Source: Pseudomonadales bacterium
GTDB lineage: Bacteria; Pseudomonadota; Gammaproteobacteria; Pseudomonadales; Azotimanducaceae
Assembly: GCA_028280225.1 (NCBI GenBank)
Contig: JANQMF010000015.1
Coordinates: 1-58,667, forward strand
Direction of reading: 5' to 3'
DNA length: 58,667 nt
The first letter of the stretch is position 1. The number at the start of each line of letters is the position of its first letter. The notes under the pieces were generated by a model that saw nothing but the letters and a program-made list of their open reading frames with translations, had not been told where the DNA came from and ran no database searches. The translations under genes and the position numbers were made by a program. Of the stretch, positions 1 through 58,667 are shown in pieces.

Positions 1-1
1 C

Positions 2-316
2 CTAACACCATTCGGGCAGATTTGCCGGAGCGGGGAAGATTGTGGGGCCAGCACCGCCGCTGCAGCCACCGGCCCACTCAGCGGCCGTCAGGTCTACGAT
101 CAATTTTGTTTTGCCTGCCATATGAGTGGCGTAGGTGGAGCACCCACCCTGGGTGATGGTGATGCCTGGACTGCTCGGGTAGCCAAGGGTATGGACACCT
201 TGATGGCAAGCACCCTCAATGGGCTGAATGCCATGCCGGCCAAGGGTACTTGCATGAACTGCTCTGATGACGAATTGACTGACGCGGTTCAGTACATGCT
301 GGATCAGCTTCCCTGA
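2..316 (+). CDS. Cytochrome c5 family protein, 3' part (5' end outside window)
   Basis: The frame is open from the left edge to a TGA at 314-316, so the gene is cut by the window start. The visible part has one haem-binding motif, C-F-A-C-H, at about 107-121, then a class I c-type fold. Near the C-terminus is M-P-A-K-G-T-C-M-N-C-S-D-D-E-L. This extra cysteine pair, followed by a final helix, is typical of cytochrome c5. The family are small periplasmic or membrane-tethered electron carriers of the respiratory chain. The signal peptide is not visible. It is convergent with comM, with only 7 bp between the two stop codons. Confidence 0.85.
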   Translation, partial: LTPFGQICRSGEDCGASTAAAATGPLSGRQVYDQFCFACHMSGVGGAPTLGDGDAWTARVAKGMDTLMASTLNGLNAMPAKGTCMNCSDDELTDAVQYMLDQLP

Positions 317-323
317 CCAGGCG

Positions 324-1862
324 TCAGCGAACCCCGTTTTCCCAATCCAAGGCCCGGTAAGACAGGGCTTCCGCCAGGTGGCTGCGGTGGATCACCCGGC
401 TTTGCTCCAGATCCGCAATAGTCCGGGCTACCCGCCACAGCTTGTGGTAGCTGCGGGCGGATAATTGATATCGTTGGATTGCCCGCAGAATAAACCGCTC
501 GTCAATAGCTGCCTCGGTCATCTGGCCCAGCAGGTCCCGGGCCGACAAATTTGTGTTGAGGATACCCTGGCGTTTGATCTGCTGCTCCCTGGCCTCAATC
601 ACCTCTTGGCGAATGGCCGACCAGGATTTGTCGCCCGCCACCTTTCTGCGGGCCAGCTCACTGAGCACCTGATGGGGAATAGCGGGCACCCGAACCTGCA
701 CGTCAATACGATCCAACAGGGGACCGGAAATCCGGTTCTGGTAGCGCCTGACCTGGTCAGGATTACACCGGCAAGCCTCTTCGCTGCAATTGCGCCCGGC
801 GGGACAGGGATTCATTGCCGCAATTAACTGAAATTGACAAGGAAATACCACCTTGTAGCTGGTCCGGGTGATCACCGCCGAGCCGGTCTCGATAGGTTCG
901 CGCAGCAGATTAAGTGCAGCGGGTTTAAAGTGGGGCAACTCATCCAAAAACAGTACCCCGTGGTGAGCCAGGGCCACTTCGCCGGGGCATGGCGGATTGC
1001 CGCCACCCACCAGGGCGGGTGCACTGGCGGAGTGATGGGGGTCGCGAAAGGGCACCTGGCGATAGTTGGACCGGGGAATACCGGCGGCGGAGTAAATTGA
1101 AGCCACTTCAAGTTGTTGTTGGGCATCCAGGTCCGGTAACAGACTGGTAATATTGCGGGCCAACATGGTTTTGCCGGTTCCCGGTGGTCCAACCATCAAC
1201 AGATGGTGGCCACCAGCCGCTGCAATTTTCAGGGCGCGCTTTGCCTGTTGTTGTCCCACCACCAGAGTATGGGGGGGTGTGCTGGGCGCCGGGGTCCCCT
1301 TGAATGCCCCGGGTGAGGGTACAGCCTGGTTTTGACTCAGGTTGTCTGCCAGGCTGGCCAGGTTGTGCGCCACCCCAACTTCGATCTGTCCTGCCAGGCT
1401 TACCTCGGCTGCGTTGGCTGCGGGAACCACCATCTTCCGTCCCGCCTGGCTGGCAGCCAGGGCAAAGGCCACAGCTCCGGCCACGGGCCGGATTTCGCCG
1501 AATAAGCCTAACTCACCCACAAATTCGTATTCATCGGTCCGGTCCGCAATCTGGCCACTGGCGGTAAGCAGACTGATGGCCATGGCCACGTCCAGACTGC
1601 TGCCGGATTTGGCCAGGTGACTGGGTGCAAGATTAAAGGTGATATTGCCGCTGGGATAATCGAATCCGGTATTCAACAAAGCGCTTTTGACACGGTCCCG
1701 TGCCTCCCTCACCGCACCCTGTGGGAGTCCGACGATGGTCGTGGCGGGTAAACCCCGACCGATATCGCATTCCACGGTGATGGGATGTGCAATCAGGCCC
1801 AGCAAGCTTCGCGAATGCACGCGGGCACCGTGATGTGGGGTTGTGGAGTTTTGTTTGCTCAC
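324..1862 (-). CDS. comM: YifB/ComM family Mg-chelatase-like AAA+ ATPase
   Basis: The 512-residue protein has the whole YifB/ComM architecture. An N-terminal Lon-protease-like fold (about 15-170) includes the conserved G-L-P-A-T-T-I-V-G-L-P stretch. The AAA+ Mg-chelatase core follows, with Walker A G-P-P-G-T-G-K-T at 225-232 and Walker B V-L-F-L-D-E-L near 300. A C-P-A-G-R-N-C-S-E-E-A-C-R-C cysteine cluster and a C-terminal Mg-chelatase helical domain complete it. In naturally transformable bacteria ComM is a branch-migration helicase used when single-stranded DNA is integrated; the gene is also common in species not known to be competent. Length is normal and nothing is missing. Confidence 0.95.
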   Translation of the reverse strand: MSKQNSTTPHHGARVHSRSLLGLIAHPITVECDIGRGLPATTIVGLPQGAVREARDRVKSALLNTGFDYPSGNITFNLAPSHLAKSGSSLDVAMAISLLTASGQIADRTDEYEFVGELGLFGEIRPVAGAVAFALAASQAGRKMVVPAANAAEVSLAGQIEVGVAHNLASLADNLSQNQAVPSPGAFKGTPAPSTPPHTLVVGQQQAKRALKIAAAGGHHLLMVGPPGTGKTMLARNITSLLPDLDAQQQLEVASIYSAAGIPRSNYRQVPFRDPHHSASAPALVGGGNPPCPGEVALAHHGVLFLDELPHFKPAALNLLREPIETGSAVITRTSYKVVFPCQFQLIAAMNPCPAGRNCSEEACRCNPDQVRRYQNRISGPLLDRIDVQVRVPAIPHQVLSELARRKVAGDKSWSAIRQEVIEAREQQIKRQGILNTNLSARDLLGQMTEAAIDERFILRAIQRYQLSARSYHKLWRVARTIADLEQSRVIHRSHLAEALSYRALDWENGVR

Positions 1863-1993
1863 TGGAATTGTTCAACTGAGGCGGCTGTTCACGAGTTAAT
1901 TCCTGTCCGGAAATGGGTGTGCCTGACCTGGAAGTCTCTGTGTCCCGCAGGGTCTGCACAAGATCAGGGCGTACCGCCGCGCCGTGGGACGGG

Positions 1994-2010
1994 TGCTCCA
2001 ATATGGTGCA
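1994..2010. promoter_or_regulatory. NtrC-type binding site 1 (glnK enhancer)
   Basis: The sequence TGCTCC-AATAT-GGTGCA matches the known NtrC dyad TGCACC-N5-GGTGCA at 11 of 12 arm positions. Its centre (2002) lies about 119 bp upstream of the start site predicted from the sigma-54 promoter, a normal enhancer distance. Confidence 0.8.
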
Positions 2011-2015
2011 TGAAT

Positions 2016-2032
2016 CGCCCCACCAGGGTGCG
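2016..2032. promoter_or_regulatory. NtrC-type binding site 2 (glnK enhancer)
   Basis: The sequence CGCCCC-ACCAG-GGTGCG matches the NtrC dyad at 9 of 12 arm positions and keeps the 5-bp spacer. Its centre is 22 bp (about two helical turns) from site 1, the phasing needed for cooperative binding of NtrC dimers. Confidence 0.65.
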
Positions 2033-2093
2033 CGAAGTTCCTGAAGAAAAATCGCGTGTGTTGGTAACTCATTGAAAAAAAAGAAAAAAAGGC

Positions 2094-2110
2094 TTGGCAC
2101 GGTTACTGCA
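2094..2110 (+). promoter_or_regulatory. Sigma-54 (RpoN) promoter of glnK-amtB
   Basis: TTGGCACGGTTACTGCA carries the invariant GG (2096-2097) and GC (2108-2109), separated by exactly 10 bp, in a near-consensus TGGCAC-N5-CTGCA context. The predicted start is near 2121, giving a leader of about 285 nt. With the two upstream NtrC dyads this is the expected nitrogen-starvation control of a PII/ammonium-transporter operon. Confidence 0.88.
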
Positions 2111-2161
2111 ATTCAGACTGTGCAATCGGGCTGTGCATTCAGATTGGTGCAATCAGGTTGC
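2107..2161 (+). repeat. Degenerate 13-14-bp tandem repeat across the glnK start site
   Basis: Four adjacent units begin with TGCAATT, TGCAATC, TGCATTC and TGCAATC at 2107, 2121, 2134 and 2148, followed by related CAG/CGG-rich tails (approximate consensus TGCAATCAGRYTG). The first unit is also the -12 element of the sigma-54 promoter, and the array runs through the predicted transcription start. Confidence 0.7.
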
Positions 2162-2398
2162 TGTCGTATTAGACCGTGGGTCAAACGGCAGGCGTAAGGG
2201 AGCTTTTAGCAAAGCCATAACAAGTAAACCAATTGCACATGGCACTTTGGAAAAAGGGGTTAAACGTGAAATATGTGACTACAAATGAGCGTGTCAACAG
2301 CAGCCTTTAGTGTATCTAAAAGTCTCTGATTATAAGAAAATTTGGGAATGCGCTGTGTACATGATCTTCCACAAACATGTCAACGCATCCTCAATTAG

Positions 2399-2746
<348 letters not shown>

Positions 2747-2771
2747 GCACTAAACACCGGAGAATAAAATC

Positions 2772-4019
2772 GTGGAAGATCTTACACAACTTAGTTATTC
2801 AGTAGACACGCTCTACTTTCTGATCATGGGCGTACTGGTTATGTTCATGGCCCCTGGCTTTGCCATGCTTGAGGCGGGCATGGTCCGCGCAAAAAATACG
2901 TCAGAAATTCTGACAAAAAACGTTGCGCTGTTTGCCATTGCCTCCATCATGTATCTGCTGGTCGGTTACAGCATCATGTATCCCGGCGCGGGAGAAGGTT
3001 CCTGGATGCCGATATTCGGAACACTTATCGGTGCTGAAAACACCACTGCGGATGTGCTTGCGTCCGGGGGTGATACCTACTATTCAGCGCGTTCAGACTT
3101 CTTTTTCCAGGTGGTATTTGTTGCCACAGCCATGTCCATCGTGTCCGGGGCAGTGGCCGAACGGATGAAACTTTGGGCGTTTCTGGCCTTTGCGGTGGTG
3201 ATGACCGGTTTCATTTATCCGGTTCAGGGCTTCTGGAAGTGGGGTGGTGGCGCCTTGGACGCCCTGGGTTTCCTTGATTTTGCCGGATCCGGGGTGGTTC
3301 ACATGTGTGGTGCCGCGGCGGCTTTGGCCGGGGTGATTCTGTTAGGACCACGCATGGGTAAGTACGGTGCCAATGGTGAAATTCATCCCATTCCGGGTGC
3401 CAATATGCCCTTGGCTACCCTGGGTATGTTTATCCTGTGGTTTGGCTGGTTTGGTTTTAACGGTGGCTCGGAACTGAAAATGAGCAACATCGACGAAGCT
3501 AACGCGGTGGCCAATATTTTTGTCAATACCAATACCGCGGCGGCGGGTGGCCTGATTGCAGCCCTGCTGCTGGCGCGCTTTATGTTCGGTAAGGCTGATT
3601 TGACCATGGCGCTCAACGGTGCATTGGCCGGGCTGGTCTCCATTACTGCAGAGCCGCTGACACCATCGGGTATCGAAGCCCTGTTTATTGGTGCTGTGGG
3701 TGGCGTTCTGGTGGTCCTCTCCATTGTCGGCTTGGATAAAATCAAGATTGATGATCCGGTGGGTGCCATTTCCGTTCACGGTACCTGCGGAATATGGGGC
3801 CTGCTTGCGGTAGGCATCACCAACGGGGATGCCACCATCGGGGCTCAGTTGATAGGTATTGCGGCCATCTTCACCTGGACCTTTGTGGTCAGTCTTGGAG
3901 TTTGGTTCCTGATTAAGATGATCATGGGTGTACGTATCTCCGAAGAGGAAGAGTACGAAGGTGCGGATGCCACGGAAACAGGGATCGAAGCGTATCCCGA
4001 ATTTTCCAGATCTGCTTAA
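2772..4019 (+). CDS. amtB: Ammonium transporter
   Basis: The 415-residue Amt/Mep/Rh-family channel has about 11 membrane segments and starts at GTG 2772 after GGAG at 2758-2761. There is no cleavable signal peptide; the protein begins M-E-D-L-T-Q-L and enters the first helix near residue 14. Both pore histidines are visible: one in G-S-G-V-V-H-M-C-G (about 180) and one in A-I-S-V-H-G-T-C-G-I-W-G (about 335). The A-G-M-V-R-A-K-N motif near residue 36 is also family-typical. It moves ammonium through the inner membrane and is gated by GlnK, encoded just upstream. A strong terminator follows. Confidence 0.97.
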   Translation: MEDLTQLSYSVDTLYFLIMGVLVMFMAPGFAMLEAGMVRAKNTSEILTKNVALFAIASIMYLLVGYSIMYPGAGEGSWMPIFGTLIGAENTTADVLASGGDTYYSARSDFFFQVVFVATAMSIVSGAVAERMKLWAFLAFAVVMTGFIYPVQGFWKWGGGALDALGFLDFAGSGVVHMCGAAAALAGVILLGPRMGKYGANGEIHPIPGANMPLATLGMFILWFGWFGFNGGSELKMSNIDEANAVANIFVNTNTAAAGGLIAALLLARFMFGKADLTMALNGALAGLVSITAEPLTPSGIEALFIGAVGGVLVVLSIVGLDKIKIDDPVGAISVHGTCGIWGLLAVGITNGDATIGAQLIGIAAIFTWTFVVSLGVWFLIKMIMGVRISEEEEYEGADATETGIEAYPEFSRSA

Positions 4020-4056
4020 ACGCAACTGTGCAGGCCCTGCAAGGCAGGGCTGCCGC

Positions 4057-4090
4057 AAAAAATCGCCGGCCCGGACCGGCGATTTTTTTT
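4057..4090 (+). terminator. Intrinsic terminator of glnK-amtB
   Basis: Perfect 8-bp stem ATCGCCGG/CCGGCGAT (4062-4069 with 4076-4083) with a 6-nt loop, preceded by an A run and followed by a T run through 4090. It separates amtB from the next gene. Confidence 0.93.
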
Positions 4091-4160
4091 TGCTTGTACT
4101 GGCACAATCTCAATTTTGAACTATAACTACTGGCGAGCAATTTACGTTAGGAGAAGCGTT

Positions 4161-4358
4161 GTGGAACTGATGATGGACAAGGGCCAGCCCAGTGACGAGG
4201 TGTATACCCCGGAAGCGCGCGAGGCCAAACGGGGTGAACTGGCTGACGATGTAGAAGCCTTTCTGCGTAAAGGTGGCAGCGTCGATCAGGTGGCTAAGGG
4301 GGAGCGGGCTGATCCGCCGCGCAAGCCGGAAAATAACTACGGCCGGGGTTCTTTATAG
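4161..4358 (+). CDS. sutA: Short SutA-like RNA-polymerase-associated regulator (putative)
   Basis: This small acidic protein has 65 codons from GTG 4161, chosen because TAGGAG (4148-4153) precedes it by 7 bp. A start upstream at 4116 would add an unlikely N-terminus. The C-terminal half, with E-A-F-L-R-K-G-G, then A-D-P-P-R-K-P-E-N-N-Y-G, resembles from memory the end of Pseudomonas SutA, a small protein that binds RNA polymerase and adjusts transcription in slow growth. SutA also lies beside glnK-amtB in Pseudomonas, so gene order supports the call. The protein is much shorter than Pseudomonas SutA and lacks its long acidic N-terminal tail. The function is inferred from similarity and position only. 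Confidence 0.65.
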   Translation: MELMMDKGQPSDEVYTPEAREAKRGELADDVEAFLRKGGSVDQVAKGERADPPRKPENNYGRGSL

Positions 4359-4417
4359 CGCGCACTTTTTTGCCAAATCAGTAGAATACGCCACCTTGAG
4401 TTTCACCGGGGTCCGAT

Positions 4418-5773
4418 ATGAAGTATCGCAGCACACGTGGGGGTGTGCAGGGCTTGAGTTTTGTCGACAGTCTGCTGATGGGGTTAGCCTCAGACGGCGG
4501 CCTGCTGGTGCCGGAAAGCATCCCGGATGTTCGGGGCAACCTGGCGGCCTGGCGACAACTGGACTTTGTGGATCTTGCCCAGGCGGTAATCAGCGAATTT
4601 GTCGATGACATTCCCCGGCCGGTGTTGGATGAGTTAGTTACCCGGGCTTATGCTCAATTTGACCACCCGGATGTGGTGGGTGAGGTCCATCTGGACAACC
4701 TCACACTGTTGGAGCTGTTTCACGGTCCAACCCTGGCTTTTAAGGACGTTGCCCTGCAACTGCTGGGTCAGTTGTACAACTATGTTTTGCAGCAGCGGGG
4801 TGAGCACCTGAATATCCTTGGGGCCACCAGCGGGGATACCGGCAGCGCGGCCATAGCCGCGGTGCGCGGCCAGGCGAATATAGACATTTATATCCTCTAT
4901 CCGGACAACAAAGTCAGCCCGCTGCAGGAACTGCAGATGACGACGGTTGCAGACTCCAACGTGCACTGTATTGCCGTGGACGGCAGCTTTGATGACTGTC
5001 AGGGTTTGATGAAGACCATTTTTGGCGACCTGGACTTTAAGGCGCAGCACCAGTTGGGTTCAGTAAATTCCGTCAACTGGGCCCGGGTTATGGCGCAGAT
5101 CGTTTACTATGGGTATGCCAGTTTACGCAGCCCGGAGCCGGCAAATTTTGTGGTCCCCACCGGGAACTTCGGCAATGTATTTGCGGCGTATTTGGCCAAA
5201 CAGATGGGTTTCCCGATCAACAAGCTGGCGGTGGCCACTAACGAAAACGATATACTGGCTAGATTTTTTGCCACCGGGGAATATGCCCGGGGTGATGTCC
5301 ACTATACCCTGTCACCGGCCATGGACATACAAATCGCCAGCAACTTCGAGCGATATCTATTCTTTTATTTTGGCCAGGATGCGGACCGGCTTGCGGAATT
5401 TATGCAACACTTCCAACAGGATGGCAAAGCCTGTCTGGACGCTGCACCGGAGGACGGCACTTTTATGGCCACCTCGGTGAACAATGACGAAACCCTGGCA
5501 GCTATTGCCGAGGCACATCGCTGTCATGGTTATACCCTTGACCCCCACACCGCGGTGGCTTATACCGCCGCGCAAAAGTTAGCGGATCAGTTGCAAGGCC
5601 CAACGGTAATTGTTGCCACGGCGCATCCGGCGAAGTTCCCCGAGGCGGTGGCTCAGGCTGTGCCGGGTCTTGTCCCCAGGCACAATACCCTGGATAACCT
5701 GGCCGGAATGCCGCAACGTAAGCTTAAGGTTGCCGCTGAAGTGGCGGCGGTAAAGGGTGTGATCAGCGGCTGA
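4418..5773 (+). CDS. thrC: Threonine synthase
   Basis: This 451-residue fold-type II PLP enzyme converts O-phosphohomoserine to threonine, the last step of threonine biosynthesis. The N-terminal M-K-Y-R-S-T-R-G and S-D-G-G-L-L-V-P-E are typical of the bacterial class. PLP-binding Lys109 lies in H-G-P-T-L-A-F-K-D, and the phosphate-binding S-G-D-T-G-S-A loop follows about 40 residues later. It stands alone here, without thrA or thrB, as in Pseudomonas. Its stop overlaps the 3' end of the convergent HAD gene by 11 bp. Confidence 0.96.
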   Translation: MKYRSTRGGVQGLSFVDSLLMGLASDGGLLVPESIPDVRGNLAAWRQLDFVDLAQAVISEFVDDIPRPVLDELVTRAYAQFDHPDVVGEVHLDNLTLLELFHGPTLAFKDVALQLLGQLYNYVLQQRGEHLNILGATSGDTGSAAIAAVRGQANIDIYILYPDNKVSPLQELQMTTVADSNVHCIAVDGSFDDCQGLMKTIFGDLDFKAQHQLGSVNSVNWARVMAQIVYYGYASLRSPEPANFVVPTGNFGNVFAAYLAKQMGFPINKLAVATNENDILARFFATGEYARGDVHYTLSPAMDIQIASNFERYLFFYFGQDADRLAEFMQHFQQDGKACLDAAPEDGTFMATSVNNDETLAAIAEAHRCHGYTLDPHTAVAYTAAQKLADQLQGPTVIVATAHPAKFPEAVAQAVPGLVPRHNTLDNLAGMPQRKLKVAAEVAAVKGVISG

Positions 5774-6464
5774 GCCGCAAAATCGCCTGGTGCACCTGAT
5801 CTAAGTGATCTACTTCCTGGTCCGGCACCGGATCGTGGGCCAGCCTGTTATGCTGATTCAGGTTTACCCAGACCGAGTGCATGCCCGCGTTGTTGGCGCC
5901 GTGGACGTCGTCAACCAGATTATCTCCCACGTGAGCGGCTTCCGCGGGGGTAACATTCAGCTTGGACAGAGCGGCGCGAAAAATGGCGGCATCCGGTTTT
6001 TTATAACCCACATCAGCCGAACTCAAGGCGCCGGTAAAAAATTCGCCAATGCCGGCAAGCTCAATATCGGCATTACCGTTGGTCAGAGCAAACAGGACAT
6101 AGTGCCGGCTCAGCGCACTGAGCATATCTTTTGCGCCGGGATAAAATTCCACCGTGTTGCGGCCCCGGTAAAACACGGTAAAAGCCTCTGCCGCCAGTTC
6201 ATCAGCCTGCTGTTGGGAATAGCCGGCCAGCAACATTATTTCCCGCAAAACCTGTTGGCGCATGAAACTCAGATCGTGCACTTTGTCAGGAGCCCGGGCG
6301 GCAACCCGGGTGCGTGCCTGAGCCAAGGTGTGTGGTTCGTAATGCCGCATGCTGTTGGGGGCGTGCCGGGTCATCCAGCTTTTCATGTCAGCCTCGGCTT
6401 TGTGGATGATGCGGTCCACATCCCACAAGGTATTGTCCAGATCAAGGGTAATGACTTTGAGCAT
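5763..6464 (-). CDS. yigB: HAD-superfamily hydrolase (YigB-like)
   Basis: The 233-residue HAD protein has all four motifs: D-L-D-N-T-L-W at the N-terminus (nucleophile Asp8), L-T-N-G-N in the middle, the lysine of K-K-P-D-A-A-I-F, and H-V-G-D-N-L-V-D-D. YigB family members dephosphorylate small phosphorylated metabolites; FMN hydrolysis is reported for E. coli YigB. Position immediately downstream of xerC (8 bp) matches the conserved gammaproteobacterial order lptM-lysA-dapF-DUF484-xerC-yigB. The substrate here is not shown by sequence. Confidence 0.88.
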   Translation of the reverse strand: MLKVITLDLDNTLWDVDRIIHKAEADMKSWMTRHAPNSMRHYEPHTLAQARTRVAARAPDKVHDLSFMRQQVLREIMLLAGYSQQQADELAAEAFTVFYRGRNTVEFYPGAKDMLSALSRHYVLFALTNGNADIELAGIGEFFTGALSSADVGYKKPDAAIFRAALSKLNVTPAEAAHVGDNLVDDVHGANNAGMHSVWVNLNQHNRLAHDPVPDQEVDHLDQVHQAILRLSR

Positions 6465-6472
6465 CGTCTTCG

Positions 6473-7375
6473 CTAATCCCCCTTGTCAGGTTTAGCCTGT
6501 GCCCTGGGGTGTGCCTGATCGTATACCTTGGCCAGATGCTGGAAATCCAGGTGGGTGTAAATCTGGGTAGTGGCAATATCACTGTGCCCCAGAAGTTCCT
6601 GGACAGCCCGCAGATCACCTGACGACTCTAACATGTGGGTGGCAAAACTGTGGCGTAACATATGTGGGTGCAGAACATTATCACCCAGTTGTGTCACGGA
6701 TACTTTTTTCAGCAGGCGCTGGATGGATCGTGTGCTCAGGCGGGCATGGCCCCGCCCGGTAAATAATGGATGGTCCGGCTGGACTGAGGGATGTGCGTCC
6801 AGCCACGCCCGCAAGGCGGCCACGCAGTGCCGGCCCATGGGCGCGCGGCGTTCCCTTTTGCCCTTGCCTAACACTTGCACAAATCCGGTGGATAAATCCA
6901 GGTCTGCGATATTCAGCGCGGCCAACTCACTCAAACGCAGCCCGGCACCGTAGAACAACTCCAGAATGGCACGGGCCTTCAGATCGTCCGGCGAACTGGG
7001 CCGGTTGTCGAATAGCTTGGCAGCCCGGTCGGTATCCAGCACCTTGGGCAGGCGCCTTTGGGCCTTTGGCGCGCGATTTATGGCTGCGGGGTTGGTTTTG
7101 ATGACACCCTGTCTGATCAGGTAGGCGAAAAAACTGCGCACGGCGGACAAGGCGCGTTGGATACTTTTGGGTGACAGATTTTGTTGATGTAAATAGCTGG
7201 TGAATCCACTGATGTGGTGCGCCCTGGCCGCGGCCGGATCACCGGGATAGAAGGCCCTGAAGCGGTTGAGCTCCCGTGTGTATGCAGCCAGGGTATGTTG
7301 GGAATAACGTTTTTCAACCGCCAGATATTCGACAAAGGCTTGGCTCTGGTCATCTTGAACGGGTTGTGTGGCCAT
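6473..7375 (-). CDS. xerC: Tyrosine recombinase XerC
   Basis: This 300-residue tyrosine recombinase, with its XerD partner, resolves chromosome dimers at dif. It has an N-terminal SAM-like core-binding domain (about 1-100) and a catalytic domain with the full residue set: Arg147 in G-L-R-L-S-E-L, Lys171, His238 and Arg241 in H-M-L-R-H-S-F-A-T-H, His264 in L-L-G-H-S-D-I, and nucleophile Tyr273 in T-Q-I-Y-T-H-L. Placement between DUF484 and yigB identifies it as XerC rather than XerD or a phage integrase. Confidence 0.96.
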   Translation of the reverse strand: MATQPVQDDQSQAFVEYLAVEKRYSQHTLAAYTRELNRFRAFYPGDPAAARAHHISGFTSYLHQQNLSPKSIQRALSAVRSFFAYLIRQGVIKTNPAAINRAPKAQRRLPKVLDTDRAAKLFDNRPSSPDDLKARAILELFYGAGLRLSELAALNIADLDLSTGFVQVLGKGKRERRAPMGRHCVAALRAWLDAHPSVQPDHPLFTGRGHARLSTRSIQRLLKKVSVTQLGDNVLHPHMLRHSFATHMLESSGDLRAVQELLGHSDIATTQIYTHLDFQHLAKVYDQAHPRAQAKPDKGD

Positions 7376-7396
7376 TGTGTTTAGATGGTGTTTAGG

Positions 7397-8110
7397 TTAC
7401 AACCTGAACCTTGTCAGTAATTTGCCCAGGATGTCACCGATATAGGCCACAAAGAGTGTGTCCATGTCGCCTGAAAAACGTTGTGGATCACGGCTGCCGA
7501 TACCCAATATGCCAGTGATTTCCCCGTCCCCGGTATAGGCCAGGGGCAGCAATACGGCGCTGCTGTTTTCTGCATGGTCTGCGTTGGGAAAGAGCTGAAT
7601 CAGTTCTTCTGCCCGCAAAGTGGTACACAGGGCCGACCTTGGGGTCAGATGTCCGCCAAATGGAAACTCACCTTTGTGAATCTGGATGTGATCCAGAGAA
7701 TTGACATCGCCGATAAGGTGGCAGCAGACAAAGTCCGCCTCAAAGTCAACCAGCACATGGGTGGCTAATACTTCGTTCAGCTCCTGGCGGGAGCCGGCTT
7801 CAAGCAGGGCCAGGGTCAGGGATCGTGTTTTGGCAAAGATCTCATCATTGGCCCGGGCGGTGGTGACCAGGTCGTTCACGCGGCGGCGCATATCCATGTT
7901 GCGCTCGCGCAGAATGCCAACCTGATGTTCAACTAAGGAGACCGCCCGGCCGGAGCTATGGGGCAAATTCAGCTCGCTGAGTAGGCCCGGGTGGCGCACA
8001 AAAAAGTCCTGGTCCCTGCGCAGGAAGTCCACCACCGTCTGCTCATCAACTGCTTCTGCGATTGCTTCTGATGAAGCAGCATGTCCGTGGGGTTTGTTGG
8101 CTTCTTTCAT
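7397..8110 (-). CDS. DUF484 family protein
   Basis: The 237-residue protein has the DUF484 layout. A short N-terminal helix contains V-V-D-F-L-R-R-D-Q-D-F-F-V-R-H-P. A coiled-coil-rich segment follows around V-S-L-V-E-H-Q-V. The C-terminal half is GAF-like, with L-L-P-L-A-Y and I-L-G-I-G-S-R-D-P-Q-R-F. Its role is unknown; the GAF-like half suggests small-molecule or protein binding. It sits between dapF and xerC, as in most gammaproteobacteria, and is probably co-transcribed with them. Confidence 0.88.
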   Translation of the reverse strand: MKEANKPHGHAASSEAIAEAVDEQTVVDFLRRDQDFFVRHPGLLSELNLPHSSGRAVSLVEHQVGILRERNMDMRRRVNDLVTTARANDEIFAKTRSLTLALLEAGSRQELNEVLATHVLVDFEADFVCCHLIGDVNSLDHIQIHKGEFPFGGHLTPRSALCTTLRAEELIQLFPNADHAENSSAVLLPLAYTGDGEITGILGIGSRDPQRFSGDMDTLFVAYIGDILGKLLTRFRL

Positions 8111-8163
8111 CTAAAATACCAGCACCGTAAGTTGTTGATCCTTTGCCGCTTGGTCAACCCGGG

Positions 8164-9054
8164 TTATGCGGTTTGCGGCAGTTCACCACGGTACACCAGG
8201 GTGGCGTTGCCGGTCATTGTAACGGCTGCGTCTGGGTGAGGCCATTTTATTCGCAGTTTACCCCCGGTCAGCGATACTTTGACGCGCTCGTTGACCAGAT
8301 TATGACTGCGCGCCGCCACCACAGCAGCGCAGGCGCCGCTGCCACAAGCACGGGTTTCGCCCACCCCCCGTTCGAAGACCCGCAGACGGATAAACTGCCT
8401 GTCCACAACCTGACAAAAACCGATATTCGCACCTTCGGGAAACGCCGGATGTTGGGTGAGTTGAGCGCCAATGACAGCAACGTCAGCATGGACAACATCG
8501 TCAACAAAAATGACGCCGTGGGGATTGCCCATGGACACCGGGGTCACCCGATAAGTTTCCCCCTCAGCTTCTAAGTCGAATTGACGCAAGCCGCCTTCAC
8601 CAGCGTCATGCCCCACGCTGGCACTGACCTCAAAAGGTACCCGTGCCGGGTCCAGGACAGGTACCGTCATTGTGGTTTCGATTTGTTCCGGGCTGTGTAA
8701 GTGGGTGGTGATATACCCCGCCTCGGACTGCCAGACCAGATTGTTTTTCTTGGTCAATTGCAGGTGTTTGGCCAACAGGGCAACGCTGCGGGTGCCGTTG
8801 CCGCACTGTTGCGCGCCACTGCCGTCGGTATTAAAGATACGGTAGCAAAAATCAGCATCATCATTGCTGGGTGGGTCGATGACCAGCAGTTGGTCAAAGC
8901 CGATGCCGGTGTGCCGGTCACCCCAGGCAGCAATGGTGTCGGCATCCAACTCGAAGTTCTGGGTGACCCTGTCGATGACCATGAAGTCGTTGCCCAGGCC
9001 ATGCATCTTAAAAAACGTGATGTCTTTTTTGGACTTGTTATGTGGTCTGTTCAT
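8164..9054 (-). CDS. dapF: Diaminopimelate epimerase
   Basis: This 296-residue epimerase converts LL- to meso-diaminopimelate for lysine and peptidoglycan. The two catalytic cysteines are visible: Cys84 in Q-Q-C-G-N-G-T-R and Cys237 in R-A-C-G-S-G-A-C. The N-terminal K-M-H-G-L-G-N-D-F motif is intact. The chosen start overlaps the end of lysA by 17 bp, so the two are probably translationally coupled. A later start would give the shorter N-terminus seen in E. coli. Confidence 0.96.
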   Translation of the reverse strand: MNRPHNKSKKDITFFKMHGLGNDFMVIDRVTQNFELDADTIAAWGDRHTGIGFDQLLVIDPPSNDDADFCYRIFNTDGSGAQQCGNGTRSVALLAKHLQLTKKNNLVWQSEAGYITTHLHSPEQIETTMTVPVLDPARVPFEVSASVGHDAGEGGLRQFDLEAEGETYRVTPVSMGNPHGVIFVDDVVHADVAVIGAQLTQHPAFPEGANIGFCQVVDRQFIRLRVFERGVGETRACGSGACAAVVAARSHNLVNERVKVSLTGGKLRIKWPHPDAAVTMTGNATLVYRGELPQTA

Positions 9055-10318
9055 CGACGCGTTCCAACTTCAGTTGGTCCTCAATGGTCTCACGGCGGCG
9101 AACCACCGCAAAGGACTGGTCTTCAACCAATACCTCACAAGCACGCCCACGGGAATTGTAGTTGGACGCTTGTACCATGCCGTAGGCACCGGCTGAGGCA
9201 ATGGCCACAAGGTCACCCTCCGCCAAGCTAAGGTTGCGGCCTTTGGCCAGAAAGTCCCCAGACCCGCAAACCGGGCCCACCACATCCCAGGGCATCAGCT
9301 GAGCAGCCGGGGCCTGCTCATTCAGGGGCAGGACAGCATGATAAGCCTGATAAAGTGCCGGGCGGATCAGGTCGTTCATGGCCGCGTCAACCACGGCAAA
9401 ATTTGGCGCACCCTGGGTTGTTGCCGGCTTGGTATACTCAACGCGGCTGAGCAGAACCCCGGCGTTGGCGGTGATGGAGCGTCCGGGTTCCAGATAGATC
9501 TGCTGGGGCCGTCCGGCCAGTATCTGCTGCACACTGGCCCCGTATTCGGCAAAGTCCAGGGCAGGTTCGTTGTTGTAGGTCACCCCCATACCGCCACCGA
9601 GGTCAATATGTTCTACCGAAATATTCAACGCGGCAAGCTGATCAACCAGTTCTAATAAGCGTGTCAGGGCTTGCAGAAGCGGTTCACAGGAACCAATTTG
9701 CGAACCGATGTGGCAGTCGATGCCGCAAATACGCAAGTGTTTTGCGCCGGCGGCCTGCTGGTACAGGGTGATGGCCTGGTCAGCACTCACGCCAAACTTG
9801 TTTTGCTTCAAACCCGTGGAAATATAGGGATGAGTCTGTGCATCTACATCCGGATTGACCCTTATGGAAATGGGTGCGGATAAGCCTAGATTTTCAGCCC
9901 GCTGATGCACACGCTCCAATTCGCCGGCGCTTTCAATATTAAAACACCCAATACCCGCTTTAAGGGCAAAATCTATCTCAGCGCAGGACTTGCCCACACC
10001 GGAAAAAATAACGCTACCGGGATCAGCACCAACAGCCAGTACCCGGCTGAGTTCACCACCGGAAACAATGTCAAAACCGCAGCCTGCGGATTTGCACAGG
10101 GACAAAATGGCCAGATTCGAGTTGGCTTTAACCGCGTAGTGAATACGATGGGGGAGAGGTGAAAATGCCTGGCCCAGTGCGTTGAGGCGTTCCGTGATTG
10201 CCCTTTTGGAATACACGTAGGCTGGAGTGCCGACGCGGTTGGCAATGTCCGCCAGATCAACACCCTCCATGTGCAGGCGCCCATCCACGTAATGGACGCT
10301 GTAGTCCAACGTGTTCAT
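9038..10318 (-). CDS. lysA: Diaminopimelate decarboxylase
   Basis: This alanine-racemase-fold PLP enzyme makes lysine from meso-diaminopimelate. PLP Lys64 is in H-Y-A-V-K-A-N. The H-I-D-L-G-G-G-M-G segment and the C-terminal V-C-G-S-G-D-F motif, which supplies the partner-subunit cysteine, are present. The ATG at 10318 was chosen over an upstream one (10348) because it overlaps the lptM stop as ATGA, a standard coupling arrangement, and gives the expected N-terminus M-N-T-L-D-Y. Length is 426 residues. Confidence 0.95.
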   Translation of the reverse strand: MNTLDYSVHYVDGRLHMEGVDLADIANRVGTPAYVYSKRAITERLNALGQAFSPLPHRIHYAVKANSNLAILSLCKSAGCGFDIVSGGELSRVLAVGADPGSVIFSGVGKSCAEIDFALKAGIGCFNIESAGELERVHQRAENLGLSAPISIRVNPDVDAQTHPYISTGLKQNKFGVSADQAITLYQQAAGAKHLRICGIDCHIGSQIGSCEPLLQALTRLLELVDQLAALNISVEHIDLGGGMGVTYNNEPALDFAEYGASVQQILAGRPQQIYLEPGRSITANAGVLLSRVEYTKPATTQGAPNFAVVDAAMNDLIRPALYQAYHAVLPLNEQAPAAQLMPWDVVGPVCGSGDFLAKGRNLSLAEGDLVAIASAGAYGMVQASNYNSRGRACEVLVEDQSFAVVRRRETIEDQLKLERVDEQTT

Positions 10319-10482
10319 TCTATTACCTGTGTTCGCATCGGTACCCATGTTTGCACGGGTGCCTGCGCGGGCACCGGGTGAAAGTTATGGGTGGTAGTGG
10401 CATCCTCGGGCAGGTACAGGGGCCCCTTTTGCCCACACATGGCTAACCACAAGGTGCAAAAAACCAGTACTTGCCAACGCAT
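10315..10482 (-). CDS. lptM: LptM (YifL) small lipoprotein
   Basis: The 55-residue predicted lipoprotein starts at ATG 10482 (M-R-W-Q-V-L). After a short hydrophobic signal comes L-W-L-A-M-C-G-Q-K-G-P-L-Y-L-P. The C-G-Q-K-G-P-L-Y segment is diagnostic of LptM/YifL, which assists LptD assembly in the outer membrane in E. coli. The residue before the lipidated cysteine is Met rather than the usual Gly/Ala/Ser, an odd lipobox. The stop overlaps the lysA start (ATGA), and lptM-lysA is the conserved order. Confidence 0.85.
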   Translation of the reverse strand: MRWQVLVFCTLWLAMCGQKGPLYLPEDATTTHNFHPVPAQAPVQTWVPMRTQVIE

Positions 10483-10542
10483 CGCTTGTTTCCGCCACGT
10501 TAAAACGGCGCAGTATACCGGCAATCCCGGTTGCAGGCTAAG

Positions 10543-11973
10543 TTATAGATGCTGGCGGGCATGGTTAATGGCCGCACTGACCTGGCTGGGTGCGGTGCCC
10601 CCGGCATGGTCCCGGGCGGCAACTGAACCCTCCAGGCTCAGTACTTGATAAACATCTTGGGTAATCACCGATGAATCGGGTCCGTTGAGTTCTTCAATGG
10701 ACAGCTCTTCAAGCGTTTTGCCCAGGGTTACGGCCCGCTGCACGGCCTGCCCGACAATTTCGTGGGCGTCCCTGAAAGGAACAGCCTTTCTGACCAGGTA
10801 GTCGGCCAGATCCGTTGCCGTGGTAAATCCCTTTAAAGTAGCCTCGCGCATGACTTCTTTGTTGGCAACAATATTGGGTACCAGACCCAGCAATGCCGTG
10901 GTGCAATCTTCCAACGTATCAATGGCGTCAAACAGCGGCTCCTTGTCTTCCTGATTGTCTTTGTTGTAGGCCAGGGGCTGACTTTTCATTAAGGTCAACA
11001 AAGCCATCAGATGGCCATTTACCCGGCCGGTTTTGCCTCTGATCAATTCGGGTACGTCGGGATTTTTTTTCTGGGGCATGATGCTTGAACCCGTGCAAAA
11101 ACGATCGGGCAGTTCAACAAAATTAAATTGTTGGGAAGACCACAGTACCAATTCTTCGCACCAGCGGGACATATGGGTCAGGGTCAGCGCCGCAGCGGCA
11201 CAGAACTCGATGGCAAAGTCCCGGTCGCTGACCGCATCCAGAGAATTGGCGCAAATACCATCAAACTGCAGGGCCCGGGCAACAGATTCCCGATCAGGCA
11301 GATAGGGTGTGCCCGCCAACGCCGCAGCCCCCAACGGTAATTTGTTGACGCGCTTGCGGCAATCCAGCAAACGTTCTCGGTCGCGCAAGAGCATTTCAAA
11401 CCAGGCCATTAGATGATGGCCAAAGGTGATGGGTTGAGCCGCCTGCAGATGGGTAAAGCCGGGCATGATCGTATGGATATGCTGCTCCGCAAGATCCAAC
11501 AGGGCATTGAGCAGATCAGTCTGTTTGGCCGCGATACGGTCGATGGCGTCGCGTAGATACAGGCGGATGTCCGTGGCTACCTGATCGTTGCGGGATCTGC
11601 CGGTATGCAGCTTCTTGCCCGTGTCGCCAATCAGGTCAATTAACCGGCTTTCGATGTTCATGTGCACATCTTCCAGCGGCACCGACCAGACAAAACTTCC
11701 GGCTTCGATTTCCGCGGAAATTTGCTCCAGTGCGTCGACAATCTGTTCCACCTCATCTTTTTGCAGCACGCCGATATTGCCTAACATGTGCGCGTGGGCA
11801 ACAGAGCCGCGGATATCCTGGGCATACAATCGTTGGTCAAAGGTAACGGATGCGGTAAAGGCCTCAACAAAGGCGTCGGTAGCTTCACTGAAACGGCCAC
11901 GCAGCAAACCCTTGGATTGTGCCTGTGAATTTGTGGCGGTTGAGCTGTTGTTCTGCGAGCTATGCGTTGTCAT
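10543..11973 (-). CDS. argH: Argininosuccinate lyase
   Basis: The 476-residue protein of the fumarase/aspartase superfamily splits argininosuccinate to arginine and fumarate. The signature loop [11 protein letters not shown] is intact, as are H-T-G-R-S-R-N-D-Q near residue 120 and T-H-L-Q-A-A-Q-P around 175. It is divergent from algZ, as in Pseudomonas. The next gene downstream on the same strand is lptM, 60 bp away, so argH could head the lysA-xerC run. Confidence 0.97.
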
Positions 11974-12127
11974 CTGTTTTACCCAAGTGGCGGTTTAAAA
12001 CCGGTGGATTGTTATGATTGTCTTAAGGTCTCAGATGGGTTGTTGTGTAGAATAGGGCCTGTTTATTAGGTGACCCACCGCAACAACCTCGGCTTGAGAC
12101 AAATCATTATAGCGAAATGTAACATCG

Positions 12128-13165
12128 ATGAGTGCTAGACCGGCGCACTTCGCCATCCCGGAGCTGTGCAATACCACGGCCATTGCGCTGTTGGTGATAT
12201 TCAGCCAATTGCTGGTTGTGGTTTTGCTGTTTGCCGGTGGTGAAATCAGTTGGGTACGTTTTGGCCTGATGTCGCTGTTTGTGCAGTGGGTGGCATTGTT
12301 AAGTGCTGCGCTGCTGTGCGCCTTGCGCAAACCCCTGGCGCATTTACCGCTGGGTGCCGGGGCAGGCATTATGTTTGGGTCGGTCTTAGTGGTTACAGGG
12401 ACCCTGGGGCTTGTCACTGAACTGCTGTTGAACAAGGGCCCCGGCATGGGTGTCAGGATTGGCGGCCAGCTTATTATAGCGGGAATTATTACGGGCCTGG
12501 TGCTGCGGTACTTTTATGTCCAGCAACGGCTTCGCTTGCAGGAGCAGGCGGAGTTACAGTCACGTATCCAGGCCTTGCAATCGCGCATACGGCCACACTT
12601 TTTATTTAACAGCATGAACATTATCGCCTCCCTGATCGCCACGGACCCGGAAACCGCGGAGGTGGTGGTGGAAGATCTGTCTGAACTGTTCAGAGCCAGC
12701 CTGAATGAAGCGGGCAATCAGGTGCCCCTGGCTGATGAGTTGGATTTGTGTGAGCGTTATTTGCGTATCGAAGCGCTGCGCCTGGGCGATCGCCTGCAAC
12801 TGGACTGGCGGGTAGCAGCGGCAATAGAGGGAGTGCAGATCCCCCTGTTGACCCTGCAGCCCCTGCTGGAAAATGCTATCTACCACGGCATCCAGCCACT
12901 GCCGGAAGGCGGAACCATTGAAATGCGGGTTGAACTCGACGATCAGGAAGTGGCCATTTTTATCGTCAATCCCTTGCCGGATGCAAGCCACCCGCAGGAA
13001 AGTGAAGGGAATCGTATGGCTCTGCAGAACATCCGCAGCCGGCTGGGGGTCCTGTATGGACCCAAGGCCGGCTTGCAGACCAGGGCGGGTGGCGGCCGCT
13101 TTGTAACGGAGCTGCGATTCCCTAAAATACCGGATCCAGGGCAAAGTGATTTAGGCAAACCGTAA
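12128..13165 (+). CDS. algZ: Sensor kinase of the LytS/AlgZ (FimS) type
   Basis: The 345-residue protein has an N-terminal membrane region with about four helices. A His_kinase domain follows, with R-P-H-F-L-F-N-S-M-N around residues 155-165; the His of that box is the presumed phospho-acceptor. A degenerate HATPase domain includes L-Q-P-L-L-E-N-A-I-Y-H-G. It is the partner of the LytTR regulator immediately downstream (TAATG overlap). In Pseudomonas, AlgZ/FimS-AlgR governs alginate, type IV pili and virulence traits; targets here are unknown. Confidence 0.93.
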   Translation: MSARPAHFAIPELCNTTAIALLVIFSQLLVVVLLFAGGEISWVRFGLMSLFVQWVALLSAALLCALRKPLAHLPLGAGAGIMFGSVLVVTGTLGLVTELLLNKGPGMGVRIGGQLIIAGIITGLVLRYFYVQQRLRLQEQAELQSRIQALQSRIRPHFLFNSMNIIASLIATDPETAEVVVEDLSELFRASLNEAGNQVPLADELDLCERYLRIEALRLGDRLQLDWRVAAAIEGVQIPLLTLQPLLENAIYHGIQPLPEGGTIEMRVELDDQEVAIFIVNPLPDASHPQESEGNRMALQNIRSRLGVLYGPKAGLQTRAGGGRFVTELRFPKIPDPGQSDLGKP

Positions 13166-13890
13166 TGCGTGTGCTGTTGGTGGATGATGAAAACCTGGCC
13201 CGGGACCGGCTCAACCGGATGTTGGCTGACGAAGGCTACGAAGTTGTTGGCGAAGCGGCAAACGGGGCGGAAGCGGTGGCGGCATGTGATCGGCTGCAAC
13301 CGGATCTTGTTTTGCTGGATATCCGTATGCCGGGTATGGACGGCTTAGAGGCCGCCCGCCATTTCCTGGAGATTGAACAGCCGCCCGCGGTGGTCTTTTG
13401 CACTGCGTATGAAGAACATGCCATTCAGGCTTTTGATCTGCAGGCGGTGGGGTACTTGCTCAAGCCGGTCCGTAAAGAAAAGCTGTTACAGGCCTTGGAC
13501 AAGGCCAGTCGTTTGAATCGGGCACAACTCGCGGCAATCAGCGCGGTGGATAATAATCGCCGCACCCACATCTGTGCGCGAACCCATAAAGGGGTTGAGT
13601 TGATTGCCATTGAAGACGTTAAGTTTTTTCAGGCTGACCAGAAATATGTCACGGTGCGCTTCAGCGGTGGTGAAATTATTGTTGATGAAACCCTGCGCGA
13701 GTTGGAGGATGAATTTGCCGACCTGCTGATCCGTGTACATCGCAATGCCCTGGTAGCCAAAAAACATATTGATGGCCTGGTTAAGGAAGCGGGTGGTATC
13801 GTTTCCATCCGCCTCAAAGATCTGGAGGAAACGATTGTTATTAGCCGCAGGCACTTGCCCTCCGTCCGTAAAGTTATCAAAAGTCTGTAG
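13165..13890 (+). CDS. algR: LytTR response regulator AlgR
   Basis: The 241-residue regulator has an N-terminal receiver domain with the acidic pair D-D-E-N and phospho-acceptor Asp52 in V-L-L-D-I-R-M-P-G. The C-terminal LytTR DNA-binding domain is at about 135-241. Its start shares one base with the algZ stop. Gene order argH/algZ-algR-hemC matches Pseudomonas exactly. hemC follows after 9 bp, so haem-pathway genes may be read from the same transcript. Confidence 0.95.
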   Translation: MRVLLVDDENLARDRLNRMLADEGYEVVGEAANGAEAVAACDRLQPDLVLLDIRMPGMDGLEAARHFLEIEQPPAVVFCTAYEEHAIQAFDLQAVGYLLKPVRKEKLLQALDKASRLNRAQLAAISAVDNNRRTHICARTHKGVELIAIEDVKFFQADQKYVTVRFSGGEIIVDETLRELEDEFADLLIRVHRNALVAKKHIDGLVKEAGGIVSIRLKDLEETIVISRRHLPSVRKVIKSL

Positions 13891-13899
13891 GCTGGGAAC

Positions 13900-14811
13900 A
13901 TGACCGCCGTTATTCGTATCGCCACCCGCCAGAGCCAGCTTGCCCTGTGGCAGGCACACTTTATACGCGACCGGCTTAAGGCTGCCCATCCACAGGTTGA
14001 GGTTGAGCTGCGCGGCATGACCACCAAGGGTGACCGTTGGTTGCAGGCCCCCTTAAGTGAGGTGGGTGGGAAGGGCCTTTTTGTCAAAGAGCTCGAGGCG
14101 GCCATGCTTGCCGGCGAGGCAGATCTGGCCGTTCATTCCGCCAAAGATTTGCCGGCCCAGATTCCGGCGGAATTTGTCCTACCGGTGTTTGCCTTTCGTG
14201 CCTCAACCCACGATGTATTGGTCAGCCGGCAGGGTGACCTGGATCAACTTCCCGGCGGGGCCCGTGTGGGCTCGGCCAGCCTGCGGCGGCGGGCGCAAAT
14301 ACTCGTCCGGCGGCCCGACCTGCGGGTTGAACCCATTCGCGGCAATGTGGATACGCGTTTGGAGAAGTTGGCCAATGGTGAATATGACGCCATTGTGCTG
14401 GCCGCAGCAGGATTGGAACGGTTGCAGATATCCGTGGCGGGCATGTATCCCCTGTCTTTGGAAACCTGTCTGCCGGCACCCGGGCAGGGTGCTCTGGCCA
14501 TTGAATGTTGTGCGGGCAATCCGGTGGTACAGATGTTGGACGCGCTGAAGGACGATGTGGTGGCCCGCTGTGTTGAAGCGGAGCGGGGCGTAAGCGCCGG
14601 GTTGGGTGCGGATTGTTCGCTGCCGGTGGCGGCCCTGGCCACACCTGAGGGTGATGGGGTGTATTTACGCAGTCTGATTGCCAGTGCGGATGGACGCACC
14701 CTGCTGCGGGCTGAAGCCCGCGGCCAACCTGCGGCCGCCGCGGCAGAGGTGGTCAGTACCCTGTATGAACAGGGTGCCGCGGATGTTCTGGCCCAATTGC
14801 GGGACCCATGA
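13900..14811 (+). CDS. hemC: Porphobilinogen deaminase
   Basis: This 303-residue hydroxymethylbilane synthase polymerises four porphobilinogens. The N-terminal I-A-T-R-Q-S-Q-L-A-L-W-Q motif, G-D-R-W/L-Q in the substrate region and A-V-H-S-A-K-D-L-P are typical. Cys239 in G-A-D-C-S-L-P-V is placed to carry the dipyrromethane cofactor. The 3' end overlaps hemD by ATGA. It is part of the cluster hemC-hemD-hemX-hemY. Confidence 0.97.
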   Translation: MTAVIRIATRQSQLALWQAHFIRDRLKAAHPQVEVELRGMTTKGDRWLQAPLSEVGGKGLFVKELEAAMLAGEADLAVHSAKDLPAQIPAEFVLPVFAFRASTHDVLVSRQGDLDQLPGGARVGSASLRRRAQILVRRPDLRVEPIRGNVDTRLEKLANGEYDAIVLAAAGLERLQISVAGMYPLSLETCLPAPGQGALAIECCAGNPVVQMLDALKDDVVARCVEAERGVSAGLGADCSLPVAALATPEGDGVYLRSLIASADGRTLLRAEARGQPAAAAAEVVSTLYEQGAADVLAQLRDP

Positions 14812-15590
14812 AGGACCGGGGTAAGATTTGGGTAACGCGCAGCGAACCCGGTGCCACCCAACTGGCCGAGCGTATTGAGGCTGCAGGTCTGAAAGTCTGG
14901 AAAGCACCGGTGATGCGGATTGAGCCGTTGCAGCCGGTAGTTTGTGAACGCTGGACGAACATTACCGGTGAGGTGGGGCCTGGACAACAGCTGCCCGCCG
15001 GGGCGATTCCAGACTTACCCAAGCCCCGGCTCATTATTGTTTTGTCTGTCCACGGGGCAATGCCCTACCTCCGTGGCTGTGGGATCCCCCGGTACGCTGA
15101 CGTTCAACATATTGCCATTGGCCGGGCCACAGCCCGGGTCCTGGAGTCATTGCCCGTCGCCGTGCCCGCTGAGAGCACCTCTGAGGGTATTCTGGCTATG
15201 CCCCAGGTGGCCAATCTGGGGCGGGGTGATGAGCTGTGGATCGTTGCCGGGGAAGGGGGCCGCACGGTGCTGGTGGATCACTTCCGGCGGCAATTGAAGT
15301 TGCGCATCGCGCGCTTTACAACCTACCGGCGAGTCAGCGTGGAGGTGGGTCTGCAACGCCGCGATGTCCGGCAGATTGGCATGATTGTGGTGGGTTCCGC
15401 GGCGGGGTTGTCCGCCGTCCACGCTCAGTGGCGGCTTGCCGGGGGTCAAGAGTTTGTAAAATTACTGGTGCCTTCACAACGGGTAGCGGATAAAGCGGCA
15501 CAACTTGGCTTCCAGCGGGTTTACAATACCCAAGGCGCATCTGCGGATACGGTGATCGCAGCAATAACCAGTATGGATGGAACAGCATGA
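14808..15590 (+). CDS. hemD: Uroporphyrinogen-III synthase
   Basis: This 260-residue protein of the poorly conserved HemD family cyclises hydroxymethylbilane with inversion of ring D. Family cues are the N-terminal W-V-T-R-S-E-P-G-A, the central I-A-I-G-R-A-T-A-R-V-L-E and the late V-P-S-Q-R-V-A-D-K-A-A-Q-L-G-F. The rest is assigned mainly from its place between hemC and hemX, with ATGA overlaps on both sides. Confidence 0.92.
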   Translation: MKDRGKIWVTRSEPGATQLAERIEAAGLKVWKAPVMRIEPLQPVVCERWTNITGEVGPGQQLPAGAIPDLPKPRLIIVLSVHGAMPYLRGCGIPRYADVQHIAIGRATARVLESLPVAVPAESTSEGILAMPQVANLGRGDELWIVAGEGGRTVLVDHFRRQLKLRIARFTTYRRVSVEVGLQRRDVRQIGMIVVGSAAGLSAVHAQWRLAGGQEFVKLLVPSQRVADKAAQLGFQRVYNTQGASADTVIAAITSMDGTA

Positions 15591-16846
15591 CAGAAAAAAA
15601 AGAACCGGATGACCACACACAATCTGCGGAGCACAGTGAGGAGGTCTTAACATCGGGTTCTGTGGACGACAAGGACGTTCATGAGGAAATGATTGATGCT
15701 GATCCGCGGCAGCAGGATGCTGAACCCGAGCAGACAGAACTGACCCAGGCCGGTACGCTCCAGGATGAACAAACCCTTGAAGCAGCGGCCTCGGCCTCCG
15801 GTGAAGCCCAGGGAGTGGCTGAAGACACACCGTTACCCCCCGAAAACGAGCCGCCCGCGGCTCAACCCCCAAAATCAGGGCGGGGTCTGGCTGGACTGGC
15901 TTTATTTCTGGCCCTGTTGGGGGCCGCGGGGGTAGGCTACCTGTACTACCTGCTGGTTTATCAGGACCCGTTGGCTGCGGTAAATGCTCAACAAACCGAG
16001 GTGGACAAGTCCATTCAGACGCTGTCGTCGGAATTTAATGCCGGTCTTGATGAAGTGCAGCGCAGTACCGCTGAAGAAATTGCCGCCATGGCGGATGCCC
16101 AACAACAGCAGCTTGCGGAAAATGAAGCCAAGGTGTTGAAGTCGCTGAACGAAGCTTTACAGGCGGCGCCGCCTTCCCAGCGTAAGTGGAAGCTTGCGGA
16201 GGCTGAGTATTTAATGCGCATCGCCAATCACAGGGTGCTGATGGAACAAGACTCCAGTGGTGCGCTGAATCTGTTGTTGGCGGCGGACGAAGTGATTGCG
16301 CAACTGGACGATTTTGCCCTGCATCAGGTGCGTGCCCGCCTGGCGGACGAAATTGTCGCCTTGCGACAGGTGCGCCGGGATGACCTGCAAGGCATCTACC
16401 TGCGCATCGAAGCGGTTAAAGGGGGGCTTGCTAACCTCTCCTTTCTGGCGCCGGCTTATCAGGCAACCACACCGCAAGCGGACGCACAACAAACGGTATG
16501 GCAAACCCTGTGGCAGGAGTTGCAAAAGTTTGTACGGGTGCGGACCTTAAAATCTGACGAATCCATTAAACCGCTACTGGCCCCCGATGAGGAGCAGTAT
16601 TTGGAGCTGAATATTCGGCTGGCATTACAACAGGCTCAGTCGGCGGCATTAAAACGCCAACAGGCGGTTTTTGAAAGCAGCTTACAATCAGCGCGCGGCT
16701 GGATAGAACGGTACATGTCCCAAGACGAAGCGGCCCAGGCTCTGGTCAGCGAACTCAGCGCACTGTTGGAGGTTGAACTTGCAAGACCCCTGCCGGATAT
16801 CTCCGGCTCGTTGAACGAGTTGTTATCGGCTGTGGGGACCAATTAA
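15587..16846 (+). CDS. hemX: HemX-type membrane protein
   Basis: The 419-residue protein has a long acidic, Gln/Glu-rich N-terminal cytoplasmic tail (about 1-95), one membrane segment near residues 98-122 (G-L-A-L-F-L-A-L-L-G-A-A-G-V-G) and a periplasmic helical, partly coiled-coil region. This is the HemX layout. The family is often annotated as uroporphyrinogen-III methyltransferase, but this type lacks the methyltransferase fold, so the enzymatic name is not supported by sequence. A role as a scaffold for haem-pathway enzymes has been suggested. Confidence 0.9.
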   Translation: MTEKKEPDDHTQSAEHSEEVLTSGSVDDKDVHEEMIDADPRQQDAEPEQTELTQAGTLQDEQTLEAAASASGEAQGVAEDTPLPPENEPPAAQPPKSGRGLAGLALFLALLGAAGVGYLYYLLVYQDPLAAVNAQQTEVDKSIQTLSSEFNAGLDEVQRSTAEEIAAMADAQQQQLAENEAKVLKSLNEALQAAPPSQRKWKLAEAEYLMRIANHRVLMEQDSSGALNLLLAADEVIAQLDDFALHQVRARLADEIVALRQVRRDDLQGIYLRIEAVKGGLANLSFLAPAYQATTPQADAQQTVWQTLWQELQKFVRVRTLKSDESIKPLLAPDEEQYLELNIRLALQQAQSAALKRQQAVFESSLQSARGWIERYMSQDEAAQALVSELSALLEVELARPLPDISGSLNELLSAVGTN

Positions 16847-18039
16847 TGAAAATTGTCCTGATCACAGTTCTGGCGGCCCTGGTTTTAGGTGGCTTGGTAG
16901 GGACCCTGCTGGTGCGTGACGCCGGCTACGTTCTGGTCACTTATGGTGAAATTGTCCTGGAAACAAGTCTGTGGGTCGGTGTTTTGCTCATCATCATCCT
17001 GTATTTTGTCATTCGCACCTTAGCCTGGTTGTTTTCTAAAACCTGGAAGAGTCAACTGCAATTTATTAACTGGCGCAGTGGGCGCCGGGAAAAGGTAGCC
17101 AGGTCGCAGACGACCCGGGGTTTGCTGGTGATGAATGAGGGCCGCTGGGCTGAGGCCCGCAAGCTGCTGCTCAATGGCGCTCAGGAAGCGGATACGCCGT
17201 TGCTCAACTACCTGAATGCTGCCCGCGCTGCGCATAAAATGGGTGAGGTGCAACAGCGTGATGAATTCCTCAAGCGCGCGCACGCCATATCGCCAAGCGC
17301 CAAGTTTGCGGTAAGCCTGAGTCAGGCTGAATTTCATATTGACGACCAGCACTTTGAGCAGGCGTTGGCGGCATTATTGGTATTACACAAGCGGGCCCCT
17401 AAACATGCCAGTGTGCTCGCCATGCTGACAACCTGTTACGAAGGTTTGGGTGACTGGCAAGCGTTGCGGGAGTTGCTGGCGGATGTAGCCAAACACAAGG
17501 CGTTGCCGGAGGCAGAAATCCAACGGTTGCAAACACAGGTGTGGCGGCACCTTTTGCACCAGGATGTACCCGTGGCAAAACTTTGGAAACAGCTACCCGG
17601 CCACTTAAAGAGTGAGACTGAAATCCTGCTCCAATGGATACAATCCCTGTTGGACAGGCAGGAACCGGACCAGGCTGAAGCGGCACTGCGGCTCATTCTT
17701 GCCCAGACCTGGGACCAGGAACTGGTGCGGATGTACGGCAATACCCGGTCGAGTGACATTGCCAGACAATTGGTGGTTGCTCAGGGTTGGGCCAAGGAAC
17801 GCCCAAACGATCCAACTTTGTTATTGAGCCTTGGACGCTTGTGCCTGGCTAACGAAAAATTTGCTCAGGCAAGAGAATATTTTGAAGCTAGTCTGCGGCT
17901 TCAACCTCAGGATGAAACCTACGGTGAACTGGGCAGACTTTGTGTGGCCATTGGTGATGAACGACGTGGCACGGAATATCTGTTGCGTTCCCTCGGGAAT
18001 TTACCGGACCTGCCCCAGCCCCAGCGGGCTGCCATCTAG
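16846..18039 (+). CDS. hemY: HemY-type TPR membrane protein
   Basis: The 397-residue protein has two N-terminal membrane helices (about 5-25 and 42-62) followed by tetratricopeptide repeats to the C-terminus. Examples are the segments around P-L-L-N-Y-L-N-A-A-R-A-A-H-K and P-T-L-L-L-S-L-G-R-L-C-L-A-N-E-K. This is the proteobacterial HemY of the hemCDXY cluster, not the protoporphyrinogen oxidase that shares the name. Function is not firmly known. It shares one base with the hemX stop, and its 3' end overlaps the convergent flavin reductase by 4 bp. Confidence 0.92.
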   Translation: MKIVLITVLAALVLGGLVGTLLVRDAGYVLVTYGEIVLETSLWVGVLLIIILYFVIRTLAWLFSKTWKSQLQFINWRSGRREKVARSQTTRGLLVMNEGRWAEARKLLLNGAQEADTPLLNYLNAARAAHKMGEVQQRDEFLKRAHAISPSAKFAVSLSQAEFHIDDQHFEQALAALLVLHKRAPKHASVLAMLTTCYEGLGDWQALRELLADVAKHKALPEAEIQRLQTQVWRHLLHQDVPVAKLWKQLPGHLKSETEILLQWIQSLLDRQEPDQAEAALRLILAQTWDQELVRMYGNTRSSDIARQLVVAQGWAKERPNDPTLLLSLGRLCLANEKFAQAREYFEASLRLQPQDETYGELGRLCVAIGDERRGTEYLLRSLGNLPDLPQPQRAAI

Positions 18040-18710
18040 GACAAACGCGGGGCGTAGCTGTACACGTCAGCCTGGCACTGATGTTCGGAAAGACCCGCAT
18101 CCAGCAACACGTCGGTTGCGGCGTAGACAAAGGATGGACTGCCGCACAGGATAACCGCTGCAGTGCCAAATGTGGCGGCATTCTGCTTAAGCCATACCAT
18201 CCCCTCGTTTTGCGGGGTACGCTGGTTGTCGACTTTGACCACAAGTTGACTGTTGGCATAAGCACTTAATCTGTTGACCTCATAAACGTCCTGAGGACTG
18301 TCAGCACACCACAGGATGGTACAGGCTCCGGGGTCAGGCTGTGTGCTGCGGTATTCTGCCAGGGCAAAAGCCTGGGCGGCTCCGGTCCCGCCTGCAACGA
18401 CAAGCAAGGGACCGGTGACTGTGTCTGCTTGGACCTCACCCGCAGGCTCTGATACCTGCAGTTGGGGTGTTTGCAGCACCTTGTCCAAGGCCATGGCCTC
18501 AGGCAGTCCCGGGGTCGAACGATAGTGTAGTTCCGCAATAGGTAAACGGTGGGGTGAACTGGCAATTGAGAGGGGTACATTGCCGTTGGGGGTTATAACG
18601 TGCAGGTACTGCCCCGCCTTAAAACTATAGTTGGATGGTAGCTTGAGGGTAATAATCCGGGTTGACGTGCCCTGAATGGACAGAATTTGTGCATCAAAAA
18701 CGGGTGCCAT
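18036..18710 (-). CDS. NAD(P)H-flavin reductase-like (FNR family) protein
   Basis: The 224-residue ferredoxin-reductase-type protein has an N-terminal FAD/FMN beta-barrel, with F-K-A-G-Q-Y-L-H-V and P-L-S-I-A-S-S-P-H in place of the canonical R-x-Y-S. A C-terminal NAD-binding domain carries V-V-A-G-G-T-G-A-A-Q-A and ends near I-L-C-G-S-P. This is the Fre/LuxG layout. In Pseudomonas a similar gene lies close to rho with ubiD; ubiD is absent here. No iron-sulfur domain is fused. Physiological acceptor unknown. Confidence 0.85.
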   Translation of the reverse strand: MAPVFDAQILSIQGTSTRIITLKLPSNYSFKAGQYLHVITPNGNVPLSIASSPHRLPIAELHYRSTPGLPEAMALDKVLQTPQLQVSEPAGEVQADTVTGPLLVVAGGTGAAQAFALAEYRSTQPDPGACTILWCADSPQDVYEVNRLSAYANSQLVVKVDNQRTPQNEGMVWLKQNAATFGTAAVILCGSPSFVYAATDVLLDAGLSEHQCQADVYSYAPRLS

Positions 18711-18721
18711 AAGCGCAATGA

Positions 18722-18741
18722 GACAGGCCTGAAAGCCTGTC
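18722..18741. other. Hairpin downstream of rho
   Basis: Perfect 7-bp stem GACAGGC/GCCTGTC with a 6-nt loop between rho and the flavin reductase, both on the minus strand. No T tract follows, so it looks like a processing or stability hairpin rather than a normal intrinsic terminator. Confidence 0.5.
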
Positions 18742-18766
18742 GCAGTTAGTCCGAAGCCCCGGGAGC

Positions 18767-20023
18767 CTAACGCCGCATGGAGTTAAAAAACTCTTCGTTG
18801 GTCTTGGTTTCCTTCAACTTGTCCAGGATAAATTCAATGGCGGCAACGTCGTCCATGTCGTGCAGCAGTTTGCGTAGTATCCAAACCCGCTGCAGTTCTT
18901 CTTCACCCATCAGCAGTTCCTCCCGGCGGGTTGCCGAGCGGCGTATGTTGATGGCCGGATAAACACGCTTTTCGGCAATTTTACGTTCCAGGTGCAGTTC
19001 CTGGTTACCGGTACCCTTAAATTCTTCGTAGATCACCTCATCCATCTTTGAGCCGGTGTCGATCAAGGCGGTGGCGACAATGGTGAGACTGCCGCCTTCT
19101 TCGATGTTGCGGGCGGCACCAAAGAAGCGTTTTGGCCGCTCCAGGGCATGGGCGTCAACACCGCCGGTTAACACCTTGCCGGAAGAGGGCACAATGGTGT
19201 TGTAAGCCCGGGCAAGTCGGGTAATGGAGTCCAGCAGGATCACAACATCCTTTTGGTGTTCAACCAGGCGCTTGGCCTTTTCGATGACCATCTCAGCCAC
19301 TTGAACGTGCCGCGAAGGCGGTTCGTCAAAGGTTGAGGCCACCACTTCGCCCCGAACCGAGCGCTGCATTTCCGTCACCTCTTCAGGGCGCTCGTCGATC
19401 AACAGAACGATCAACACAGTTTCGGGATTATTGGCGGTAATGGATTGCGCAATATTTTGCAGGACAAGGGTCTTGCCCGCCTTCGGTGGAGATACCACCA
19501 GAGCCCGCTGGCCCTTACCGATTGGGGCAACCAGGTCGATAATCCGGGCGGTTAAGTCTTCGGTACTGCCGTTGCCCCGCTCCAGGACAAGGCGTTCGTC
19601 GGGAAACAGCGGGGTCAGGTTCTCGAATAAGATCTTGTGTTTTTTGGTATTGGGTTCGCTGAAGTTGATTTCATCAACCTTCAACAGGGCAAAATAGCGC
19701 TCTCCATCCTTGGGTGGCCGTACCTTACCCGCAATGCTGTCCCCGGTACGCAGATTAAAACGCCTGACCTGACTTGGTGAAACGTAAATGTCATCGGGTC
19801 CCGCCAGATATGAACCTTCCGGAGAGCGCAAGAAACCAAATCCGTCCTGCAGAATCTCCAGCGTGCCTTCGCCATAAATGTCTTCACCGTTTTTTGATTG
19901 TTTGCGCACAATGGCGGCAATCACTTCCTGCTTGCGTGAGCGCCCGACATTGTCGAGGCCCATTTCCCTTGCCATCTCGACAAGTTCGCCAACGGGTTTG
20001 CGTTTTAGTTCTGAAAGGTTCAT
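18767..20023 (-). CDS. rho: Transcription termination factor Rho
   Basis: This 418-residue hexameric RNA helicase has an N-terminal Rho-N helical domain (M-N-L-S-E-L-K), an RNA-binding cold-shock-like domain with L-Q-D-G-F-G-F-L-R, and a RecA-type motor with Walker A S-P-P-K-A-G-K-T and Walker [16 protein letters not shown]. The Q-loop and R-loop regions are intact. ATG 20023 is preferred to the one two codons earlier because M-N-L is the usual N-terminus. It lies downstream of trxA on the same strand across a 548-bp gap. Confidence 0.97.
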
Positions 20024-20571
20024 AGGCATGTGTTTTTCACTTAATTGAGTGCGGGGGTTGGTTCTTACTGTGCTTAAGGTCCTGTGTGGTTAGTCCTGGT
20101 CTGGCCACAGACTAATAAGCTACACCGGGTCTTAGCGGATAACGTAAGAGGGATGGTTTGTTGTGTTCCGTGCAAAAACGCCAGGGCAAAAACTTAACTT
20201 GAAACAACCCAATAATTGGCCGCTAGCGCCGGTTAGTTCTCCTCTGCCAAATTCCCCGATTTAGCAGCTTGTTTTACTAGGTTAACTAGAGGCTGGGTGG
20301 TTGTGATCTGAAAGGCTATTGCCAGATTGCATGCCAGATCGCACAGATATAGCCTTAGTTTAGTGCTTTGGGGCCTGGGGTCAAGGGTCTGTTGGTGGGA
20401 TAAATAGCAAATTATTTGCCGTGTACCCGGTTTTGGCAAAAATTGAGACGTGGTTTTGGCGGGGTTGTGTAAGGACAGGGGCACCCACCACCAGCGTTGA
20501 TGGGTGCGCGGGTGCGGGGTAGTGCCCTCGGCCGGTGCTTATCCTCAAATATCGCGTATTTGGGACAGACG
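20024..20571. other. trxA-rho intergenic region (long rho leader)
   Basis: No believable gene lies in these 548 bp. Visible structures are a 6-bp stem CAAATA/TATTTG at 20546-20562 just after the trxA stop, an inverted pair GCACCCA/TGGGTGC within about 20481-20507, and a dyad GCAAAT-T-ATTTGC at 20407-20419. On the rho-coding strand the stretch around 20480-20520 is C-rich with little G in part, as in Rho-loading sites. A leader subject to Rho autoregulation is plausible but not proven. Confidence 0.5.
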
Positions 20572-20898
20572 CTAGATATTGCTGTCTAGAAAGGCCTGAA
20601 GTTGGGACTTGGATAATGCCCCCACCTTGGTGGCCTGGACCTCACCGTCTTTAAACAGCATCAGCGTTGGAATGCCGCGGATACCGTACTTGGGGGGTGT
20701 ATTTTGGTTGGCGTCGATGTCAATTTTGCAGATCTTTAGCTGGTCTGCGTATTCGCTTGCGATCTCGTTCAGAATGGGTGCAATCATCTTGCAGGGTCCG
20801 CACCATTCTGCCCAATAATCAACCAAGACGGGCTTATCAGCTTGTAATACGTCTGCGTCGAAGGAGTCGTCGCTGGTATGTACGATGCTGTCACTCAT
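20572..20898 (-). CDS. trxA: Thioredoxin
   Basis: The 108-residue thioredoxin has the active site W-C-G-P-C in the standard W-A-E-W-C-G-P-C-K context and the cis-proline loop G-I-P-T-L. The start at ATG 20898 (M-S-D-S-I-V-H) is supported by GGAGA 7 bp upstream; the longer open frame adds 44 codons without family similarity. It is a cytoplasmic dithiol reductant. It is divergent from ppx and upstream of rho, as in Pseudomonas. Confidence 0.97.
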
Positions 20899-21029
20899 TG
20901 AAGTGTCTCCAGAATTTTTGCCTGTGCATGTTATCACCAAGCCAAATAGTTGGACAGCAACCGGATACAAGATTGGTCCAGCCGGTAATTTGGTGGGAAA
21001 ATAGCCTTTTGCGGATGTTGTAGAAGCCA

Positions 21030-23533
<2,504 letters not shown>

Positions 23534-23538
23534 CTATC

Positions 23539-24156
23539 CTAGTTTTGGCGTGCGTGACTGGGTGGGTGATTCTTCTTGATGAGCTTGACCATATCAACAA
23601 AAACACCGGGCTCGTTGTTCAACCGGGCAAGCACCAGGCCGCCATAAAGGTTGGCGACAATCTGTTGAGCGGAGCGGCGGGCGCGTTTGGGTTTAAAACC
23701 CATCTGTTTCAGGTTTTCTGCCAGCAGAATATGCCAGTCGGCAAATTGGGCGGCAATATCCGCCTGCATCTTGCCGGTATGGCCCGTTGCGTCATCGTGT
23801 AAGTTAATCACGGCTAACAGACAATTGCGTTTGCCGCTTTTGCAATACTTGCTGAAACCGTCCAGGAAACGGTGCAGGCGATCTCCTGGTGCATGCTGGC
23901 TCTGCAGCTGGCTGAAGGCATGCCGGTGTAATTCCGCAATGGCCTGGCGGATCAGGCTGGCTGCCATTTCCGGTTTGCCGCCGGGAAAATGATGATACAA
24001 AGACGCTTTGCTCAGGCCGCTTGCAGCGGACAGGTGGTTGAGGGTTGCACCGTCGTAGCCGTACTGCACAAAAACATCGTGGAGCTGCACAAAAAGTGCC
24101 TCCTGGACATTTGTGCGGCCTTCAAGTGGCTTAAGGGGGTCGGTTGGCATGGGCAA
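23539..24156 (-). CDS. TetR/AcrR family transcriptional regulator
   Basis: The 205-residue regulator has an N-terminal helix-turn-helix at about 30-65: Y-G-Y-D-G-A-T-L-N-H-L, then S-G-L-S-K-A-S-L-Y-H-H-F. The C-terminal ligand domain resembles the AcrR_C-like group with I-V-A-N-L-Y-G-G-L-V-L-A. The ligand is unknown. It sits between an ABC-F ATPase gene (32 bp upstream) and hemB (8 bp downstream), all on the minus strand. Confidence 0.9.
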   Translation of the reverse strand: MPMPTDPLKPLEGRTNVQEALFVQLHDVFVQYGYDGATLNHLSAASGLSKASLYHHFPGGKPEMAASLIRQAIAELHRHAFSQLQSQHAPGDRLHRFLDGFSKYCKSGKRNCLLAVINLHDDATGHTGKMQADIAAQFADWHILLAENLKQMGFKPKRARRSAQQIVANLYGGLVLARLNNEPGVFVDMVKLIKKNHPPSHARQN

Positions 24157-24188
24157 AATCTATCATGTTTTTTCTTCGCCGCCGGTAA

Positions 24189-26099
24189 CTAGTGCCCGCT
24201 TTTTTGCTCTGCATTCAACTGTGCTTCCAGTTCGCTGCTGGTGGTTAACCATTGCTCCTCCAACGCTTCTACTTCCCGGCGCAGGCGGCCTGCGTCAGCC
24301 AGCAGCGTGTCCAACTCTGCGGTGGGCATATTCTGGTAGGTATCGGTATCTGCCAGGACCGCTTCGATTTTTGCCAACTGCCGGGTGTGCGTGTCCAATT
24401 GTTTTTCCAGGTCGTTCACCCGCCGTTGTATCGCCTGGGCCGCCTGGCGCTGCTGGGCGCGAGCCTGCCGCAGTTGTTTGCGGGAAGCGCCGGCAACTGT
24501 GGGTGTAGTCCCATTTTTGTGCAGCCGCTGGAGCTGGGGCAACTGGGTATAGTCGCTCAGGTCACCGCTGAACGAAGTGACCCGGCCCCCGGCCACCAGC
24601 CAGAAGTTGTCGATGGTTTTCTCCAGCAGGCTACGATCATGAGAGACGATTACCACCGCGCCGGCATAAGACTGCAGGGCCATGACCAGGGCGTCGCGCA
24701 TATCCAAATCCAGGTGATTGGTCGGTTCGTCCAGGACAAGAATGGCAGGTTTATCCGCTGCTAACAGAGCCAGGACAAAACGCGCCTTTTCGCCACCGGA
24801 CAGGGTGGCCAGGGGCCGGGTAATCATCTGATCGGAAAATCCCCAGCCGCCCAGGTAGTCGCGTACCTGCTGTTCGGTTGCCTGTTGAGATAACTTTTTG
24901 GTGATGACCGGGGTGATAGCCGACAGGGCGGTTCGGGTGAGCTCGAGGCTTTCAAGCTGATGCTGGGCAAAGTAGCCAATCGCACAATGTTGGCCTTTGC
25001 TGAAGTCTCCCTGGAGGGGGGAAATGTCACCGACCATGGCTTTTAACAGGGTTGATTTTCCGGCTCCGTTTTCCCCCAGCACACCAATACGATCCCCGGG
25101 GAGGATACTCTGCCCAATTTGGGTCAGCACTGCTTTGCCGTGATAACCCAGACTCACATTGCGCATGGATATCAGTGGGTTGGAGGCTTTATCGGGATTC
25201 TGGAAGGTAACGCGATAGGGAGAATCGAAGTGCAGCGCAGGGCTGGACTGGAGTTTTTCCAACGCCTTTATTCGGCTTTGGACCTGTTTGGCTTTGCTTG
25301 CCTTGGCGCGGAACCGGTCTACAAACTTCTGAATATGGGCTGCCTTGGCCGCCTGTTTGGTCTGTTGCGCCGCATCCTGGGCAACTTGTTGCGCGCGCTG
25401 TTGTTCGCAGGAGGAATAGTTGCCCTGATAAAGACGGCCGGATCCTCCGCTTAAGTACAAGGTGTGGTTGGTGCAGTTGTCCAGAAAGGCGCGATCATGG
25501 GCGATCAGTAAAACGGCTCCTGGAAATCTGGCCAACCAGTGCTCCAGCCAGATAATCGCTTCCAGGTCCAGGTGATTGGTGGGTTCGTCCAACAGCAGCA
25601 GGTCACAGGGCGTCATGAGCGCCCGGGCCAAATTCAGGCGAATGCGCCAACCTCCGGAAAATTCAGCATAGGGTTTGTGGATGTCCGCCGGGGCAAACCC
25701 CAACCCCGCAAGAATCTCGGCGCCCCGCGCTTCTGCTGCGTAAGCGTTTAAGTCTTCGAGCCGGCTGTGCAACTCAGCCAGCTTTGCGGGATGGGTTTCG
25801 TTTTCTATTTTAGCCTGGGTGCGGCGTAATTCATCGTGTCCGTCGAGCACGTAGGCCAGCCCGGGCCGCTGGGTGACGGCCGCTTCCTGCAGCATGTGGG
25901 CAATGCGCCAACCTTGTGGAAAAGATAGCTCACCATCCTCCGGGTGTAGTTCCCCCAGGATGAGTTGGAAAAGTGTGGATTTCCCTGCGCCGTTGCGTCC
26001 GGCTACAGCCACACGTTGGCCGGGGTGGACCACAAAGTTAAGATCTTGCAGGAGCACGTCCTGCCCCCGCCTGAATTTGAGATTTTGCATTCGCAGCAT
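24189..26099 (-). CDS. ABC-F family ATPase (YheS-like)
   Basis: The 636-residue protein has two ABC ATPase domains and no membrane segment. Walker A motifs are G-R-N-G-A-G-K-S-T (about 35-43) and G-E-N-G-A-G-K-S-T (about 345). Both signature motifs are present (F-S-G-G-W-R-I-R and L-S-G-G-E-K-A-R), and an ABC-F linker with K-A-K-Q-V-Q-S-R lies between the domains. The C-terminal coiled coil is long (about 530-630). The layout is closest to YheS. ABC-F proteins act on ribosomes to rescue or regulate translation; no resistance role is evident. Start may be three codons further in. Confidence 0.92.
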   Translation of the reverse strand: MLRMQNLKFRRGQDVLLQDLNFVVHPGQRVAVAGRNGAGKSTLFQLILGELHPEDGELSFPQGWRIAHMLQEAAVTQRPGLAYVLDGHDELRRTQAKIENETHPAKLAELHSRLEDLNAYAAEARGAEILAGLGFAPADIHKPYAEFSGGWRIRLNLARALMTPCDLLLLDEPTNHLDLEAIIWLEHWLARFPGAVLLIAHDRAFLDNCTNHTLYLSGGSGRLYQGNYSSCEQQRAQQVAQDAAQQTKQAAKAAHIQKFVDRFRAKASKAKQVQSRIKALEKLQSSPALHFDSPYRVTFQNPDKASNPLISMRNVSLGYHGKAVLTQIGQSILPGDRIGVLGENGAGKSTLLKAMVGDISPLQGDFSKGQHCAIGYFAQHQLESLELTRTALSAITPVITKKLSQQATEQQVRDYLGGWGFSDQMITRPLATLSGGEKARFVLALLAADKPAILVLDEPTNHLDLDMRDALVMALQSYAGAVVIVSHDRSLLEKTIDNFWLVAGGRVTSFSGDLSDYTQLPQLQRLHKNGTTPTVAGASRKQLRQARAQQRQAAQAIQRRVNDLEKQLDTHTRQLAKIEAVLADTDTYQNMPTAELDTLLADAGRLRREVEALEEQWLTTSSELEAQLNAEQKSGH

Positions 26100-26155
26100 G
26101 TGGTTTGCGAATCAGCCCCTTGGTTATCGCGTGGAAGGTTGGACTTAGACTCTGT

Positions 26156-26297
26156 TGAAAAACTATTCCGCAAACATCCGCAAATAGTTTTTCACTCACA
26201 CCGCCATCCTTAGTTGCGGGGCTCCTACACCAGTTCAAGCACTTATGTGCTTGATGGCGCTGGGTTATTCCCGGCCGGAGGCTAGTTTACACCAGTT
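26156..26297. repeat. Composite palindromic intergenic element (REP-like)
   Basis: Between the ABC-F and ParA genes lies a chain of structures. A 12-bp inverted repeat (26156-26167 with 26183-26194, core GAAAAACTATT) has a 15-nt loop that itself holds a doubled CCGCAAA. A 7-bp hairpin CAAGCAC-TTAT-GTGCTTG lies at 26236-26253. The 10-mer TACACCAGTT occurs at 26226-26235 and again at 26288-26297, overlapping the ParA stop. On the minus strand the part GTGTAGGAGC resembles Pseudomonas REP sequences. The first hairpin could also terminate ParA transcription. Confidence 0.6.
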
Positions 26298-27102
26298 GGG
26301 CGGGGCTGGATTGACCCTCTGCCTGGTTGGGGGCCGGGTTGGGAGCTGGTTTTGCCGCCGCCGCAGATTCGCTGCGCTGGGCGGCCCGCGGTTTCATACG
26401 CAGGCTGTAACCTACGGGCTGCTCGGTATTAAACTGATCTTCCACCCACTGGATCAGCTGTTTCCATTGGGCGGTTTCTTTGCGTGCGGCACGAATTTCT
26501 TTCATATCCACAACACCCTGGCCAACTTCAGCCGCATCGGTATACACCGGTGAATCCCGGAACTGGGCAACCGCCGGAACATCCAGACAGCCCAGGAAAT
26601 GCATCAACTTGTCGTGGGTCTGGGTGTTCGGCTGAATACGATTGGCAATGACACCAACGGGTCGTGGGAAGCTTCGATAGATACGATGGGTCAGCAAATC
26701 CGCAATAAATCGTCCACCGGCACGGATATCTATGGACGAGGGCAGCATGGGTACAAGAATGAGGTCTGTTTGCCTGAGCAGGCTTTCAAGGTCTCTGCCC
26801 CGGGCATTTGAATGTCCGTCGATAATAACCAGTTCGGTGCCCTCGGGCAGGCGGTGACGAAAGGCCTGGGTCTGGTACATGTTGGGGCGTTCGTGTTTGG
26901 CAACCACGGCGACCGGCGGCAGGGCGGGATCACGTTGTTCGGCCCAGTAGCTGCTGCTGGCCTGAGGATCATTGTCCAGAAGGGCTACCTTGGTGCCCCG
27001 ACAGGCATAAGCAACCGCTAAATTGGTTGCAATGGTGGTTTTACCGCAGCCACCTTTGCCGTTGATGATAAGAATACGTCTCGCAGGTGAATCCATCTTC
27101 AT
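26287..27102 (-). CDS. Orphan ParA/MinD-family ATPase
   Basis: The 271-residue P-loop ATPase has a deviant Walker [11 protein letters not shown], at about 14-23, D-N-D-P-Q-A-S-S at the A-prime motif, and V-I-D-G-H in place of the usual Walker B D-x-P. The C-terminal 45 residues are Ala/Pro-rich and disordered-looking. No parB or parS-like gene neighbour is present, so it is not the main chromosome-partition ParA. Such orphans position other cargo at the membrane or nucleoid; cargo here is unknown. Confidence 0.85.
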
Positions 27103-27712
27103 CCCACCCTTTGACTGTTGGACAGGTTAACGGATCAGTGGCCGTTTTCTGTCCTCATACTTCTTTAAGCCCAACCGCAGGATATCCGGTGCCGTGTCTT
27201 GTGCAGATACTGATAACCACGTTGTCTGACAAGTTGGTTAATTGGGTCCAGACCCGGCTTATCCTTTAAGCACCTTATCTTGCTGTTCGGCCCCCACTGG
27301 CCTGCCCATAGAATGGGAGGCATTGTTAGAAGTAAACGCAACAAGGCGGTTGCCGGCAGTTGTGTTTGCTTCCCCCAGATCCATTTGTTAACAACTTGAT
27401 CGAGTGTCCAAATTCGATCTTGCTATTTTTTAACACTTTTTTACCACAGCTCTTTTTCACTACAGTTCTTTTTTCACAACAACTGTTTGTTGGCTGTTTT
27501 GTTTATGACAGCTCTTGGGCTGTCTTGTGTGTGTTACAGGCCTTTTTTGCGTTTTTATCTTTTGCGTTTTTATCGTTGTGCTTTATGTCTGAGCACTGGT
27601 TGTTTTGAAGGCTTATTTTGACACACACTTTTTTACCTTGGTTTTACTATACCAGGCAAAATTTCAATTGCACTATCTACTTACGAGGACTTTGTGAGTA
27701 TTTTTCTAGTGC
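27103..27712. other. ParA upstream region, T-rich, no gene
   Basis: The 610 bp between the WD40 lipoprotein gene and parA have no convincing gene. The 82-codon open frame at 27360-27608 is low-complexity and T-rich. The stretch 27410-27600 is strongly T-rich on the plus strand and contains a perfect tandem duplication (see 27545-27574). The parA promoter should lie near 27110-27250 but no clear boxes were identified. Confidence 0.5.
27545..27574 (+). repeat. Perfect 15-bp tandem duplication
   Basis: TTTTGCGTTTTTATC occurs twice back to back (27545-27559 and 27560-27574) inside the T-rich intergenic stretch. Likely slippage product. Confidence 0.9.
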
Positions 27713-28687
27713 TCAAGAGATTTGTAACTCCAGCAGCCGTCCGTCGCCGGACAGGGCGAGTATGATGGATCTGTTGCCGGCGAAGGCAACTTCTACGATG
27801 GCAGCGCCGGTAGCGCGGAAGGGATGGCGGGTGCCGCTGTCCCACACTTTCAAGCGTTGTCCGGTGCGGGTGTCGTACAGGGCCACCTGGCGGTTGACAT
27901 AACCCACAGCCAGTTGGGTTTCGTCAGCGGAGAAGCTGGCAGAAACCGCACCATGATTAATCTTATTGTGCAGGGTGTGTAAACGTTGTCCCGTGGTATT
28001 GTCCCAGATAGCCACCAGGTCGCCCTGGGCGGCTGTGAAGGACATACTGCCCGAGGGGGACAGGGCCACATGGCGTACGGGGTTGCCATGCTGGAACGTG
28101 TGTACAGCTTCTTTACGATTTAACGACCACAACACCGCGGTGTTATCGTCACTGCCGGTCAGGGCAAGCTCATCGCTTTCGCTGACACTGACACTACCCA
28201 CGGCGCCCTTGTGCAGGAAAGTGTCCAGATAGCTGCCGTCTGTGGCATCAAACAACACCGCACTGTGGTCTTCCATGCCCATCAGCACCTGGCGGTTGTT
28301 GTTCAAAACAGCGACGTCCAGTACGGCACCCGGTGTTGCCCAATAGGCCAGCGCTTGGCCGGTGGTGGTGTCCCACAGCACCAGAGTACGGGGGTCTGTA
28401 GTCACCGCCCGACTGGCGTCCGGTGAAAATCCCGCCGCGACAAGTTCAGCGGACTCGCCGGACTGATGTGACCAATTGTACAGGCGTTCGATATCCGTCA
28501 TGCGCCATAAGCTGGCGCCGTGGTTCAAGGATCCTACGACAGCGTAGTCGGCTTGACTGGACAAAGATGCGGTAAAAACGCCTTGAGCAGCCAGTTCCCA
28601 GCTTCGTTTGGGTGACTCGGTCCCGCAGCCAATAAGGCTGATACCCAGGATCAGCCACAACATGAGTGTTTTGGCAGATTTGCTCAC
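27713..28687 (-). CDS. WD40-repeat lipoprotein
   Basis: The 324-residue protein has a lipoprotein signal peptide; L-I-G-C-G is the lipobox with Cys21, and no Asp follows, so outer-membrane sorting is likely. The mature part is a beta-propeller of WD40-type repeats, visible as recurrent V-A-L-S/A-G-F-S-P-D and L-W-D-T-T-T-G-Q-A units. It lies 3 bp downstream of the rsd/algQ homologue on the same strand. It probably scaffolds other envelope proteins; no partner can be named from sequence. Confidence 0.85.
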   Translation of the reverse strand: MSKSAKTLMLWLILGISLIGCGTESPKRSWELAAQGVFTASLSSQADYAVVGSLNHGASLWRMTDIERLYNWSHQSGESAELVAAGFSPDASRAVTTDPRTLVLWDTTTGQALAYWATPGAVLDVAVLNNNRQVLMGMEDHSAVLFDATDGSYLDTFLHKGAVGSVSVSESDELALTGSDDNTAVLWSLNRKEAVHTFQHGNPVRHVALSPSGSMSFTAAQGDLVAIWDNTTGQRLHTLHNKINHGAVSASFSADETQLAVGYVNRQVALYDTRTGQRLKVWDSGTRHPFRATGAAIVEVAFAGNRSIILALSGDGRLLELQIS

Positions 28688-28690
28688 GGT

Positions 28691-29164
28691 TTATTGCCAG
28701 GGTGGGTTGAGAACCACCTCGTCTTCGATTTCAAACCTGGCCTCTAATGCCAGTGCCAGATCCTCAAGGTCGTTTTTGAGTTGAGGCAAACGGGGTGTCC
28801 GGTGCCCGCTGTATCTTTCGGTAAACGGCAACAGCCCTTGGGTGTTGGCTTGTAAAGCCACAATCTGATGCGCTTGTGGCGTGCAGCTCTTCAGCAGACG
28901 GAAGTGTCCATAAGAAATGTAGTCGGTCAGGTGTTGCCGAAACCGGTGGCAAATGGCCTGGGTCAGATCAGCGTGTTCCGCGTCGATACTCTTCTTTAGT
29001 TTCAGCAGATAGCTCAACAGCACGGCCCGGGACTTGGCGAGTTGCTGGGCAGAGTGGCCGTCCATCCCGGGTTTGTTAATTAGGTTCAAGTCCTGGCCCG
29101 GACCAATATAGGCTACCTTGCGCGCTTTACTTTTGGCTTGCTTGGCACTGGTTTGTGTCGGCAT
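28691..29164 (-). CDS. rsd: Rsd/AlgQ family anti-sigma-70 regulator
   Basis: The 157-residue all-helical protein matches Rsd/AlgQ: L-T-D-Y-I-S-Y-G-H-F in the middle, A-N-T-Q near residue 105, and the C-terminal D-L-A-L-A-L-E-A-R-F-E-I-E-D. Rsd binds region 4 of sigma-70 in stationary phase; AlgQ influences alginate in Pseudomonas. The N-terminus is Lys-rich and longer than usual. In Pseudomonas algQ and a dsbB-type gene lie beside hemY; here the same pair is kept but moved about 10 kb from hemY. Confidence 0.85.
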   Translation of the reverse strand: MPTQTSAKQAKSKARKVAYIGPGQDLNLINKPGMDGHSAQQLAKSRAVLLSYLLKLKKSIDAEHADLTQAICHRFRQHLTDYISYGHFRLLKSCTPQAHQIVALQANTQGLLPFTERYSGHRTPRLPQLKNDLEDLALALEARFEIEDEVVLNPPWQ

Positions 29165-29231
29165 CCCTCACCCTGATTTTCATGCTAATGGTGAAGAAAA
29201 AATAGCAGAGAATGGAAAAAGCGCGAGTCAG

Positions 29232-29279
29232 CGGTCCTGACTTATCGGTCCTGACTTATCGGTCCTGACTTATCGGTCC
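29232..29279. repeat. 14-bp tandem repeat at the dsbB stop codon
   Basis: Three full copies of CGGTCCTGACTTAT plus CGGTCC, perfectly conserved. On the minus strand each full unit carries TAA in the same context, and the last copy supplies the final codons and stop of dsbB. Confidence 0.92.
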
Positions 29280-29785
29280 ATGGTGCGGAACTGATTGACG
29301 GCGCACACGCCCAGCAGGATAAATCCGACCAACGTCCATCCCGGAATAGAGATACCAAGCACAGACCAGCTCACCTGGGCACAATCACCGGTGCCCGAGG
29401 TCATGGCAATGAGCAGATCACTTAAGGGAAAAGCTTCCAGCATGTATTGCAAGTCCGGACCACAAGCCGGGTGTTGCTCAACGGGTAAGCTTTGCAGCCA
29501 GAGTTGACGAATGGAAAACCCGGCACCAACCACGCAGGCACACAAACTCAGCAGCGGATAGATGCCCCAGCGGGGATTGTGCAGCAGTGAAATGTAGCTG
29601 ATCAGGCCCGCCACCAGCACCCACAGGCGCTGCATCATACAAAGGGGGCAGGGCGCCAGGCCCATGATATGTTCCATAAACAGGGCAACGACCATCAGGC
29701 CACCGGCAAACAGGCAGCTCAGGGTAGCCCACTGTTGGGGCAGACTGCCGCTAAAGCCCAGATCCAGGTTTAAGGGTTTGGCCAT
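29270..29785 (-). CDS. dsbB: Disulfide bond formation protein DsbB
   Basis: This roughly 171-residue inner-membrane quinone reductase has four helices and reoxidises DsbA. The first periplasmic pair is in A-P-C-P-L-C-M-M-Q-R and the second-loop cysteines are at H-P-A-C-G-P-D and G-D-C-A-Q. ATG 29785 is preferred; a TTG at 29800 overlaps the stop of the upstream oxidoreductase (TTGA) and could be the real coupled start, adding five residues. The stop codon lies inside a 14-bp tandem repeat. Confidence 0.92.
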   Translation of the reverse strand: MAKPLNLDLGFSGSLPQQWATLSCLFAGGLMVVALFMEHIMGLAPCPLCMMQRLWVLVAGLISYISLLHNPRWGIYPLLSLCACVVGAGFSIRQLWLQSLPVEQHPACGPDLQYMLEAFPLSDLLIAMTSGTGDCAQVSWSVLGISIPGWTLVGFILLGVCAVNQFRTMDR

Positions 29786-29796
29786 AATATTGCTGC

Positions 29797-30777
29797 TCAA
29801 GAATTAATGTTCAGGACAACTTTGCCCACCGCCTGACGTTGGGCCAGACAGTTAAGGGCATCGGTATATGCCTCAAAGGGATACTCTTTGCCCACCAGAG
29901 GGTTAATCTTGCCCGCCGCAAAAAAATCCATAATTTCGCTGAAATTCTGCCGGCTTTGGTCGGGCTCCCGGGCAGACCAGGCGCCGTAAAAAACACCGAC
30001 CACCTGGCAACTTTTTAACAGTATCAGATTGGTGGGTACCCGCGGAATGTCGCCGCCCACAAATCCGATAATCAACACCCGGCCGTACCAGTTCACACAG
30101 CGCATACACTGGTCGAACAAGGGTCCACCCACCGGGTCGTAAATCACGTCAGCCCCCCAGCCTTCGGTCAGTGCTTTAACCTTTTCTTTGAGTTCACCGT
30201 CAGCGTAGTTGATGACCTCATCAGCCCCAGCTTGTTTAGCGATGGCGAGTTTTTCGTCGGTGCTGGCGGCAGCGATCACCCGGGCGCCCATGGCCTTGCC
30301 TAATTCCACCGCGGCAATACCCACGCCGCCCGCGGCACCCAATACCAGCAGGTTTTCTCCCGGTTGCAGATCAGCGCGTTGTTTCAGGGCATAGTAGGAG
30401 GTGCCGTAGGTGGTATTCATGCCGGACGCCTGGGCGAAGGTCATGTTGCCGGGTTTGGCGCGTAGTCTACCCACAGGTACCACAATACTTTGCGCAAAAC
30501 AGCCATGGCCAATGCCGCCGAATACCTCATCCCCAACCTGCCACTGGCTGACATCGTCGGCGGTTTCCGTAATAACCCCGGAAAACTCACCACCCGGCGA
30601 AAAGGGCAGGTCGGGTAAATTCTGATATTTCCCCTCAACCATCAGTACATCCGGGAAATTCAGGCCGCTGGCTTTGACCTCAACCTTCACCTGGCCCGGT
30701 CCAACCTCGGGGACGGGCACGTCTTCAATACGCAGATCTTCCGTGGGGCCATAGGCATGACACAGTACAGCTTTCAA
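29797..30777 (-). CDS. NADPH:quinone oxidoreductase family (zinc-independent MDR) protein
   Basis: This 326-residue medium-chain dehydrogenase/reductase of the quinone-oxidoreductase group has an N-terminal GroES-like domain with G-L-N-F-P-D-V-L. A Rossmann domain carries V-L-G-A-A-G-G-V-G at about 140. No zinc-binding cysteines are present. The TTG at 30777 was chosen because AAAGGA lies 6 bp upstream and the protein then starts at the usual M-K-A-V-L; an ATG at 30810 is possible but adds unrelated residues. Probable reductant of quinones or enones. Confidence 0.88.
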   Translation of the reverse strand: MKAVLCHAYGPTEDLRIEDVPVPEVGPGQVKVEVKASGLNFPDVLMVEGKYQNLPDLPFSPGGEFSGVITETADDVSQWQVGDEVFGGIGHGCFAQSIVVPVGRLRAKPGNMTFAQASGMNTTYGTSYYALKQRADLQPGENLLVLGAAGGVGIAAVELGKAMGARVIAAASTDEKLAIAKQAGADEVINYADGELKEKVKALTEGWGADVIYDPVGGPLFDQCMRCVNWYGRVLIIGFVGGDIPRVPTNLILLKSCQVVGVFYGAWSAREPDQSRQNFSEIMDFFAAGKINPLVGKEYPFEAYTDALNCLAQRQAVGKVVLNINS

Positions 30778-30886
30778 TGTTGATCCTTTATTACGATAAA
30801 TTGTCAGCACCCTAGGGTACTGGTGGAATTTGAATGGTCAACTATCCTTAGTTTGGATTGAGCACAAGACTGCCAAGGAGTGCGTC

Positions 30887-31342
30887 ATGCAACAATATGC
30901 CGAGCTAAAGGTCAGAATGTACACCGCATTGGTGCTCAGCGTGGTGGGGTTGCTTGCCTATGTCACCGCGTCGGCTGAAGAAGCCTTACCCGATACCCCC
31001 CAGGCCATTGGCGGGGTGGTCCGTTACGTGGAGCTTAAACCCACATTTGTCGCCAACTTTGGGGTCTCCGACGCCGGGGCTCTGCGTTATGTGCGTGCTG
31101 ATGTGACGGTGCGGGTTTCCAACAAAGACGCGGAATATGCCACCCGGTATCACCTGCCCGCATTGCGTAACAGTCTGGTCCTGCTGTTGTCTCGCCAGGA
31201 TGAATCCACGGTATCCAGCGCGTCGGGACGGGAGACGTTAAAAGCAGAAGCTTTACAGGAACTGCGGGAGGTTCTGGAAGCGGAAGAAGGTGAGGGCCAT
31301 ATCGACGATTTAATGTTCACTAACTTTGTGGTGCAGCGATAA
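30887..31342 (+). CDS. FliL-like membrane protein
   Basis: The 151-residue protein has one N-terminal membrane helix (about 11-32) and a FliL-type periplasmic domain: Y-V-E-L-K-P-T-F-V-A-N-F near 50, R-Y-V-R-A-D-V-T-V-R-V, and the long alpha helix ending V-L-E-A-E-E-G. AAGGAG at 30875-30880 sets the start. FliL domains surround the flagellar stator, but no other flagellar gene is nearby, so this may belong to the non-flagellar group. It overlaps the convergent acpH by 23 bp. Confidence 0.82.
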   Translation: MQQYAELKVRMYTALVLSVVGLLAYVTASAEEALPDTPQAIGGVVRYVELKPTFVANFGVSDAGALRYVRADVTVRVSNKDAEYATRYHLPALRNSLVLLLSRQDESTVSSASGRETLKAEALQELREVLEAEEGEGHIDDLMFTNFVVQR

Positions 31343-31958
31343 CGTCAAAAGCATTCCAGGTTTGCCAGTGGGCACGCAGGTCCGGATAAAGTTGTACAAA
31401 GTCCGTTTCCACCTCGGGTGTTAAGCGGCGGCACGCACTGATCACCTCTGCCTTGCCGGGTGGCTGTTGTAGACGGCGCAGCACCGATTCCAATCCCACC
31501 ACCACCGCATCCCAGTTCTTGTAGTGGTGGAGTAGATCCACCCGTTCCATATAGTTGACGAATTTTTGCCCCCGTTGGGGCAGATAGTGTTGATATACCC
31601 GAATGCTGGCATAACAAACCCGGCTGAACTCTGCCAGGTCCGGCTCATAGTATTTGTGCCAGCGATTGGCCAGATGATAGTCCGCCAGCAGGTCCAGAAA
31701 AATGGGTGCGAGCCTGCGTAAGTTTGTTGGGAAACGATTACTGCCGGTCTTCACCGCCGGGTGTTGATTGGACAGCGCGTCTATTTTCCGGTGCAGGTGA
31801 ACACCGGCCTGTAAGGGCCGGGGCCATGCAGGGTTGACCAGCCCCTTGGCAAAATCGCCGATCACGGCGCCGGCCACCAACCCCTCTTGTTCTTTCTGGT
31901 TACAATGCCACTGCTTCGCAGCGTCCGTGGCCAGGGCACAATGGGCTAGAAAGTTCAT
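31320..31958 (-). CDS. acpH: ACP phosphodiesterase (AcpH/DUF479)
   Basis: This 212-residue HD-like hydrolase removes 4'-phosphopantetheine from acyl carrier protein. M-N-F-L-A-H at the N-terminus, A-V-I-G-D-F-A-K-G (the likely metal Asp), H-L-H-R-K-I-D and L-L-A-D-Y-H-L-A are the family motifs. Length is normal for the family. Biological need for the reaction is not well understood. Confidence 0.92.
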   Translation of the reverse strand: MNFLAHCALATDAAKQWHCNQKEQEGLVAGAVIGDFAKGLVNPAWPRPLQAGVHLHRKIDALSNQHPAVKTGSNRFPTNLRRLAPIFLDLLADYHLANRWHKYYEPDLAEFSRVCYASIRVYQHYLPQRGQKFVNYMERVDLLHHYKNWDAVVVGLESVLRRLQQPPGKAEVISACRRLTPEVETDFVQLYPDLRAHWQTWNAFDVIAAPQS

Positions 31959-31982
31959 TGCATCTGCCTGGGGTGGCGGATA

Positions 31983-33524
31983 TTAGAGGGCCAGATAATG
32001 TTCGAGGAATTCGGCAAAACTCTCACTATCGGCATCTTCAATGGCCTTTTGCTCAATAACCGAGGTATTTACCTGGGCGTTAAACTGCTCAAGCTGGCTG
32101 TTAGACATTGGGCTGTCGGTAAAATGCGCCTTGTGTGCAAGGGCCTGGTTCATACTGAATCGGAAAAAGGGAATCGCCTGGTCGCGCATGTTCTTAAGGA
32201 CATGGGCAGATGGGGTCTCCTGGGGGTCGTTCAGTTTTATCCGCTGTTCCGCCACGGTTTCCTGATAAAGGCTGATGCCGGCGGCACTATCCAGGGCTGC
32301 GGCAATTTTTTCACAGGCGTTAAGAATCTCATTACCCCAGTCGAGTCTGGAAATCGACCCCTGGGTCAACATGTACAGCTCCAGCCCCGGGGCGCGGCCC
32401 TGCTCCACAACCAGCAACTGGTTGGCGCCGATTTTTTTTATCTCTGCTTCGCTGTCGCTGGGGCTGTCGGCTAGCAGACAGTAGAGCAAAAACGTATCCA
32501 GAAAGCGCATTTCTTTTGCGCTGATTCCTGCCGGCAGGAACGGATTCAGGTCCATACAGCGGACTTCCACATACTCAACCCCCCTGGCGCGTAAGGCGGC
32601 AACAGGCCGCTCCCCTGGGTTGGTGCGCCTTTTGGGCCGAATTGTGCCGTAAAATTCGTTTTCGATCTGTAACACAGCAGCGTTAAGTTGCTGGTACTTA
32701 CCGTCCTTGGTTACACCGTGGGCTTCGTATTCCGGATAAATCCAGCGCAGTGCCGCTTCCATGGAGTGGGCATATTCGTTCAGTGAGTTATAGGAAATAT
32801 TCAGTTGGCTTTGGGCATTGCTTTGATAACCCAACGGCCCCATGCGCAGGCTGGTGGCGTAAGGTAGATGTTGGGAGCCTTCATCAAAGGGTTGCAGACT
32901 GTGTTCCAGTTGATTAGTGAACGAACGACACACTGCAGGGGAGGCGCCAAACAGATAAATCAGTAACCAGGACCAGCGGCGAAAGTTGCGGATCAAACTA
33001 AAGTAGTGGTGGGTAATCTCATCCTGGCTGTTGACCCCAAGAGCTTGCCACAAACTCTGGGGCAAGGAAAAATTGTAGTGGATGCCCGAAATGGTTTGCA
33101 TCAACCGGCCGTAACGCAAACCCAGACCCAGGCGATATACGGTTTTAGCCTTGCCGATATTCGAGCTGCCGTATTGCCCCACGGGAATATCCTGGTCGGC
33201 ACCGACAATGCAAGGCATGCTGCTGGGCCACAACAACTCGTCGTTCAGATTGTGATAGACAAAGCGGTGAACGTCCTCAAGTTGGATGAGGCAATCCTCC
33301 GGATTAGCGTGTACGCCGGTGATCAGTTCAAGTTGTGCCTCGGAAAAGTCTGTGGTGATACTCGGGTGGGTCAGCGGCGAGCCCAAGGCCGGAGGGTGAG
33401 GCAGTTTGGACAACGAGCCGTCTTGGGCAACCCGCAAACTTTCTTTTTCAACACCCCGCCGCAGTAAATGGGCTCCTGACGCGGGGCCTGCAAGTGTTTT
33501 AAGGTGTGCGGGGTTAATTTGCAA
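31983..33524 (-). CDS. gshA: Glutamate-cysteine ligase
   Basis: This 513-residue type 1 (proteobacterial) gamma-glutamylcysteine synthetase catalyses the first step of glutathione synthesis. It has G-V-E-K-E-S-L-R-V near residue 25, I-T-T-D-F-S-E-A-Q-L-E-L-I-T-G, G-I-H-Y-N-F-S-L-P and V-E-Y-V-E-V-R-C-M-D-L-N-P-F. Length fits the E. coli class. It is separated from acpH by 24 bp on the same strand. Confidence 0.96.
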   Translation of the reverse strand: MQINPAHLKTLAGPASGAHLLRRGVEKESLRVAQDGSLSKLPHPPALGSPLTHPSITTDFSEAQLELITGVHANPEDCLIQLEDVHRFVYHNLNDELLWPSSMPCIVGADQDIPVGQYGSSNIGKAKTVYRLGLGLRYGRLMQTISGIHYNFSLPQSLWQALGVNSQDEITHHYFSLIRNFRRWSWLLIYLFGASPAVCRSFTNQLEHSLQPFDEGSQHLPYATSLRMGPLGYQSNAQSQLNISYNSLNEYAHSMEAALRWIYPEYEAHGVTKDGKYQQLNAAVLQIENEFYGTIRPKRRTNPGERPVAALRARGVEYVEVRCMDLNPFLPAGISAKEMRFLDTFLLYCLLADSPSDSEAEIKKIGANQLLVVEQGRAPGLELYMLTQGSISRLDWGNEILNACEKIAAALDSAAGISLYQETVAEQRIKLNDPQETPSAHVLKNMRDQAIPFFRFSMNQALAHKAHFTDSPMSNSQLEQFNAQVNTSVIEQKAIEDADSESFAEFLEHYLAL

Positions 33525-33667
33525 AATTCAGCCGCCAAGTGTCCGGGCGGGCTACGTTAGGGGGTCGCTGCCCCAGCGTCAACCGCTGTCAGACCAAACC
33601 GGGGTAATTCTCCGCCGGCCCAATGCATGCTTATAAGGGCCAAGCACCATACTTTGCAGGTAGTCTG

Positions 33668-35227
33668 CTAGTTCTGAGGGCCCGCGGCAACGATGGAGGG
33701 ATCCACCTCAAACTTGGCAAAGTTCTCAACAAACTTGGCTATCAGCGCTTGCGCAGCGGTATCGTATGCACCCGCATCCGCCCATGCTTTACGTGGGTTC
33801 AATAAGTTGGCATCAACATCGGGTACCTGGGTGGGCACCTCCAGATTGAAGCCGTCCAGGTGTTCAGTTTCCACATTGTGCAGGGCACCGCTTTGGATGG
33901 CAGCAATAATCGCCCGGGTGGTGGGAATGCTGAAGCGCTGTCCCACGCCGTAACCACCACCGGTCCAGCCGGTGTTAACCAGGTATACCTGCGAGCCGAA
34001 CTCTTCAATGCGCTTGATCAGCAGGTCTGCATAGACCCCGGCCGGGCGTGGAAAAAATGGTGCGCCAAAACAGGTGGAGAAGGTTGCCGAATAAGCTTCG
34101 GTGGAACCGATCTCGGTGGAGCCCACCTGCGCAGTATAGCCTGACAGGAAGTGATAAGCCGCGGCCTGTTTTGACAAAATTGACACCGGCGGCAGCACGC
34201 CGCTTACATCACATGTCAGGAAAATGATGTTGTTGGGTTCGCCTGCCCTGTTCTCCGGCACGCTTTCGGCGATGTTGGCGCGGGGATAACAAGCCCGGGT
34301 ATTTTCCGTCAGCGAGCTGTCCGAGTAGTCCGGCTCCCGGGTTTCTTCATTGATCACTACATTTTCGACAATTGCTCCAAAGCGGATGGCGTCATAGATA
34401 ACCGGTTCGTTTTCGCGGCTTAAGTCGATGCACTTTGCATAACATCCACCTTCAAAGTTAAACACCGTGCCCTTGCCCCAGCCGTGTTCGTCGTCACCAA
34501 TCAGCAAACGGGACGGGTCGGCTGACAAGGTTGTTTTGCCGGTCCCTGACAAGCCGAAAAACAACGTCACGTCACCGCCATCACCCATGTTGGCGGAACA
34601 GTGCATGGGCAGAACATCTTTTTCGGGCAGCAGGAAATTCAAAACCGAGAACATCGACTTTTTCATTTCTCCGGCATAACGCATACCGGCAATCAGGACC
34701 TTGCGCTGGGCAAAGTTAATCATCACCGTGCCGTCACTGTTGGTGCCGTCCCGTTCCGGGCGGCACTCAAAGGTAGGTGCGTTAACAATTTGCCAAACTT
34801 CTTTGTTGTGTGGGTTGTAGTATTCGGGACTGATAAACAAAGCCCGTCCAAACAATGAATGCCAGGCATATTCGGTGGTCACCTCAATAGGCAGGTAGTG
34901 TTCCGGGTCTGCCCCCACGTGTAGATTTGAAGTATAGGTTTCGTGTCCGCTGATATGGACCTGTACCCGATCCCACAGGGCATCAAATATGTCGTTGGAG
35001 ATGGGCTGATTAATTGGGCCCCAGTGAATCGACTCCGAAGTAGACGGCTCGTCGACGATAAAACGGTCTTTGGGTGAACGTCCGGTGCGGTGGCCGGTCT
35101 CTACAACAATGGCGCCATTGGCGGCAAAACGACCCTCGCCACGCATAACCGCATGTTCCGCCAGACTGGCAGACGTCAGGTTGGTGTAGGTCTCGTTTTT
35201 CATCACGGTTTCTATTTCGGCTGCCAT
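33668..35227 (-). CDS. pckA: Phosphoenolpyruvate carboxykinase (ATP)
   Basis: The 519-residue ATP-type PEPCK converts oxaloacetate to PEP in gluconeogenesis. Kinase-1a P-loop [13 protein letters not shown], metal site [13 protein letters not shown] and the N-terminal [10 protein letters not shown] are intact. ATG 35227, preceded by AGGA, was kept; an ATG eight codons later is possible. The upstream region has repeated ACAAA-type motifs on the coding strand. Confidence 0.96.
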
Positions 35228-35601
35228 TTTGGTCCTGTTCGTAAATTAAACTGTAATTTGTGGCTTTACCGCCATCCCACCCAATCATCCTCCGCTTGGC
35301 CACCCACCGTGGTGGGTACCAAATATAGACAGATCCGGGCTCTGTACTTTTTTGTTTATTTGTAGGGGGGTGCCAAGTCTATAGACGTCATCAGGCGGTA
35401 GTTACCTGAATTTGTCTTGCGAATGTCTAAATTTGTTCGTATTTGTCCGTTAGTCCGAATTCTTCTTATGGGATCTACGTTTGTTATTTTTTGTTCGCTT
35501 TTGTCTTTTGCTGTTATTCGCGTATCTGTTTGCACAATCCCCGGGGCGAGCCTTGGCCGCCGTCGTGGATTATGCAGCGTAGGTCTTTTTTTGTATAGGC
35601 G
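35228..35601. other. pckA upstream region
   Basis: The 374 bp between hslO (end) and pckA (start), both on the minus strand, contain no gene. They hold a perfect dyad ACCCACC-GT-GGTGGGT at 35302-35317, a likely operator. A stretch from about 35405 to 35520 reads, on the pckA strand, as repeated GACAAA/GAACAAA motifs. The end near hslO is T-rich. Confidence 0.5.
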
Positions 35602-36567
35602 TTAGTGGCGCCCGGGTTTGTCCGCGCCGGGGGCCTCTGCGGAAAGGCGAGCGGTCAGGGCACCCACGTCCACGGCGTCGTAGGTATATTGTTGTCCACA
35701 AAATTCGCAGTTCACGGTAATTTCACCTTGTTCGTCCAGCAGTTGCTTAAGTTCAGCGGGGTCAAAAACCTTTAACGTGCGATCGGTCTTTTCCCGGCTG
35801 CAGGTACACCGGAACTCAAGCGGGCTTGGCGCGTGCAAGCGGCACGGCAACTGGGCAAATAGACGCCCCAGTAAGGTCTGGGGAGGCAGCGTTGCCAATT
35901 CCTCGTCACGTAGACTGCCGGCCAGGGTTTCCAGGGTCTGCCAGGCATCTTCGTGGGCGGCAAGCTCCAGTTCGGTGGCCAGATCCGGACTGGGCAGGCG
36001 CTGTAACAATAACCCGGTGATGATGTTGGGGTTGCCGGAAGATTGGGCAAAAAAAAGCCGGGTAGGCAATTGTTCCGAGGTCAAAAAGTAGTTTTCCAGG
36101 TTTTCCTCAAGGCTGGCCATGAGCAGGGGCACAAAGGCCTGGTAGGTTGTTTGCTGGCTTTGCTGATGTGGGATCAGCGAAAGGGCCAGTTGGGCCTCTG
36201 CTTCGCCGGCCCCGGGCTTGGGTGAAAGCCAGGCTGCAAGGCTGTCCGGGTTGTCCGGCCAGGGATGGTCTTCCGCGAAGTGGACAATGCCGCGCAGCAG
36301 GTTGTGTTCCCTGCACTCTGCCAGGGTTTGCCGGATCGCCCCGTGGCCCTTGGATTGCAGGGCAACAGCACCATCAAACTTCAGATTGTCGGCAAACATG
36401 GCAACGGCGGCGAACATTTTGCCCAACAGAAGGCGAACCGGGTCCGGGTAGTTATGAGCCAGACACGCATCGGCAATGGTTTGCTGCAAACGCACCCATT
36501 GACCGCGCACCGGCAGGGCATCAAAAGAAAAGCGATGCAGCACATCGGTGGACGGGGTTGGGCTCAA
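35602..36567 (-). CDS. hslO: Redox-regulated chaperone Hsp33
   Basis: The 321-residue holdase is activated by oxidation. The C-terminal zinc/redox switch has all four cysteines: C-T-C in F-R-C-T-C-S-R-E and C-E-F-C in V-N-C-E-F-C-G-Q. The N-terminal substrate-binding domain is complete. Its ATG overlaps the hslR stop (ATGA), so the two heat-shock proteins are coupled. A 20-residue C-terminal tail extends beyond the switch. Confidence 0.96.
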   Translation of the reverse strand: MSPTPSTDVLHRFSFDALPVRGQWVRLQQTIADACLAHNYPDPVRLLLGKMFAAVAMFADNLKFDGAVALQSKGHGAIRQTLAECREHNLLRGIVHFAEDHPWPDNPDSLAAWLSPKPGAGEAEAQLALSLIPHQQSQQTTYQAFVPLLMASLEENLENYFLTSEQLPTRLFFAQSSGNPNIITGLLLQRLPSPDLATELELAAHEDAWQTLETLAGSLRDEELATLPPQTLLGRLFAQLPCRLHAPSPLEFRCTCSREKTDRTLKVFDPAELKQLLDEQGEITVNCEFCGQQYTYDAVDVGALTARLSAEAPGADKPGRH

Positions 36568-37013
36568 AGGGAGTCCTCAGCCTGTTCCGGCGCGGTTTTG
36601 AGCTTGCGTAAATCGCGGCGTTGTTTTTTGGAAGGCTTTTGACTGGGTATCTTAAGCCCGGCCCTTTCCATACTGCGCTGAGCGCGCAGCTGCTCACGCT
36701 GTTCTATGCTTTGTGGCGTTTCGCTGTACAGTGTGGCCGCCACGGTGGCGGAACCGCGTTTGTCAGCCAGTTGTTCCACCAGGATGGTTTGTTCCACCAT
36801 CCCCCGCCGGATGGTGAGCGTGTCCCCCGCACGAATCTCTTTGGCCGGTTTGGTGCGCTTGCCGGACAGGTGGACCTTGCCTCCTTCGATGGCCGCCTTG
36901 GCCAGGGAACGGGTTTTAAAAAAACGTGCCGCCCACAGCCAGCGGTCAAGGCGAACCTGATCGGTTGAGGCAGGCGGGGGTTGATTGGGTGATTGGGTGG
37001 GTGTGCCTTGCAC
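36564..37013 (-). CDS. hslR: Heat shock protein 15 (S4 RNA-binding)
   Basis: The 149-residue protein has an S4 domain near 20-75: V-R-L-D-R-W-L-W-A-A-R-F-F-K-T-R and G-G-K-V-H-L-S-G. A Lys/Arg-rich tail follows, as in E. coli Hsp15, which binds stalled 50S subunits carrying peptidyl-tRNA. The N-terminus has an extra Pro-rich stretch of about 15 residues. GTG start 37013 shares a base with the yrfG stop (TAGTG). Confidence 0.93.
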   Translation of the reverse strand: MQGTPTQSPNQPPPASTDQVRLDRWLWAARFFKTRSLAKAAIEGGKVHLSGKRTKPAKEIRAGDTLTIRRGMVEQTILVEQLADKRGSATVAATLYSETPQSIEQREQLRAQRSMERAGLKIPSQKPSKKQRRDLRKLKTAPEQAEDSL

Positions 37014-37723
37014 TAATCAAATAAGTCACGAAAACAATTAAAGCTAGGATAACGCAAATCCAGGCGCTCAGCCCGATTAGAATCCGGTTGCGTAATACAC
37101 AACAGATGCTGGATACCCGCCGCGGCTGCCGCATCCAGGACGGGTTCGTTGTCGTCGATGAATAAGGTGCGGCGGGGGTCAAAAGGATGGTGCTGATGCA
37201 GCATCTGCCAAAATCTGGGATCTTCCTTGGGATAGCCATAGTCGTGGCTGGAGACCACAGCATCTACGCGAGCGGTAATGCCGGTATGTTTTTCCTTAAT
37301 GACAATAGAATCCCGGTGAGCATTCGTGGCAATGATGGCCGGGCGGCCAGTGGCTTCAAGCCAGGCTAAGAAGTCCACAACACCGCTGCGGTAGTCGATC
37401 ATTTCCGTCACAAGATTGTGCACATCGATCATGCTGATGCCGCAGTACCGGCTCCAGTAGTCGAAGCTATAGAAACTGATGGTACCGTGGATCTCATCCA
37501 TGTGGCGGTGCAACTGCGCCTTTGCCTGGGCAAGTTCGATCTTGGCTTGGTGGGCAAAAGCCGCGGGCACCAGGTCGTTCCAGACGTGGTTGTCGTAGTT
37601 CAGGTCGATCAGGGTGCCATCCATATCCAGCAATACGTGATCGATTTGCGACCAATCCACAAGATGTGAGAGCGGGCTACCGCTGGTCAGGTTGTTGAGA
37701 TCTAACGATGAGTTCGCGGGCAT
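37013..37723 (-). CDS. yrfG: GMP/IMP nucleotidase (HAD, YrfG)
   Basis: The 236-residue HAD hydrolase has motif I D-M-D-G-T-L-I-D-L near 33, I-A-T-N-A-H-R, Y-P-K-E-D-P-R-F and F-I-D-D-N-E-P-V-L-D. YrfG hydrolyses GMP and IMP in E. coli. The order yrfG-hslR-hslO-pckA is a conserved gammaproteobacterial arrangement and supports the assignment. Confidence 0.92.
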   Translation of the reverse strand: MPANSSLDLNNLTSGSPLSHLVDWSQIDHVLLDMDGTLIDLNYDNHVWNDLVPAAFAHQAKIELAQAKAQLHRHMDEIHGTISFYSFDYWSRYCGISMIDVHNLVTEMIDYRSGVVDFLAWLEATGRPAIIATNAHRDSIVIKEKHTGITARVDAVVSSHDYGYPKEDPRFWQMLHQHHPFDPRRTLFIDDNEPVLDAAAAAGIQHLLCITQPDSNRAERLDLRYPSFNCFRDLFD

Positions 37724-37978
37724 AGATACATCATGTCCTTTGGTGTAGTGGAATATTGTAAATGTAAGGTCCTATGACCGTGGCGGGCAAAATAAGTTTA
37801 GCCGTTTAACGCCACAACAGCGGGTAGGCAGCAATTTGTGGGTTCGGGCTCAAAAAACTGCGGTTTTATGTAAATTTTTCCCTTTAAAGTCTATAAGCTT
37901 ACGCACACTTTATTATAACCGTGTTAGCTGCATATGACAGACGGATTAACACAACAAAGGTGAGGGGTTAGGCTTTAT

Positions 37979-38800
37979 ATGGACAAGATTCCCACAGAAA
38001 GCGTCGAAGAATTGGCCTGGCAGGCCGGTGAGGCCATTCTTCAGGTTTACAACAGTGACTTTCAGGTGGAAAACAAAGCGGATGATTCGCCGCTGACTCA
38101 GGCAGACTTGGCTTCGCATCAGATTATCGTCGATGGCTTGGCCAGGGTTACACCGGATATCCCCATTATTTCCGAAGAGTCCGTGCCCCCGGACTTTAAC
38201 GAGCGCTCACAGTGGCCGCGATATTGGTTGATAGACCCGCTGGATGGCACCAAGGAATTTATCAACAAAAACGGCGAGTTCACCGTCAACATCGCCTTGA
38301 TTGAGGGTAATCGGGCGGTCTACGGTGTGGTGGGCGTCCCGGTACAGGGGAAGCTGTATGTTGGGGATGTGGCGGCCGGTTTGGCCGAATGCGTGGCAGG
38401 GGGCAATCGGACGCCCATTTCCGGGCGCAAGATGTCCGCGCAGCAACAGTCCCTGGTGGTTGTAGCCAGCCGGAGTCACGGCGGTGAGCGCCTGGAGCAG
38501 TATATTGACGGGTTGGCGGCGCGTTTCCCGCAAACTTCCCGCACCCCGGTGGGAAGCTCACTTAAGTTGTGTGTGCTTGCCGCCGGTGAGGCTGACCTGT
38601 ATCCGCGCCTGGGGCCAACCAGCGAATGGGATATTGCCGCGGCTCATGCGGTCCTGTCCGCGGCGGGTGGCCAGGTTTATGGTTTTGATCGGCAGATCTT
38701 GCCCTACAACAGCAAGGAGAGCTTGTTGAACCCGGATTTTCTAGCCGTGGCGGATGCGGGATTTAGCTGGTGGGAGGTACTGCCCGAGTATCAACCGTAA
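37979..38800 (+). CDS. cysQ: 3'(2'),5'-bisphosphate nucleotidase
   Basis: This 273-residue inositol-monophosphatase-fold enzyme removes PAP from sulfate assimilation. It has A-D-D-S-P-L-T-Q-A-D, I-I-S-E-E-S, the metal-binding W-L-I-D-P-L-D-G-T-K-E-F and a C-terminal P-T-S-E-W-D-I-A-A-A-H. It is divergent from yrfG across 255 bp. No intrinsic terminator is evident downstream. Confidence 0.94.
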   Translation: MDKIPTESVEELAWQAGEAILQVYNSDFQVENKADDSPLTQADLASHQIIVDGLARVTPDIPIISEESVPPDFNERSQWPRYWLIDPLDGTKEFINKNGEFTVNIALIEGNRAVYGVVGVPVQGKLYVGDVAAGLAECVAGGNRTPISGRKMSAQQQSLVVVASRSHGGERLEQYIDGLAARFPQTSRTPVGSSLKLCVLAAGEADLYPRLGPTSEWDIAAAHAVLSAAGGQVYGFDRQILPYNSKESLLNPDFLAVADAGFSWWEVLPEYQP

Positions 38801-39207
38801 ACCTGAACCCATAAGTGGTGACGGATGGGCTCAAATAGGGTGATAAGAATCAGGTAGAAGGCAGTGTTTGGCTTGGCGCCTGGTTTGGCCTCAACTAGCC
38901 GGGCTGTACGAGGTGTAATCGCCCTGCCGAGGAGAATAACACTGTATATGCATACAGCTCCGGCTAGTGAGGATTGCTAGGATACAGAAAACTCAAATAA
39001 AAAAAAGTGGCAAATCGCGAAGTATTTTTCAGGTAGGGGAAATCTCTTTTGAGTTCAATATGTTAGCGATTCGCAATCCATAATATTTTCATTATTCGAT
39101 GGCTTACAAAGTGGCCACATGTTCTCACACTTTGCTGTTTGTGCCGGGACACACAATCTAAGACACTCGAATGTCAGCTTTTTTGCTGAGGCCTGGAAAG
39201 GTCTAGA
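38801..39207. other. Intergenic region after cysQ
   Basis: 407 bp without a gene. The main object is a nested inverted repeat at 38895-38967 (listed separately). The following AT-rich 150 bp contain A runs and would be expected to hold the promoter of the small gene at 39208. Confidence 0.5.
38895..38967. repeat. Nested inverted repeat (73 bp)
   Basis: Outer arms CTAGCCGGGCTGTA and TACAGCTCCGGCTAG pair with one extra base, enclosing about 45 nt. The 3' part holds a second palindrome CTGTAT-ATGC-ATACAG, which competes with the outer arm. No T tract follows. Could be a miniature mobile element, a transcript-stability structure or a conformational switch. Confidence 0.65.
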
Positions 39208-39486
39208 GTGGACACTTATCAAAAAATAATAGCAGGCCCAGCCGGCTTAAGTGCGGATGGGTGGATAAGAGGTTCGTGTTTTCAGTCCGCTTGGGAGACG
39301 TATGTGGACCGGATAAATGAGCCGCGAGTATCCGAGGGGGTACAAAAGCGGGTGGAGTTTTTGACCGAGGCCAATCGGTCTAATGAAGTATTGGCGCGGC
39401 GTATTGCTTTCCTCAGCCCTTATCTGTTCTGGTTGACGGTGGCGGTTCTGGGTACCGGTATTTTGCTGGTTAATCTTGCGGGTTGA
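39208..39486 (+). CDS. Small single-pass membrane protein, unknown
   Basis: The 92-residue protein is not recognised. GTG start with GGAAAGG at 39195-39201. Residues 1-65 are hydrophilic and mostly helical; one membrane segment (about 69-90, rich in Leu/Val/Gly) ends the chain. It is a tail-anchored layout, so the soluble part probably stays in the cytoplasm. A 15-bp palindrome, GAATACG-T-CGTATTC, lies just after the stop (39512-39526). Confidence 0.6.
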   Translation: MDTYQKIIAGPAGLSADGWIRGSCFQSAWETYVDRINEPRVSEGVQKRVEFLTEANRSNEVLARRIAFLSPYLFWLTVAVLGTGILLVNLAG

Positions 39487-39539
39487 TGCCTTTTGGGGAG
39501 CGGCTTATCGGGAATACGTCGTATTCGGCAGATACCGCG

Positions 39540-39920
39540 CTAAGCAAATTCCCGGCGCATAAGCCATTTTAGCGCCTGATCGTACTGATCAAATACCTCG
39601 GTTTTATCCATACTGCACGACATGTGATACAGACCGGCCAGGGACAGACGGTCCAGGCTGTCGTCCACGACTATGGCAATGCTGGACTTTACCTGAGGGC
39701 GGTAGGTTTCCAGTACAAAGGTGCGAAAGGCCGCCGCCGAGTGTGGGTTTGGCGTTAACCTTAAACCCCGCAGATCGACCAGGTGAGGCAGCTGTTCATC
39801 AAAACTTGGGTCTTGCAGCAGGGCTTCCCCCAGGTCAAAAGCCTCAGCTATTTCTACATTTTTGTTGCCGGTAATGGTGACGAGGCCATCGTCCTGATTG
39901 ATGTGATAGCCGCAGTTCAT
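39540..39920 (-). CDS. STAS/SpoIIAA-like protein, unknown role
   Basis: The 126-residue protein starts at ATG 39920; the open frame extends upstream without similarity. The fold pattern matches SpoIIAA/STAS-like domain proteins: a beta strand pair, G-L-V-T-I-T-G, then helix, L-P-H-L-V-D-L-R-G-L, helix, S-I-A-I-V-V-D, and R-L-S-L-A-G-L-Y-H. It lacks the conserved phosphorylatable Ser of anti-sigma antagonists, so a regulatory role cannot be assumed. Confidence 0.7.
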   Translation of the reverse strand: MNCGYHINQDDGLVTITGNKNVEIAEAFDLGEALLQDPSFDEQLPHLVDLRGLRLTPNPHSAAAFRTFVLETYRPQVKSSIAIVVDDSLDRLSLAGLYHMSCSMDKTEVFDQYDQALKWLMRREFA

Positions 39921-40117
39921 GGGCACGTCCGTTTTTATTCGCAATATCCTTGTCCAATATAAGTGAGAATCCACTGCGAAAGTGTGCGCTTGTCCCGCTT
40001 TTAATGTGCGCGTGGTATTTGGCTTAAGCAACTGGAACAATGCGCACAAAATAAACCGGCATGTGGGCGGATCCCCATGCCCGGCCTTAAGTGGCTTTTG
40101 GGTGAGGAGACAAAACC

Positions 40118-41251
40118 GTGCGAGAGATGCTCTTGGCAAAGACCCAATCAATCCTGCCGCAAATTAGTCAGCAGGCGGATTGGGCGGAACAACACGGCCG
40201 TTTGCATCCCCAGGCAATTGCCGCTTTGTGTGAAGCGGGTATCCCGCGCTTGTACCTGCCCGAATCCCTGGGAGGTTATGCCGTGGATCCGGTGACGTGT
40301 GCACTGCTTTGTGGTGAACTTGCGCTGGCTGATCCCGCGGCAGCCTGGCATGTCATGGTGTACAACGCGGCACGCCTGATGGCGGCCACCTGGCCACAGG
40401 AAATGGTGGAGGTGCTGTGGGGTAACAACCCGGACAGCTTAGTGGCCGCAAGCGGACATACCCCTTTTAAGGGGGTGCGGGACGGATCGTGCTATCGGGT
40501 GAATGGGCAAAACAGTTTTGTCAGCGGTGTCCACCATGCCGACTTCGTGATGTCGCCGATGCGGGTAGATGACCAAATGTTTACCGTTGCGGTGCCTATT
40601 GATCAGTGTGAAATTGTTGATAATTGGGATACCCTCGGCATGCGCGGTACGGGCAGCAACGATGTGCGGGTGAATGATGCCATTGTGCCTGCCACCTTGG
40701 TTGCACCGCTGATGGAACACGGTGTACGCAACAAGTACTATCACGGTACGTTGTTTCAGTGTCCGGCCCGGGTTGTTTTTGCCACCTATGTGCCGGTGGC
40801 CCTGTCCCTGGCCGAGCGGGCCATTGACGAGCTGGGGGCGCTGGCCGCTGACAAGGTGCCTTATGCCAGCGATCATAAACTGGCACGCAGGCCTCTGGCG
40901 CAACACCATTTTGGCCGGGCGTTAGCAGCATGGCGTAGCGCAAAATCCTACTTTTATACTGAGTTACAGGCAGTTTGGCAGCAAGCGGTTGAAGGCCGGG
41001 CTTTTGATGACAGGGCCCGGGCAGATCTTTATCTTGCCGGTACGCACGCCCTGCAAACCAGTGCCGTTGCGGTGAAACATGTGATTGATGCCGCAGGATC
41101 CAGCAGTTTACACAAGGGCACGCCCCTGGAAAGGATTCATAGAGATATGGAAACCCTGCGGCACCACGGATTTGCCAATGAATCCAGATACGCAAGTGTT
41201 GCTCAAGTCCATTGGGGGGTAGAGCTTGACTACCCGTTGTTGTTACGCTGA
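40118..41251 (+). CDS. Acyl-CoA dehydrogenase family / flavin-dependent monooxygenase-like protein
   Basis: The 377-residue acyl-CoA-dehydrogenase fold protein has an N-terminal helical domain with L-Y-L-P-E-S-L-G-G-Y, a middle beta domain with G-M-R-G-T-G-S-N-D-V, and a C-terminal helical domain ending H-W-G-V-E-L. The catalytic glutamate of true acyl-CoA dehydrogenases is not evident and A-G-S-S-S-L is in the C-terminal loop, so it is closer to the group D flavin monooxygenases (HsaA/PigM-like). GAGGAG precedes GTG 40118. Substrate unknown. Confidence 0.82.
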   Translation: MREMLLAKTQSILPQISQQADWAEQHGRLHPQAIAALCEAGIPRLYLPESLGGYAVDPVTCALLCGELALADPAAAWHVMVYNAARLMAATWPQEMVEVLWGNNPDSLVAASGHTPFKGVRDGSCYRVNGQNSFVSGVHHADFVMSPMRVDDQMFTVAVPIDQCEIVDNWDTLGMRGTGSNDVRVNDAIVPATLVAPLMEHGVRNKYYHGTLFQCPARVVFATYVPVALSLAERAIDELGALAADKVPYASDHKLARRPLAQHHFGRALAAWRSAKSYFYTELQAVWQQAVEGRAFDDRARADLYLAGTHALQTSAVAVKHVIDAAGSSSLHKGTPLERIHRDMETLRHHGFANESRYASVAQVHWGVELDYPLLLR

Positions 41252-41281
41252 CTCACTAACCGTCCAACAAGAGTCGAAGAA

Positions 41282-42268
41282 ATGAAGTTTGTAGTCTATG
41301 GCGCCGGTGGCATCGGTGGTGTGGTTGGTGCCCGGCTGGTTCAGGCCGGTTACACCACCACCCTGATCGCCCGGGGGGAACACGCTCGGGTAATGCGCTC
41401 CCGGGGCCTCTCCCTGGTCAGCCCTCAGGGGGTTGAAACTATTCCGGTTACGGTCGTTGAACACCCCGACCAGATCAAATTTGATGCGCAAACCATTGTG
41501 CTGATGTGTATGAAGTCCCAGCAGACCCAGGCGGCTTTGGCCGATCTGGCAGCACAGAAGGGTGCGCGGCATTGTAAAATTGTCTGCATGCAAAACGGTG
41601 TTGCCAACGAGCGCTTGGCAAGCCGCTTCTTTGCGCATATCTATGCCAGTGTGGTTAATCTGCCGGCATCGTTTTTAACGCCGGGAGAGGTGGTCACTCA
41701 CGCCCAGGGCTCGGGTGGTATTCTGGATACCGGACGTTTTCCCGAAGGGGTTGACGATACCGCCCAGACAATTTGTCAGGCGCTGACCAAGGCCGGCTTT
41801 AGTGCCCGGGCGGATGCCCGGGTCATGCGCCAGAAGTATGCCAAACTGTTGAATAATCTTGGGAACATTCTGCAAGCGGGGTTATCGGATACGGACAATA
41901 TCCAAGCCATCCACCGGCGTCTGCGTCAAGAGGCCCTGGCGGTTTATGCTGCTGCGGGAATTGGTTGCGCAACCCGGGACGAAACCCGTGCCCGTCGTCA
42001 GGGGGTATATAAGATGGCAACCATAGAGGGGTATGAACGGACGGGCGGCTCATCCTGGCAAAGTCTGGCCCGGGGCACGGGTAATTTGGAGACGGAGTTT
42101 TTAAACGGCGAAATTTGTCTGCTGGGGCGTATGCACAACGTACCCACACCTGCCAACGATTGTTGCGTAGAACTGGCGCACGAGCTTGTTGCCCGGGGTG
42201 GCCAGCCCGGGATATTCACAGCAGCCCGGTTGCAGCGGCTTATCGACGAAAGAGCCGGTACGGTTTAA
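41282..42268 (+). CDS. Ketopantoate reductase family protein (PanE/ApbA)
   Basis: The 328-residue dehydrogenase has an N-terminal Rossmann fold, G-A-G-G-I-G-G-V-V-G, the middle V-C-M-Q-N-G-V and the C-terminal ApbA_C helical domain, with K-Y-A-K-L-L-N-N-L-G-N and E-T-E-F-L-N-G-E-like residues. It lies 30 bp after the acyl-CoA-dehydrogenase-like gene, so the two may act together. A true PanE would make pantoate for CoA; several paralogues of unknown substrate exist, so the panE symbol is withheld. Confidence 0.85.
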   Translation: MKFVVYGAGGIGGVVGARLVQAGYTTTLIARGEHARVMRSRGLSLVSPQGVETIPVTVVEHPDQIKFDAQTIVLMCMKSQQTQAALADLAAQKGARHCKIVCMQNGVANERLASRFFAHIYASVVNLPASFLTPGEVVTHAQGSGGILDTGRFPEGVDDTAQTICQALTKAGFSARADARVMRQKYAKLLNNLGNILQAGLSDTDNIQAIHRRLRQEALAVYAAAGIGCATRDETRARRQGVYKMATIEGYERTGGSSWQSLARGTGNLETEFLNGEICLLGRMHNVPTPANDCCVELAHELVARGGQPGIFTAARLQRLIDERAGTV

Positions 42269-42819
42269 CAATTGTTGCGCCGTTGTTGTTTAAGGCTGTT
42301 AAGCGTTTTGGCCAGTTGCCGGCTGTCGGCTAAGCGGTAACCCTGACGCCGCCGTGTGTTGTGCTCTTTGAGCTTTTGCCGGGCTTCGGCGCAGTTTTGC
42401 CGGCGTTGGGTACGTGTGGCTTGAATTTGCCGTTGACGCTGTTTGCCCAGGGCGCTGTGCCTTGCCGCACTGATTTCCTGGCGTTTCGCCAACGCCTTCA
42501 GCCGTGTGCGTTCGGCGGCTGACAATGGCGGTATGGACAACCCCGAGGGTTCAGACAACCTGTGGCTGACAGCGTTTTTACAGGGGTAGTCGCTGTACAA
42601 AGGTGGCTGGCCTTCCGCAAAACAGCGATAGATGGTAGCGGCTTGGCTGGGGTTGGCCGGAGTCATGGGAAGGATCAGGATCAATAACGCGGCGGTTGCG
42701 GGTGGCACACGTGTGTGTCGGGTGATGCACCGGAATATTTGTTTTTCCTCCGCGCCTTCCCGCAGTCTTTCCTTCAGTTTTTTATCAGGTTCGCGACAAG
42801 CCAACATACCGGTGACCAT
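42265..42819 (-). CDS. DUF4124-like exported basic protein
   Basis: The protein has up to 184 residues and overlaps the previous gene by 4 bp at the convergent stop. A hydrophobic export signal (A-A-L-L-I-L-I-L-P-M) ends near A-N-P-S-Q-A, followed by A-T-I-Y-R-C-F-A-E-G-Q-P-P-L-Y-S-D-Y-P-C, a DUF4124-type motif with two cysteines. The rest is Arg/Gln/Lys-rich coiled coil. The start is uncertain: ATG 42819 gives a very long N-region; GTG 42708 would shorten it to a normal signal peptide. Role unknown. Confidence 0.65.
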   Translation of the reverse strand: MVTGMLACREPDKKLKERLREGAEEKQIFRCITRHTRVPPATAALLILILPMTPANPSQAATIYRCFAEGQPPLYSDYPCKNAVSHRLSEPSGLSIPPLSAAERTRLKALAKRQEISAARHSALGKQRQRQIQATRTQRRQNCAEARQKLKEHNTRRRQGYRLADSRQLAKTLNSLKQQRRNNC

Positions 42820-43238
42820 TCAGCCTTCTTGTATTAAGTGTGACTTGCCCGGGCTTAGGCACAATACAGGCGATGTGCCCCTCCGCCTGTGGGACAAAGT
42901 TGCACATTTATGCAGGAAGTGACGGGTTGTGTCAGGTAGCTGACATACAGCAGGGGTTGTTTACGTCACTATAAGCTCATGGACACACCACCACAGGGAT
43001 GTGGACCCTCCCCACCAATAGTGTGCTCCGAGGCCAATACTTAACAAGCACGTCAAACAAGAAGGCTATATTCTGGGTGGTGACAGTGAGAATGAGTATT
43101 AGAACCCGCAGCTATTTGTTCACGCTGGCCCTGGTTGGCCTGGCTTTAAACGCAAGCCTGATCCTGCTCAATTACTTCTAACCGAGCGCAATACGCTGGA
43201 GTGTAATCTGACTTTAAAGCAGATGCTTCCCGAAGAGC
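42820..43238. other. Intergenic region with one possible tiny membrane ORF
   Basis: 419 bp between two minus-strand genes. The only possible coding content is a plus-strand frame at 43092-43181. No terminator or known regulatory site was seen. It marks the left edge of the accessory-looking stretch. Confidence 0.45.
43092..43181 (+). CDS. Possible 29-residue single-helix peptide
   Basis: ATG-led frame M-S-I-R-T-R-S-Y, then a hydrophobic helix of about 20 residues ending N-Y-F. A GTG two codons earlier is an alternative start. Positive N-terminus and single hydrophobic span resemble small membrane peptides, but the ribosome-binding site is weak and chance is not excluded. Confidence 0.25.
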   Translation: MSIRTRSYLFTLALVGLALNASLILLNYF

Positions 43239-43787
43239 TTAGTCCCCTTGGGTTGGTTCGCCCGCCTGGTGCAGCGTTGCTATTATTCTCGCGTGATAGT
43301 CTATGGGAAAATTATGTGGCCAACGTGGTTGGGCCAGAGTCTCCGAGATATAGTCACGCAACTCAACGGGTAAGTTGTTATTGCCACCGAACTGTTGCCA
43401 CCAAGCCCGTCCGTACGGGTTACCGAGAAAGTAAGGAGCATCAGTGTCTATCCGCGCTTGCCATTCTTTTTCAATGAATCCGGCTGTTGCCAGATGGTAG
43501 GAATGCCGCCAATTCTCTACGTTGCTCCATATTATGGCTTCCAGTATGCGTTGCTCAGCCAGCGTGAGATCGGTAGGGTTTTGCAATGCCTTGGCCCACA
43601 CCTGCGCGCCGTTTTCGCCAATGAGAGATTGTTCCATCTGGATGGAAGCTTGGCTCTCCGACCGCAGCATTTCAGCTTTCAGAATTTCGTTATTTTGCTC
43701 AAGCTGTAAGTATACAAATACCAGTCCGGCTAAGATTCCAACATTCGCCGCTAGTTGAAGCCATCCATCGATCTTCAGCTTGTCCAT
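43239..43787 (-). CDS. Putative membrane-anchored protein, unknown
   Basis: The 182-residue protein starts at ATG 43787 (M-D-K-L-K-I-D-G-W), with GAGGGA 7 bp upstream. An earlier ATG lacks a site. One N-terminal membrane helix (about 8-30, A-N-V-G-I-L-A-G-L-V-F-V-Y-L) is followed by a helical region with W-S-N-V-E-N-W-R-H and W-W-Q-Q-F-G-G-N. Similar proteins are widespread in marine bacteria, but no function is known to me. Confidence 0.65.
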   Translation of the reverse strand: MDKLKIDGWLQLAANVGILAGLVFVYLQLEQNNEILKAEMLRSESQASIQMEQSLIGENGAQVWAKALQNPTDLTLAEQRILEAIIWSNVENWRHSYHLATAGFIEKEWQARIDTDAPYFLGNPYGRAWWQQFGGNNNLPVELRDYISETLAQPRWPHNFPIDYHARIIATLHQAGEPTQGD

Positions 43788-43933
43788 GTACCATCCCTCA
43801 AAGTTCAAGTCTGCAAAAGACTACTAGAGATCTTCAGACATCTGAATTGGGTCGACGCATTCGTTACCCGGAGCTTGAATGGTGGTTGCCGGTCAGCAGA
43901 ACGCGTCATTTAGTTTTACAGGGCCTGGAGCAG

Positions 43934-44797
43934 TTACTCACGCTTCTTCAAGACAACAGCAAATTCTGCTGCATCAGCATCATAGGGATTACCGGCTACA
44001 TCGCCGTACACCTCGTCGATCTCCAGCCCCGCTGATCGGGCTTCTTGCCCCAGACTCTCAGGCGTAAAGTACTGCAGCCAGTTGTAAATCTCCCGCTGCC
44101 GGTTGTGTTCGATGATGGTGTACTTATCAAGGCTGACCTGTTCCGCTGCGTATTTGAAACTGGAGACGAACGCGTAATAAGGCGCTTCAGACCAGAAACC
44201 ATTAAGCTGGTTCTTCTCGCAGTAGAACGCCTCGTCCTTATTGGCGAAGGCGCTTATGGCATACACATCCAGCACGATGCGCCCCCCGTCGGCTAACAGT
44301 TCTCTGAATTTTGTCAGCATCAGGGCGCGTTGCGCGGGAGAGAGCGCACAAAAATCGCACATGATCATAAGGATCAGATCAAATTTGCCGTCCAGCTGGA
44401 ACTTGAGGTAATTGGCCTCCACGTAGGTAATATCCAGCTGTTTTTCTCTCGCGAATTCACGCGCGTAGGTGATGGAGCGTGTGGAAAAGTCGATACCGAT
44501 GACATGGGCCTGCCGCTGGGCCAGGCGGGCGCTATACAACCCCGGGCCGCAACCAAAGTCAGCTATTTTGCAGCCTTCAGACAGATTGAAATGTGCCATC
44601 AGCCAACGGGTGGATTCATCCATGAACCGCCCACGTCTGGAGGAAACATCGATGTCCTCATTCAGATGGTACGCCAGCATCTGCGCGGACGTGTGCTCAT
44701 CCGTCCACAGGTCGCTTGCCGTGTACTTGGAAAAGGCCGCGGGCCTCTCATGTGCGGCTTCGAGCAAGCCAAAAAGTGAATTTGAGTTCATGGGCAT
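43934..44797 (-). CDS. Class I SAM-dependent methyltransferase
   Basis: The Rossmann methyltransferase has motif I I-A-D-F-G-C-G-P-G-L-Y, motif II G-I-D-F-S-T-R-S-I, and the post-I acidic loop D-L-I-L-M-I-M-C-D-F. The C-terminal part has Y-N-W-L-Q-Y-F-T-P-E-S-L, as in a group of small-molecule methyltransferases. The start is put at ATG 44797 (M-P-M-N-S-N), giving 287 residues; the frame is open 17 codons further up. The substrate is unknown. Confidence 0.83.
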   Translation of the reverse strand: MPMNSNSLFGLLEAAHERPAAFSKYTASDLWTDEHTSAQMLAYHLNEDIDVSSRRGRFMDESTRWLMAHFNLSEGCKIADFGCGPGLYSARLAQRQAHVIGIDFSTRSITYAREFAREKQLDITYVEANYLKFQLDGKFDLILMIMCDFCALSPAQRALMLTKFRELLADGGRIVLDVYAISAFANKDEAFYCEKNQLNGFWSEAPYYAFVSSFKYAAEQVSLDKYTIIEHNRQREIYNWLQYFTPESLGQEARSAGLEIDEVYGDVAGNPYDADAAEFAVVLKKRE

Positions 44798-44912
44798 GGA
44801 CGATACCAGAGCAGGTGTATATATCCGTATCGGATTGTTAGTGGACATGCCGCTACTTTGTAGCCGCGTTGGGTCAATTGCGGTTGTTCCCGATTAAGTC
44901 TACTGTGCCCGG

Positions 44913-45354
44913 ATGGAAGAGGTCACCGTATCAGACAATAGAGAAGACGTAGATTTCGAGTTCGTCTATCGATTTGTGTCGGAGCGATCAATCTGGGCCA
45001 CTGGGGTTGGGTTCAACCCAGCAACGGGCACTGGATAACTCAATGTGTATAAGCGCTTTTAATGAAGGCAAGCAGGTTGGATTTGCTCGTGTTGTAACGG
45101 ACTACGCTACATACGCATGGATAGACGATGTTTTTGTCGATGAATCAGCTCAAGGCCAGGGCATCTCACATTATCTGATAACGACCATCCTCGAACATAG
45201 TGACCTGAAATCTGTAGCTTCTTGGTGGCTTTCTTCCAGCAATCCAGTCGCTCGCTCGTTGTTCGAAAAGCACGGCTTTGCGATTCCCAATCCTGAACGC
45301 CTCGGTAAGCTTATGGCACTGCCAAAGCACCAAGGCGAAGATTACAGAACTTAA
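44913..45354 (+). pseudogene. GNAT family N-acetyltransferase, frameshifted
   Basis: Two frames together make one small GNAT protein. Frame from ATG 44913 gives M-E-E-V-T-V-S-D and R-F-V-S-E-R-S-I-W-A-T-G, then runs into a stop. The next frame gives Q-Q-R-A-L-D-N-S-M-C-I-S, Q-V-G-F-A-R-V-V-T-D-Y-A-T-Y-A-W, D-D-V-F-V and Q-G-Q-G-I-S, the acetyl-CoA site. The switch lies near 45003-45020, at runs GGGG and GGG; a 1-nt insertion or 2-nt deletion is needed, and the spacing in related proteins fits a 2-nt loss. It may be a real defect or an assembly error. Confidence 0.75.
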
Positions 45355-46133
45355 GTCCTCACCCGCAATTGGCCGCTGGCGAACTCTTCTGTTTGTCCGG
45401 AAAGCACCACGCGATCATTCAAAACCTCGCAGTAAATGGAGCCGCCACGAGGTGATAGTTGTTTTGCGCTTAACTTTGTTTTCTGCAAGCGCTGTGACCA
45501 AAAAGGTGCAAGGCCGGTGTGCGCGGCACCCGTCACGGGATCCTCCGGGATTCCCAGGCTTGGACCGAAGAACCGGGAAACAAAGTCGACCTTGCTGCCT
45601 GGCGCGGTTGGGATTAATGCGTTAAAAGGCAAAGCTGCAATCCGTTCCAGGTCAGGGCTTATGCCACGCAGCACATCATCGTTGCTGACCACCGCCAGTA
45701 CCGTTGGTCCCGCCACGGCTGCTTCTACCACATCCGTATTAAGGCAACGGGCTAATTCTCCCGTGTTGCCGTCGTAAGCGCTCACTTGTCGTGCCGGAAA
45801 ATCCATTGCCAGCAGCTCTCCTTCTTTTCGTACCGGCAACAGTCCGCTGCGGGTTTCAAAGACGACGGAGTCTTGATCCGGGTTTGCACGGAAGATGGCA
45901 TAAGCGGCGGCCATGGTTGCATGGCCGCACAGCTCAACTTCCACGCGAGGTGTAAACCAACGCAGTAAGTACTTTGTGTCTGCCTGGATGACAAAGGCGG
46001 TCTCCGAGTAGCCAAACTGCTGGGCGATGCGCAGCATCATCTGCTCCGGTAACCACTGTTCCAGCATGCAAACCGCCGCAGGATTGCCACTCATCGGTGA
46101 GTCCACAAACGCGTTCAGTATGGAAAATTTCAT
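45351..46133 (-). CDS. PhzF family isomerase-like protein
   Basis: The 260-residue PhzF/DapF-fold protein has an N-terminal F-V-D-S-P-M-S-G-N-P-A-A-V, E-T-A-F-V (likely catalytic Glu), R-W-F-T-P-R-V-E-V-E-L-C-G-H-A-T-M-A-A-A-Y and the second-half I-P-E-D-P-V-T-G-A-A-H. Most PhzF paralogues outside phenazine clusters have unknown substrates, and no phenazine genes are near. It is divergent from an ArsR regulator with a shared operator-like dyad, so it is a likely target of that regulator. Confidence 0.88.
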   Translation of the reverse strand: MKFSILNAFVDSPMSGNPAAVCMLEQWLPEQMMLRIAQQFGYSETAFVIQADTKYLLRWFTPRVEVELCGHATMAAAYAIFRANPDQDSVVFETRSGLLPVRKEGELLAMDFPARQVSAYDGNTGELARCLNTDVVEAAVAGPTVLAVVSNDDVLRGISPDLERIAALPFNALIPTAPGSKVDFVSRFFGPSLGIPEDPVTGAAHTGLAPFWSQRLQKTKLSAKQLSPRGGSIYCEVLNDRVVLSGQTEEFASGQLRVRT

Positions 46134-46150
46134 TTACCTATTGCCATCAT

Positions 46151-46174
46151 CTATATAGTTAATAGACTATTTAG
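46151..46174. promoter_or_regulatory. Dyad between phzF-like gene and arsR (putative operator)
   Basis: Arms CTATATAGT (46151-46159) and ACTATTTAG (46166-46174) match in 8 of 9 positions with a 6-bp spacer, directly in the 43-bp gap between two divergent genes. Size and position suit an ArsR-family dimer. Confidence 0.6.
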
Positions 46175-46176
46175 AT

Positions 46177-46494
46177 GTGGCCAACATAGCAATCGCAGAA
46201 CAACTCAAGATGCTGTCAAATGATCGGCGCATGCAGATTGTCGAATGGCTGCGGGACCCGGAGAAATACTTCCCGCCGCAACGGGACGGGGATCTGATTG
46301 AAGATGGCGTGTGTGTGGGCTTGCTCACCAGGAAGCTGGCGATCAGTCAACCCTCGGTGACCGCGCACATGCGACAGCTTGAACAGGCAGGTTTAGTGAC
46401 CGGCAAGCCAATCAAAAACTGGGTTTTCTACAAGCTTAATCAGAATGCAATAAACGAACTTCTGGCAGCGCTTAGAGAAAGATTAGGTGATTGA
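46177..46494 (+). CDS. ArsR family winged-helix regulator
   Basis: The 105-residue protein starts at GTG 46177. The winged helix has I-A-E-Q-L-K-M-L-S-N-D-R-R-M-Q-I-V-E-W-L, then L-A-I-S-Q-P-S-V-T-A-H-M-R-Q-L as recognition helix, and W-V-F-Y-K-L-N in the wing. The single Cys (D-G-V-C-V) does not form a known metal site, so metal sensing is not indicated. It is divergent from the PhzF-like gene and upstream (131 bp) of the putative selenoprotein, on the same strand. Confidence 0.88.
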   Translation: MANIAIAEQLKMLSNDRRMQIVEWLRDPEKYFPPQRDGDLIEDGVCVGLLTRKLAISQPSVTAHMRQLEQAGLVTGKPIKNWVFYKLNQNAINELLAALRERLGD

Positions 46495-46625
46495 ATCCAA
46501 CCGTTTTGGGCTGGATATAGACGGGCGATAGCCCCACTCACCATCTATGGACCCAACCACCACTATCGCGTTAGAGTTTTACGCCTACCGGATTTTCCGG
46601 CTCAATGTTTTCCGCAGGAGGAGTC

Positions 46626-47774
46626 ATGCCGCAAGTCAGCGAAACCATACCTGATGCGTTACAGCCGCGTGTACAAGCAGCGGTAGCGTGGTTCAACAGG
46701 TCAGCGGCATCTGCTGAAGACGAATTTAAAGTGACCGGTATCCTGGATGCGGATGAGGCATTAAGTGGATCGGACGAGCTGAGGCTCATCATGTGTGGGG
46801 GTGATCGCTGCGAGCAACGCAGCTTTCGGGTTACGGGAACCGTGGATTCCTGGCAGATTGAATTCACCGATACAGCCCCGTTGGCTCAAGGTGAAAAGCC
46901 ACAGGCAGAACTGGACCCGCCGCCGGGAGTGCGCGGTAGCTGGCTCGACCAAAAACTGTCGCAACACGCATTTGTTGTGCTGCTTTTCTACCGGGGTTTC
47001 TGGTGACCTCCCTGTCGCGCCGAGTTACGGGGCTACATGAACGAGGGCGTGGTCGAGGAAATCCGCGCCGCGGGCGGCGAGATTTATGCCATCACCAGTG
47101 AACCGCAACACCTGGCTGATGAGGCGCACGCACACTGGGAACTTAACTTCGAGAACATCGGCGATCCGCACCAGGAAATCCCGAAAACGTGCAGCGAGCG
47201 TGGCTGGCTCACGCTCTATGCTAACAAAGGCAACCTGGAGTTCCTGCGCAGGGGGGCTAAATGGAAGGTTGAACACCCGAAAGGCTACTTCCAGCCGGGT
47301 GTGCTGGCGCTGACAGAATCGGGACGCGTCCTGTACCGCTGGCGCTCCGTCCCGTCAGCGGCAAACCTGAACGGCACGGTTGCGCGACCGACCGCTCGGC
47401 ATGCATGGGGTGCGATTGAAAGATCACTTGCGGCTGGAGACACGGCTGCGGACGTTGCGCACGATGACCAGCCCGAGATCGACAGCCCACCACCGCCACG
47501 CCCTCTTTTTGTGGCCGCATTGATCGCAAACGGCTGGTTTGTAGGAGTAAAGTCTTTTGCGTACTCACCCGGCGTAGATTCGGTCCCTAAGCGGTTTGCA
47601 GTTGCTTATTCCCGCTGGTTGCTCTTCATCGCGGTCTGGGCCGCCGCGTTGTTCTTCTTACCCCTGGCGCCGGTTGCATTCGCCTTTGCGTGCTGGGTAG
47701 CTTGGATTGTCAGAGATACCCGGCGCACCCTCGGCGGCCTGGGCGTACAGCAGGAACTCAAAGCGAACCGGTAG
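46626..47774 (+). CDS. Putative selenoprotein: peroxiredoxin-like protein with U-x-x-C and C-terminal membrane anchor
   Basis: One frame from ATG 46626 to the stop at 47772-47774 is broken only by TGA at 47004-47006. Reading that TGA as selenocysteine gives 382 residues with Sec127. The centre is a thioredoxin-fold strand F-V-V-L-L-F-Y-R-G-F-W, then Sec-P-P-Cys130, then R-A-E-L-R-G-Y, the normal surroundings of the redox cysteine in AhpC/TSA-type proteins. Downstream domain residues E-I-Y-A-I-T-S-E-P, F-L-R-R-G-A-K-W-K-V and K-G-Y-F-Q-P-G-V-L-A-L continue the same fold. Residues 1-105 are an unrecognised N-terminal domain with Cys57/Cys62; 330-362 form one or two membrane helices. AGGAGGAG at 46616-46623 sets the start. 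Sec incorporation is inferred; the sel genes are not in the window. Confidence 0.8.
47004..47039 (+). promoter_or_regulatory. In-frame TGA with SECIS-like hairpin
   Basis: From TGA 47004-47006 onward, 47011-47022 folds against 47028-47039 with nine pairs in twelve positions (mismatches at 47019/47031, 47016/47034 and 47012/47038). The loop is AGTTA (47023-47027) with G at the second place. The loop begins 16 nt after the TGA, close to the E. coli fdhF arrangement. No tool was run; pairing was done by eye. Confidence 0.6.
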
Positions 47775-47805
47775 TCCCCAGATGCAAACTTCTTGCTCGC
47801 GCAAA

Positions 47806-48288
47806 CTAAGTGTCGCGCAAGCGGCCAACCATCCAGATCACCCAACCGGACAGGGTTGCCACCAGGCCCAACAAAAACAATACGGTTTTGAGTGGCGTCA
47901 GCACCGCTTTTGTGTCGACCAAATCCATGGAATCCGTCAAGGCCAATATCTGCACGACACCCTCTAACAGATCAGCAGGGACAACCATAAGCAAAGTCAT
48001 GGCGATATAACGCCCAAATCTTGTATAGAACCTGTAAGCCGAACCGACAAACAAAGCGCCATAGGCTAAGGGGTATGCAACATCTAATGTGGCGGTAATC
48101 CACGCGTGAACGACACGCTGGTCGGGGGTCATGCCGGTGATTGCCTGACGTACTTGCGCCGGATCGGATATCGCGTCTATGAAGGTGATGCCCCAAAACG
48201 ACGCGGCGGCTGGGAACGTAATGGTAATGAGGACCGTCGAGACAAAGGCAATCCAAAGTGATCTGCGTTCAGCGAGGCGTTGGAGCAT
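47806..48288 (-). CDS. Four-helix membrane protein, unknown
   Basis: The 160-residue protein starts at ATG 48288 (M-L-Q-R-L-A-E-R-R); an earlier ATG at 48315 lacks a site. Four hydrophobic helices are visible, near residues 12-35, 70-92, 95-118 and 130-152. The loop D-P-A-Q-V-R-Q-A-I-T-G-M-T-P-D-Q-R lies between the first two. I do not recognise the family. It is a monocistronic unit, convergent with the selenoprotein gene (31-bp gap). Confidence 0.65.
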   Translation of the reverse strand: MLQRLAERRSLWIAFVSTVLITITFPAAASFWGITFIDAISDPAQVRQAITGMTPDQRVVHAWITATLDVAYPLAYGALFVGSAYRFYTRFGRYIAMTLLMVVPADLLEGVVQILALTDSMDLVDTKAVLTPLKTVLFLLGLVATLSGWVIWMVGRLRDT

Positions 48289-48374
48289 GGAACCGCAACC
48301 TGGTCCGGATGCCATTGGCGACAGCTAATCTCCGTCCCGAATGCCTGGCACTCGGGACAGAGACTCAATGTGTG

Positions 48375-49334
48375 TCACAGGGAACCCAGCCAATCGTCAT
48401 CGGAACCTTCGTTGATGCTTTCAAACAGCGGGGTGGAAAGATAACGTTCGCCGGTGTCGGGCATCATGGCCAGAATCACCGCTCCGGCATCTGCCTGTTC
48501 AGCAACCTTCAGCGCGGCGGTCAAGGTGGCCCCGGCAGAAACCCCCACAAATATGCCCTCCTGCTGGGCCAGAGCCAATGCGTTGGCAATCGCCTCATCG
48601 TCGCTCACCGGGATAATTTCATCCGCTACGCTGCGCTCCAGCACCTCGGGAATAAAGTCCGGGGTCCAGCCCTGGATTTTGTGGGGTGACCATTCGCCGC
48701 CGGATAACAGCGCCGCCTGCTCCGGCTCTGTGGCAATAACCCGGGTGTCCGGACGGGCCGCCTTGATCACGGCACCGGCGCCGCTGAGTGTGCCGCCGGT
48801 ACCCCAGCCGGTTACCCAGTAATCTAAACGTTCTCCGGCAAATTCCCGGAGAATTTCCGGTCCGGTTGTGCTGGCATGGTAGGCGGGATTGGCCGGGTTC
48901 TGAAATTGCCGGGCCAAAAACCAGCCGTGTTCTTCAGCCAGTTCTTCAGCTTTTTTGACCATGCCGGAGCCGCGCTCCGCGGCAGGGGTAAGAATAACCT
49001 TGGCGCCCAGCCCACGCATAATCTTGCGGCGCTCAACAGAAAAGCTTTCCGCCATGGTAGCGACAAAGGGATGACCCAGCACGGCGCAGACCATGGCCAG
49101 GGCAATGCCGGTATTGCCTGAAGTGGCTTCGACAACAGTCTGCCCCGGTGCCAGTACACCGTTGTCCCGGGCATCTTTGATGATGGCGTAGGCTAAACGG
49201 TCTTTGACCGACGCCATGGGATTAAACGACTCCACCTTCACGTACATCGTGACGTTATCCGGTGCGAGACGATTTAATCTGACAATGGGTGTATTCCCAA
49301 TCGTTTGCAGAATATTGTCGTATTTCAAGGTCAT
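48375..49334 (-). CDS. Cysteine synthase family (CysK/CysM-type) PLP enzyme
   Basis: The fold-type II PLP enzyme of about 319 residues has PLP lysine in N-P-M-A-S-V-K-D-R, the substrate loop T-S-G-N-T-G and the phosphate loop G-T-G-G-T-L-S-G. It probably makes cysteine from O-acetylserine (or a relative such as cystathionine beta-synthase-like use). The ATG at 49334 directly abuts GGAGG (no spacer); TTG 49328 has a better 7-bp spacing and gives M-K-Y-D-N-I-L, so it may be the true start. It is divergent from the Crp/Fnr gene. Confidence 0.9.
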   Translation of the reverse strand: MTLKYDNILQTIGNTPIVRLNRLAPDNVTMYVKVESFNPMASVKDRLAYAIIKDARDNGVLAPGQTVVEATSGNTGIALAMVCAVLGHPFVATMAESFSVERRKIMRGLGAKVILTPAAERGSGMVKKAEELAEEHGWFLARQFQNPANPAYHASTTGPEILREFAGERLDYWVTGWGTGGTLSGAGAVIKAARPDTRVIATEPEQAALLSGGEWSPHKIQGWTPDFIPEVLERSVADEIIPVSDDEAIANALALAQQEGIFVGVSAGATLTAALKVAEQADAGAVILAMMPDTGERYLSTPLFESINEGSDDDWLGSL

Positions 49335-49484
49335 CCTCCGTGGTACGCAAAAACAGGATGCGTAGATTGCGCTATTTTGCGGCATCAGGGAAGTTTGGAT
49401 TTGCCGCGGTGGAAAAATTTAGACACAGGGCGGGCGCCCGTAGAAAATACGGCATAACAAGAAGTCATGTGAATGTATTAGTCG

Positions 49485-50177
49485 ATGTCCCAGGAAGCCG
49501 CGCCCAACACCGCCGCATTGGTGGTGCTCAGGAATAGCAAAACTTTTCACGGCCTGCCGGAAAAGCTGCTCACCGAAATTGCCCGGCTCAGCATCACCAG
49601 AACCTATGCCAGGGATGAACTGGTATTTCAGCGGAATGATGCCGGGGATTATCTGTACGGCATTATTTCCGGGCGGTTGCGCATTTCCGTGCATGGCGCT
49701 GATGGCCGGGAACTGGCGTTGAGTATCACCGGTCCAGGTGAAATTGGCGGCGAAATTTCGGTCCTTGACGGTGGCACGCGTACCACCACCGGCACAGCCC
49801 TGGAGTCTACAACCCTCTTTATTGTGCCCAGGGAGCAATTTCGTGAGCTGATGCTGCGCCAGCCCACGATTGCGTTGCACATGATCCAGTTGTTGTGTGA
49901 GCGGGTTCGTCAGACCAGCCGGCAGGTTGAAAATGCGGCTTTTTTAACCTTGCCCCAGCGACTGGCCGCGCAATTGCAGGAGTTGGTGAATGCCGTTGAT
50001 CGGCCGTTGCCGTGTACGGTGAAAATTTCTCAAAGCGAGCTGGCCAGTTTTTTAAACGTTTCCCGCCAGATGGTTAACAGCCATCTGCAAGCCTGGCAAA
50101 AAAAAGGTTATGTCAATGTCGCCCGGGGCAGCATTCGGGTGGACAACCTTACTGGTCTGCTTGACGATGTGTTTTGA
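49485..50177 (+). CDS. Crp/Fnr family transcriptional regulator
   Basis: The 230-residue protein has an N-terminal cyclic-nucleotide-binding-type jelly roll, with G-D-Y-L-Y-G-I-I-S-G-R-L and G-E-I-G-G-E-I-S-V-L-D-G-G-T-R-T-T-T in the ligand-loop region. The C-terminal winged helix has S-E-L-A-S-F-L-N-V-S-R-Q-M-V-N-S-H-L. No N-terminal cysteine cluster for an Fe-S centre, so it is not a Fnr oxygen sensor. It lies divergent from the cysteine-synthase-family gene, which may be its target. The effector is unknown. Confidence 0.88.
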   Translation: MSQEAAPNTAALVVLRNSKTFHGLPEKLLTEIARLSITRTYARDELVFQRNDAGDYLYGIISGRLRISVHGADGRELALSITGPGEIGGEISVLDGGTRTTTGTALESTTLFIVPREQFRELMLRQPTIALHMIQLLCERVRQTSRQVENAAFLTLPQRLAAQLQELVNAVDRPLPCTVKISQSELASFLNVSRQMVNSHLQAWQKKGYVNVARGSIRVDNLTGLLDDVF

Positions 50178-50188
50178 GTGGTGTGCCC

Positions 50189-50578
50189 CTACTCCGCGTG
50201 TGTGTTGACCGCGGCCACAATATCCTGTGCCAGGGCAATTTCCAGCGCTTGATTGGCTGGTGAATCCGTAGCAATCACCACGTGCGTTTTTTCCTGAGCT
50301 TCGGGCTGTCCCGGCTGGATGGGCAGGCTGCGCAACGTTACCGTAATACGGGTGGTGTTGGATTGAGCGGCCAGCATCGAGAAGTTACCGGTCCCTGCGG
50401 TGTCAACCAGGCTGATTTCCCGCTGCACCAACGTTTCTTCCAGCCATTCCCGCAGGGCATCGGGTTCTGCCGTCACCACAAGTTCCTCAGCATGTCCGGC
50501 GGGCACCAGACCAATACCGGCCAAACTGCACAGCAGACTGAAGAACAGGGCCGGATGAAATGCGTACACGTTTATCAT
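50189..50578 (-). CDS. Small exported protein, unknown
   Basis: The 129-residue protein has a signal peptide (F-S-L-L-C-S-L-A-G-I-G-L-V, cleavage near G-H-A-E). The mature part has E-L-V-V-T-A-E-P-D-A-L-R-E-W-L and R-I-T-V-T-L-R-S-L-P. No known domain. It faces the Crp/Fnr gene with an 11-bp gap between the convergent stops and lies 15 bp downstream of merC-like on the same strand. Confidence 0.65.
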   Translation of the reverse strand: MINVYAFHPALFFSLLCSLAGIGLVPAGHAEELVVTAEPDALREWLEETLVQREISLVDTAGTGNFSMLAAQSNTTRITVTLRSLPIQPGQPEAQEKTHVVIATDSPANQALEIALAQDIVAAVNTHAE

Positions 50579-50593
50579 GTTGGGCGTCTTGGG

Positions 50594-50992
50594 TTAGTGC
50601 CGATGTTGTGCACCGTGTGCCTGGGTAAGGTTGCGGACATGTGCCACCAACAACATGGTTACGCCACATACGGTCAGCAATACCTCATCACCATACCAGT
50701 GAGATACCCCGACAAACATCAGGCCAATACCCAAGATGCCTAAAATCAGGGTGACGGCACTTCGATGTTTTATGTAGCCGCGGCTCAGGGCAACCGCACT
50801 GGAGGGGGCAGCCAGGCCAAGGAGGATCCAGTGTACGGTGGTCTCCGACGCACTGAGCCAGCCACCCAGAAAGGGACCAAAAAAAAGCGCAAAAGGTACG
50901 GCAAGGCAGTGCACCAGGCACAAACCCGACAGCGTAATGGCAAATTTGTCCAGGCTGCGGACGCCATGTTCGCGTGGCGTCGACTCAGGCAT
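50594..50992 (-). CDS. MerC-domain membrane protein
   Basis: This is a 132-residue protein from ATG 50992 (earlier ATGs at 51013 and 51025 are possible). Four helices are present, with the MerC-typical L-S-G-L-C-L-V-H-C-L-A-V-P near residues 23-35, the metal Cys pair, and W-Y-G-D-E. The C-terminus is His-rich (A-H-G-A-Q-H-R-H). MerC-domain proteins without other mer genes are common in marine bacteria and may move metal; mercury specificity is not shown. Confidence 0.82.
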   Translation of the reverse strand: MPESTPREHGVRSLDKFAITLSGLCLVHCLAVPFALFFGPFLGGWLSASETTVHWILLGLAAPSSAVALSRGYIKHRSAVTLILGILGIGLMFVGVSHWYGDEVLLTVCGVTMLLVAHVRNLTQAHGAQHRH

Positions 50993-51132
50993 TGGGTCCG
51001 AAACCAACTGCATTCTTCTTGACACTGAAAAAGGGCGCCTACGCTAGCGTGTGGGCCCGGCAATGGCAAGTATTTAGCATTCGGTGGTTTGCGCCGGTTT
51101 TGCTACCATCTAAGGCAAATGTGAAGCAGAGT

Positions 51133-51768
51133 ATGCCGGTGAGCGAGGCGGATCGACAAAAGTGGAATCAACGCTACACAGCGGGTGCTTATGCGGATCG
51201 CACCCACGCCAGCGCCTTTCTGGTGGAGCAGCTTGACCGGCAATCACTGCTACCCGCAGCCGGCTGCTGGGCTTTGGACCTGGCCTGTGGCGCCGGACGC
51301 AATAGTGTTTTTCTTGCTGAGCAGGGCTTTCGGGTGGATGCCGTGGACATTTCCGATGTTGGTCTGGCCCGGGGGCTGACTCTGGCCCAACAGTGTGGAG
51401 TAGAGGGGAACATAACCTGGCATTGCCGGGATCTGCAATCGCCGCAGGATTTGGATTTTGCCCACCATGGGTCTTATGGGTTAATTCTGATGGTGCGCTT
51501 TGTTGCGGGTCATTTGTTACCACACCTGATCGATGCTCTCACTCCGGGCGGGGTGCTGTTGGTGGAGGAGCATCTGCAGTGGCCGGATGGTGAACTGGAT
51601 TTGAGTGGGCCGTCGAGTGGGCGGTTCCGGCTGCGGCCCGGGGAATTACGCAGGGGTTTTACCGGCGCTGATGCCCACGAGGTCTTATTCGACGAAGAAG
51701 GCTTGTATACTGAACCTGATGGCTCCACCGCGGCGCTTTGCCGTATGGTGGTTCGGGCCGCTGGTTAG
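51133..51768 (+). CDS. Class I SAM-dependent methyltransferase (TehB-like)
   Basis: The 211-residue protein starts at ATG 51133 (M-P-V-S-E-A-D); the frame is open further up. Motif I A-L-D-L-A-C-G-A-G-R-N-S-V-F-L-A, motif II V-D-A-V-D-I-S and the typical W-N-Q-R-Y near the N-terminus. TehB-like proteins are known in tellurite resistance, but this general subgroup is wide, so only the class is sure. The first of four co-directional genes; 5 bp before the next. Confidence 0.85.
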   Translation: MPVSEADRQKWNQRYTAGAYADRTHASAFLVEQLDRQSLLPAAGCWALDLACGAGRNSVFLAEQGFRVDAVDISDVGLARGLTLAQQCGVEGNITWHCRDLQSPQDLDFAHHGSYGLILMVRFVAGHLLPHLIDALTPGGVLLVEEHLQWPDGELDLSGPSSGRFRLRPGELRRGFTGADAHEVLFDEEGLYTEPDGSTAALCRMVVRAAG

Positions 51769-51773
51769 GGTAG

Positions 51774-52754
51774 ATGATGGAAACCATACCAAATATAGAT
51801 ATCGCAAAATATCGTCAGGGGTTGTTGTCCGGGCAAAGCTTGAGTGAACTGGCAATTGCCTGCGAAGACCATGGTTTTTTTCTGCTTTGCGGCCACGGTT
51901 TAGACAACCTGATCCAAGAAGTATTTACTCTGTCGGCAAATTTTTTTGCACAACCCCGGGATGTGAAAACCCGGGTATATCGCGATGCAAAAAACCCTCT
52001 GGGTTACTACGACCGGGAGCTGACCAAACAGAAACGGGACTTAAAAGAAGTTTACGATTTTAAGGCGGGCGGCTACATCACCAGGGACGTTACCCGGCAA
52101 ACCCGCTGGCCGGACCATGACCCTCGGTTTCGTCCGGTCCTCACGGAATTTTTTACCGCGTTTACCGCCCTGGCGGAAGAAACCATGGCCATGCTCTTTG
52201 TCAGTCTGGGGATGCCTGTTGAGCAGGCCAGGCGGACGGTGGCGGACAGTTTTGGTGAGCACCACAGCAGTGCGGCACGATTGAACTTTTACCCACCCGG
52301 GGATCCGGTGCCGGAAGCCGAGCGCTCCGGCACGGTCAGCCTGGGTGATATGGCGTTGCATCATCATACAGACCCCGGTGCAATTACCCTGTTGTTACAA
52401 GATGAGCATGGCGGCCTGCAGGCCAACTCCAAAACCCAAGGGTGGATTGATGTACCCCCAAAGCCCGGCACCATTGTCGTGAACGTGGGTGATATTCTGC
52501 AGGTCTGGACCAACGACCGGTGTACCGCCGGCATGCATCGTGTCCTGCCGGTGCGCAGCCGGACAGGCCGGTACAGCACCCCGTTTTTTTACCAACCCCG
52601 GTACGACGCGGTGGTCCAACCCTGGGTACAGTCAGGTGAGACGGCCCGGTATCAGGCATTTTCCTGGCGCGACTTTATCCGGGGGCGGGTTAGCGACAAC
52701 TATTCCGATCTGGGGGAAGACGATATTCAAATCGCCAAGTACAGGGTGGCCTAG
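51774..52754 (+). CDS. 2-oxoglutarate/Fe(II) oxygenase (isopenicillin N synthase family)
   Basis: The 326-residue DSBH oxygenase has an N-terminal DIOX_N region, with C-E-D-H-G-F-F-L-L-C-G-H-G, and a core with H-H-T-D-P-G-A as first His and Asp of the iron triad. The second His is in A-G-M-H-R-V and the 2OG-binding R-x-S equivalent in G-R-Y-S-T-P. The substrate cannot be told. It lies 5 bp after the methyltransferase gene and 5 bp before the HAD gene, so an operon is likely. Confidence 0.9.
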   Translation: MMETIPNIDIAKYRQGLLSGQSLSELAIACEDHGFFLLCGHGLDNLIQEVFTLSANFFAQPRDVKTRVYRDAKNPLGYYDRELTKQKRDLKEVYDFKAGGYITRDVTRQTRWPDHDPRFRPVLTEFFTAFTALAEETMAMLFVSLGMPVEQARRTVADSFGEHHSSAARLNFYPPGDPVPEAERSGTVSLGDMALHHHTDPGAITLLLQDEHGGLQANSKTQGWIDVPPKPGTIVVNVGDILQVWTNDRCTAGMHRVLPVRSRTGRYSTPFFYQPRYDAVVQPWVQSGETARYQAFSWRDFIRGRVSDNYSDLGEDDIQIAKYRVA

Positions 52755-52759
52755 GCCCT

Positions 52760-53428
52760 ATGTCCGGATACAGTCATATTCTCTTCGACCACGACGGGGT
52801 ACTGGTCAACACAGAACCACTGTACTACAAGGCAACCCGGCAGATCCTTGCGGAAATGGGGGTGGAGCTGAGCCTGAATGACTATCTGTGTGCCCAGGCG
52901 GCGGGGAACGCAGCCTGGTTTGCCGCCCGGGACAAGGGTTATGGCGAGGTGGAAATTGCGGCCGGGCGAGACCAGCGCAATGTTCTGTATCAAACCTATT
53001 TGCAGGAAGAGGATATTTCCATAGCCGGTGTTAACGAAGCGCTCGGGCGGCTGGGTAAACAATGCCGCATGGCCATTGTGACCACCGCCAAGCCGGCTGA
53101 TTTTGCGTTGATACACTATGGCTTAAAAGGGCAGATCACCAGCCAGGATCAGCGCGGCATTGTCTCGCACATGGACTTTGTACTGGCAAACGGCGACTAT
53201 GAGCGCAGCAAGCCCCACCCGGACCCCTATCTGGCGGGCCTGGACAGGTTTGGTATTGAACCTTCCCAAGCCCTGGTGGTGGAAGACTCGGAGCGGGGAT
53301 TACGCGCCGCCGTGGCGGCGGGTGTAGACTGCGCGGTGGTCCATCATGAATTTACCGCCAGTCAGGATTTTTCCGCGGCAACCTACCGCATAAAAACATT
53401 GGCAGAGCTGATGAATATCGTTGGTTGA
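52760..53428 (+). CDS. HAD-superfamily hydrolase (beta-phosphoglucomutase-like)
   Basis: The 222-residue HAD-IA protein has motif I F-D-H-D-G-V-L-V-N-T-E (nucleophile Asp at 10), V-T-T-A-K in motif II, K-P-H-P-D-P-Y and V-E-D-S-E-R-G-L-R-A-A-V-A-A-G as motifs III/IV. A cap domain follows motif I. The substrate is unknown. Confidence 0.88.
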   Translation: MSGYSHILFDHDGVLVNTEPLYYKATRQILAEMGVELSLNDYLCAQAAGNAAWFAARDKGYGEVEIAAGRDQRNVLYQTYLQEEDISIAGVNEALGRLGKQCRMAIVTTAKPADFALIHYGLKGQITSQDQRGIVSHMDFVLANGDYERSKPHPDPYLAGLDRFGIEPSQALVVEDSERGLRAAVAAGVDCAVVHHEFTASQDFSAATYRIKTLAELMNIVG

Positions 53429-53458
53429 CCTGGCGTTGCACCAACCGGAGCTTACCCC

Positions 53459-54091
53459 ATGAGTAACTATTCTTATCATCCCGACCATGTGATTAAGGAC
53501 GAACAGCAGCTTCGTCAGTACTACGGCGAGCCGTCAAAACGATCCTTAATCAAGGTGCTGGATCATATATCCGACCATTATCGGGCCTTTATACAAGCCA
53601 GCCCCTTTGTGCTGGTTGCCAGTGTGGGCCCGGAAGGTGTTGATGTTTCTCCCCGGGGTGATCAGCCCGGTTTTGTACACATTGTAGACCCCAAAACGCT
53701 GATGTTGCCGGACCGTAAAGGCAATAACCGCGCGGATACGTTGATGAATATTGTCAGAGATCCAAGGGTTTCACTGCTGTTCCTGATCCCTGGAGTGGGT
53801 GAAACGCTGCGCGTGGTGGGCAGCGCCAAGGTGGTGGTTGATGACAATCTGTGTACGCAATTTGCAATTAAAGATAAACCGCCGCGGAGTGTCATGGTAT
53901 TGGACGTTGAGGAAGTTTATTTTCAATGCCAAAAAGCCCTGGCCCGCAGTCAACTGTGGTCTCCGGACAGCCGGGTTGAGCGCGGTACCCTACCCACTGC
54001 GGGGCAAATCCTGGCGGCTTTGGACAAAAATTTTGATGGCGAAGCTTACGATGCAAACTACCCGCAATATCTGCGGGAAACTATTTATTAG
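53459..54091 (+). CDS. PPOX-class flavoprotein (MSMEG_1061-like)
   Basis: The 210-residue protein has a PNPOx-type split barrel: F-V-L-V-A-S-V-G-P-E-G-V-D-V-S-P-R-G-D in the FMN region, L-P-D-R-K-G-N-N-R and V-S-L-L-F-L-I-P-G. The length and C-terminal tail fit the MSMEG_1061 group, whose members bind FMN and whose substrate is not known. It is the last gene in the run with the HAD gene (30-bp gap). Confidence 0.88.
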   Translation: MSNYSYHPDHVIKDEQQLRQYYGEPSKRSLIKVLDHISDHYRAFIQASPFVLVASVGPEGVDVSPRGDQPGFVHIVDPKTLMLPDRKGNNRADTLMNIVRDPRVSLLFLIPGVGETLRVVGSAKVVVDDNLCTQFAIKDKPPRSVMVLDVEEVYFQCQKALARSQLWSPDSRVERGTLPTAGQILAALDKNFDGEAYDANYPQYLRETIY

Positions 54092-54115
54092 TAGTCTGCT
54101 TTTTTCAGCAGACGC

Positions 54116-55096
54116 CTAACCCAGATACAGCCGCAGGCCCAGATACGCAAAGTAGGCGGTGACCAGCGCCGCACCGGCCAGGCGGCCCAGCCTTGCGTTG
54201 CTGAAGAAGAACAGCGGAATAACCACCAGTACAAAAAGAAAACCTGCCGCCAGATCCCAATCACCACCCTTGGGAATGGGCAGCGGGGCAATCAATCCCG
54301 CAGCCGGCAGAACCACCAGAGAATTAAAGATATTTGAGCCGACGATATTGCCCAGTGCCAGGTCGGTCTCGTCCTTATAAGCGGCAATGGCCGAGGTGAC
54401 CAGCTCCGGCAGACTCGTTCCCACGGCAACCACAAAAATGCCAATCACAACCTCGGGCACGTTCAGGGCTTGTGCCAGCGCGGAACCGTGTTCAATGGTC
54501 AGGTTGCCGCCATAAACCAGCATGGCCATGCCGGCCACAGCCATCAGCGCATTGAGACCAATATGGGTGTGGCCCGTTACGCCGGCCGAACCGGGAAAAG
54601 TTTCGGCATCGCGCAGAATGGGATCTTCCTTATCCCTATAGACGTCGCGGACCATGAAGTAGACGAATACCGTGAACAACAGGAGCAGAATAATGGCATC
54701 CCCGCGATCCAGCAGGGGGGTGGTGCCGGACAGGGGTTGGTCCCAGGCCATGACCATAAGTATGGCGGTGACCAGCAACAGAAACGGCACCTCCCGGCGC
54801 ACCACCTGGCCCTGCAGATAAATGGGGGACATCAGCGCCGCCACCCCCAGGACCAGGCCAAAATTTGCCAGGTTAGAACCCACCGCATTGCCAAAGGCCA
54901 GATCTGTTTTACTGGTCAGGGCTCCGGTGACGTTGACCACCAGCTCCGGGGTGCTGGTGCCAAAGGCAACCACGGTCAGGCCGATGATCATGGTGGGCAC
55001 ATTAAATGCCTGGGCAATGCCTGATGCGCCCCTGACCAGAGCGGTGCCGCCAAGTAGAAGCAGGGTGATGCCTAATGCCAGTAATACAAATGCCAT
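54116..55096 (-). CDS. Calcium/sodium antiporter (CaCA family, YrbG-like)
   Basis: The 326-residue inner-membrane antiporter has about ten helices. The two alpha repeats are clear: V-A-F-G-T-S-T-P-E-L-V in the first half and V-A-V-G-T-S-L-P-E-L-V, then G-N-I-V-G-S-N-I-F-N in the second. The start at ATG 55096 (M-A-F-V-L-L) is chosen, as upstream codons are not hydrophobic; ATG 55117 is an alternative. It faces the PPOX gene with a 24-bp gap. Confidence 0.92.
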   Translation of the reverse strand: MAFVLLALGITLLLLGGTALVRGASGIAQAFNVPTMIIGLTVVAFGTSTPELVVNVTGALTSKTDLAFGNAVGSNLANFGLVLGVAALMSPIYLQGQVVRREVPFLLLVTAILMVMAWDQPLSGTTPLLDRGDAIILLLLFTVFVYFMVRDVYRDKEDPILRDAETFPGSAGVTGHTHIGLNALMAVAGMAMLVYGGNLTIEHGSALAQALNVPEVVIGIFVVAVGTSLPELVTSAIAAYKDETDLALGNIVGSNIFNSLVVLPAAGLIAPLPIPKGGDWDLAAGFLFVLVVIPLFFFSNARLGRLAGAALVTAYFAYLGLRLYLG

Positions 55097-55291
55097 AGCC
55101 CGTGGCGTAGCCACCATCCATGTCGAAAGGACGTTGGAGTATGTCGTAATGCAGGGCACTTGCCAAAGGTACAGTGGTGATTGAGGGCAATTTTCGAAGA
55201 AATTTACACCAGCGGAAAAGTTCGGGCCTCGATCTGACGTTCACACCGGATACGCTACTATGTGGGACCATAAACAGTGTGTGAGGTGATC

Positions 55292-56173
55292 ATGCAAAGG
55301 GAATGGATAACGGGTCTGGGTGTAGTCGGCGTCAGCCTCCTGGCTGCGGTAGGATTTGCCATTGCCGGGAGTGACCAGGGGGTTTGGGTGGCCGGTTGGC
55401 CGGTTTTTGTCTGGTGTGGCCTGTTTGCCTACAGCCTGCAGTGGGTGATGTTCAGCCATGCCTGGCTGGTGCGCTCCGAGCGTAATTTTGACCTCACGGG
55501 CAGCATCACCTTTGTGGTGATGATGGTGGCTGGCGGTGTCCTGGCCGGTGCCGGTGATGTTCGTTCATGGGCTCTGATCACGTTGATTTGTATTTGGGCG
55601 CTGCGCCTGGGCCCGTTTTTGCACCGTCGTATTCAACAGGCGGGTGAGGACAAGCGCTTTCGCACCATCAGAAATTCTTTCCCAACATTTCTAATGACCT
55701 GGACGCTACAGGGGAATTGGGTATTTTTCACCGGGGGATGCGCATTGGCTGCGGTCACGAGTGTACGCACGGTGCCCCTGGATGTGTTTTTCTTTGCCGG
55801 ATTAACCCTTTGGTTAGCGGGTTTTGCCATTGAGGTCGTCGCCGACCGGCAAAAGACCCAATTTCGTCAATTGCCGGAAAACAGCCGGCGTTTTATTTCA
55901 ACGGGACTTTGGGCATGGTCCCGGCATCCCAACTATTTTGGCGAAATTGTACTGTGGCTGGGGATTACTCTGATGGCCGTGCCGGTATTACAAGGCTGGC
56001 AGTTAGTGACCTTGTTATCCCCATTATTTGTGGTCTTCCTGCTCACCGCGGTCAGTGGGGTGCGCATGCTGGAGCACCGGGCTAATAAAACCTGGGGGGA
56101 AGACCCTGAATATCAGGCTTATAAAGCCGCTACCCCTACCCTGATGATGTGGCCACCCCGGAAAGTGGGTTAG
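55292..56173 (+). CDS. DUF1295 membrane protein (steroid 5-alpha-reductase-like)
   Basis: The 293-residue protein starts at ATG 55292 with GAGGTG 5 bp upstream. About seven hydrophobic helices and a C-terminal G-L-W-A-W-S-R-H-P-N-Y-F-G-E-I-V, the conserved motif of the DUF1295 and isoprenylcysteine methyltransferase-like family. It probably reduces or alkylates a lipid; the substrate is unknown. The 3' end overlaps the convergent arsR gene by 38 bp. Confidence 0.85.
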   Translation: MQREWITGLGVVGVSLLAAVGFAIAGSDQGVWVAGWPVFVWCGLFAYSLQWVMFSHAWLVRSERNFDLTGSITFVVMMVAGGVLAGAGDVRSWALITLICIWALRLGPFLHRRIQQAGEDKRFRTIRNSFPTFLMTWTLQGNWVFFTGGCALAAVTSVRTVPLDVFFFAGLTLWLAGFAIEVVADRQKTQFRQLPENSRRFISTGLWAWSRHPNYFGEIVLWLGITLMAVPVLQGWQLVTLLSPLFVVFLLTAVSGVRMLEHRANKTWGEDPEYQAYKAATPTLMMWPPRKVG

Positions 56174-56480
56174 GCGGATGCTGAATCTGCCACTTTTTGG
56201 CAATCCGTTGTAACCAGCGCCCGGTGGCCGCCAACTGCGCGGCTTCCACCCGGAAAACCATCGCCTTACCCTGACGGCGCCGGGTGACCAGGCCTGCTTC
56301 GTGCAAGATTTGCAAATGTTTGGCAATGGCTTGCCTGGAAACGGGAAGTTGGGTTGCCAGGGCAGAGGCGCTGGCCCCTTCTGCCAGGGATAAGTGCTCC
56401 AGGATCTGGCGGCGGGTTGGGTCCGCCAGCGCGGCAAATACATGGTCTACCGCAATAGAATGTGCACCCGGGTTGCTCAT
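56136..56480 (-). CDS. ArsR family winged-helix regulator
   Basis: The 114-residue protein has V-F-A-A-L-A-D-P-T-R-R-Q-I-L-E-H-L near the N-terminus, recognition helix V-S-R-Q-A-I-A-K-H-L-Q-I-L and wing R-R-R-Q-G-K-A-M-V-F-R-V. No cysteine cluster, so metal sensing is unlikely. Its target could be the overlapping DUF1295 gene or something distant. Confidence 0.88.
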   Translation of the reverse strand: MSNPGAHSIAVDHVFAALADPTRRQILEHLSLAEGASASALATQLPVSRQAIAKHLQILHEAGLVTRRRQGKAMVFRVEAAQLAATGRWLQRIAKKWQIQHPPNPLSGVATSSG

Positions 56481-56581
56481 CTTTCAGCCATCAACCAACA
56501 GGACCCTTATTCTGCCGGGTGTGGGAGCGTGGTGCAACGTTTAGGTTGCACAATAGCGCGTGTCTGTTTATCAACAGGTGG

Positions 56582-57217
56582 CTAGCGCGCTTCGAATAAC
56601 ATTTCCAAACGGCCCCCTTGAAGCAGGGTGGACTTGGCGATACGCATGCACAAGAAATGTTCACTCAAACGTTGTTGAGGATGGGGGGTAAAGGTGCCGG
56701 GTGGATTGGCTTCGCGTTGGGTGAGCCTGTCCATGGCGGTCAAGCCGTATTGCAGATGATCTAAGGTCTGGTTGCTGTGTAAGGCGCCAAAACCGTAGCC
56801 CATGGTCGATCGGTGCAAGCTATTCTGCAGGGTCGCGGACAAGCCCTCCAGCACGGTCAGATTCATATGGTGTAAATAATCCCACAACAGCAGGACGTCA
56901 AAGCGGGTGTCTGCGGGCAGTTGTATGTGTTGCTGACAGAGCCGGATGGCATCAGCCAGGGACAAATCCTCCGGCGCGTTGATTAATTCCGCACAATCGA
57001 GAATATCCAGAAAGACAATTTTTGCGTTGAATTGAGATAAGAAATTCACCGTACCCGCATTACCCGGGCCCAGATCGAGCACACTGATCCGGGTGCTCTG
57101 CTGATCTGACGCCGGGTCTTCAGCAAGACAGCGCAAAGCGTCAGATAGCAGTTGGCTTCTGACCCCGCCGGTTGGGGGTGCCGGTGTTGTTTTAGCTGGC
57201 TTCTTGCTTAGCCTCAT
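56582..57217 (-). CDS. Methyltransferase-like protein, unknown
   Basis: The 211-residue protein has a Rossmann-type V-L-D-L-G-P-G-N-A-G-T-V-N-F-L near residue 46, then I-V-F-L-D-I-L-D, and V-L-L-L-W-D-Y-L-H-H-M-N in the place of the class I methyltransferase motif IV. The N-terminus is Pro/Lys-rich. I could not name a family. It overlaps the upstream bactofilin by 26 bp, so a shared transcript is likely. Confidence 0.65.
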   Translation of the reverse strand: MRLSKKPAKTTPAPPTGGVRSQLLSDALRCLAEDPASDQQSTRISVLDLGPGNAGTVNFLSQFNAKIVFLDILDCAELINAPEDLSLADAIRLCQQHIQLPADTRFDVLLLWDYLHHMNLTVLEGLSATLQNSLHRSTMGYGFGALHSNQTLDHLQYGLTAMDRLTQREANPPGTFTPHPQQRLSEHFLCMRIAKSTLLQGGRLEMLFEAR

Positions 57218-57686
57218 TTAGCGGTGGACTGGCCTTTGGTTGGCCCTTTACAGGAACCGTGTTGCGTACTGAGCTCTCGTTCGGATCCATGTCGATGCTA
57301 CCTTTAAATTTGGCGCCATCTTCCAGGGTGACCCGCGGCGCAACTATATTACCGCGAACGTGCCCCGTTTTTGAAACAATGACTTTTTCCGTGCCGGCAA
57401 TGTCACCGGTGACTTGGCCGTCAATTTTTACGTTTTTTGCGGCCAAATCGGCAGTTAACTTGCCGGTCGCGCCAACAGTCAGGTCGTGTTTCGGCAAATC
57501 CACGGAGCCGTCCACAGTGCCTTCAATAATTAAATTTTCATCACCGCTTACGGTGCCCTTTATTTTGATGGTTTGACCTATCACGGCAGTGCTCCTTGAA
57601 CTGAAATGATCCGCAGGTTGGGGTACGGGTGTGGGTTGTTCAACAGTAGGGGTCTGGTCCTGGCTCTCTTTGCGTTTCTCAAACAT
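57192..57686 (-). CDS. Bactofilin (polymer-forming cytoskeletal protein)
   Basis: The 164-residue protein has an N-terminal disordered stretch with Gln/Thr/Pro, and a central right-handed beta helix built of short repeats such as T-V-S-G-D-E-N-L-I-I-E-G-T-V-D-G-S, A-T-G-K-L-T-A-D-L and V-I-V-S-K-T-G-H-V-R-G-N-I. The C-terminus is Pro-rich. Bactofilins form non-nucleotide filaments that shape cells or place proteins at the membrane. Confidence 0.92.
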   Translation of the reverse strand: MFEKRKESQDQTPTVEQPTPVPQPADHFSSRSTAVIGQTIKIKGTVSGDENLIIEGTVDGSVDLPKHDLTVGATGKLTADLAAKNVKIDGQVTGDIAGTEKVIVSKTGHVRGNIVAPRVTLEDGAKFKGSIDMDPNESSVRNTVPVKGQPKASPPLNEAKQEAS

Positions 57687-57910
57687 AACTGAAACTCCAT
57701 GTTTGTGAGCGAAATTTTATGTGATCGAAGGTTTGATCGACCTTATTGTCTGACGTGCTCAGTCCACAAAGCTCGATCGGCTATCAGCCTTAATCAATAT
57801 GCTAGTGGGAATCGGACTATAGAACAGGTAACTCGATCAACAAAAGAAGAAAAAATGCCAATTTCCTGGCTTATTTTTTTGCGAATCCAGTTTGCCGGAA
57901 AAGCAGACAA

Positions 57911-58300
57911 TCAGGTACAGCCAGGCAGTCGGGCTGTCACTTCAACCTCAATCTTCATCCGGGGGTCATAAAGCCCAGCCACCAGCATGGTGGCAGCGGG
58001 GGGGTTTTCGCCAAAATACTTGCGCAGAATCGGCCAACAAAGTTCAAAATCCTCACGCTCGGGCAGGATGTAGCGCACCCGCACAACGTCTTTCAGTGTT
58101 GCCCCAGCCTGGGTCAGCGCCTGGTTGATATTTTGCAAACACTGTTCTGCCTGCACCGCTGGATCTGGGGAGATCTCCATCGTGGCATAGTTGTATCCGG
58201 TGGTCCCCGCCACAAATACAAACCCCCCGTCAACCACTGCTCGGCTGTAGGCCATATCACGCTCAAACACAGAGCCGCTGGAAATCGTTTGTCGTGGCAT
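57911..58300 (-). CDS. RidA (YjgF/YER057c) family protein
   Basis: The 129-residue trimeric RidA-fold protein has an N-terminal Y-S-R-A-V-V-D-G-G-F-V-F-V-A-G-T-T-G-Y, Q-A-E-Q-C-L-Q-N-I-N-Q-A-L in the middle and V-R-V-R-Y-I-L-P near 85. Canonical RidA deaminates reactive enamines. The usual catalytic Arg of V-V-K-x-x-V-F/R is here R-V-R-Y, so activity is uncertain. Divergent from the TauD gene (39 bp). Confidence 0.88.
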   Translation of the reverse strand: MPRQTISSGSVFERDMAYSRAVVDGGFVFVAGTTGYNYATMEISPDPAVQAEQCLQNINQALTQAGATLKDVVRVRYILPEREDFELCWPILRKYFGENPPAATMLVAGLYDPRMKIEVEVTARLPGCT

Positions 58301-58339
58301 GCATGCTACCCTATCAGCTTTCCAGCCAGGTTGCCCGGC

Positions 58340-58667
58340 ATGCAGATCAACACACTAACCCCGCATATGGGTGCAGAGATTACCGGGCTGGACCTGGCCA
58401 ATCTGACGGACAGCGAATTGGCCGGGGTGAAACAAGCCTTTCTGGATTACCAGGTACTGATTTTTCGGCAACAGAATCTCAACCGGGATCAGCACAAAGC
58501 CCTGGGCCGGCGTTTTGGCGAACTGCATATCCACCCCTCCAAAAAACAATTAGACACACGCTCGGATGCGGAAATTTTTGCCATACGCACTACGCCTGCA
58601 TCCCAGTGGACCAACGGTGAGATCTGGCATACGGATGTTTCCTGTGAGCCCGTTCCACCCATGGGTT
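58340..58667 (+). CDS. TauD/TfdA family 2-oxoglutarate dioxygenase, 5' part
   Basis: Frame from ATG 58340, open to the right edge, so the gene is cut by the window end. The visible 109 codons begin M-Q-I-N-T-L-T-P-H-M-G and include Y-Q-V-L-I-F-R-Q-Q-N, F-G-E-L-H-I-H-P and the iron-binding W-H-T-D-V-S-C. Length and motif order fit TauD/TfdA dioxygenases. The substrate is unknown. Confidence 0.88.
   Translation, partial: MQINTLTPHMGAEITGLDLANLTDSELAGVKQAFLDYQVLIFRQQNLNRDQHKALGRRFGELHIHPSKKQLDTRSDAEIFAIRTTPASQWTNGEIWHTDVSCEPVPPMG

Follow-up and report, generated by a model that had tools for sequence, protein, structure and literature searches.

The gene at 46626-47774 (+) of the 58,667-nucleotide stretch of Pseudomonadales DNA analysed here (the window) very probably encodes a selenoprotein in which UGA codon 127 (47004-47006, +) would be read as selenocysteine (Sec), and the product is most likely a membrane-held oxidoreductase of the thioredoxin fold with the redox motif U-P-P-C. 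The preliminary description of this DNA had proposed the Sec reading, and our analysis supports it through a TGA at all the sites that we could read in relatives (63/63), a hairpin past the codon, the selA, selB and selD genes and the presence of Cys at this position in distant relatives. We favor a selenium protein over a broken gene because every readable close relative has the same UGA. As had been described, and as direct translation agrees, the frame is unbroken on either side of a single TGA and gives 382 residues, with FYRGFW-U-PPCRAELR around codon 127, a resolving Cys130 at 47013-47015 and a terminal TAG at 47772-47774; the gene limits come from direct reading and from the alignment of relatives. 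The ATG at 46626 is preferred over the ATG at 46605 used in the mechanical ORF list because a ribosome-binding site, AGGAGG (46616-46621, +), read directly and also chosen by the start scan, lies 4 nt upstream of it. That same list cuts the gene at 47006 and restarts it at 47037, which is the split that had been foreseen for gene callers. Standard ORF calling thus halves the protein, and a redox protein conserved in one bacterial family is probably misannotated as a result.

The state of codon 127 was followed across relatives. Searching 195 of them uncovered 41 places in 33 genomes that match at E 2.5e-50 or better, with a TGA inside every one. Two of these, L089 and L090 (the latter with ambiguous bases), were left out of the alignment and examined separately, and both have the TGA; the 39 aligned members all have TGA at codon 127 and share C57, C62 and C130 without variation. 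A profile search of 206 genomes of the same bacterial family (E 1e-15) gave 64 places in 53 genomes, 63 of which contain TGA, and codon 127 is TGA in each of the 63 that cover the site: the 39 aligned, the two left-out copies with eight new loci, and 14 of the last 15 loci. The 64th place (G995:C566) is a contig-edge fragment whose match begins at profile position 136, the site being at position 121. The extraction patterns for the first 39 and the next 10 sites demanded a stop at the site; the searches for profile matches and places, as well as the pattern for the last 15 loci, demanded none. When this last pattern was run over all loci collected by then, it returned only TGA, in 96 occurrences that include recounts of the same gene from overlapping loci.

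Samples of 369 genomes of the class and 398 of the phylum yielded no further full-length match at E 1e-10, and no full-length homologue with Cys was found in the 195 relatives, the 206 family genomes or these class and phylum samples. In three distant single-domain relatives the Sec position is occupied by Cys, within WCPWC or WCPYC. The expectation that this column would hold Cys or TGA only was borne out, with TGA throughout the family and Cys in the three distant relatives. The 39 sequences form two clades, both of which are present in seven genomes. Eight named loci come from Gammaproteobacteria MAGs, one labelled K189A clade and one Pseudomonadales; judging by the sample names these eight would be marine, and the source bacterium is probably marine as well. 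Among the copies left out, L089 (G027:C233) carries the motif W-U-R-P-C and, in frame, two additional TAG codons, and has the look of a paralogue in decay.

A SECIS-like hairpin (47017-47033, +) follows the TGA and is supported by codon constraint and covariation. Over the whole gene, same-codon use peaks at codons 126-136, where it reaches 1.82 times the expected value (mean 0.98, sd 0.135, 354 overlapping windows). The six-position stem sets in 10 nt past the TGA and the 5-nt loop 16 nt past it, the loop being AGUU(A/G) except in one of the 39 members, which has AAUUA. Pairing holds in 96.4% of 222 cells and 20 cells are changed on both sides, versus 7.1 in shuffles; in neither case was any of 500 shuffles as high, and sliding the stem by 1-3 columns leaves at most 50% paired. 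All 6 positions pair in 33 of the 39 aligned relatives, and RNAalifold, unguided, recovers the same stem. Compensatory changes are found at two of the six pairs only, and the counts of pairs changing on both sides and of pair types are not above shuffles (419/500 and 464/500 as high, respectively). We also looked at 22 sequences outside the hairpin definition, which are relatives and hence not independent: 20 pair fully, two pair at 5 of 6 positions and all 22 carry the AGUU(A/G) loop.

The bSECIS model, as given in PMC13188914, has a loop of 3-9 nt with a G within its first two positions, located 16-37 nt after the UGA, an MFE of at most -7.5 and an upper stem of 4-16 bp. The window copy agrees with it in loop and spacing (AGUUA at 47023-47027, 5 nt, G second, 16 nt) and in energy (-15.2 kcal/mol for the 48 nt starting at the TGA); its stem has five pairs broken by one G.G mismatch, and the upper part does not reach 4 uninterrupted pairs. 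Folded alone, this copy does not outdo shuffled sequence (z -0.40), nor does its longest uninterrupted stem stand out, with 978 of 1000 shuffles doing as well. The stem couples residues 132 and 136, Phe or Ser132 occurring with Ser136 and Leu or Arg132 with Gly136. Ala132 is the exception, being found with Gly136 across a G.G mismatch, in the window too, and once with Ser136 across G.A (L155). Here a coding-region RNA hairpin appears to limit the choice of codons and also, at residues 132 and 136, that of amino acids. An Rfam scan of 46900-47200 returned only a sub-threshold microRNA match, and a microRNA identity was rejected (16.7 bits vs a cut-off of 80).

The protein itself appears to be built of three parts. 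The N-terminal domain (about residues 1-104, limits by judgement; 46626-46937, +) contains the invariant C57 and C62 and has model block means of 72-89 pLDDT over residues 11-80; it gave no match in Pfam or NCBIfam and none among PDB sequences at E 1. The second part, with W-U-P-P-C, is a redox domain of the thioredoxin/AhpC-TSA fold (about residues 105-269, limits by judgement; 46938-47432, +), matching PF00578 over residues 115-185 with 33.6 bits vs a curated cut-off of 26 and, weakly, NF040769 over residues 111-242. Of the 18 members scanned, all reach E 0.01 or better with PF00578 and 11 do so with NF040769. The aligned members share an invariant P224, which we take to be the thioredoxin cis-proline. 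The third part is a C-terminal hydrophobic helical hairpin (about residues 329-362; 47610-47711, +), a predicted membrane anchor: hydropathy reaches its maximum of 2.38 there (19-residue window at 332) and the weak structure model has helices at 320-344 and 347-373. The strong hydrophobicity of residues 329-362, together with the basic residues that flank them on either side, leads us to infer a two-helix anchor with both ends cytoplasmic. The AlphaFold model, for which 9 close sequences were used, has a mean pLDDT of 58 and, being weak, served for rough domain limits only; Foldseek gave no match for it at E 0.001, and a PDB sequence search with the family profile gave none at E 0.01. Weak Pfam matches in the hydrophobic end (FA_desaturase in 3 of 18 members, DUF3040 in one and TctB in one) were taken for chance.

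The preliminary description had placed the protein in a peroxiredoxin-like family and named AhpC/TSA and SelL-like proteins as carrying Cys or Sec at this position. Two refinements apply. The best NCBIfam match, SelL-related NF040769 (positions 21-158 of the 173-position model), scores 23 bits vs a cut-off of 120, which leaves the window protein outside that curated family; SelL is known for UxxU. The motif is UxxC and not the TxxU of Sec peroxiredoxins, and "peroxiredoxin-like" therefore describes the fold and says nothing for peroxidase activity. The peroxidatic motif of peroxiredoxins is TxxC, and neither TxxC nor TxxU was found, the window having W-U-P-P-C and the 39 aligned members UxxC. 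The WCxxC of ResA/TlpA thiol-disulfide oxidoreductases aligns with WUPPC at scores far below cut-offs (PRK03147, 19.4 bits; 4nmu, E 0.14); in the weak ResA alignment (E 0.14) WCKPC faces WUPPC, which would make Sec the leading, attacking residue of a CxxC-like motif, with Cys in its place in ResA. The anchor of ResA is N-terminal, whereas that of the window protein is C-terminal.

Selenoproteins of PF00578 with UxxC are already known: table 1 of PMC13188914 lists Sec peroxiredoxins with TxxU, and Prx-like thiol:disulfide oxidoreductases with UxxC/UxxU under PF00578, and "Prx-like 1" was counted in marine samples (PMC2398784). The window protein is like the Prx-like thiol:disulfide oxidoreductase selenoproteins of these two sources in its AhpC-TSA domain and in having Sec in UxxC; it appears, going by their descriptions, to differ in adding the N-terminal C57/C62 domain and the C-terminal hydrophobic hairpin. 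Compared by description only, the GOS fusion selenoproteins (Prx-like 3/Unknown_3 and Unknown_2/Prx-like 2; PMC2398784) are alike in joining a redox selenoprotein domain to a conserved-cysteine domain. According to PMC12013277, Cys homologues by now seem to exist for every known selenoprotein; here the isolated redox domain complies, whereas the whole protein is so far, as sampled, without a Cys version. What appears new so far is the three-part architecture and the full-length family seen only with Sec; we did not find them in the open-licence literature searched and do not claim their absence from print.

The alternative that survives best is a true selenoprotein whose activity would be that of a peroxiredoxin-type hydroperoxidase instead of a thiol:disulfide oxidoreductase, which we regard as possible, if unlikely. 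The Pfam AhpC-TSA match over cut-off would fit it, as would the best Foldseek matches of the weak model, to peroxiredoxin Q/BCP and all at E above 0.001. The invariant P224, presumably the cis-proline of thioredoxins, argues against it. So does the redox motif, as UxxC is listed for Prx-like thiol:disulfide oxidoreductases and TxxU for peroxiredoxin in PMC13188914.

For the thiol:disulfide oxidoreductase that we prefer, SelB acting on the hairpin past the UGA would bring Sec-tRNA(Sec) to codon 127, a step strongly supported by sequence; the mechanism past the selenoprotein reading is much less certain. The C-terminal hairpin would hold the protein at the cytoplasmic face of the inner membrane, Sec127 would attack a disulfide or peroxide substrate, Cys130 would form the resolving selenenylsulfide with Sec127, and electrons might be given back either by a thioredoxin or by the Cys57/Cys62 pair. 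One could go further and propose a Sec-only, three-part, membrane-anchored family in which Cys57/Cys62 and Sec127-Cys130 form one intramolecular electron relay. No full-length Cys version of it would exist, selenium would be indispensable to the architecture, and the lineage would have switched a good share of its thioredoxin-fold proteins to Sec; taken as a whole, this larger proposal is rather doubtful.

Reading the TGA as a true stop would give a short protein to Trp126, with or without a second protein from 47037 or a 3' half in decay. This is how the mechanical ORF list has it, and of the 32 mechanical ORFs in the window that have 250 codons or more, 8 end in TGA. A true stop is nevertheless very improbable, as the two halves of the gene are alike in being under purifying constraint: eight pairs were compared, and in the four with unsaturated dS, dN stays below dS before as well as after the TGA. 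The dN/dS values for L017 vs L018 are 0.079/0.611 before the TGA and 0.103/1.083 after it, and the mildest, 0.065/0.183, lie upstream of the TGA (L083 vs L036). The restart ATG at 47037 is also poorly kept, the aligned codon being ATG in only 2 of 39 members and GTG in five, and a stop at this site is further opposed by the TGA in all 63 places read and by the invariance of C130 in the 39 aligned members. Judged from sequence, the conserved TGA and the constraint on both its flanks are together more than chance.

As to the selenium machinery, the window forms contig C51 of an assembly of 4.44 Mb in 242 contigs that is 96.7% complete. The assembly contains selA (477 bits, over cut-off) with selB directly following (339 bits, over cut-off), and the selB frame leaves the end of contig C49 after 382 residues (G000:C49:10936); a search for the selB tail in the rest of the assembly did not find it (best E 0.2). 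SelD, also over cut-off, forms the second half of a 714-residue protein (L052:4931-7075, -) whose first half matches pyridine-nucleotide-disulphide oxidoreductases (Pyr_redox_2, 83.8 bits). We take this protein for the NADH dehydrogenase-SelD (Ndh-SelD) fusion reported as common in marine samples in PMC2398784. The search for tRNA-Sec in this assembly gave 10 matches up to E 10, none over cut-off, and the eight that were made into loci are other tRNAs by ARAGORN. The preliminary description had pointed to the sel genes as a check, and selA, selD and selB (cut by the contig end) are indeed there, while tRNA-Sec was not found in this assembly. As the same-genus genomes G008 and G004 carry a tRNA-SeC, anticodon tca, within about 5 kb of selA, an assembly gap would be the simplest reason for the unfound tRNA-Sec and selB tail.

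Among the 33 protein-bearing genomes, tRNA-Sec is over cut-off in 23 and is not in the other 10, this genome included. A selA match at E 1e-40 was obtained in 29 of the 33, and the four selA-negative genomes (G010, G013, G015 and G033) are all among the ten without tRNA-Sec; three of these four are 58-73% complete and G010 is 96% complete in 520 contigs. Because selA is common in the bacterial family (97 of 120 genomes overall), its co-occurrence with the protein says little.

The gene neighborhood was explored as well. No conserved neighbors were found: 14 window ORFs were without a tblastn match (E 1e-5) in 52 stretches with flanks of mostly 1.5 kb a side, and when the ORFs of the window and 37 loci were compared all against all, the window shared, in the 25 largest groups, only the two halves of the selenoprotein gene and one antisense ORF. 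A gene for an ArsR/SmtB-type regulator (57.9 vs 55 bits) is located just upstream at 46177-46494 (+) and has no match in the compared flanks. We do not propose it as regulator of the selenoprotein gene because no conserved neighbors were found in these short flanks.

A variant code or a suppressor tRNA that puts Trp or some other ordinary residue at UGA would leave the frame open too, a reading that we consider extremely unlikely. The same 8 of 32 long mechanical ORFs end at TGA, the selA, selB and selD matches are over their cut-offs, and homologues have Cys at the site, not Trp. The other AhpC-TSA genes of the genome also stand against it. A search with PF00578 gave 19 places at E 0.001 or better (18 over the curated cut-off), of which seven, including that of the window, have a single in-frame TGA and none has TAA or TAG. 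In all seven the TGA sits at the redox site, within W-U-P-x-C in six (the window among them) and Y-U-G-C in one. A one-base sequencing or assembly error, which the 242-contig draft might allow, has a negligible probability, the relatives having already refuted it: other assemblies show this TGA at 62 further places.

Thioredoxin-fold selenoproteins appear to be numerous in this organism. The six further AhpC-TSA places with a redox-site TGA are L103, L104, L105, L109, L111 and L115; when the other TGA genes were compared with shuffles, between 6 and 134 of 1000 were as good, which is modest evidence for each gene taken singly. Many relatives also have weaker matches with one TGA, the frames being roughly 165-190 aa or 385-410 aa long, and these may be other Prx-like selenoproteins.
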